Shown: piece after piece, positions 1 through 33,724 of the stretch
How positions within the stretch are numbered: the first letter of the stretch is position 1
Layout: each line of letters starts with the position of its first letter
Virus record (IMG/VR): IMGVR_UViG_3300008108_006643
Location: 1 to 33,724 of that record
DNA: 33,724 bases
DNA from: a virus
Reading direction: 5' to 3' (one strand)
The notes under the pieces: generated by a model
Database searches by the model: none
Seen by the model: the letters and a program-made list of their open reading frames with translations, nothing else
What the model was told of the DNA's origin: nothing
Made by a program: the position numbers and the translations under genes

Positions 1-3000
1 CGGAACCACCAGCAACCGCCTCCACAAACGTCGGTATGGCATCCTGTACGGCCCCGGCCCCTTCCCCCGGAACAGCATTGAGCACGGCTTCCGCCGAGCC
101 GGATATGGCTTGAGCTTCTACGTCAGCGGTCATCAGGCTGGCGTGCCGAAACGGTGCCCTGTGGTGGGCGGCAAACAACGCTTGAAACGCTCGCCCTCGG
201 TTCGCCGGAGTGTCCGCCCACCCCTTAGTCGCCAGCAACCGGGAGATCTCAGGGATGTTTACCCCCGTCAATTCGGTAGGATCGATCGGAGCTCCGCGGG
301 CGAAGTTCAGGCCGGCTTTGGCGAACTTGGTGACAACGCCGAGATTCGACCCGCCGACCAAGCTGGCGTTGATCGCGGAGCCCAGGACGTCTCGAATTGC
401 CGTACTGATGGCAAGCAGGAATCCGCTCTTGGATGCTGCCGTGATATTCGCTGTGGTTCGAAGGAACATACCGAGTTCGGGCATCTGCATCATTGCAGGT
501 AATTCGGTGAACGTCCTCAACTGTTCTGCTTGCTCGGAGGTGAGCTCCATTGTTCGCAGGATGTCGTGGGCGTACGCTCTCGCCGCCTCCATTGCGGATC
601 CAGTCAGCGGAGCTCCTGCCCCATCGACAAACAGATCTACCGGGTCGAGGCGATACCGGACAGGCCAGTTAGCGTCCACAAACGTAGACGCGTTGACGTC
701 TCGGGTCCCACTAAAGACGCGGCTTTCGGCGATGCTGCGGAGTAGGTTGTCAAGGAACTGGCCCTCCACCAGGTTGTCCGGCCACAGCCCCCGCCGAGCG
801 GCTTTGCCGAGGTAGTCCTTCTGCGGGCTCAGCCATTCCCCTAGAGTGGTGGTGCCGGGAATTTCCGTCTTCGAGGTGAACAGTCTTCTCGGGGTCGGAC
901 GGTACAGCGTGGTCAGCGCACCAACCGCCCCTCGCAGATACTGAGCCTGCATTGTTTGCTTTTGAATGCCGTCGGCAACCTGCACGAGCGGGTCGTCACC
1001 AAACAAACCAGTCTGCCGCCGTTCAGCTCTGTCTGTAAGTTCGGCGGCGAGGGCTCTGTATCGAGACACCGTGTCGATCGTGTAATCTGCCGGGATCTCC
1101 TCCGCATACCGGGTGAGGTTTGCTGCGATCACGCCGTTCACGTCGGCGCGCACGCGATCCAGTTCGTCGATCACCGCCCGTGGTAGGCCTATCGCTTGGA
1201 TCGCTTTTGCGTCGAACCGAAACGCAGACATCAGCTTCGGTCGCTGCTCGAGCAGTCGCAGGAACTCCTGCGCTGCCGGACCTATCCCCCCGGGCACGGT
1301 GGAGAGAGTGCGGTTCCACGTGTCGATGAGTTCGGTGACGGCCCCGATCCACGCAGGGCGGCTCAAGCTCAGAGGTGCTGCGGCATCTGCCGGATTCGCC
1401 GCAGCGCTCCCTCGCGTGACCGGAGTCCCGTCGGGTAAGCGTGCAACTATCCCATGGGTCTGGGGGTCGAACCGAGGCATGTATTCATCGACGGCGTTGC
1501 CGTAGGACCGCCCCAAGTGGTTGTAGATATCCTCCATTGCTGCCTCGGACTGCAGCACTGGGGCCATATTTGCCGAGTTCGCTACTGTGTCCAGATGATA
1601 CCGCAAACTCCCCGGACGTGTCAGAGGCGACCGGAGCGCAGGCTGCACCACGTACGGTTGAGGCCCACCACCAGCTCGCCGATGGGTGCCGTAGTACGCA
1701 ACGTCGTCCGGGGCCGGCGTGACTCCCGGGGCCGCACCGCGGTCTATCCTTGCCTGCATCTGGATCATATCGGGGTCTGTAAGGTCCACCCCGTTGGCGG
1801 TAGCCCAACTGGCAAACCCCGGATAGGCCGGGTCAAACGAAGTGGGGACTCGTGCCCACGGAACACGCGTCGTCCCTGCTGGAGTCCACATCGTTGACAC
1901 TGGCACCGCCAGCCCATTGGGCCCGGGGGCAAACTCCAGATACACTCCCGGAGGTACCGGAGATACCGCCCCGGGAGCAGGTTTTGCGACAGGACCGATG
2001 TGCTGATTGAACATCGCTCGGTTGCCGAGGATGAATTGGGTGGCGTTAGCGCCCGGCGTGACGGGCACCCCCAAACGGTTTTGCCTGTCCACAAACCGGG
2101 AGAACGCTCGCTCAAAGATCGCAAACTCCATCGTGCCGGGGAATGCAAACTTCTCGGGAACCTCCCGCCAAACGTCGCCTTGCGGGCTGGGCTGAACGCG
2201 GCGTACCCAATCCTCAACGCCGGCTGTCCCGGACGCTGCGGGAACGGGTTCGAAGCCCTGCGGGCGGTACAGCACATCACCGGCACCCACCGGAACGTCT
2301 ACAGCTCGCAGAGATTCGATGCTGGCGGCTCGGTACTCGGGGGATTTTCGCAGCCCGTTTATGGCGGCGTCTACGTAGGTCGCTCCTTCGGCAGTCGGAG
2401 CCATGTTCAGGGACTGCAGCACGCCTGCGGAATTCGTGTACCCTCCGCCAAGGAGTTTCACCTCGGTATCCGTCGGCAGAATCCGGCCAGCCCGCAGCAA
2501 CCCTGTCGGCGGAGGCAAACGCGACACTCCGTCCCAGCGGGCTTTGTCCAGCACTCCGATGTGGCCGGTGGCAGCATCGTATATGCCGGTCAAACGGTCG
2601 GGTATATCGTTCTCGGCAAGCTTCCAGATCTCGGCCCAAAACTCATCAGGATCCATACCGATCTGGTCGGCAAGGTCTTCGGCATGGCGTCGGCCAACCG
2701 GGTATTGTTTACCCGTCGGCAACAGAGTGGAGGGGCTGTCGCTGGTGGGCTCGGTGACCAGCGACCCGCCTTGGCTTGGAGGCCGGTACTTCGTGGCGAT
2801 TTGTTCGTAGGCCTCATCCATGTACAGCTTGCGGATGCCTACTGTGCCTTCGCGGAAATTGGAGTACAACAACTCGCGAGCACCCGGTACCTGCAAGGCC
2901 TCCGCAACGCCGTGTCGGGCACGAGCCCAGGCCTGCGGCGTTTGCCCAATGGCTATCTCCGAAGAGCGGGCAACGTCGGACTTTTGTCTGGGGGCGTATT

Positions 3001-4252
3001 CGGTGTAAGGGTCCCGCCACACCGGAACGTTCCACCCCGCATCGACGGCTTCTTCCCTCGCTCTTGCAATTGCTGGGATCCAATAGGTATCAAGTTCGTC
3101 GTACACGGTTGCAGGCAGGGTCACCTGCTTGGGTCTGAATGCCGGAGTCAGCCTGTCTTCGTCAAACAATTCGGCTGAGTCTGCCAGCTTAATCTGCCAC
3201 CGCCCGTCTGCCGATCTTGTTGCGTACTCTACCTCACGCAAGTCGGAGGTTCCGACAAATGTCACCAAATCCCCCCGGTCGTAAGAGGTAAGGCCGGCCA
3301 GCGGGTCCGCGGTGGGGGTGCCGGAGAGTGTAGCCCGCACCATGTCGCGGTGCTCCGGGCTCTCCAAGTACCGAGACACGGCGTCTCTGTTAGCCTGCAC
3401 CCGAAGTGGCGACCCTTCGGCGAAGAAATTGCTCGGGTCTTTGAGGTCCAGTCCGGGGTCAACGGTGAACCGTATGCCCAAGTCGTACCCCGACCGGAGG
3501 TGAAACGCCGCAAGCTGCGCTTGCGTTTGGTCAGCAGTCGCTCTCGCCGCTTCCCGGACAGCCGAGGATGTGTCTTGCAATACCGGATCCGTCAGACCCC
3601 AGGCATACTTGTCGAACACGGCCTTGGTTCCGGTCTTGACGCCTTGAAACGCCTTCTTTATGGCGTCAAGACCCATCGGAGACAGCGGGTCGAACGCTGC
3701 TTTTGTCGCCACCCCGAGACCGTAGATCAGCGGATGCAGGGTCTGCCCTGCCTCCGGCATTTTAGGCAACCGTTGCAACACCTTGGGGGTGGTGACAGCT
3801 CGAGCCGCAGCTCGAGCTGATGCAGTCCTCGCCATTGCACCGGTCAGACCCGCTGCCCGAGATACCCACCCTCCGATCGGCCCGAACGGGTCTGTCAACA
3901 CCTCAAACCCGAATCCGGCTAAGTCGCGCAGGCCTTCCCCCGGGTCGTCGATCCAGCCGGATATTCCCGTCTCTTTGTTAGGCCTCATGCCGTACCGTTC
4001 GAGCACGTCACGACCGGACAGCCTCCCCTCGCCAGAGATAGGAGACCCCCACGCTGTGGTGGGGCTCTCGCCGGCAAGCAGTGCTCGCACCGATGCCGCG
4101 GGGGTATCGATGAAGTTTCCCACCGTGGCGACAGCACCAACACCGGTCGAACCGATCTGGGACAGCAGAGACCCGATCGTCTCTTTTGAGTCAGAGGACG
4201 GCCCGGGTTGCTGCTGCCGCGAGGCGGAGAGTATGTCTCTTAGAGTAGGCAT
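1..4252 (-). CDS. Giant virion-associated protein, partial (3' end beyond the window)
   Basis: An open frame starts at ATG 4252 and runs uninterrupted off the left edge, giving at least 1417 residues. It is the last visible gene of the structural module, 35 nt after the preceding stop, with no clear Shine-Dalgarno. Residues about 45-122 form a module shared with the polyvalent protein at 21961-24483: SVRxLLxG, GRDVL, PNKETG, GWxDDPxEGLRDLAGFG, LTDP. The rest mixes long helical stretches with Pro/Gly-rich linkers. Near residues 1255-1300 is a helical, hydrophobic, Ala/Ser-rich stretch of the kind seen in very large phage internal virion proteins. SPL tripeptides occur near residues 280 and 880. 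Very large proteins next to tail-tip genes are usually carried in the particle and injected, so an ejected internal virion protein is my inference; no enzyme domain could be assigned. Confidence 0.8.
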   Translation of the reverse strand, partial: MPTLRDILSASRQQQPGPSSDSKETIGSLLSQIGSTGVGAVATVGNFIDTPAASVRALLAGESPTTAWGSPISGEGRLSGRDVLERYGMRPNKETGISGWIDDPGEGLRDLAGFGFEVLTDPFGPIGGWVSRAAGLTGAMARTASARAAARAVTTPKVLQRLPKMPEAGQTLHPLIYGLGVATKAAFDPLSPMGLDAIKKAFQGVKTGTKAVFDKYAWGLTDPVLQDTSSAVREAARATADQTQAQLAAFHLRSGYDLGIRFTVDPGLDLKDPSNFFAEGSPLRVQANRDAVSRYLESPEHRDMVRATLSGTPTADPLAGLTSYDRGDLVTFVGTSDLREVEYATRSADGRWQIKLADSAELFDEDRLTPAFRPKQVTLPATVYDELDTYWIPAIARAREEAVDAGWNVPVWRDPYTEYAPRQKSDVARSSEIAIGQTPQAWARARHGVAEALQVPGARELLYSNFREGTVGIRKLYMDEAYEQIATKYRPPSQGGSLVTEPTSDSPSTLLPTGKQYPVGRRHAEDLADQIGMDPDEFWAEIWKLAENDIPDRLTGIYDAATGHIGVLDKARWDGVSRLPPPTGLLRAGRILPTDTEVKLLGGGYTNSAGVLQSLNMAPTAEGATYVDAAINGLRKSPEYRAASIESLRAVDVPVGAGDVLYRPQGFEPVPAASGTAGVEDWVRRVQPSPQGDVWREVPEKFAFPGTMEFAIFERAFSRFVDRQNRLGVPVTPGANATQFILGNRAMFNQHIGPVAKPAPGAVSPVPPGVYLEFAPGPNGLAVPVSTMWTPAGTTRVPWARVPTSFDPAYPGFASWATANGVDLTDPDMIQMQARIDRGAAPGVTPAPDDVAYYGTHRRAGGGPQPYVVQPALRSPLTRPGSLRYHLDTVANSANMAPVLQSEAAMEDIYNHLGRSYGNAVDEYMPRFDPQTHGIVARLPDGTPVTRGSAAANPADAAAPLSLSRPAWIGAVTELIDTWNRTLSTVPGGIGPAAQEFLRLLEQRPKLMSAFRFDAKAIQAIGLPRAVIDELDRVRADVNGVIAANLTRYAEEIPADYTIDTVSRYRALAAELTDRAERRQTGLFGDDPLVQVADGIQKQTMQAQYLRGAVGALTTLYRPTPRRLFTSKTEIPGTTTLGEWLSPQKDYLGKAARRGLWPDNLVEGQFLDNLLRSIAESRVFSGTRDVNASTFVDANWPVRYRLDPVDLFVDGAGAPLTGSAMEAARAYAHDILRTMELTSEQAEQLRTFTELPAMMQMPELGMFLRTTANITAASKSGFLLAISTAIRDVLGSAINASLVGGSNLGVVTKFAKAGLNFARGAPIDPTELTGVNIPEISRLLATKGWADTPANRGRAFQALFAAHHRAPFRHASLMTADVEAQAISGSAEAVLNAVPGEGAGAVQDAIPTFVEAVAGGS

Positions 4253-4287
4253 CGACTATAGTGGTGCGTAAAAACCAAAGGTGAGGA

Positions 4288-7200
4288 TTAAAAACCGGAG
4301 CCGCCCGTCCTACCAAAACTTGACCAAAAATTTGACGCGTCCGCGTTTGCGGCCCTTTCTCTACTTTTACGCTCTTCTCGGTCTTTCTTGACCCTTTCCA
4401 AAAACGCTTGATGTCCCTCTTCCGAACCAAGGTCCGCGTCCAACAGTGCTGTCAGACCGGGAGTCCACTCGGGCCTAAAAGAGTCGCGGTGTTCTGGAGA
4501 CACCGCCGCAGCTCTTGCATACATCTGCAACGCCTGCAGGTTTTCCCGGGTCAATTTGAGAGAACCTTCTTCGTTGTTCAAGTCACGCTGCATTTTACTT
4601 TCAATAGTCCCCGGGTCTCCAAATGCCCCGGGTTGGTCCGCCCGGTAAGCGTCAAACACGTCATACCCTGCCCCCGGAATAGACTCGTAGGTGTCGGCAT
4701 TTAGGCGAGACAGTAGCATCTGCGACTCAGCCATTTGAGTCGTTGTCGGGCTACTTCTCGAAGTAACACCCGACAGAGGGCTCTGCATGTCGGAGGTCTG
4801 CGACTGCTCGCCCGCATCAAACCCGTAGGCCTGCCGCTGGCCGGCACCGAGATTGTCCGCCCATCTTTGCACAGCGCCGGGGAACCGCTGCTGCAAAAAC
4901 GGATCTGTTGGACTGTAACCCTGCTTCAAGTATCGGGACAACGCCCGGTCTTCGGAGGTCGCTTTCTTCTGCGCGGCTCTCGCCTGCAGTGTCTCCCGAA
5001 CAGAGTTACGGTACGTTTCGGAACGCCGGGCTTCGCGATTTCCGCGAGCTACGGTCTCCTCCTGCCGCAATTCTTCCGCCAGCTCCGGCCTGCCCTCCAA
5101 CTGCCCTTGGGCTTGCATCATACGGAGCATGCCGAGGCGGTTTGTACCGGTAATCCCCAGAGGATTGTTGGCTCCTGCGTTTGCTGGATTCGCGAACGCG
5201 AACGTAGAAGACCGTCGCTGGAATGGGTCGGTCGGGGAGGCCGGCATGCGGCCCTCTGTGATGTTGGCCAACCCCTCTTCGGTCATAGGGTTTGACATGT
5301 CGATCAATCGCTGGTCCGCAGCTACCCTGCTCCGCATACGGAAGGCCTGTTCTGCATCCCGCTCGCTCTGCTGTGCAGCCAAGGCCTGCAGCCCCATAGG
5401 ACCTCCACGCCCAAACCGGGACACCAGCCCGCCCGGCGTCATCATGGACCCCTGCCGGTATTGCTCGGTGTTACGAATACCAGCCATCTCCGCTTCCGAC
5501 AGCGGTGACTGGTTTGGGTTAAACTCGCCGCCGGGGGACCAGCGGGTGTCGTATCCGCCGAGGGATTGGGCTGCTGACCGCAGGACGTTTGGGTTGTACC
5601 CCTGCGCGTCCGCCAGCAACGCCGCCGCACGGTTCGGATTATCCCGGAACCCTCTTTGCCGCAAAACGTTTAGGCCCTGCGTAAACGCGTCGGAGTTCTG
5701 ATCGATGGACTGCACAGCTTGCGCTGAGTCATACCCCCCGCGTGGCGTTAACGGATTATCCATCTGCGACTGCTGCACCGCGGCGTCTATTGCGGAGGTA
5801 CTGCTATCACCCCAATAGCCCAGCTGAGAGTCCCGTATTGCTTGGGGGGCGAGGTTCAAGCCCATCTGAATAGCGTTGCCGATTCCGGCTAAGGGGTATC
5901 CGAGACTCATAGCAAGCGACAGAGGAGACCTGTTTTGCGGTAAAGACCGTGGGGCATATTCGTCATAGGCTTGTTCCCCTTCAATCTTGGGGCCGTAATA
6001 TCTCCTGACCACCGGCCCGAGATACCCCTGCGTAGAGTACGTAGGTGGTCCTCCCTCATCCGGATTATAGTTTGTCACACCGAGATTTCGCGGTCCGGCA
6101 GGCACGACTCCCGTAGCGGGGGCACCTTGTGCGGGCGAGGTAGCGGCTGCCGGTGGCTCGAAAGGCGAGGGGGTTGCAACAGAACCGCTTGGTGCCGGTA
6201 ATGCGGGGACTACCGGCGAAGGACCGCCCGGTTGCAAGGCCTGATGCAGTCGTATGAGGTCTTGGGTCTGACGATCTTGTTCGGTCGCCGCGTTGTTGCC
6301 GGACGCACCCAACCCATAGCCCAGAGCCCCTGCAGCCAGACCTAGCCCAAGAGCCCCAACACCTCGCACAGACCGCTGGGCCCCCGCAGGTGCGGTAATC
6401 GGCGGTGCGCCCGCAGGTGCGGTAATCGGCGGTGCGCCCGCAGACCGCGGCGGTGGGAGGGGCGGCGAAAGGGTTGTGGGCGTTCGTGCTGGCACGACAG
6501 TAGGCGTTCGTGCTGGCACGACAACAGTAGACGTTCGCGGAGGAGCCACCGCTGCTGGTATCGCCCCCGGCGGCGGACCCGGTACGGGCAGCAAAGGCGG
6601 TGGTGGCTGGGGCGGCAATGGTCCTGCCGTAGTTACGGTTGACGACGTAGGCAAAGGATCTGGCTCTGCCGCCAACATCGCACTAAGATCATCATCTGGC
6701 GAAAACGAACTCTGCGCACTGGCCGGGGGTGACAGCGGGCTGTCCATGGCGGCTGGCTGCGGCGAAGAGCTCCGAGGCGTTGCCGTCGCCACCCGAGCGA
6801 ACTCCTCGTCATCTATTCTCCCATTGATCAACTCTTGGTACGCCAGAACTTTTCTTGCTTGGTATTTCCAACGCCCTCTGTCCTCAAAAGCGAGCTTTGT
6901 CGGGGTACTGTGATACTTTTCCCGGGCCTGACGGAGTGCGTCCACGCTCATGCCGAGCTGCATGGCTGCTTCCACCTCCGTCAAATATTTTTTGCCGTCG
7001 AGTGTCTGCATTGAGTCTATCTCATCGTCAGAGAGCCTTCTCGTAGCAGGGGGCTCCGGGGGCGCCAACGGGCTCTGCATGCCCGCCGGTGCAGAAGGTT
7101 TCGGCTTTACCACCCGCGGTTTTTTTACGGCTGCAGGTGCCGGTGCCGGTGCCGGTGCAGGTGCTGCTTGTGCCGGTGCAGGTGCTGCTTGTGCTGGTGC

Positions 7201-7569
7201 GGGAGGCGGTGCGGAATTGTCGTCAAACAAACCTCGTTGGCCAGGCAAGGGGTTTGCCATACCTCCGCCCACGTCTCTGAGTACCTCAGAAGGAGTCTTC
7301 TTAGTGGCGCGGGGTTTGCGTGCCGGGGTGGCCGAAGCGGGTGGCGACGCTGGTGGGGTGGTCTTCTTAGCAGCTTTCGTAGCCGGTGCCGCAGGCTTCG
7401 ACGCAGCGGGGGTTGGAACCTTCTTCGCCGCCTTCTTTGCAGCCGCTGGTGCAGGTGTTGGGGCAGGCACGGCTTTCGCCGCGGCTTTTACCCCCTTGAC
7501 ACCTTTTGGCGGGCCCGGGGAGGGTTGTGCAGGTACGACCGGAAAAAACGACGCGATAGGGCGTGCCAT
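4288..7569 (-). CDS. Large Pro/Ala-rich virion protein with an embedded helix-turn-helix
   Basis: 1093 residues. The frame is open upstream to a GTG at 7680, but that lies inside the preceding gene. The ATG at 7569 has GGAG six bases upstream and is preferred. Residues about 13-163 and 263-483 are Pro/Ala/Lys-rich linkers. Between them residues about 194-248 look like an excisionase- or MerR-type helix-turn-helix (YLTEVEAAMQLGMSVDALRQ). Residues about 405-421 are a Gly/Ala/Leu-rich hydrophobic segment. The C-terminal half is rich in Gln, Arg and Glu and probably helical. Seven copies of a short [MQR]x[SN]PL-like motif are spread over the protein (residues about 104, 164, 275, 556, 603, 686, 928). 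The place between adhesion-type genes and the giant left-edge protein suggests an internal or ejected structural protein. The function is unknown. Confidence 0.75.
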   Translation of the reverse strand: MARPIASFFPVVPAQPSPGPPKGVKGVKAAAKAVPAPTPAPAAAKKAAKKVPTPAASKPAAPATKAAKKTTPPASPPASATPARKPRATKKTPSEVLRDVGGGMANPLPGQRGLFDDNSAPPPAPAQAAPAPAQAAPAPAPAPAPAAVKKPRVVKPKPSAPAGMQSPLAPPEPPATRRLSDDEIDSMQTLDGKKYLTEVEAAMQLGMSVDALRQAREKYHSTPTKLAFEDRGRWKYQARKVLAYQELINGRIDDEEFARVATATPRSSSPQPAAMDSPLSPPASAQSSFSPDDDLSAMLAAEPDPLPTSSTVTTAGPLPPQPPPPLLPVPGPPPGAIPAAVAPPRTSTVVVPARTPTVVPARTPTTLSPPLPPPRSAGAPPITAPAGAPPITAPAGAQRSVRGVGALGLGLAAGALGYGLGASGNNAATEQDRQTQDLIRLHQALQPGGPSPVVPALPAPSGSVATPSPFEPPAAATSPAQGAPATGVVPAGPRNLGVTNYNPDEGGPPTYSTQGYLGPVVRRYYGPKIEGEQAYDEYAPRSLPQNRSPLSLAMSLGYPLAGIGNAIQMGLNLAPQAIRDSQLGYWGDSSTSAIDAAVQQSQMDNPLTPRGGYDSAQAVQSIDQNSDAFTQGLNVLRQRGFRDNPNRAAALLADAQGYNPNVLRSAAQSLGGYDTRWSPGGEFNPNQSPLSEAEMAGIRNTEQYRQGSMMTPGGLVSRFGRGGPMGLQALAAQQSERDAEQAFRMRSRVAADQRLIDMSNPMTEEGLANITEGRMPASPTDPFQRRSSTFAFANPANAGANNPLGITGTNRLGMLRMMQAQGQLEGRPELAEELRQEETVARGNREARRSETYRNSVRETLQARAAQKKATSEDRALSRYLKQGYSPTDPFLQQRFPGAVQRWADNLGAGQRQAYGFDAGEQSQTSDMQSPLSGVTSRSSPTTTQMAESQMLLSRLNADTYESIPGAGYDVFDAYRADQPGAFGDPGTIESKMQRDLNNEEGSLKLTRENLQALQMYARAAAVSPEHRDSFRPEWTPGLTALLDADLGSEEGHQAFLERVKKDREERKSRERAANADASNFWSSFGRTGGSGF
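6383..6443. repeat. 27-bp tandem repeat in a coding linker
   Basis: Two identical 27-bp units (6383-6409 and 6410-6436) plus the start of a third. They encode two copies of a nine-residue Ala/Pro/Ile/Thr/Gly unit in the linker of the 1093-residue protein. The unit is a multiple of three, so the frame is kept. Confidence 0.9.
6481..6523. repeat. 24-bp period direct repeat in a coding linker
   Basis: A 19-bp identical segment occurs at 6481-6499 and again at 6505-6523 with a 24-bp period, encoding repeated VPARTPT in the same protein. It is in frame. Confidence 0.85.
7151..7192. repeat. 21-bp tandem repeat in a coding linker
   Basis: Two identical 21-bp units lie at 7151-7171 and 7172-7192, inside a longer run of GGTGC-like hexamers. 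They encode the Ala/Pro/Gln-rich N-terminal linker of the 1093-residue protein. Confidence 0.85.
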
Positions 7570-7636
7570 CATTAGCTCCAAAGAAGAGGCGTTGCGTACG
7601 ATACCACCGACCGCTGGCGTAGTCCAGAGATCGTGG

Positions 7637-8479
7637 TCACGGCCCGCCGAGACCAGGGTCTGGGGGTGTGGGGCCGCCACCGGACGTCAGAGTAATGGCC
7701 ACCCGAGCGGCGTTTACCCCAAGATCCAGTGAGACTCGGGTGTCCGCACCCGCTGCTGCTGATCCGATATCTCGGATCAGCAACTGTATGGGGGATGTTG
7801 CCGACCAACCGGTCACCGCTTTCAGTTCATCCAGTATTGCTTTGATGTCGAACGTCATCCAAGGGGTGGTGTTCGTCGTCCAGTCGGCATACGCCGTCGT
7901 GGTCGTCTTGCCGATGAGGGTAGCCCAGCTCGTGATCGACCCGGACTGGTCCGTGGCGTACTTCAACGCACGCACCCGGAACGTGCGATTCGGCACGAAG
8001 TAGTCGGCAACGAACACGGCAATGGCGAATTGAATCGTGTCCGTGACCAACAGGCCGGGTGCCGGGACGTGAGCGTACGTGGCAAACTCATACGGGTTGG
8101 CCGCGGCTCGGGGCGTGATGTTGTCAAACCCCGCGGTCGGTGTGGGGGTCTGAACCCACCCAGTATCGCTGCCTGCACCTCCGGTGAACGCGTTGCCCGA
8201 CAACGTTAGCGAGAATGAGGGGCCGTCCTTTTTATCGTAGTAGATCGTGACGGAACCGGAAGTAATGCGGAGGTACAGTTTTGCCCCAGCAATGGGTGAG
8301 GGCATCCCGTACGCGTTTGGACTGATCAGCGGTGCTCCGTAAAAAGTTGACGGAGGCATGCCGACAGACCACGCATACTCGACGGTTCCCGTGCCGGCCA
8401 AAGAAAAAGTTGGAGCGTCTGGGTTCAGCCAATCGGAGGCTGTCCACCAAGACGACGTCAGTGGTAGGGAGATTGCCAT
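7637..8479 (-). CDS. Putative virion surface protein (beta-rich)
   Basis: 280 residues from ATG 8479, one base after the upstream stop, so probably translationally coupled. The sequence is rich in Thr, Ser, Gly, Ala and aromatic residues and ends in a flexible Gly/Pro tail. Alternating patterns such as KLYLRITSGSVTIYY look like stacked beta-strands, as in carbohydrate-binding or jelly-roll modules of phage tip and fibre proteins. No cysteines, signal peptide or membrane segment were seen. It stands between a 473-residue adhesion-type protein and the large internal proteins. I do not recognise the family. A receptor-binding or tail-tip accessory role is inferred from position and composition only. 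Confidence 0.7.
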   Translation of the reverse strand: MAISLPLTSSWWTASDWLNPDAPTFSLAGTGTVEYAWSVGMPPSTFYGAPLISPNAYGMPSPIAGAKLYLRITSGSVTIYYDKKDGPSFSLTLSGNAFTGGAGSDTGWVQTPTPTAGFDNITPRAAANPYEFATYAHVPAPGLLVTDTIQFAIAVFVADYFVPNRTFRVRALKYATDQSGSITSWATLIGKTTTTAYADWTTNTTPWMTFDIKAILDELKAVTGWSATSPIQLLIRDIGSAAAGADTRVSLDLGVNAARVAITLTSGGGPTPPDPGLGGP

Positions 8480-8480
8480 T

Positions 8481-9902
8481 TTACGGGGGGCTCACTGTTA
8501 TTGATGTGGGGAAGTCTGAATAGATAGAATCGCCCGGGGTCCACGAAGGTGGGGTGTTTCCGGATCCTGCAAAGTCTTTCCACTGCTGTGGCGGTAGGTT
8601 GAGAGAAGGCTGGTGGTAAAACCCTTGGGCGTAGGGTACGAACACTGTTGACCCAGACTGGTTCCACTCCCCTTGGGTGTGCCGATATCCGCTGGGCATA
8701 ACCAGATCTGAAAACTTGTTGTTATTTTGTGGTGCATACCACACGACTCGTTTTGCAACAGAACCAGACACAGCGCCCGGTGTGGGTTTGAAAACTTGAA
8801 TTATCGGAACCTCGCTGTTGCTTACGAACCTAAACCCTTCGCCAGAGTTGGACGTGACCTCAGGAAAAGGCCACACCCCGAATAACTCAGCACCTGCTAG
8901 GCCGTCGTAAAACCACCCGGTTGGTGGTGTGCCCACAATGGCTTGCGAAACCCCACCAACCAAAGGCCCCGCAACAACAATCTTGTAGTTTTGAAACACA
9001 GAAGACCTTGTGAAGCCCCCCACTTCGACAATGTTTTCTCCGGGCCAAGAGCCAATATACCCCACCTGATCGACCAACCCCCCGGCAGACCCCGGGGCTG
9101 GGTGTACAGTAGCCGCGTGCCACAGATCGATGTGTATTGTTTTCCCTCGGTGCGCGGCCAGCTCTACGTCAAACCATCTAAGTTCGCTTGCGTCCCCGAA
9201 CTCTGGAGATTTTACTTGGACAACCCCCGTGACGTCCACACCATCCGCCAGCAAACGCGCATACGTCGTGCCGTTGCCTACGCCGTATGCGAGTTGTAGA
9301 ACCCCCTTAACGTTTACATACACCCCGCCTATCACGGGGAAACCAATTCTTCGGAGCAGCCTATCATTGCCTTGGCTCCTGACAGACCACCGCACCCTAG
9401 TCGCAGAAAAATTCTGCAAATGAGTTATGCTGTCTGATACATACTTTTTCGTTGGTGGAGCCTTTTGGTACGTGTTGTATGTGCCTAAGTCAGATACAGT
9501 ACCCGTTCTCCTAGACGCATCGTACGGTTGTGGGTACTGGTTGTCGTGGTTGTACGGGTACGGACTAAAAGGGTTGTTCTGCCTTTGCAGAAACCCGTAG
9601 AAACCCTCCGACCAATCGTGCAGCTCATACCGAAAAGGCTGCGCTAATACTGCTGTTGACGTGGGGTAGGGGTTTGCCACTACGCCCGGCGGTAGTGTCA
9701 AATAATACCCAACCCTATTTCTGTATGGCTCAAGAGCCAGATTTGAGTTGACCGACTGAGTGCGTATGTTGAAAGGCCCCCACACATACTGCCCGGTGTC
9801 CGTACCAAGTTCTGAAGGTAAAGGCCCGACCGCCCGTAAGTGCCTATGCACAAAGTCCGTGACCGGGTTTTGGTTGCACTTACAACATCGCCCGAGCTGC
9901 AT
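8481..9902 (-). CDS. Putative tail-tip or receptor-binding protein
   Basis: 473 residues from ATG 9902, four bases after the preceding stop. The N-terminus carries a Cys cluster (GRCCKC, residues 4-9) that could bind metal or form disulfides. The rest is rich in Asn, Tyr, Gly, Pro and Trp, for example residues about 105-135 with many Tyr-Pro and Asn-Pro pairs, and looks like a beta-structured adhesin. No catalytic motif was seen. The context is the tail-tip block: downstream of the hub-like 552-residue protein and directly after a 210-residue tail protein. A role in host contact is inferred from position. Confidence 0.7.
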   Translation of the reverse strand: MQLGRCCKCNQNPVTDFVHRHLRAVGPLPSELGTDTGQYVWGPFNIRTQSVNSNLALEPYRNRVGYYLTLPPGVVANPYPTSTAVLAQPFRYELHDWSEGFYGFLQRQNNPFSPYPYNHDNQYPQPYDASRRTGTVSDLGTYNTYQKAPPTKKYVSDSITHLQNFSATRVRWSVRSQGNDRLLRRIGFPVIGGVYVNVKGVLQLAYGVGNGTTYARLLADGVDVTGVVQVKSPEFGDASELRWFDVELAAHRGKTIHIDLWHAATVHPAPGSAGGLVDQVGYIGSWPGENIVEVGGFTRSSVFQNYKIVVAGPLVGGVSQAIVGTPPTGWFYDGLAGAELFGVWPFPEVTSNSGEGFRFVSNSEVPIIQVFKPTPGAVSGSVAKRVVWYAPQNNNKFSDLVMPSGYRHTQGEWNQSGSTVFVPYAQGFYHQPSLNLPPQQWKDFAGSGNTPPSWTPGDSIYSDFPTSITVSPP

Positions 9903-9906
9903 CGCA

Positions 9907-10539
9907 TCACCCGCAATCTGCTACGTACAGCCGCCACTCCCCGTCAACCATTTCCGCCTCCGCCCAAGCTCCGGACACAATCGATATGTTCTTCATTCGA
10001 CTGAACACCGTGATGTTCTCACCAGAGTCTTCGAACGTTCCCGCCGGCGTTCTCCGCCACACCCGAAACGATGCCGTTGCGGGGGCATTCGCGGGGTTGG
10101 AAGACGCTGCTAGGTTTCCGCTCAACCGTCCGAAGTATTTCGGCGTAGCCTCGCCTGTCGCAATAACAACCGCGGTCGTGTCCGCAGACGGGGCGGGATA
10201 CAGCACGCGAAAACCACCACCGCCCCGGCCAATACCCCAAGACCCTGGGATCGGGCCGACCAAGGACCCCGCATCCGGAGCCCCTATTATCTTTACCCTC
10301 CGGGGTGTTGTCCAGAGGTACGCCTCACCGAACGTGTTCGCTGCTATCGGGCGGGCACCGTTGACCAAATACAGGGCGGAACCCGTAGCGTTTGGCTTGT
10401 TGGCCTGGAGAATTCCGGCTACCGGGTTTGAGCGAAAACTCATAACCGCATACGGAGGTATGGCCTCTCCAGACACGTTTCGAAACCTCAACGCGTACTG
10501 CGGCTCTGCTGGGGCTCTCGAGTATGTTGGTTCAACCAT
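9907..10539 (-). CDS. Phage tail-tip/accessory structural protein
   Basis: 210 residues from ATG 10539, overlapping the end of the upstream gene by 8 nt. The N-terminal half has the pattern LRFRNVSGEAIPPYAVM followed by a YLVNGARPI stretch and a Gly-rich loop. I recall this layout from small virion proteins of GC-rich phages. It ends in GEWRLYVADCG, and the next gene begins with a Cys cluster. The protein is probably beta-rich with no membrane segment. Its exact role is unknown; it could decorate the tail tip or link tip proteins. Confidence 0.7.
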   Translation of the reverse strand: MVEPTYSRAPAEPQYALRFRNVSGEAIPPYAVMSFRSNPVAGILQANKPNATGSALYLVNGARPIAANTFGEAYLWTTPRRVKIIGAPDAGSLVGPIPGSWGIGRGGGGFRVLYPAPSADTTAVVIATGEATPKYFGRLSGNLAASSNPANAPATASFRVWRRTPAGTFEDSGENITVFSRMKNISIVSGAWAEAEMVDGEWRLYVADCG

Positions 10540-12190
10540 CGACGGTATCCAGTCGGGCTTGGTCCAAATCTCTCACTGAGTATTCCGCCATTGCCGCCAC
10601 GCGTCTCTCCCGACGAGAAGGAATCCCCCGGTCGAATTCCCAGTTTCGAGAAGCAACGGTGCGGTTCACCGCGTGCTCAAACTCTCCGCAAGTCAGCACA
10701 TGCTGTACCTGCAGAATAGCGCCGTCGCATCGCAGAGTCAACTGTGGCTGCGAATACACTACTTGCTGGGCGGCTCCTGTGGCGTAAAGGCCAGACACTG
10801 CCGTTGCGTTGCTGTCGGCAATTGTCTGCAGATCTGTCTGGTTTGTGGTTTGCCCGGTCATTGCGTGATTGCCTGAATAGTTGGCGATGATCTCAAACCG
10901 AGACTCGCCCGAGACCACAGCGTATCCGCTACCCTGCGGGTACACATCGACATCCACGAACTGCTGGTGTGTCGCGTACGTGGAGGGGCTGCGGATTTGA
11001 AAGGCACATTCGAGGTACAGTTGGGCGGGCTCAAAATAGTTGCTGGTCGGGTTGAAGATCACCTGCGGCTCCGAGAATATCACCATCCCGTACTCCGGCT
11101 CTGTTCGGAAAAAGTCTGTGACTTGATCCGTCACCGCAGTGTCCTGCAGGTCCTCTCCCGCCGCGAATGTGGGATCCTGCCACGACAACCGTTTTGTCCG
11201 CTTGCCGTAGACCCGCGGCCAGCCTCGCGTATCCCAATCACGTATCGTCTGCTTTTCCAACAGCCCGGATTGGAGCGGCAGGATGAAGTCCAACCCCGGA
11301 ACAGCCGTACCAAAGAACGGCAACACCCACGTGGGGGCTTGTGCCGTGTCGTTGACAAACCCTCGAATCCTGTAGGCCCTGCGAACAAAGCCCAGGCTGG
11401 TCTCTCGAGTTTGAGCCGTGATGCTGTTGTCTTCGTCTTGCAGGGCGTACGGAGATGTTGTACCCCACCCGCCAGCAGGCTTGTAGGACAGGTCGTCAAT
11501 CGGCTTCCAGCGACCGTCAGTGTCTAGGCCTACAGCCTCTAACGCCATACGAGCCTGCATACACGTTCGACCAAACACAGTGCGCACGTAGCGGGGGGCG
11601 ACTTTTGGGTCGAGGCCTTCGGTACGCAGAAACACGTCATTCGTCGGCAACGTCGCCCCAGTACCAAGCCGTACCACCTTCACAGGCTCATTGCCAAAGT
11701 TCAAAGCGATTGTGTACCCTCGATCCTCTAACAGCTTGCGAAGATGCACCGCAGGAGATGCCTGCTCGAACGTGACTCGGGGGTAGACGTTGGTCGGCAA
11801 CACAGACACGTCAGCACTGGGCTCCCCCATAGCCGTCAACAATATCGTCGCGATCTGCCGCAGGTTTTTCTCCGTAGCCGTGACGCGCTTTCCGCCCATC
11901 ACCAGGTTGTAGTCTCCAGAGATCGTTGGTAGACGCGACCAATGGTCGCGTCTGTCGAGCAGGATGATGTCTAGGAATTTACCCTCGACCAACTTAAACG
12001 AGGCCACGTCTACGACGCAATTCGGCAGAGTGATTGTGGTCCCGCCCCACACCATCGTCAAAGTGCCTGACGTCGGAAAGTTCCCGATCTGCGGCAAGGC
12101 GCGTAGTTGAACCTTGTCGGGATCAAAACCGGAATGCTGCGTGTACACCATCTCGCACGGGTACGATATACCCGGAAACGACCACGGCAT
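10532..12190 (-). CDS. Putative tail hub or distal-tail protein
   Basis: 552 residues from ATG 12190. The first 180 residues contain beta-rich patterns followed by segments (LRKLLEDRGYTIALNF, VKVVRLGTG) like those in the double-barrel hub proteins related to T4 gp27, Mu gp44 and siphophage tail-associated proteins. These form the tip ring at the end of the tail tube. A mid region (residues about 240-420) alternates strands and Pro/Gly turns, and the C-terminus is charged. Size and place after the tail tube and chaperone-position genes fit a hub. The homology is my reading of patterns, not a proven match. Confidence 0.65.
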   Translation of the reverse strand: MPWSFPGISYPCEMVYTQHSGFDPDKVQLRALPQIGNFPTSGTLTMVWGGTTITLPNCVVDVASFKLVEGKFLDIILLDRRDHWSRLPTISGDYNLVMGGKRVTATEKNLRQIATILLTAMGEPSADVSVLPTNVYPRVTFEQASPAVHLRKLLEDRGYTIALNFGNEPVKVVRLGTGATLPTNDVFLRTEGLDPKVAPRYVRTVFGRTCMQARMALEAVGLDTDGRWKPIDDLSYKPAGGWGTTSPYALQDEDNSITAQTRETSLGFVRRAYRIRGFVNDTAQAPTWVLPFFGTAVPGLDFILPLQSGLLEKQTIRDWDTRGWPRVYGKRTKRLSWQDPTFAAGEDLQDTAVTDQVTDFFRTEPEYGMVIFSEPQVIFNPTSNYFEPAQLYLECAFQIRSPSTYATHQQFVDVDVYPQGSGYAVVSGESRFEIIANYSGNHAMTGQTTNQTDLQTIADSNATAVSGLYATGAAQQVVYSQPQLTLRCDGAILQVQHVLTCGEFEHAVNRTVASRNWEFDRGIPSRRERRVAAMAEYSVRDLDQARLDTVDG

Positions 12191-12202
12191 GTTGACCTCA
12201 GA

Positions 12203-12955
12203 TTACGGAGGGAGAAACCCGGGAAACAATTGGGACACCGTGGCCTCCTGCACATACTTCCACGAGATCGGGTACATCTCGGGGTTCCCTGCTGCGTTCA
12301 AATCCTGGGGCGAGTCGTACGCCAACTCTCGCAGAGGGCCGTGCTCGAGAGTAGGGAACAGTGGGGCTGGGGGTGTTGGGTATGCCTGACGCCCGATCGC
12401 TTGGCCTTCTTGTATGTAGAAAAATGTTGTCGCAGTCTGGAGTGTCTGCTTCTGTGGGTCGCCGACCTCTTGGGGGCTGTACCGCCACCGCGGGCCGCCG
12501 TTGCCTTTAATGGTCAGCCTCTCCCGGTAGGAATGCACGCCTGTCCCAGTGCGAACCTCTGCACGCAGGACGATGGAGTAAGACCTGCGGTTGAGGTATT
12601 CGATTTGGCCGGTCCACGGCCCTTCGATGTATGTGGGGGGTTGGATAACTTTGACACCGCCGAAGGTGTTTGCGCTGGTCAACACGTGAGCTGTGGCCGT
12701 AACGCCGTCGGGCAAATACAGACCGCAGTTTTGGTTATCAACCGCGTACGCCGCTTCCAAGCTCTGCAGGGCGGTAGTCAACAAGGCCTTGGTCTGATCT
12801 GGGGTGGCTTGAGTCGGTACGATCTTGACGCCCACGATAGTGTACTCAAAAATCGTGCCCATCCTGCGGCGGTAGCCGTCCATAATCGCCGTAGCAGCGA
12901 CACGCAACCCGCACTCACAGTTGTCGTGGGCGTAGTTTCCGTATTTGAAAATCAC
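12203..12955 (-). CDS. Tail-associated protein of unknown function
   Basis: 250 residues with a likely GTG start at 12955, directly after the stop of the preceding gene (TGAC-GTG). The N-terminus has CEC at residues 13-15. Residues about 30-60 include TIFEYTIVGVKIVP, then a helix (QTKALLTTALQSLEAAY). The C-terminal half is rich in Pro, Tyr and Gln. No family is recognised. It is transcribed between the chaperone-position gene pair and the putative hub, where siphophages keep tape-measure and distal-tail genes, but it is too short and too little helical for a normal tape measure. Confidence 0.65.
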   Translation of the reverse strand: MIFKYGNYAHDNCECGLRVAATAIMDGYRRRMGTIFEYTIVGVKIVPTQATPDQTKALLTTALQSLEAAYAVDNQNCGLYLPDGVTATAHVLTSANTFGGVKVIQPPTYIEGPWTGQIEYLNRRSYSIVLRAEVRTGTGVHSYRERLTIKGNGGPRWRYSPQEVGDPQKQTLQTATTFFYIQEGQAIGRQAYPTPPAPLFPTLEHGPLRELAYDSPQDLNAAGNPEMYPISWKYVQEATVSQLFPGFLPP

Positions 12956-12956
12956 G

Positions 12957-13901
12957 TCAGTACCTCCTGTCTAACTGACTCGACTGACGTGACACAAAAT
13001 GCTGCGACACCATCTCAGACGTGCTTTCGACTCCCGCGGCGACGGGGGGCTGAAACAGATTCCTCGGCGTAACGTCGGTCGGGGCGTTGGGTGCCGTCCG
13101 AGCGGTGAGTCTGTCAGCAGCCTCAAACATCGCCTTTGCATCGAAAACAGTTGGCGGGGGTACTACAAAATCTACTCGGATATTGGGCGTCACCTGCACG
13201 CCGCTTACCATATACGGCTGTTGTGGGTTGGCGGGATCTCCGACGTTCGGGCGAGGTATTGCTGCGGTGGCCAACACGCCGGCGGCGTACTCCGGAGATA
13301 CAACTTTTGCAATCGCGCCTTGCGATTGGTTGGCCGGGGTGTATTCTGCAGGAGGGGCGGACACGAACCGTGCCGCCGCGAATTCCGCGGACTGTTGCCG
13401 GGACGCTTCCCGCTCTGCCGGCGTTGCGAACGGGGATACAGCCTCTCGGGGTGCGTTTACCTCCGCAGGGTTTTGAGTGTACCACTCATATCGAGAGGGC
13501 TTAGCCGGACCGACCGTCTGAAAAACTGCCGAGATTGGCGATGCAGGTGCAGCCGTCGCGGGTTCTGACGGTCGAGCTGTAGCAACTCGACCGGTAGATT
13601 CAGGCCGCTGGGTGCCGACCGCCGGAGCGGCGCTGGTTTGCACATTCGTGGCGACCCCTGCGACAGGGGTCGCAATCTGCTGCTGTGTGGCCGGCAACGC
13701 GGGTGTTACGCTTCCGTACTCATTACTTGCGACACTCGCCGGACTGACAGGCTGGGTTCCCACAGAAGAGGCACGGGACGTCTGGAGGCGAAACTGCGCC
13801 GCGTGAAGAAGATCCATCGGGTTTGGTAAAACCCGCTCCTCGGGAGGCGCCTCGGCCAGCAAGCGGATCAGTTCCGGGATTGTTTCCACGCTGCACCACA
13901 T
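12957..13901 (-). CDS. Ala/Pro/Thr/Ser-rich tail-region protein overlapping the upstream gene
   Basis: Up to 314 residues. The first in-frame start (ATG 13901) lies just after an in-frame TAG and has no Shine-Dalgarno. A second ATG at 13817 is possible. The first 30 residues are helical (ETIPELIRLLAEAPPEE) and the remainder is low-complexity Ala, Thr, Val, Pro and Ser. Its first 179 nt overlap the 3' end of the 273-residue gene in another frame, and it follows the tail tube. That is the arrangement of tail assembly chaperones (lambda G and G-T). The frame relation is +1 or -2, not the lambda -1. Either it starts internally or it is made as a shift product; the sequence does not decide. Confidence 0.6.
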   Translation of the reverse strand: MWCSVETIPELIRLLAEAPPEERVLPNPMDLLHAAQFRLQTSRASSVGTQPVSPASVASNEYGSVTPALPATQQQIATPVAGVATNVQTSAAPAVGTQRPESTGRVATARPSEPATAAPASPISAVFQTVGPAKPSRYEWYTQNPAEVNAPREAVSPFATPAEREASRQQSAEFAAARFVSAPPAEYTPANQSQGAIAKVVSPEYAAGVLATAAIPRPNVGDPANPQQPYMVSGVQVTPNIRVDFVVPPPTVFDAKAMFEAADRLTARTAPNAPTDVTPRNLFQPPVAAGVESTSEMVSQHFVSRQSSQLDRRY

Positions 13902-14544
13902 TGTCTAAGACTGAGCGGTATGTCATATATCTCGGGCAGTTGCTGAGTTTATGGACCTGAAACCGGTACGTCCAATAATGTTGCCACAGTTTCCGAAACT
14001 GCGGGTTTGACACCCCCAAGCTGACCTCAGGGCTGCCTTTGGCGCAGGACCCTCCGGGTGTCAGGCAATGCGGCACACTCCCCGGCGGAAGTTTGTACGG
14101 TTGCCCCGAGTGGTCGAGCCCCACTGTGAAGTGTACCAGATCGACTCGGTATTCCGAGCACAGACTACACGAGAAGCGGCTGACCTCTGGTTGTTGGGCT
14201 TGCATGACAGCGTGATCTCGAACCTGCTCAGGCGTCAAGGCGGGTTTTGCCATCGCCTGCAACACTGCGATAAAATCTTCGCTACTGGAGACCACCGTTT
14301 TGATAAGGTCTTCGATGGAATCGACCGGACGTAACGTGAAAACGTACGGGGGTTGGAATACCGGCAAAAGCCAACGCCTGTTTTTATCGAACCTCGTATA
14401 CGCGGCAAACAGCTCTGTCGGTTCCACCAATCCGACCGTGGATCTGACGTACAGCACAGGCGACATCTCAGCCGCTCTGGACTTAAGATTGACGGCTGCT
14501 GTCGCCCCGTCATCAATCTCCGCGGGTATCAGTGTGGGGGTCAT
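13723..14544 (-). CDS. Cysteine-rich protein in tail-chaperone position
   Basis: 273 residues from ATG 14544, following the tail tube gene by 12 nt. The middle has CSLC and further Cys and His (HCLTPGGSC), and the C-terminus holds PCLFCGNPACQSGEC, a CxxC-x4-C-x4-C zinc-knuckle-like pattern. Residues about 70-130 are helical (VDSIEDLIKTVVSSSEDFIAV). Position and the long out-of-frame overlap with the next gene recall siphophage tail assembly chaperone G, which coats the tape measure during assembly. Zinc knuckles are not typical of that family, so I give the position-based role only as a hypothesis. Confidence 0.65.
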   Translation of the reverse strand: MTPTLIPAEIDDGATAAVNLKSRAAEMSPVLYVRSTVGLVEPTELFAAYTRFDKNRRWLLPVFQPPYVFTLRPVDSIEDLIKTVVSSSEDFIAVLQAMAKPALTPEQVRDHAVMQAQQPEVSRFSCSLCSEYRVDLVHFTVGLDHSGQPYKLPPGSVPHCLTPGGSCAKGSPEVSLGVSNPQFRKLWQHYWTYRFQVHKLSNCPRYMTYRSVLDNVVQRGNNPGTDPLAGRGASRGAGFTKPDGSSSRGAVSPPDVPCLFCGNPACQSGECRK

Positions 14545-14556
14545 CTCAAAACCTCG

Positions 14557-15438
14557 TCAAGTGCCGTACAGCGAAAACGTAAACGCCGGGTCGTTGCCGC
14601 TTCGGTACGCCTCCCATGTTTCGTTGATCCTGATCTCTTCCGTAGCGCCCGGCACCGACGGGCTTTGGGGCACAAGCACGCCATACCCCATGCTGAATGT
14701 GAGAGAGTCGTTCCCGTTAGTGATACGGTGAGACAAAGCGCGGGGCGTGACAGCTCGGTTCAGCCAGTAGTGGTCTTTGTTCGCTGCGATGTACGGGCAA
14801 GCGAAGGCCAGCAGTACCTGTCGCGGCCCGGGACCGACGTCGGTCACCGTCTCGCTGGCATTCCAGCTCGGCACCAACCTGTTGTCAATCACGATAGCGT
14901 AGCGGTCATGGGCCGCGGCCACCCCGCCGACAGTAAGATCCGCCCCCGGGAATGCGATCAGGTTGTCAACGGTCCCGTCCACAAACGAGAACGCGGCGTC
15001 CTCAATTTCATCTGTCGCAATCCAAGTGGACTCGGCTTGGATAGGCATAGTGCCGACCTGACCGCGCAACACCAACCGCTGCAGTCGGCAAGACGTGTAT
15101 TTGTGCTTAGCGCCAACCTTGTCAACGCAGATCTCGGTGGTGCCTACAGACTCATTCGCCGTGTACAACCACGGAGACGCCTGCGTACCGGCTCCCGTGC
15201 GAGTAGTGCCGGCCAACGCGAGCAGTTGGTCAAGGATCGGTCGAGTAGCGTCGTGTGTGAGCTGGAACTGCACCAGCTTGCGGCCAGTGGCTACCCGCTG
15301 CACAATCGGATCGCGACTACCGCAAATAGCCGACGGGTTTACCACACGCTCTTGCGTCGAGCTGTCTTCAAACGAAGCGAAACAGAAAGCGTTTCCTCCG
15401 ATACTGACCCGACTGCTGACGCCCGTGCTTACTGGCAT
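14557..15438 (-). CDS. Major tail tube protein
   Basis: 293 residues from ATG 15438. The N-terminal region (VSSRVSIGGNAF) is followed by a helix and strand block (VQRVATGRKLVQFQL). A second beta domain around residues 145-190 includes FVDGTVDNLIAFPGADLTVG and YAIVIDNRLVP. It then has the strand-rich end expected of siphophage tail tube subunits, which stack as hexameric rings to make the DNA conduit. The place right after the tail terminator and before the chaperone-position genes supports this. Size and pattern match tube proteins well, though I could not run a comparison. No export signal is present, as expected for a cytoplasmically assembled virion protein. Confidence 0.72.
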   Translation of the reverse strand: MPVSTGVSSRVSIGGNAFCFASFEDSSTQERVVNPSAICGSRDPIVQRVATGRKLVQFQLTHDATRPILDQLLALAGTTRTGAGTQASPWLYTANESVGTTEICVDKVGAKHKYTSCRLQRLVLRGQVGTMPIQAESTWIATDEIEDAAFSFVDGTVDNLIAFPGADLTVGGVAAAHDRYAIVIDNRLVPSWNASETVTDVGPGPRQVLLAFACPYIAANKDHYWLNRAVTPRALSHRITNGNDSLTFSMGYGVLVPQSPSVPGATEEIRINETWEAYRSGNDPAFTFSLYGT

Positions 15439-15441
15439 GTC

Positions 15442-15978
15442 TCACGCTCCACGAGGGTGCCGCACCATAACCTGAAACACAAACTGTGCCACAACTTGAG
15501 CACTCCGCACAAACGATGCAGGGTCTACGCTCGTGCGTCGCACGGTCTGAACAACGTAAGGATCATACTCTGTTGGACTGGCGTCCTGCAAGAACGGATT
15601 GGGTGTGGTCAAAAGCGATTGGCGGATTATTGACTGCCACTGAGAAAAAGACTCGAACGTCGTCAAATTGGATTGAGGGCAGTTCTCGACGATGAGGATA
15701 GCGACACGAACAATCTCGTCATCCGCTGTCGAGACGCCGGACGGGGTGGCTGTGTCAACCGGTAACGCCGACACAAGAATGGCCGGCAACGGGATGTTCC
15801 CTACACCGCTCGAAGTGCGTGTCTGCTCGGACCCTTCCAACGCTCGGACTTGGCGGATTGCAGAAGGGTGAACCTGCCGGCACCGCTCCCCCTCGACCGG
15901 CACAAATTTGTTTTGTGCGGCCAAGGTCTGCAGAATCGTCAGGGTGCGAGACAGGATTCTCGTTTCAGGAGACGACAT
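15442..15978 (-). CDS. Putative tail terminator / tail completion protein
   Basis: 178 residues from ATG 15978, overlapping the neck protein gene by 14 nt and ending 3 nt before the tail tube start. It has a helical N-terminus and a central strand (IVRVAILIVENC). Next is FESFSQWQSIIRQSLL and a final strand (VVAQFVFQVMVRHPRGA). The mixed alpha/beta layout and size fit the lambda gpU-type tail terminators that cap the tube and join it to the head. The call rests mainly on gene order between neck and tube. Confidence 0.55.
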   Translation of the reverse strand: MSSPETRILSRTLTILQTLAAQNKFVPVEGERCRQVHPSAIRQVRALEGSEQTRTSSGVGNIPLPAILVSALPVDTATPSGVSTADDEIVRVAILIVENCPQSNLTTFESFSQWQSIIRQSLLTTPNPFLQDASPTEYDPYVVQTVRRTSVDPASFVRSAQVVAQFVFQVMVRHPRGA

Positions 15979-17122
15979 ATCCGATATCCTTCAGCCGCAG
16001 CCCGTACCAATACTGAAGTTCAGAACGCATGTTGGTGACGTTTCGGTTATCCGCGGCTAAGGCTTCGCGGACTGCGTCCGCGAGATTGGACTTCGACACC
16101 AGTTTTTCGTTGTGGTTCCCCACCGGGCGTGTGCCATATTCGTCTTCGGCTAAGCGGAACACCAGGCTTTGCATGGCCCCGCCCGCGCAGTCAATGTGGG
16201 TGGACGCCACGTAAGCCACCCCGCTCGCCGATGCGGTTGTGTCTGACACTCGCACTTGCGTGGAGGATAAGAACGCTGTCACCAGCATTTCCGACACGGG
16301 GGTTTCTAAGACCGACGGGTCTTGTGCGTAATCGCCGTACGAGCCGACAGGGGGTGTCGTCGCGCTAGCCGACAGCCTCAACACCGCACCAACAAAAGCG
16401 GGTGTCACTATCGGGTCTGAAAAGGTGGCGATCCCGTCGGCAACGCTGACCGTTCCTCTCGACTCCCGGACAAGTAACTGCGACGGGCGTCGGGCTTGGT
16501 ACATGTACGCCAGTTCTGTGGGTGTGTAGATCTCGCACGGTATCCACAGGCACCATCGCCCAGGGTGCCGGGGGTCCGCAAAAATCGAATACTGCGTCGG
16601 CAACGTCGGCGACCACGAAAACCCCTCTTGGATTTGAAACGCTGTTGTCGGAGAAACCCGCCACATCCGGATGTTTTGGTGGCCTTCGTACACCACTATG
16701 ACATCACTTACCTCAGCAGGTAGGGGGTACAGTACCTGCTGCAGCACATAACTCACGTTAGTCAGGTCTACGGCAGGTCTGGTCTCTGGGTACAGCTCAA
16801 CCTGTGTAGAGCTGAGCCTACGGAAAATAGGGTACCACGTGCGATCTATGAGAAGGTGTTGGGTAGGAGCCATCTCCGGAAACGTGTTCCCGGTGAGGGT
16901 GACCAACCCGGTGTTTTTGGAGAACGACACAGTGCCTGTGTTTTGGCCGGGATACACCCGCAGCACTCCCGAACGGTGGAAGTAACTCCAGCTTGCGAGA
17001 GTGTGCATGCGCCCCCACGCCATCTGCACAGCGTTACGTACGCGCTGCTCCAGACTGCCCGACAGTATGGTGTCGAGCTGGGTGGCCAAAAAACTCATGA
17101 CGTCCGCAAAGCTAAGTAGCAT
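15965..17122 (-). CDS. Putative head-tail connector (neck) protein
   Basis: 385 residues from ATG 17122, overlapping the upstream gene by 11 nt. The N-terminal helix set (SLEQRVRNAVQMAWGRMHTL), followed by a long beta-rich central region and a helical C-terminus, resembles adaptor or head-completion proteins. These attach to the portal after DNA packaging and form the tail docking site. At 385 residues it is long for a siphophage adaptor, and the inserted beta region (about residues 60-300) may be an extra surface domain. The place between portal and tail terminator is the main support. Confidence 0.55.
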   Translation of the reverse strand: MLLSFADVMSFLATQLDTILSGSLEQRVRNAVQMAWGRMHTLASWSYFHRSGVLRVYPGQNTGTVSFSKNTGLVTLTGNTFPEMAPTQHLLIDRTWYPIFRRLSSTQVELYPETRPAVDLTNVSYVLQQVLYPLPAEVSDVIVVYEGHQNIRMWRVSPTTAFQIQEGFSWSPTLPTQYSIFADPRHPGRWCLWIPCEIYTPTELAYMYQARRPSQLLVRESRGTVSVADGIATFSDPIVTPAFVGAVLRLSASATTPPVGSYGDYAQDPSVLETPVSEMLVTAFLSSTQVRVSDTTASASGVAYVASTHIDCAGGAMQSLVFRLAEDEYGTRPVGNHNEKLVSKSNLADAVREALAADNRNVTNMRSELQYWYGLRLKDIGYVVS

Positions 17123-17771
17123 CTTTGAAAACCTTGGCGCACTGCTCCAGTGTCGTGGGTGCGTTTCGAACGTCGTCAGCGGTTACCAGCTTGGTGTGCT
17201 GGTAAATCACCTCTTCCTTCAGGTCTGCATCCGACACATTGCGGTACGTGTCTGGCTGCTCCTGACGGTATTCGTTCATATACCTCTGAACAATGTCAGG
17301 GGCCATGCGAACAATCTGCGGGGTGGGCGTGACTTGGTCGCCGACTACTTCCCAGTCGCCCTGCACATCGCGGCCCCGCTCCCGAGCATACTCCTGCACA
17401 CTCTGCAGAGAGTTTTTGTGGGTGACGACCGCACGAGGGTCCCCGGGGTACTCAACCAGGCCGCGGTACACCACAGCGTCGGCTGGCAAATCCTCGCCGG
17501 TTTTTGCCCGGTAGTTTTTGCGGTACAGCGCCAACATCTCAGGGCAACCCCGGAACGTTTTCTCGACATTGCCCTCGTTCGCCATCACCATGCGATCATC
17601 GACCCCGGTTGTGGGGGCCTTCCGACACGCCAGCATGGCCGCCATACGCACGCCCTCGCGGGCTACTATGGTGTCAAAGAACGCCACGGCTTCCGGCCCG
17701 CAGGCCCACACCGCCTCAAACTCAGACTGATCCGACAAACGACTGTACCGCTGTGGGGGTTTACTGGACAC
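17112..17771 (-). CDS. Hypothetical phage protein between portal and neck genes
   Basis: 219 residues with a GTG start at 17771, preceded by AAGGAATAACC, a good ribosome-binding site. It overlaps the portal gene end by 11 nt and its own end overlaps the neck gene by 11 nt. It is charged and probably helical, with REGVRMAAMLACRKAPTTG near residues 38-56 and VVYRGLVEYPGDP near 99-111. No membrane segment, export signal or known catalytic motif was seen. I recall similar uncharacterised proteins in this position in other phages. A head-maturation or structural role is possible but unproven. Confidence 0.7.
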   Translation of the reverse strand: MSSKPPQRYSRLSDQSEFEAVWACGPEAVAFFDTIVAREGVRMAAMLACRKAPTTGVDDRMVMANEGNVEKTFRGCPEMLALYRKNYRAKTGEDLPADAVVYRGLVEYPGDPRAVVTHKNSLQSVQEYARERGRDVQGDWEVVGDQVTPTPQIVRMAPDIVQRYMNEYRQEQPDTYRNVSDADLKEEVIYQHTKLVTADDVRNAPTTLEQCAKVFKDAT

Positions 17772-19920
17772 GGTTATTCCTTTCCATTTCGGCTTGCTCT
17801 TGCGCGAACAACAGATTCTGAATGTGGGTCTCGTCCTGCTGCCTCATCTTTTGTGCGTGCTGCAGTTCGGCGAACCGCATTCGCTGCATCGCCGGGGCAG
17901 TAGCCCCCTGCGATTTGAAATTCGCATCCACCAGTCGGGCCGTGGTTTTGGCGCGGGTTTCGTCCGTATCTGCTGCAAGTTTCGCCAACTGAGCCGCCGT
18001 CATCTGCTGCTGCAACTGCATCGCTGCCGGGTCTGGCTGCTGTGACCACCCCTGCATGACAAACGCGGCAGGGTCTTTCAACTGCATCGCACTGAAATAC
18101 CGTTGCGTCAGATTGTTCAGGGGCGTGGTGTCCCCTGTAGTCTGAGCGTACGACTGCAGCACCGGCAGCAGGAACGGAAGGATCCTCTCGTGGTCTGCGA
18201 TCTCTTTGTCGTTGTCGGGACGCCGCATTTCCGTGACCTCGACGGAAGCGTCAAACTGCCTGACGAGCTGCTCAAACGGGATAGCACGGACCTGCTGCTC
18301 CCACACCTGAGAACCGTACGGGCCAAGCAGAGGAGTCAGGGACTCCCCGGTTACGTACTGAGCGCACAACCACAGCTCTTTGGTAGCGACGCGGCGAAGG
18401 AATTCGGCAACGTCTTCCGCCATTTTGTCTGGCCGGACCGCACTCTTTTGTTGTCGCAACTGCACATCAGCAACTACGCGGGATTGCTTTGTTGCGATCC
18501 CGTAGCTGAGGTCGTCAAGCCCAGTGGCCTTCTGGAATTGCCTGTCAAGGTACTCGACCCACTGCAACAAGTCGCCCCCGACCGCGGGCCTCTGCAGGTA
18601 CGTCATCACCTCAGAAATGGACTGCTGAGCTGCTGAGGTCAGTTTGATAACGCAGGGTGTGGCTTCGCTGTTAAGCGCCTCGTTGACCTGCTGCGCCATG
18701 TGCTCGTAAACGCCGATTATATCTCTTCGACGGTCGTAGCTCATCTGCAGGTGACTGACAAGCAGGATGTTCATCGCCAACAGGTAGGGCAGGCCCGGTG
18801 CCAAGGGCGCTATCGGCCACGGACTTCCGGCTAGCGGGTAAAACTCCAGGAACTCACAGGGCCACCGGCGGTCTTTCCAGCATTCGAAGACGCTCCCAAA
18901 GCGAGATGTCCTCCACCGCAGTGCTTCTCGGATCGCATCAGGAGGAGCTTGTTCGACCAGAGTCGGGGGGAGATTCAACGGGTGAGGCAGGTTTTTGGTA
19001 AACGCAATGTAACAGTATTCCCCAGCGACCTCATCCATCGCTTGACCCAAGGCCGCGTCTATCCCATGCACACGAGCGCCGATCCCGCCACAACTCCAGA
19101 CCTCGTGCCATTCGACCATGTCTTGGTAGTACTGATGGGATTGCTGGACTTGGCTCTGTTGCCACGCCCACTCCGCGCTCACGCTGGTGCCTTTTCCGGC
19201 TAAATACCCCGGGGGGTAACCAAAACGCCTCTCGACCACCCACGCAGGTTCGACGTGCGTCCTCGAGATCCACTTTGCTGAGGCTCGCGTCGCGTCGCGA
19301 CAGTCCGGGTCGATCAGTAGCTCATCCTGCCGACCGGCGAATGAGCCCACCATAGGGGATCCGTCAGCCCTGTGAGTGTAGGTTTCGGTCCACAAAAGGC
19401 CAAGGCCCGACACCAACGCATCTTGGACCACGAGCTGTGCTTCGGCTAAAGCCGTGCCCGTCGGGTGCGAGTCCAGCATGTAGTTAAGCACTTTCTCACA
19501 CAGCTTGTCCCGCACAGCGGTAGTCGCCGACTGAGATTGCTCCATTGCCTGCATCTGCTGGAGAAAAGCTTCGTCCTGAACACCAAACACCTGCGAGAGT
19601 ATCTCGGTCTGGGACGGCGGTGTTATCGAATGGACTTGCCTCCGAGGGTTACGCCATAGCATGCTCGGCCCAATCACCGAGACAAGCTCAAACGATTTGT
19701 TTATGGAGATCGCAAACTGCGGCTTGGGGACTTGCGGGTAGAACTCCTTGCGAACATCGTCACCCCACTGAGCCCCCGGGTCCGACCCGTAGAACTTGCG
19801 GCACAGGCGCGCGCAGGTGTCAAAACGGCTCTTGGCCGCTTTTGCCGCCTGTAGCCGGGCAGACCACTGCGTCACCAATGGCCCCAGCAGCGCACGCTGT
19901 ACCTGTTCGTATGTGATCAT
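17761..19920 (-). CDS. Portal protein
   Basis: 719 residues from ATG 19920, which overlaps the previous stop as ATGA. The size is close to the P22 portal. It forms the dodecameric ring at the capsid vertex through which the terminase pumps DNA. The N-terminal part (KSRFDTCARLCRKFYGSDPG, then SINKSFELVSVIGPSMLWRN near residues 73-92), the QDELLIDPDCRDATRASAKW segment near residue 200 and the long helical, Gln-rich C-terminus fit large portals of the P22 class. The C-terminal tail (about 640-719) is Gln/Ala-rich and probably coiled, like a portal barrel. The place after the large terminase and before the neck genes strongly supports the call. Confidence 0.85.
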   Translation of the reverse strand: MITYEQVQRALLGPLVTQWSARLQAAKAAKSRFDTCARLCRKFYGSDPGAQWGDDVRKEFYPQVPKPQFAISINKSFELVSVIGPSMLWRNPRRQVHSITPPSQTEILSQVFGVQDEAFLQQMQAMEQSQSATTAVRDKLCEKVLNYMLDSHPTGTALAEAQLVVQDALVSGLGLLWTETYTHRADGSPMVGSFAGRQDELLIDPDCRDATRASAKWISRTHVEPAWVVERRFGYPPGYLAGKGTSVSAEWAWQQSQVQQSHQYYQDMVEWHEVWSCGGIGARVHGIDAALGQAMDEVAGEYCYIAFTKNLPHPLNLPPTLVEQAPPDAIREALRWRTSRFGSVFECWKDRRWPCEFLEFYPLAGSPWPIAPLAPGLPYLLAMNILLVSHLQMSYDRRRDIIGVYEHMAQQVNEALNSEATPCVIKLTSAAQQSISEVMTYLQRPAVGGDLLQWVEYLDRQFQKATGLDDLSYGIATKQSRVVADVQLRQQKSAVRPDKMAEDVAEFLRRVATKELWLCAQYVTGESLTPLLGPYGSQVWEQQVRAIPFEQLVRQFDASVEVTEMRRPDNDKEIADHERILPFLLPVLQSYAQTTGDTTPLNNLTQRYFSAMQLKDPAAFVMQGWSQQPDPAAMQLQQQMTAAQLAKLAADTDETRAKTTARLVDANFKSQGATAPAMQRMRFAELQHAQKMRQQDETHIQNLLFAQEQAEMERNNRVQ

Positions 19921-20234
19921 GTGTCAATGATTTGTGGCCACAACGCCCGCGGCAGCCACACCCCTCTGTTAAGGACATTAACGTTGGTCAACCGCTCGTC
20001 GCCGAAAATGCACACGCCAGTTTTTGACACCCAAGAACTGGTTCCCTGATCCCACACAGTCAGACTCACCTGTCCCTGATCACACAGCTCAACGACAGTC
20101 GCCACGCTGGGTCTCGCTGTCATATCTCCCCGGTGGAAATACCACACTGTGTCCCCCAGCGTGACCGGCACAGACTGGTGCCCGCCGTTTGGGATCGGGA
20201 CTGAAAACGACCGCGTCAAAATTTCTTGTCTCAT
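19917..20234 (-). CDS. Small phage protein between large terminase and portal
   Basis: 105 residues. ATG 20234 overlaps the terminase stop as ATGA and its own stop overlaps the portal start as ATGA, so I prefer it to an in-frame start at 20303 inside the terminase gene. The sequence looks like a small beta-barrel: VPVTLGDTVWYFHRGD, VATVVELCDQGQVSLTVWD, and an FGDERLTNVNV tail. Strict coupling to terminase and portal suggests a virion or head-assembly role. The family is not identified. Confidence 0.7.
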   Translation of the reverse strand: MRQEILTRSFSVPIPNGGHQSVPVTLGDTVWYFHRGDMTARPSVATVVELCDQGQVSLTVWDQGTSSWVSKTGVCIFGDERLTNVNVLNRGVWLPRALWPQIIDT

Positions 20235-21964
20235 ACTGCCCCCGGAGCGCCTAACATGATCATCTGTTTTGCAGGGGAGTTGTTCCCCGACAGGTTCTGC
20301 CAAAATATACCTTCCTGTTCGAACATCCGCAACCCTGGGTTGTTTCTGGATTCGGGGCTCACCACGCGAAAGGTTGGGTCGGAACCCGCCCAGTACTCCA
20401 GAGTGTCGAGCACGTCATGCACTTGCCCTTCGGCGATCTTGTCCTGCACCTCGTCCCGGCGAAGCATTTTCCGGATGGATTTGAGCTGGTCTATCAGCTT
20501 AGGGCAAGAGCGGGCGTAGATCCGCAACTGCGGTCGAGGACAATCGACCCGACCCCGCATCCACGCACGTAGTTTGAGTGTTCGCACCGCCCAGACGTGC
20601 TCGCTCGGCATGAACTCAAAACCCGTGGCCACGTTGCGGACACCAACGGCCCGGAATTCCTGAGAGTATTGGTAGGCTACCCGATGTGCAAAACCCATCG
20701 GTGTTTGGGCGCCGGCTTTTTTGTCGATGATGAACCGGGCGTAGGTGCGGGTGGGTTCTATCGCTCTGATCCGCAGCGCCATGTCACGAGCGTCGATACG
20801 GGGAATGTTCATCTCCCGGTAGACGATGTAGTAGGGCATTCCGCAGTCCCAGTAATCGGGCGTCGGGATCGCACACCACAACACGGCGGGGCTGGTTGTT
20901 CCGGGGTCCAGTATCAAATCGACCGGCCAATCGTCAGGAACCGTCCCGTTCAGGCGTCGCATGACGTCAGTGACCCTGTCGTTCATGTCGTCGTTATCTC
21001 CGTAATCAACGACGTGGAGGTCCTCGCTGAATTCCGGGTACGCCAATATTCCTTCCGTGGGGAACTCCCCAAAATCTCGAGCCAGTCTTTCGGCTTCGCT
21101 CCAACCTTCAGACCGTTTTCGGATTTCGTCCTTATCGACAAACGGGGAGTTTGACCCGACAAAAGTAAACCTGACGACGTCCGCGGTTTTTCTCTCCCCT
21201 CTGGCGACCTCGCGGGCTTGGGTTTTGGCACGATCGCATAGTCTCAACAACGCCGGGGTCTTCAAGTCTGGCCACGACGTCCAATACAGCCTGCCTTTGC
21301 GGTCGCTGAGACGGCTCTGCCATTCCGAGTAGTACTCGGAAAACTGGATTTCTTCGTCGATCCACAGGATGTTCACCGGGTCGCCGCGCTTGACCTTTGC
21401 GGTCGAAGCAAATGCGTATATCATGGAGCCATTACGTAGGGTCATACTGGTGAGCTTGTGCTCGGCCTTGTTCTCCCAGGTTTCGTTTATGACCTCTTCG
21501 TCGGGGATCAGGGGAGGTGCTGGCACTCTGCCGTCCGGACCGATCTTGTCGTCCCCGGGCACAACACCGGGTTGCCACGCGCGTAGTTTCCCTGTCACAG
21601 GGTCTTGCACGCAGTCGTACGCCCCAGGCTGCCGCAGCAGGCGGTAAAGCGTTTGGCCGATGTGGCTGAGCTGCAGCCCCACAAGCCACACAACAACGGG
21701 CCGATTAGCCCACGCCTTCTCGCGGATATTGTGCTTAGACCCGTCGGAAAACGTGATGGGTCTGTTTCGGGCGTACGCAGCTATGAGCGCGGCGACGATG
21801 GTGCTCTTGCCAGACCGCGTGCCCCCCTGCACCAGATGTTCTGTGGCTTTGGCTAGAATCACTGGCTCTTGGTACGATGTTGGCCGGAAGATTTCAAGGC
21901 CGTCGTTCCCCCGCTGGAGGAGTCTGGCGGCGGCCATCAGAGCCTGTGTGAGCTGATCTGTCAT
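20231..21964 (-). CDS. terL: Terminase large subunit (packaging ATPase and nuclease)
   Basis: 577 residues from ATG 21964, overlapping the previous stop as ATGA. The ATPase domain has the Walker A GGTRSGKST (residues 47-55) and Walker B ILWIDEE (199-205). The nuclease domain has an RNase H-like first acidic residue in LILDPGT (D353), a second in FIIDKKAG (D414) and the terminal HDVLDTLEYW motif (about 516-525). It cuts concatemeric DNA and drives it through the portal. All key motifs are present, so it should be active. The last residues (about 545-577) form a short Asn/Gln-rich tail. Confidence 0.92.
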   Translation of the reverse strand: MTDQLTQALMAAARLLQRGNDGLEIFRPTSYQEPVILAKATEHLVQGGTRSGKSTIVAALIAAYARNRPITFSDGSKHNIREKAWANRPVVVWLVGLQLSHIGQTLYRLLRQPGAYDCVQDPVTGKLRAWQPGVVPGDDKIGPDGRVPAPPLIPDEEVINETWENKAEHKLTSMTLRNGSMIYAFASTAKVKRGDPVNILWIDEEIQFSEYYSEWQSRLSDRKGRLYWTSWPDLKTPALLRLCDRAKTQAREVARGERKTADVVRFTFVGSNSPFVDKDEIRKRSEGWSEAERLARDFGEFPTEGILAYPEFSEDLHVVDYGDNDDMNDRVTDVMRRLNGTVPDDWPVDLILDPGTTSPAVLWCAIPTPDYWDCGMPYYIVYREMNIPRIDARDMALRIRAIEPTRTYARFIIDKKAGAQTPMGFAHRVAYQYSQEFRAVGVRNVATGFEFMPSEHVWAVRTLKLRAWMRGRVDCPRPQLRIYARSCPKLIDQLKSIRKMLRRDEVQDKIAEGQVHDVLDTLEYWAGSDPTFRVVSPESRNNPGLRMFEQEGIFWQNLSGNNSPAKQMIMLGAPGAV

Positions 21965-24483
21965 ATCCCACCATGTTGGCTGAACCGGGACAGCAGATTG
22001 CGAACCAACGCCATGCCAGCCGGTGTGATTAGGTCAGGAGCCTGCTTCGGGTCCAGTGGCGAGGCGGTTTCGGTGACACCCAGAAGATCTGCGTAGTCGT
22101 ACCCGCCTCTGGCCGGGAGATTTCGGTAGCCCATTTGCGGGTCGTACACTTTCGGGATTTCTTGGTTGAAGTACTGAAACGCCGCAGACATCGCAGGGCT
22201 GCTGGTGGATGTTGTTGCGGCGAAGTTCTCGAACCCTCCGGCAAAGGCTTCCTCTCGGTCTCGAGTCCACGGATTGCCCGGCATAAACCGGCGGCGCAGG
22301 TAGTGGGACATCTCGTGCGGTGCTGTTGACGGATCCGGACCAAAAGCCATCAACGTTGTCCCGTCCGGACTGAATTGAATAGCTCCTCGAGGTGTTTGGT
22401 CGGCTAGCGGCGATTGCGTGTAGAGGTTCGGGTCGGGTCCCTCTGGGTTCAATCCGGCCAACAACCTCGCTATTTTTTCGTTTGGTGTGTTGGCGGGCGC
22501 CATACCTATTCTGTTAAGCAACGACGGGTCGTGGACTGCGGCCTCAATAAGCCCCGGAAACCCATCGCCTTGGGCTGGGAGCATCTCCACTCTTAGCCTA
22601 TAGTTTACTTTATTTGCGTCACTGAGCCTTCTGGCCTCAGCAAACGCAGCCGATCGTTCGCTCCCGACGGGGAGAGAGTTTGCGTGTTCGTACAGGTCTC
22701 CAATACGTTTTTGTGTGTCTGTAAATAGATAGTCCGGAGCGTGTTGCCCCGCCCACGACGTGTGGCCTACCGGAGGTTGTATAGAAAACAAGTGTATTTG
22801 GGGGTCGCCCCCTCCGTACTCGTTGGCGTACACCTTGGCGCCTGAAATAGCTCTTAACAATTCTTCGTCGTTTCTGGCTGCGTACCCGTACAGCCCATTT
22901 CCCAGAGGGCGTAGTCCTCCGGGCTCCCCGGATCCAAGAAAGCTTTTGTCAAAATCTCGCCAGTTACTACCCCCATGAACAAACACCCAATTTTTATCAT
23001 CCATCAGAGTGTTCTGTGGATTTAATGGAGACTGGTACAGCATCCGCGGGTCGGCATCTTCCGGACCCACCCCAGCCGCCGCCAAACGGTCTCGAACGCC
23101 TTCAGAAGACATCATCTCCGTGCGCGGGTTTTTCGCCAAAACAAAGTCGCCGAATTGCAGCACCTCGTCGGCGTCAACAACACGCGACCGGTGGTCGTCC
23201 GACAGGTAGAAGTAGGAGTGCCGCTCGGGGTTGTACCCAACCTGCCGCCATTGCGGATCCCGCATCTTCGCTTGAATCTCGCTAAGCACTTGATCCGGGG
23301 ACGTGAGAGCCCCCACCCGACCCGCAACCACGGCCCACGAGTTTTTACTGGCTTCTCCCGCCGCAACTGCTGCCGGGCCCCGAGGCCCGGCAGAAAACTG
23401 GTACTCTTCCAAAGGCGATTTTACGTTTGTTTTGTTTCCTCCGGCCAGCCCAAAACTTACTTTGCCTGTTTCGTCCGGCAGGAGCTGAACAGCTCGGGCG
23501 TAGTTGAGCCCGTCTTTCCCGTGCAACGTGACGACAGGGTTATTCCGCGCGTACTCATTGATGTCCAGACGGGCCCCTACCGGCATACCAACAACCGGGG
23601 AAAGGTCATCCAAACCCTTTGCCGCAATCCGCTCCGGGCTGTTGGAAAAACCCGGAGGCATGCGGTCGCGCAAGGTTGTCAGGTGGTCTTCTGACCGAGG
23701 AACTGGCGCCCTCCCCGACTCACCCATCAAGCGGTTGTACTGGTCTTGGTCGATTCTGCCGGCAAACAGGTCGTTCGCCTCGTCCTGCATCAATCGTGGT
23801 CGAGGTATTGCCGGCTGTTGCAGGGGCGATTCCATCAACTGATCAGCAACCGCGGAAGTCGCTGCGATCCCGGCAACAGCGCCCTCCAGCCGCTTAGCGG
23901 TTACGCCGCCGTAGACCAAGTTTGGGTCTTTCTTCTGCGCAATCGTGGCGGCATCGAGCAGTGTCATTGTGTGCTCGCCAGACTCGCCGTACGCCTCTAC
24001 CATCTCTCGACCAAGGCGTTGCCGTTCCGGGTTTCGTTGCAAGGCCTCCAAAGCTGCGTTGTGGGTTGTGGCCTTTTTCCCCGCACGAAATAGCTTGCCG
24101 AGTTTTAGCGCAGAAACCACGTTCAGCGGGTCCGTCAGGATCTCCACCCCAAACCCAGCCAGGTCGCGAAGGCCTTCCATCGGATCGTCGAGCCAGCCAG
24201 CCATGCCGGTCTCTTTGTTCGGGGCTGTAACACCCCAGTGATCCAGAACATCTCTCCCCGTCACTCGGTTGTCGGCGCTGAACGGAGACGCAAATTGGTC
24301 GAGTGGGTTTCTCCCGACGAGCAGGTCTCTGACGGAGCTGCCGGGCAGGTCGAAGGCGTTCCCCACGGCGTCCAGCACCGGGCTGTAATACTCGCTGCCG
24401 GGGGCTCCGGCCACAGCACCTGCAGTAAGTCCGTACGTCGCGTACGGTGCGTACCTACCAGCTCGTTGGAGAAACGTTCGCAT
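21961..24483 (-). CDS. Polyvalent virion protein with ART-like and zincin-like regions
   Basis: 840 residues from ATG 24483 (a TTG one codon upstream is possible); AAGGTGG precedes it. Residues about 41-119 carry the module shared with the giant left-edge protein. Residues about 300-460 form a region common in phage polyvalent proteins, with VGYNPERHSYFY and DADEVLQFGDFVLAKNP. Residues about 490-570 resemble an ADP-ribosyltransferase (VFVHGG, DFDKSFLG, GNGLYGYAA). Residues about 688-760 resemble a zinc metallopeptidase, with HEMSH (723-727, an HExxH) and EEAFAGGFENFA as a possible third-ligand helix. YQSPL and TQSPL stand directly before these two regions. Polyvalent proteins are thought to be injected and to act on host targets. 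Here the gene lies between the putative small and the large terminase. Activity is inferred from motifs. Confidence 0.82.
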   Translation of the reverse strand: MRTFLQRAGRYAPYATYGLTAGAVAGAPGSEYYSPVLDAVGNAFDLPGSSVRDLLVGRNPLDQFASPFSADNRVTGRDVLDHWGVTAPNKETGMAGWLDDPMEGLRDLAGFGVEILTDPLNVVSALKLGKLFRAGKKATTHNAALEALQRNPERQRLGREMVEAYGESGEHTMTLLDAATIAQKKDPNLVYGGVTAKRLEGAVAGIAATSAVADQLMESPLQQPAIPRPRLMQDEANDLFAGRIDQDQYNRLMGESGRAPVPRSEDHLTTLRDRMPPGFSNSPERIAAKGLDDLSPVVGMPVGARLDINEYARNNPVVTLHGKDGLNYARAVQLLPDETGKVSFGLAGGNKTNVKSPLEEYQFSAGPRGPAAVAAGEASKNSWAVVAGRVGALTSPDQVLSEIQAKMRDPQWRQVGYNPERHSYFYLSDDHRSRVVDADEVLQFGDFVLAKNPRTEMMSSEGVRDRLAAAGVGPEDADPRMLYQSPLNPQNTLMDDKNWVFVHGGSNWRDFDKSFLGSGEPGGLRPLGNGLYGYAARNDEELLRAISGAKVYANEYGGGDPQIHLFSIQPPVGHTSWAGQHAPDYLFTDTQKRIGDLYEHANSLPVGSERSAAFAEARRLSDANKVNYRLRVEMLPAQGDGFPGLIEAAVHDPSLLNRIGMAPANTPNEKIARLLAGLNPEGPDPNLYTQSPLADQTPRGAIQFSPDGTTLMAFGPDPSTAPHEMSHYLRRRFMPGNPWTRDREEAFAGGFENFAATTSTSSPAMSAAFQYFNQEIPKVYDPQMGYRNLPARGGYDYADLLGVTETASPLDPKQAPDLITPAGMALVRNLLSRFSQHGGI

Positions 24484-25120
24484 CAATCACCACCACCTTC
24501 GGCGGGGACAAAACCTGCATCGCGGATGAAACCACCAATTGAGGGTCTATCTGGGATATTCTGCTCAAAATGTCAACCCGAAACAAGGGGTCGTGCTCGA
24601 GGCGGGCGAAAGCGGCCTGGGAGGCCACCGCCATGAGCTGCCCCTCGTCCATATCTCCGAGAGGGTCCGAGTCTCCCACCAGCTTATCGCGGGAATTTAT
24701 GAGTGTGCTCAGCAGCTCGTACAGCCCTTTGACGAGCTTGAGGTCAACGGACTGGAACATTGCCTGCTCTGGCGTCAGGCCCTCCCCTCGTGCCGTCTTG
24801 AAGTCCTCGACGAGGCGGTCGGCGAGCTTTTCCGGACCCCCGAGGTTTTCTATCACGCGGTCGGCGAGGTCGAGGCCGTACGGGCGGCCTTTTTTCCGCA
24901 CCGCTGCCAGGGCTTTTCGCCACTCAGAGGGATGCTCTCCGCTTAGCAAAGACGCGGCGGTGCGCTCCGCCAACTCAGTGCATGACATGCAAGATGCTCC
25001 ATCAGCCCGTGGAGTGTATGGCATACCACAAATGGGGCAGATCACTCGCCCCGGGAATTGCTCACTAAACACAATCGGCGGGCTGTGGCCCGCCGATTGC
25101 GTTGCGTCTCCGCCTGACAC
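24455..25120 (-). CDS. Putative terminase small subunit with zinc ribbon
   Basis: 221 residues with a GTG start at 25120; the 3' end overlaps the next gene by 29 nt. The N-terminus has a four-Cys zinc ribbon (CPIC, then CMSC, about residues 32-50). It is followed by a helical region with LADRVIENLGGPEKLADRL and DFKTARGEGLTPEQAM, and a helical C-terminal half (MDEGQLMAVASQAAFARL). Small terminases bind pac or cos DNA and hand it to the large subunit. Position upstream of the large terminase and the helical nature fit, but the polyvalent gene separates the two. It could instead be another DNA-binding head-assembly protein. Confidence 0.55.
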   Translation of the reverse strand: MSGGDATQSAGHSPPIVFSEQFPGRVICPICGMPYTPRADGASCMSCTELAERTAASLLSGEHPSEWRKALAAVRKKGRPYGLDLADRVIENLGGPEKLADRLVEDFKTARGEGLTPEQAMFQSVDLKLVKGLYELLSTLINSRDKLVGDSDPLGDMDEGQLMAVASQAAFARLEHDPLFRVDILSRISQIDPQLVVSSAMQVLSPPKVVVIDANVSPTSW

Positions 25121-25124
25121 GGAG

Positions 25125-25235
25125 TCACCGAGTGCTGACCGGAGTCAGCGGGTTCTGGATAGGGTTGCCTGGCTGGACGTTTGTCACGCTGGAACTGCCG
25201 TGAATCCCGGTCGGCGGAACTGGTTTGTCAACCAC
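25125..25235 (-). CDS. Candidate 36-residue micro-protein
   Basis: A short frame with GTG start at 25235 and AGGAG seven bases upstream, stopping at 25125, four bases before the next start. It encodes a Pro/Val/Ser/Asn-rich peptide ending in PIQNPLTPVSTR. The NPLTP end matches a motif repeated in the large virion proteins. No start ATG is present. Coding status is uncertain; the good ribosome-binding site and tight fit between neighbours support it. Confidence 0.4.
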   Translation of the reverse strand: MVDKPVPPTGIHGSSSVTNVQPGNPIQNPLTPVSTR

Positions 25236-25282
25236 AACTAAACTCCTGTAAGAGGGAACCTTGCGACATCAGCCGGCACAAA

Positions 25283-25813
25283 TCAGCAGTCGAGTGGGCT
25301 GAACGGGGTGCGGACGTACGCCCGACCGCGTGCTGCCGCCGCGGTAGTACTCGAGGAATACCCGCAATGACCCACGGGGTTGGTTCCCTCGGTACCTGCC
25401 ACAAACGTGCCGTTGGCGGAAGTTTGCAGGACGGCCCCGGGGGTCAGACCCCCTGTGCCGGCCAACACCCGAGTAGGTCCTTCGACAATCATCCAGAAAA
25501 TACTGCCGACCGGGACGGGGGCTGACAACCACGGATCGACAACTCCGTGCAGGGCCTGATTTGCCCCGCACAGACCCCCCACAAGCGTGACGGTGGTGTC
25601 CGCGGCTTTCATCCGCACACCAACGCCCGGGGCCAATGTCGCTCCGCTGTCGTTCTTCACCAAGACTGCACAGACTTTCTGCTGAGACTGCAGTACCGGA
25701 AATTCCGGGTTTGTGTAGTCGAGGTCTTGAAACTCGGCTCCCTGACCCAGAGCCTGCGGGTCATCATAGATATCAACCGCACCCAACTTCGCCAGAATCG
25801 TGTGGCCTGCCAT
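25283..25813 (-). CDS. Putative capsid decoration protein
   Basis: 176 residues from ATG 25813, with GAAGGTG before it. Patterns such as VCAVLVKNDSGATLAPGVGV, VGSIFWMIVEGP and GAVLQTSANGTFVAGT resemble small beta-barrel head-decoration proteins that bind the capsid surface and stabilise it. The gene directly follows the major capsid gene, the usual place for such a protein. No membrane segment is present. The pattern VLVKNDSGATLAPG and the LRFRNVSGEAIPPY start of the 210-residue tail protein are alike in style, which may reflect a common fold. Confidence 0.6.
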   Translation of the reverse strand: MAGHTILAKLGAVDIYDDPQALGQGAEFQDLDYTNPEFPVLQSQQKVCAVLVKNDSGATLAPGVGVRMKAADTTVTLVGGLCGANQALHGVVDPWLSAPVPVGSIFWMIVEGPTRVLAGTGGLTPGAVLQTSANGTFVAGTEGTNPVGHCGYSSSTTAAAARGRAYVRTPFSPLDC

Positions 25814-25875
25814 ACATCACCTTCAGAAAAAGTAAACCGATTGTTTTGGGAACGTAAAATCAGGCGATCCGACGA

Positions 25876-27021
25876 TCAGGTCTTGCTCACAAACCGGCAC
25901 AGGTACTTCGGCAAGAACTTGAAATTGCCGTAGCTCGAGGCGTAGTACAGGTACCCAGTGTGGCTTGTGCTCCACTCGGGGCCGTGTGGTCCGTAAATAT
26001 CGTTGTGCAGGAAGAAGCCCTCCAAGAACTGCGGGAGGTACATGTAGGCGTTGTTCTGCGGAATGGCGTAGTCCATTGAGTAGACGGCACCGTCAACCAT
26101 CAGCGTTTCGCCCGGATAGCCCAGGTCGCCGTCCTTCCACGGCATGATCTGCCGGTTGTTGGCGCGGAAGCTGTCCTTGAACTGGGGGAACAGATTGCTG
26201 CTCATAGCGACCTGCGGAGGAGCGCCAATCATCGACTGGCCGCCACGGTGCAGCATGGCTGTCATCGCGTAGGAGGCAGCAGACACAATGTTTTTCGCAA
26301 AACCTGTACCGCCATTGCCCCAGATGTTGGGGCCATAATTGATGATCAGCGGCGAAGTACCATCATACTCAGGGCTACCCTGACCAAACGGGAAGTCGTT
26401 CCCGAGAGAGGCATTCGGCGGGGTGTCGCCGGCGGTCACCGACCACGTTCCGCCCAGAGACCCGAGGGCTGTATTCTGACCGCAGTAGGACCCTGTCGGA
26501 CGAGCGACCTTATCGGCGTTGGTGAGCGTATTGTTGTCGTACGCGGTAGCCGTACCAATACCAGCGAAATCGTAGGCAAACGCTGAATCGTTGCCGTTAC
26601 ACCAAAACGCTCGCTGAATTCTCTCGCTCATTGCCTGAGCGAGTTCCTCCGATTTGCGGGTGTAGCGGTCGGTGATTGCGATGTCGCCAGCGCCATCTCG
26701 CATCAAGTACTCCTGCTCGCCCATGAAATCGGACGTGCGGTAGCCCTTGATCCCAATAAAATACTGGATGTCGGTGTCGGTGTTGACAAACTGCAACGGC
26801 TGGTTTTCGACCGCAGGGAATACGGACGGCTGCTTGACGCGAGCGTTCCAGACCTGAGTATGCCCGCGTGCTTTGAACGAGAGCCGACCGAATCGCCGCA
26901 GGTTGTACATCGTCAAGAAGTTTCGGACCGTGAGATCCGACACTGCTTTCCAGTACTTGGGGGCCAAGTCGCGTACTACGTTGACATGCCCCGCTACGTT
27001 TTGCGGTACAATAGCAACCAT
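25876..27021 (-). CDS. Major capsid protein
   Basis: 381 residues from ATG 27021, with AGGATTCGAAA before it. The place between scaffold and decoration genes is classic for the capsid subunit. The N-terminal part (SDLTVRNFLTMYNLRRFG, FKARGHTQVWNARV) and the central EELAQAMSERIQRAFWCN helix fit the HK97-type long helix. They are followed by a Gly/Asn-rich loop (about 155-225) and a beta-rich P-domain-like end with DIYGPHG near the C-terminus. The first gene of the virion module encodes the probable scaffold 12 nt upstream. I rate this call high from order and fold pattern, not from database comparison. Confidence 0.85.
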   Translation of the reverse strand: MVAIVPQNVAGHVNVVRDLAPKYWKAVSDLTVRNFLTMYNLRRFGRLSFKARGHTQVWNARVKQPSVFPAVENQPLQFVNTDTDIQYFIGIKGYRTSDFMGEQEYLMRDGAGDIAITDRYTRKSEELAQAMSERIQRAFWCNGNDSAFAYDFAGIGTATAYDNNTLTNADKVARPTGSYCGQNTALGSLGGTWSVTAGDTPPNASLGNDFPFGQGSPEYDGTSPLIINYGPNIWGNGGTGFAKNIVSAASYAMTAMLHRGGQSMIGAPPQVAMSSNLFPQFKDSFRANNRQIMPWKDGDLGYPGETLMVDGAVYSMDYAIPQNNAYMYLPQFLEGFFLHNDIYGPHGPEWSTSHTGYLYYASSYGNFKFLPKYLCRFVSKT

Positions 27022-27033
27022 TTTCGAATCCTA

Positions 27034-28065
27034 TTAAGAGGGTACCTGTTGAGAAGCGGCGGCCATCAACGTGAAATCCGGAAATCCGGCGTTGTTTACT
27101 GGAACCGAACCCGCCGGAGGGCCGTTGTTGACGATGCTTCCGGGAGCAGAAAACGCAGGGTTTGCCGACTGTGTGGTCACAGTCTGCAACCAAGGCTTTT
27201 GCGCAGCCGCCGGTGGCTGTTGCGCCGGCGGGGGTGTTTGAGTGTTCAGCAGCGGCTTAGCCGCCAAGTGGGCGATATTGTGTGCAGCAGTGCGGTCTCG
27301 AACGCCGGCGGCGGTTGCTGCCTCCCAAGCAGCGTGATAGGCCTGTCCGGCAGCCGTCAAAGCTCCGTCTGGCCCCACCAAAGCGGGTCGGTTCGTCTGC
27401 ACAAAAGTCGTCGCTGGGTCTGGTACGGCCTGTCGCGCGACGGCGGCGAGCTGTTCCCGAAGCGTTGCAATCTCTTGCTGTAACGGGGCTGTGACTTCAG
27501 CGACAAACCCTTGACCGTAGTTACGGATAAACCGCTCCGGGTCTGCGAGTTCTGCCTGGATCGCCCGCTGACGCGCGAGGTTGTCATTCAGGGCTGATGC
27601 GACCTGGGTAGCGAGCGGGTTTGAGGCAACATACGCACCGTCGCGGAACGCCAGCATGCCCGCTTGCTGGAACGAAAGAGCCGCAGCAGACAGATCCGCG
27701 GGTGAGGGGGCTGGCGTCTCTGCCGGGGCTGTCTGCTGCGGAGGCGCTGGTTCTGGCGTCTGAGAGGCTTCCGCCAAATACTGGAGTACCTGCAGGTCGT
27801 CCGTGAACCCATGCCCTTGGGGAAGAGTCCCGTTGGCCTCCAGCCGGCGGATCATCGCGATGTTGCTCGACGCTGCTGCAGGGGCACTTGGCGCTGCCGG
27901 CGCAGGGGTCGGGGCTGTCGGTGCTGTCGGTGCGGGGGTTGGCGCTGGCTGCGGTGGAGGGAAAGCTGCCCCCGACGCAGGCTGGGGCTGCTGCGTCGGG
28001 GGGTTCACTCCCCCCACGGGAGCGGTCGCGGATAAATCGGCAAAATTTGGGAAAGGCATAGACAT
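27034..28065 (-). CDS. Capsid scaffolding protein
   Basis: 343 residues from ATG 28065, with GGAG upstream. It is a Pro/Ala-rich N-terminal third (residues about 20-75), then helical segments with ATLREQLAAVARQAV and QGFVAEVTAPLQQEI, and a Pro/Ala-rich C-terminus. This is the usual layout of a scaffold that templates procapsid assembly and is then removed. It is the first gene of the virion module and lies 12 nt before the capsid gene. No protease domain is visible, so maturation would rely on a protease elsewhere or on scaffold exit. Confidence 0.75.
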   Translation of the reverse strand: MSMPFPNFADLSATAPVGGVNPPTQQPQPASGAAFPPPQPAPTPAPTAPTAPTPAPAAPSAPAAASSNIAMIRRLEANGTLPQGHGFTDDLQVLQYLAEASQTPEPAPPQQTAPAETPAPSPADLSAAALSFQQAGMLAFRDGAYVASNPLATQVASALNDNLARQRAIQAELADPERFIRNYGQGFVAEVTAPLQQEIATLREQLAAVARQAVPDPATTFVQTNRPALVGPDGALTAAGQAYHAAWEAATAAGVRDRTAAHNIAHLAAKPLLNTQTPPPAQQPPAAAQKPWLQTVTTQSANPAFSAPGSIVNNGPPAGSVPVNNAGFPDFTLMAAASQQVPS

Positions 28066-28208
28066 AGTTTAAGGCTCCAGTGCAAAGTGGGGGGAGAAAC
28101 GATTCTTCCGAATCGTGCCCACTATCAGACTGGACGGCAACGCTGCCTCTGAACTATTCTACCGACATTCCCGTTTTGCCCGTTTCCCTACACGATAACC
28201 TGACCCCC
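28066..28208. promoter_or_regulatory. Divergent control region between scaffold and HTH genes
   Basis: A 143-bp gap divides the leftward virion operon from the only rightward gene, so both promoters are expected here. A perfect 7-bp inverted repeat with a 4-nt spacer (ACGATTC-TTCC-GAATCGT, 28099-28116) could be an operator or a short hairpin; read leftward, its loop is GGAA. I see no convincing -35/-10 pair. Confidence 0.45.
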
Positions 28209-28454
28209 ATGAGCGAACAATTACTGACACCAAAAGAAGTCGTGACGCTGATCAAACAACAGTTTGGTGTTAGCGTAGACGTATCTACTGTTCGGAAGTG
28301 GTGTACCCGCGGTATTGGCGGGGCGAATTCAAAGTGTTGCCTGCCTCGCGTGCATGTCGGCGGGCGGGTATTTGTGAAGCTCAGTCGGCTGCAGAATTGG
28401 CTGCAGCGGAAACAACTCCGATCACTGTTGGATGGTTCCGAAACATCTCTGTGA
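28209..28454 (+). CDS. Small Xis-like helix-turn-helix protein
   Basis: 81 residues from ATG 28209; the frame is open upstream to a GTG at 28080. The sequence LLTPKEVVTLIKQQFG, then VSTVRKWCTRGIGG and a winged end (RVHVGGRVFVKLSRLQNWLQ) resembles excisionase-like winged helices. These include the small DUF1580-type proteins frequent in planctomycetes. Such proteins bind DNA as recombination directionality factors or as regulators. This is the only plus-strand gene. Its last 74 nt overlap the 3' end of the recombinase gene tail to tail, and it sits beside the scaffold promoter region. It may control late expression, recombination, or both. No Shine-Dalgarno is evident. Confidence 0.75.
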   Translation: MSEQLLTPKEVVTLIKQQFGVSVDVSTVRKWCTRGIGGANSKCCLPRVHVGGRVFVKLSRLQNWLQRKQLRSLLDGSETSL

Positions 28455-29886
28455 GGCTCAGAGATCGCTGCTCTCTCGGAAGCTGCTGGTGGATGTCCAT
28501 GAATTCTTTGAACCTTGCAGCGTTCCTCATGAAACGGTTCGGGTTCACGGGAGAAGCTACGTGCGTGTGACTATCAACTACGGCAGCAACGCGTTTGCAT
28601 AACGCGGTACCCTTCCGCCGCAAGGCTCGAGCGTACTCCGCCGCATTTGTGTACGGCATGGCGATCAGAGGGGGTAGGCCTTTCTCATGCAGCGCCTGAT
28701 TGCAAACGCACGATACGCACGCCGGCACGTTCCGGTATTGTTTGTACGTCAGGTACACTTTGAGCCACAAATCAGACATTTCCTGCGGCGTGAACACATC
28801 TTGAAACACGTAATGCTTCTGGCGGAGTGGGATCCTGTTCGACAACGCTCTCGGTAACCGTTGTTGCAACAGGTTCTCATTTGTCGCAAGAGCAATTGCT
28901 GCCGCATGCTTCGTGGCTCGGCTAGTTTCCTCGGACTCGAGCTGGGCGAATGCGGAGAGCATGCCCATCAGCAGCCTGCCAAACAGGTCGTCAGTGCGGA
29001 TCCCGCTTTCCGCGATCGCGAGAATGGCACCTTTGGCGTGAATGGCGTCGATTTGGTTGGCCGCGTCTTTCAGAGACCGAAACAGTCTGTCCGGCCTCAG
29101 AGCAACGACGACATCACCGGGTTGCAGGATCTGCAGCATTTGCCCACCAGCGGGCCGGTTCTGCAGAGGGGTTTTCCACGCGCTGACCCCTTCGTCCACA
29201 AACTCCAGGGCGTCTGGGTACTTCTGCCGCAAAATCTGTAGTTGAGTGCTTGCGGACTGATCGTCCGTGGACACTCTGGCATACAAAAACGTCCGCCCTT
29301 TGGCGACCGCTGCCGGGGTCGCAGCCATTATCCGAAGAGTTTCAACCGCAGAAAGTTGGGACGGAGGTACTGGCGGCCTGGTCGCTGGTCGGCGATCTTG
29401 TGGGGTCGCGGTTGCATCCTTCTTTCGCGCCTTTGCCTCCCGTATTCGAGCAGAAATAAGCTCGCTTTTGAGCTGAGCAACTGCCGCCATGCAGTACACC
29501 AGACACCGACCGTTGGCCGAGTTGAAACTCAGCGAAGGGTAGTCCACAAAAGTGACGTGGACTCCGGCCTCGACCCACCGTTCGAGGATGCTGCACGCAT
29601 CAGAGACACGGCGAAATAGCCGTGTCAGGCTCGTGACGACTACGGTGTCACCCGGTCGAACCGAGTTTGCCAGCAACAAAGCGCCGGGTCTTGTCTCAAA
29701 AGACTTTTTGTACGCGCTCCTGCCCCCGTCGATTATCACGCCGGGGCTGTCGCAATTCGAGGCCGAAGCCAAAACAAGGTTTGTCGATGTGCAGTAGTCC
29801 CGACAGGACTTCACCTGACCCTCGAGACTCTGCCCGTTCAGCATTTGCTCAGGCGTTGAGACGCGTGCGTAAATGTACGCCACCAT
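28381..29886 (-). CDS. Serine recombinase with two tandem resolvase-like domains
   Basis: 501 residues from ATG 29886, with AGGAG six bases upstream. Domain 1 (about 1-155) has YARVST with R8 and S10, and TRLFRR (R89, R92), but Thr88 stands where Asp is usual. Domain 2 (about 198-335) has YARVST with R204 and S206, and DRLFR (D266, R267, R270), all canonical. Both end in a similar helix (AQLKSELISAR and AQLESEETSRA). A Pro/Thr/Ala-rich linker joins them. The C-terminus (about 340-501) has CVSCVC but no recognisable large-serine-recombinase or Hin-like DNA-binding domain. A role in integration, inversion or resolution is likely. Two catalytic domains on one chain is unusual. The gene sits between a terminator-like hairpin and a convergent helix-turn-helix gene. 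Confidence 0.88.
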   Translation of the reverse strand: MVAYIYARVSTPEQMLNGQSLEGQVKSCRDYCTSTNLVLASASNCDSPGVIIDGGRSAYKKSFETRPGALLLANSVRPGDTVVVTSLTRLFRRVSDACSILERWVEAGVHVTFVDYPSLSFNSANGRCLVYCMAAVAQLKSELISARIREAKARKKDATATPQDRRPATRPPVPPSQLSAVETLRIMAATPAAVAKGRTFLYARVSTDDQSASTQLQILRQKYPDALEFVDEGVSAWKTPLQNRPAGGQMLQILQPGDVVVALRPDRLFRSLKDAANQIDAIHAKGAILAIAESGIRTDDLFGRLLMGMLSAFAQLESEETSRATKHAAAIALATNENLLQQRLPRALSNRIPLRQKHYVFQDVFTPQEMSDLWLKVYLTYKQYRNVPACVSCVCNQALHEKGLPPLIAMPYTNAAEYARALRRKGTALCKRVAAVVDSHTHVASPVNPNRFMRNAARFKEFMDIHQQLPREQRSLSLTEMFRNHPTVIGVVSAAANSAAD

Positions 29887-29897
29887 GTCGTGCTCCT

Positions 29898-29938
29898 AAA
29901 AAGATAGCCGGAGAGGGGTGTGCGGACCCCTCTCCGGC
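29898..29938 (-). terminator. Intrinsic terminator/attenuator before the recombinase gene
   Basis: A perfect 12-bp stem (GCCGGAGAGGGG against CCCCTCTCCGGC, 29907-29938, 8-nt loop) is followed in the minus direction by TATCTTTTT. The recombinase ribosome-binding site starts immediately after the T-tract. It therefore can end or attenuate transcription coming from the upstream operon. Confidence 0.8.
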
Positions 29939-29992
29939 CACCTGCCCCTCCGGTTAATGGATGGACAGCAAAGGAACAGGACCAACCGCTGC

Positions 29993-30015
29993 CAAAAGCA
30001 CCGCACATGCTTTTG
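29993..30015 (-). other. Hairpin with a loop complementary to the terminator loop
   Basis: An 8-bp stem (CAAAAGCA against TGCTTTTG) encloses the 7-nt loop TGTGCGG in minus-strand RNA. The terminator loop contains CCGCACA, its exact complement. The hairpin lies 9 nt downstream of the tRNA-like gene's 3' end. A TTTTG at 30020-30024 could compete for its 5' arm. Confidence 0.6.
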
Positions 30016-30024
30016 ACAACAAAA

Positions 30025-30113
30025 CACGCTGGGCAGGGCTCGAACCTGCACAAGTGGCCTCAACGCACCCACTACCTTGCGGCCACTTACTCTACCAATT
30101 GAGATACCAGCAT
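30025..30113 (-). tRNA. tRNA-like gene with an enlarged anticodon loop; identity undetermined
   Basis: 89 nt. The acceptor stem ATGCTGG pairs with CCAGCGT over 7 bp (one T-G wobble). The D-arm is CTC-AATTGGTA-GAG, with A14 and GG in place. The T-arm GCAGG-TTCGAGC-CCTGC is perfect, and the discriminator is G with no encoded CCA. The anticodon stem AGTGG/CCACT is intact but encloses 25 nt instead of 7. The last seven loop bases, GTTGAGG, would give anticodon TGA if an 18-nt insert (with a repeat of AGTGG) were removed. The gene starts 11 nt after the PEP-CTERM stop and is likely co-transcribed with it. Confidence 0.7.
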
Positions 30114-30124
30114 GCACCTGCGAC

Positions 30125-30976
30125 TCAGTTCGCCGGTTTCGACCGGAGCATCCTACTACGGGACAAACGAGACGTCAACCATTTTTGTGTAATTAGCACC
30201 GCAGCCACCACAAAAACCGCAGCCAACACCCCGGGTTCGGGCACTGAGTTGGTCTGGGGGACTTGCCCGGCATACAAGTCTCCGTTGGTCAGGACGATCC
30301 TGTCCAGTCGATAGTTTGGGTGGGCGCCTGAACCTTCGATCGGCATCGGATCAACCTCGTCGATTGAGATATACCCAACCCCTTGATAGACGCGGTCGAA
30401 CAGGCCTGTCGGTGCTCTGCCGACCCAGCTACGCCACAAAAAGGGGATGTAGATGGGGTTGTTTGCCGGCAGGTCTGTCAGACTGTCATAGACTCGCAGG
30501 AAATCGCTGTAGGTGTCCCCGGCGCCTACAGGAGTCCCGTACGGCAGCAACACCGCCTGATCCCAACCCCGAGTGTATGTGGTCTGCACCTGAATCTGCT
30601 GCTCCCCGTCTTCGGTGCCATACCTATCCGAGAAACTTCCGGTGCTTATGAACGCCATCCCACCACCCTCCGCAATCTGAGCGAAAGAGATCCACCCCAG
30701 CGGTCGCCCAAAACCGGAAAGATTCTGACCAATCTCTGCCGTGTACCAGCCCGTGTCTGGGTTTATGGTAACCCCGTACTCCTGAACCTCCACGATGAGG
30801 TCTCCTTTTACGGCGTCGCAACCTCCAAGAGCCAGCAATATCACCAGCAATATGACAAGGAGGTTTCCGATCTCTGGGTGGATTGACAACCACCCCGGAT
30901 CCCCGACCCAAATTTTACAGCACAGATGCCCATACAGCCTTTTCAAGTACTTGTCGCCGCCCCGTTGCTCGCTCAT
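30125..30976 (-). CDS. Phage-encoded PEP-CTERM protein with lipobox-like signal
   Basis: 283 residues from ATG 30976, overlapping the upstream stop as ATGA, with GGAGG about ten bases before it. After a 36-residue charged N-terminal extension comes a hydrophobic segment (NLLVILLVILLALGGC) ending at Cys53, compatible with a lipoprotein or ordinary signal peptide. The body is a beta-rich secreted domain without recognisable catalytic residues. The C-terminus has SVPEPG (VPEP at 245-248), a hydrophobic helix and an Arg/Lys-rich tail, the three-part PEP-CTERM sorting signal read by exosortases. The protein is probably exported and anchored or released at the host surface. It is the last coding gene of the early operon, followed by the tRNA-like gene. 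Its task is unknown; surface masking or superinfection exclusion are guesses. Confidence 0.8.
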   Translation of the reverse strand: MSEQRGGDKYLKRLYGHLCCKIWVGDPGWLSIHPEIGNLLVILLVILLALGGCDAVKGDLIVEVQEYGVTINPDTGWYTAEIGQNLSGFGRPLGWISFAQIAEGGGMAFISTGSFSDRYGTEDGEQQIQVQTTYTRGWDQAVLLPYGTPVGAGDTYSDFLRVYDSLTDLPANNPIYIPFLWRSWVGRAPTGLFDRVYQGVGYISIDEVDPMPIEGSGAHPNYRLDRIVLTNGDLYAGQVPQTNSVPEPGVLAAVFVVAAVLITQKWLTSRLSRSRMLRSKPAN

Positions 30977-31191
30977 GGATCCCAGCCCTCCTCGTATTCC
31001 GAATACGTCATCGCACTACTACCGTAATCTGCGTACTCCTGCTCCCACCCCGGATCTGCCGGGACTTCCTCCGAGGCTATCAATACCTCCCAAAGACGCC
31101 CGAGAATTCGGAACGCCCACACACCCAAAGGCACTCCCGCCAGTACAAGAACAAACCACAGAAACCCTGAAACCCCAAGCCTGTCTTGCAT
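30973..31191 (-). CDS. Small single-pass membrane protein
   Basis: 72 residues. ATG 31191 overlaps the preceding stop as TAATG. Residues about 8-28 are a strongly hydrophobic segment (FLWFVLVLAGVPLGVWAF) followed by Arg-rich residues. The C-terminus is acidic and Tyr/Glu-rich (YADYGSSAMTYSEYEEGWDP). It is coupled to the PEP-CTERM gene by ATGA, which suggests a membrane partner. Holin-like size fits, but one hydrophobic segment and the place among early genes give no real support for lysis. Confidence 0.7.
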   Translation of the reverse strand: MQDRLGVSGFLWFVLVLAGVPLGVWAFRILGRLWEVLIASEEVPADPGWEQEYADYGSSAMTYSEYEEGWDP

Positions 31192-31796
31192 TATTGACTC
31201 CTGTGAAAAACGCCATCCCAGACAACAGACGTGATTCGCGTCCGCGGTGAACCGTCAGGCTCTAAGCGGCTCAAACCAAAGTCCCGAACAAATTGACACA
31301 TCGCCCGGGCAAGCGGTGCCGGGGTCAGCTCTCTGACAGCTTTTGAGCAACAGAGCACCTGCTTCGGTTTTTGCGGACGCTTTACCCTGGCCCCCAGCCG
31401 ACCCAATTCGTACGCCGCCTGCATCGCCGTCATTGCCGGCAACCCGACCAGATACAGCGTCGTCAGCTTGCGGGCTTCGTGACCGTAGTCATACTGGTCG
31501 ATTGTGATACGCAACCCGCCAAACTGGTCCCTCCGACCCCCGTCGGGGATCCCCGCAAATTCCCACAGGGTACTGTCTTTCGGGTGCTCGAGAATCCCGC
31601 CGCATCTGCGTACCTCCTGCAGGCAGAGCAAAGCCAAGGATTTTTGTGATATGTTTTTGTTTGCCAACGGGGCGGTACGACCCCACTGGGCGCACGGTGG
31701 GTGTGCGATGACTGGGTAATTATCCCGACATTTGCGAAAATCCTTACGTTTGTCCCACGGCACTACGCCGGGTATGTGGTAATAGGCGCTATCCAT
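31191..31796 (-). CDS. PPC-motif methyltransferase-like protein
   Basis: 201 residues. ATG 31796 overlaps the previous gene by 8 nt; an in-frame start at 31943 would lie inside that gene and is rejected. VIAHPPCAQWG (about residues 28-38) carries the PPC found in C5-cytosine methyltransferases. Then follow VRRCGGILEHPKDSTLWEFA and IDQYDYGHEARKLTTLYLVG, a layout I recall from a recurrent family in phage genomes often labelled DNA methyltransferase-like. No SAM-binding FxGxG motif is visible. It may act on DNA but could be catalytically altered. The C-terminus is basic. Confidence 0.65.
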   Translation of the reverse strand: MDSAYYHIPGVVPWDKRKDFRKCRDNYPVIAHPPCAQWGRTAPLANKNISQKSLALLCLQEVRRCGGILEHPKDSTLWEFAGIPDGGRRDQFGGLRITIDQYDYGHEARKLTTLYLVGLPAMTAMQAAYELGRLGARVKRPQKPKQVLCCSKAVRELTPAPLARAMCQFVRDFGLSRLEPDGSPRTRITSVVWDGVFHRSQ

Positions 31797-31983
31797 TCGA
31801 ACGCAGGCCGCGGTTATCGTCTGTATCCCTGTCAATCGTCTTCTCCATCTTTTCGACGTGGTGGGGTAGGTGGTTGTGGGACCACGGGATGTACAGCACA
31901 TCCCTGGGGATGAGCCACTGAAAAGGTAAGTACTTCTCCGCATGGCTATTTGCTTGCCACCATTTCGATTGCTTTTCTGTCAT
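31789..31983 (-). CDS. Small hypothetical protein
   Basis: 64 residues from ATG 31983, overlapping the preceding stop as ATGA and the next start by 8 nt. It is rich in Trp, His, Lys and Glu (KWWQANSHAEKYLPFQW, HNHLPHHVEKMEKTIDRD). No motif or family is recognised. The tight coupling to both neighbours is the main evidence that it is a real gene. Confidence 0.6.
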   Translation of the reverse strand: MTEKQSKWWQANSHAEKYLPFQWLIPRDVLYIPWSHNHLPHHVEKMEKTIDRDTDDNRGLRSNG

Positions 31984-32312
31984 CCGAACTCCGATATGAT
32001 GATTCGTCTGAGCCGGTACACTTCCTGCAATACGACAGACATATCCTGGTTATCGAAGGTGGTTTCGTTGGCCTCACATCGTTGCAGGATCCGATGCAGC
32101 TCCTCTGTCATGCCTGCATCCGGATCGAGCCGGATGTACTGCTGCTTTTCCCCTACAGCGTCCCCGACGCGGTGTGTCGGATATCGTCTCCCGTCGTCGA
32201 TCTGTACAATCTGATCACCAGGCTGCAGTATCTCACCGACTTGCAGCCTTCGCCAGCCCTCGGGTATTGTGAACTCCGGCTGTGGTTCTGGCGTTTTGTC
32301 CGGCTCACTCAT
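31980..32312 (-). CDS. Small hypothetical phage protein
   Basis: 110 residues from ATG 32312, with GGGGGTGA before it. It has a Pro/Glu-rich N-terminus. PEGWRRLQVGEILQPGDQIV then has the look of a small beta-barrel seen in uncharacterised phage proteins of GC-rich hosts. The C-terminal half is helical (MTEELHRILQRCEANE, MSVVLQEVYRLRRIIIS). The function is unknown. It is part of the coupled early operon. Confidence 0.65.
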   Translation of the reverse strand: MSEPDKTPEPQPEFTIPEGWRRLQVGEILQPGDQIVQIDDGRRYPTHRVGDAVGEKQQYIRLDPDAGMTEELHRILQRCEANETTFDNQDMSVVLQEVYRLRRIIISEFG

Positions 32313-32363
32313 TGCTCACCCCCTGCCCGTAGAGTCTCAAAAGACTGCTGCATGCCACATTCA

Positions 32364-32567
32364 TCACATGTTACGATCAGGACGTTTTGCCGCATCTCTG
32401 TATCCCCTCGACCAGCGGAACCAATGTCGCGGTGTCATTATTTCAAGTCGCGGCCCTGAACCTTTGATTCCGCGACCGACGTACATTGCCACCGATCCAA
32501 CATGCAAACAGAACCAGCATCCGTATGATGCCGTGTAAGCCACGTTACCCTTAATCACAACCATCAT
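32364..32567 (-). CDS. Small hypothetical protein
   Basis: 67 residues from the first of two ATGs at 32567, with GGAG five bases upstream, a strong ribosome-binding site. The N-terminal half is hydrophobic with CWFC (ASYGCWFCLHVGSVAMYVG) and the C-terminus is Arg-rich. It could be a small membrane or redox protein, but no family is recognised. Confidence 0.6.
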   Translation of the reverse strand: MMVVIKGNVAYTASYGCWFCLHVGSVAMYVGRGIKGSGPRLEIMTPRHWFRWSRGYRDAAKRPDRNM

Positions 32568-32583
32568 TGTCGCTCCTATAAAA

Positions 32584-32595
32584 CGTTTTAAAACG
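32584..32595. promoter_or_regulatory. 12-bp palindrome upstream of a small gene
   Basis: CGTTTTAAAACG is a perfect 12-bp palindrome just upstream of the ribosome-binding site of the 67-residue gene. It is AT-rich in a GC-rich genome. It could be an operator or part of a promoter. Confidence 0.35.
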
Positions 32596-32617
32596 CCATC
32601 CTGTGCAAAGTAGGGTG

Positions 32618-32863
32618 TCACTGCTGCCCCTCCTGCAGACGTTCCACGGCGAACTCAATCTCCAACTCCTGCCGCTTTACTTCGTCCATCAGATCCTTTA
32701 GTGTCAGGCCCATCGACTGCACCACTGCCAACCACGACGCTACTGTTCCGGTGGCTGGTCTGCTCAGTCGCATTATCGTGGCCAGATGTGGCAGCAACTC
32801 CGCCGCCAACTGTTTGCGTTCGTCACTCACTGCTGCTGCTGTGGTGATGGTCCCAACATGCAC
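32618..32863 (-). CDS. Small helical protein
   Basis: 81 residues with a GTG start at 32863, 2 nt after the upstream stop, with GGGGAGGG about seven bases upstream. The in-frame start at 33028 lies inside the upstream gene and is rejected. The sequence is all-helical (SDERKQLAAELLPHLATIM, LKDLMDEVKRQELEIEFAVE) and likely oligomeric. The function is unknown. Its position directly after the replication gene suggests an accessory replication or regulatory role. Confidence 0.6.
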   Translation of the reverse strand: MHVGTITTAAAVSDERKQLAAELLPHLATIMRLSRPATGTVASWLAVVQSMGLTLKDLMDEVKRQELEIEFAVERLQEGQQ

Positions 32864-32865
32864 TC

Positions 32866-33724
32866 TTAGTCCCTCCCCTGTTGTTCTTCGAACTGAACTC
32901 GGAAACGATACGCAATGGGGTCTGTATCCGGAATCTCTTCGAGTGTCTGCAGCTTCCGCGATCTCTGGGACGCAGTGGTTTGCAGCATGTCCGTGACAGC
33001 CTGCGTTTGAGCCCCGGCAGCCCCGCACAGCTTAGCGTACGCCTGATCCACCTTGCTGTCGAGCATGCGTTGTTTGTGTGACCACAGCCACTCCATCAGA
33101 TCTATGGCACGGTGTACGTAGGCGGTCGGAATTGTCGGGTTGACAAACCCCCGGGTTGGGTTTACGGCAGAAGTCCACACCTGTTCTTCGATCGCGAGGT
33201 CGAGCACCCACAAAACTGCCGACATTCGCAAGGCCACTTCCGCATGCCTGAGCACCTCGCTCCGCCAAGGATGCTCGTCCGGCCACTGAGCCAGGTACGC
33301 CGCGCTGCGTTTGTGTTTGGCGTACCCCTGCCAGACGGCGTTGGCTTCGGAGGACAGGGTGAGGATCGACGGGTCGATGTCGGTCCCTGACGCCGCGGCG
33401 AGGGCCATAGCATCGACGCTCTGGATCGCCTGCTTGTGGGTGTTCAGGCGTCGGGCCATTTGATCCCAGTGCGACCACCACGCCGTCATGGCTCTCTGGC
33501 TTTCCTGAGCCGGCTCCTCCGGAATACGGCCCAGAGGGAAGAGCTGCATTCGCTGGATCAAACCGTCGATCAGGTCAATCCCGGGGATTTGGTTCAGGTT
33601 CACGCCCTGAATAGCCCCCACGATAGAGCAGAACGGCGACCGGACGACAGTGTTCCCGGTCTTGCGGAACTGGACGATTGAGTCCCCGGACCATGCTCGC
33701 AGCCACATGCCGGTGTTTGACGAG
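32866..33724 (-). CDS. DUF3987-type replication protein, C-terminal part
   Basis: The frame is open to the right edge, so only the last ~285 residues are present. The start of the visible part (SSNTGMWLRAWSGDS, then SPFCSIVGAIQGVNLNQIPG and DGLIQRMQLFPLG) matches the C-terminal portion of DUF3987 proteins. These often carry N-terminal primase or Toprim-like parts and act in phage and plasmid replication. The rest is helical and charged. The Walker motifs, if any, would lie upstream of the window. It is the first visible gene of the early operon and ends 2 nt before the next start. Confidence 0.7.
   Translation of the reverse strand, partial: SSNTGMWLRAWSGDSIVQFRKTGNTVVRSPFCSIVGAIQGVNLNQIPGIDLIDGLIQRMQLFPLGRIPEEPAQESQRAMTAWWSHWDQMARRLNTHKQAIQSVDAMALAAASGTDIDPSILTLSSEANAVWQGYAKHKRSAAYLAQWPDEHPWRSEVLRHAEVALRMSAVLWVLDLAIEEQVWTSAVNPTRGFVNPTIPTAYVHRAIDLMEWLWSHKQRMLDSKVDQAYAKLCGAAGAQTQAVTDMLQTTASQRSRKLQTLEEIPDTDPIAYRFRVQFEEQQGRD

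Follow-up and report, generated by a model that had tools for sequence, protein, structure and literature searches.

The leader of a phage gene for a tandem-domain serine recombinase probably forms a conserved, strand-specific RNA structure with kissing loops, and it likely has a regulatory role. The window, i.e. the whole stretch of DNA analyzed here, is a complete virus record of 33,724 bases in which the long ORFs, by reading, lie mainly on the minus strand. Two hairpins, A and B, occupy an untranslated stretch 5′ of the 501-aa recombinase gene (28381–29886, minus strand), and all leader features described below are on this same strand. Hairpin A consists of a core (29993–30015) with an 8-bp stem, CAAAAGCA/TGCTTTTG, and an extended form (29988–30020) with a stem of 14 bp. 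Hairpin B (29907–29938) has a 13-bp stem, GCCGGAGAGGGGT/ACCCCTCTCCGGC, around CCGCAC and extends to 18 bp. Folded alone, A and B reach −19.9 and −36.4 kcal/mol, respectively, and in neither case did any of 200 shuffles equal the observed value. Sequence and folding therefore bear out both hairpins at the positions proposed in an earlier note on this DNA.

On the minus strand, the loop of hairpin A reads TGTGCGG and that of hairpin B TCCGCACA. The earlier note had described a perfect 7-nt match, and TGTGCGG and CCGCACA are indeed complementary, but the core capable of kissing is 6 bp because the last A of CCGCACA is predicted to be paired inside stem B. This core joins GUGCGG (30006–30001), the first kissing partner, to CCGCAC (29925–29920), the second. 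In the predicted window fold, the last G of GUGCGG lies in a terminal U-G pair of hairpin A with an unpaired probability of 0.02, so the sixth kissing pair would require opening of that weak pair; in L005, a diverged relative, all six loop-A bases are predicted to be open. Among 111 pairs of non-overlapping minus-strand hairpins with stems of at least 7 bp located within 150 nt, A/B is the only one with at least 6 complementary loop bases. Sixty dinucleotide-shuffled windows, with a mean of 64 pairs each, yielded two pairs with a 6-nt match and none with 7. Lowering the stem threshold to 6 bp added one more 6-nt pair per window strand, and it was weaker.

A scan with the recombinase sequence recovered six related records, L002–L007. 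L002–L004 are identical to the window in recombinase protein (100%) and in leader, while protein identity is 69% for L005 and 57% for L006 and L007, the latter two being identical to each other. There are accordingly only two independent leader sequences, that of the window lineage and that of L005, which shares 65.5% DNA identity with the window in the recombinase gene and 61.7% in the upstream gene. Hairpin A retains 8/8 core pairs in L005, with four double changes, of which one produces a U-G pair, and its outer stem differs while the loop is retained whole. Hairpin B retains 13/13 pairs, with three double changes. The loops predicted for L005 are exactly GUGCGG and CCGCAC, and the spacing between loop starts is 83 nt there as compared with 81 nt in the window. 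Shuffles reached the observed numbers of double changes in 38/500 cases for A and 73/500 for B, a weak control given two rows; hairpin A was aligned alone with hand-chosen ends, and MAFFT misplaces it or leaves it unaligned in longer alignments.

Both loops are identical in all five records that bear the element. Compensatory changes inside the loops, which the earlier note had suggested looking for, were not seen in the two lineages, and loop covariation is unproven because invariant loops leave nothing to compensate. The putative kissing contact is thus supported by retention, not by covariation. Stems that keep their pairing while the loops lose complementarity had been named in advance as the pattern that would speak against it; in L005, the single informative relative, the stems have changed yet remain paired, and the loops are still complementary. 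Since a diverged relative keeps the loop fit despite changed stems, the structure is probably a real RNA device.

Between the hairpins lies a 40-nt block (29941–29980; CCUGUUCCUUUG ... CGGAGGGGCAGG) that is identical to L005 at 38/40 positions. Folded alone, the block forms a 12-bp stem, C-prime, in both the window and L005. In the minimum-energy fold computed for the full window leader, by contrast, an anti-Shine-Dalgarno (anti-SD) segment, UGUUCCU (29972–29978), pairs with AGGAGCA in the Shine-Dalgarno (SD) region (29891–29897), which was assigned from sequence and lies 4 nt upstream of the ATG at 29886; when this pairing is made, an alternative hairpin C (29942–29968) forms. The computed energies are −77.9 kcal/mol for the SD-paired state with hairpin C vs. 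−69.6 kcal/mol for the C-prime state in the window, and −70.1 (SD-buried) vs. −67.6 kcal/mol in L005. In the free ensemble, predicted SD pairing per base is 0.86–1.0 in the window and 0.57–0.98 in L005. The minimum-energy fold of L005 buries the SD partly with other bases, in a pairing less certain than that of the window, and forcing the pairing analogous to the window's costs 1.6 kcal/mol. A conserved small ORF running through the block was considered and discarded; by eye, the two substitutions clearly favor no frame. A segment of the block, CCGGAGGGG (29941–29952), resembles the 5′ arm of hairpin B (29926–29938), and CGGAGGGG occurs in both in L005. As judged by this resemblance, it could compete for the 3′ arm of B as an anti-B fold.

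Control points to translation, since a segment that can pair with the SD lies in the best-conserved stretch of the leader. Our tentative preference, held with a little less than even confidence, is for a cis-acting kissing-hairpin leader that most likely sets recombinase translation. In the model we infer, which takes in the kissing itself, translational control, the direction of its effect and any effector, hairpin A would lie near the 5′ end of the mRNA and hairpin B just before the ribosome-binding site, and their loops would pair over 6 bp. The intervening block would either fold on itself as C-prime or give UGUUCCU to the SD, with the remainder forming hairpin C. The fold predicted for the unkissed leader at rest conceals the SD, and the balance would shift once the loops kiss, perhaps with the help of a protein or ligand that recognizes the conserved block. 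As a plain duplex the kissing pairs are worth approximately −9.3 kcal/mol, close to the 8.3 kcal/mol that separates the two window folds. A rough rod-geometry estimate with hand-counted linker lengths indicates that the loops of A and B could meet unbent in 5/7 states. The two failing states are both in the window with hairpin A fully formed: contact would demand sharp bending in the SD-paired state, and in the C-prime state even a 90-degree bend is not enough. If the lower part of A is unpaired, and likewise in L005, contact is within range in the SD-paired and C-prime states alike. Rod geometry decides neither whether kissing is incompatible with SD pairing nor whether it is necessary for it.

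The closest likeness is to the guanidine-II (mini-ykkC) riboswitch, in which, according to PMC9300104, two GC-rich hairpins flank a linker able to pair with the SD, and kissing of the hairpins is proposed to weaken linker-SD pairing and free the SD. With this model in mind, and since the SD is already hidden in the fold predicted without kissing, we lean toward the idea that kissing frees the SD rather than hides it. The phage leader shares a linker that can be paired with the SD, as predicted for UGUUCCU/AGGAGCA and with partly different bases in L005. It differs in its loops: guanidine-II, as described in PMC9300104, has ACGR loops joined by two G-C kissing pairs, whereas here the loops are GUGCGG and CCGCAC with a six-base match. 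The linker of the phage element also contains an additional, third hairpin and an extended conserved block, and the gene downstream encodes a phage recombinase. No Rfam family, guanidine-II included, reached its gathering score in the window using fast filters, which also missed a tRNA, and permissive filters applied to 29700–30400 with matches accepted up to E = 5 gave only the tRNA and three weak microRNA-family matches. Without ACGR loops and without an Rfam riboswitch match, the leader is not a member of guanidine-II.

Other RNAs offer more distant parallels. In TAR-TAR* and RNAI-RNAII kissing, six or seven loop bases are all paired between two hairpins; these contacts join two molecules, whereas here both hairpins are in one leader. 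In the IncI-alpha and IncL/M systems, a pseudoknot is coupled to leader-peptide translation and opposed by antisense RNA, and no conserved leader peptide was seen by eye in the phage leader. The phage leader is like those of IncI-alpha repZ (ColIb-P9) and IncL/M repA, where an RNA pseudoknot switches downstream translation (as titles cited in PMC10724649 indicate), in that a proposed RNA pairing would control translation of the next gene. Our searches of the open-licence literature, outside which most subscription papers lie, found nothing on kissing leaders, on phage integrases or recombinases controlled through their leaders, or on point for tandem serine recombinases.

The earlier note had called hairpin B a terminator and proposed that kissing, by holding it, could control access to the recombinase gene. 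What stands of this is that a decent U tract, TATCTTTTT, follows the very strong stem in the window, and that a terminator pattern scan listed the L005 copy with the tail TGTCGTTTAG. The resemblance is only loose: the same scan did not list the window copy, and the tail in L005 (TGTCGTTT) is interrupted, its UGUCGUUU being broken by G and C, so that terminator control of the recombinase is weakly supported. We regard as the foremost rival, though still rather unlikely, an attenuator in which hairpin B and its U-rich tail would end transcription before the gene and kissing with A would alter the efficiency of termination. The possible competition of CCGGAGGGG for the 3′ arm of B would suit such a device, but the best-conserved segment of the leader is the block and not the U tract.

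It is also improbable, in our estimate, that the hairpins are real and their loop match is a product of chance that was subsequently inherited, with A protecting the 5′ end and B keeping the SD open or stable. Hairpins are common at 5′ ends and before ribosome-binding sites, and the invariance of the loops, which show no covariation, is compatible with such an origin. A background level of matching can be seen in other leaders as well. When 34 of 80 loci from a wider scan were screened upstream of the recombinase, 2/34 (L160 and L161, which have the same hairpins as each other) had a 6-nt loop match; their stems are weaker, at 5 and 6 bp, and we treated them as background. Against a chance match are the outer stem of hairpin A, which differs in L005 around a loop that is kept whole, and the rarity with which a shuffled 5′ leader gives a hairpin fitting loop B over 6 nt (60/20,000 for L005; 105/20,000 for the window).

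We give a similarly low probability to the idea that the inverted repeats and the 40-bp block form an attachment or crossover site that the recombinase itself uses, located next to its gene. Phage integrases often have attP adjoining the gene, the block is a highly conserved, imperfect 40-bp inverted repeat, and a helix-turn-helix ORF adjoins the recombinase. Folding, however, is strand-dependent. The leader reaches −66.5 kcal/mol as mRNA vs. −49.0 kcal/mol for the opposite strand in the window and −61.7 vs. −54.2 kcal/mol in L005; the corresponding values for hairpin A alone are −18.4 vs. −8.6 and −14.5 vs. −8.7 kcal/mol. The weaker folding of the opposite strand argues for an mRNA structure and not a DNA site. 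Moreover, the deviations of the block from a perfect repeat, i.e. the four non-Watson-Crick pairs in the central 12-bp stem, are all U-G on the mRNA strand. A DNA repeat bound by protein should have no need of U-G pairs and would be expected to have conserved arms. Here the stems vary and the loops are constant, which is the opposite of what arm binding predicts, and the enzyme is encoded in L006 and L007, whose records show no match to the element. No second copy of the element was found within the 15 phage records, and the DNA-level recombinase or crossover site raised in the earlier note is left with little support. Finally, action in trans, whether by dimerization of two leaders, hairpin A of the first contacting hairpin B of the second, or through a separate RNA that uses one of the loops, has a precedent in the guanidine-II P1 hairpins, for which dimers were found instead of kissing within one wild-type molecule (PMC9300104), but seems very improbable given that cis kissing is sterically possible in 5/7 states by our rough estimate, that the 81–83-nt spacing is kept and that the 15 records searched contain no other copy.

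The distribution of the leader is narrower than that of the enzyme. A model built from the conserved block and hairpin B (R1) finds the element in 5/15 records (the window, L002–L004 and L005) and in 0/10 others, with the proviso that records may be fragments; R1 also matches hairpin B in reverse on the other strand of these five records, at 27.7–27.9 bits. Terminase identity to the window is 77–100% in all six tandem-recombinase relatives and 32–33% in eight further records (25–61 kb) with a single-domain recombinase, which were hand-picked from a wider recombinase scan. In L006 the start codon of the tandem recombinase is 33 nt past the preceding ORF, with no space for the leader; the L007 contig begins 19 nt 5′ of the gene, and its upstream region is not assessable. 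Absence of the element from the L006 and L007 records by R1, together with the lack of room in L006, indicates that it is not essential to the enzyme. One candidate copy at L006 2830–2912 (E 0.12 in a single R1 search of 52 loci), which the R1 search of the 15 records did not return, was regarded as chance. As a separate observation, a T14 run and G7 directly precede the recombinase in L006 (4968–5000), and G9 occupies the same place in L007 (1–19). The recombinase proteins downstream of the G runs are identical, and the difference may stem from faulty assembly or from slippage within the ribosome-binding site.

Scans of viral contigs with the recombinase, the upstream protein, the tRNA-like piece described below and the conserved block all returned the same six tandem-recombinase relatives or subsets of them. 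Two scans of bacterial genome contigs gave no relative, and no similar DNA was found in a phage collection. A loose-pattern scan matched at least 119 stretches, including L008, which is the known relative L002; among the loci examined there was no hairpin pair outside the known records, and L047 has a lone 6-bp hairpin with the loop CCGCAC. L136, the fifth match of one scan, was rejected as a relative, being AT-rich and without the hairpins. Inspection by eye of the upstream regions of twelve distant phages revealed no comparable leader.

The likely start of the transcript can be placed most readily in L005, where a promoter-like site, TTGACA, 17, TACTAT, ends at 2067, approximately 15 nt before hairpin A, suggesting that A lies near the 5′ end of the mRNA. 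The window has a poorer sigma-70-like candidate, TTGACG, 17 nt, TAGGAT (30150–30178, minus strand), upstream of the leader; it comes from a consensus scan that found 2 sites in 5 kb vs. 1.8 expected by chance. Between this site and hairpin A is a tRNA-like gene (30025–30113, minus strand) that scores 37.6 bits with the Rfam tRNA model (gathering 29). Its anticodon loop is approximately 25 nt as opposed to the usual 7, 18 more than in the model, and no CCA is encoded; neither ARAGORN nor the fast whole-window Rfam scan detected it. It is present in 4/15 records (the window and L002–L004), as the sole tRNA match in each, and was not found in L005. We therefore rejected it as part of the element, which does not need it. 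Its 3′ end is 4 nt before extended hairpin A, and from this arrangement removal of the tRNA would be expected to put hairpin A near a new 5′ end, as in L005.

With two catalytic domains in tandem, the recombinase is itself an unusual enzyme. The PF00239 (Resolvase) domain matches in two stretches (E 2.5e-53), and YARVS, which fits the YxRxS motif carried by the serine recombinase catalytic domain, begins at residues 6 and 202; the protein thus has both hallmarks of the serine recombinase superfamily. A PHROGs integrase family, phrog_95, matches over the catalytic part. Large serine integrases have one Resolvase domain at the N terminus, then Recombinase (PF07508) and zinc-ribbon domains. This layout was considered and rejected, as there are two Resolvase stretches and no further Pfam domain at E ≤ 0.001, nor any at 0.1 in two relatives. 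Seven of the 15 related records have two Resolvase stretches and the other 8 have one. Among the phage and plasmid records searched, none matches the recombinase over 80% of its length at a single location, and the predicted structure (mean pLDDT 59.2) was too poor for use. In the first Resolvase domain, all three distinct homologues have TRLFR at the position where the usual motif is DRLxR.

Two neighboring genes deserve mention. An 81-aa helix-turn-helix ORF (28209–28454, plus strand; HTH_33 barely above cut-off) is convergent with the recombinase gene, overlaps its 3′ end and could be an excision or directionality factor. The upstream gene (30125–30976, minus strand) is 60% identical in L005, and the C terminus of its product, with VPEP, a hydrophobic segment and basic residues, resembles a PEP-CTERM sorting signal; for a phage to carry a sorted protein would be unusual.

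Phage recombinases are usually described as being controlled by promoters, repressors and directionality factors. If true, a conserved kissing-loop leader brings RNA folding into the recombinase decision. A broader possibility, which we consider rather unlikely, is that the leader represents a new class of phage RNA switch in which kissing hairpins and a bistable, SD-hiding block would sense a host or phage signal and decide production of the double-headed recombinase, i.e. integration or excision. The signal might be a metabolite, a protein or the recombinase binding its own leader. Its small size puts the element within reach of a plasmid reporter test, and if the conserved block binds something, it would identify the signal read by these phages.
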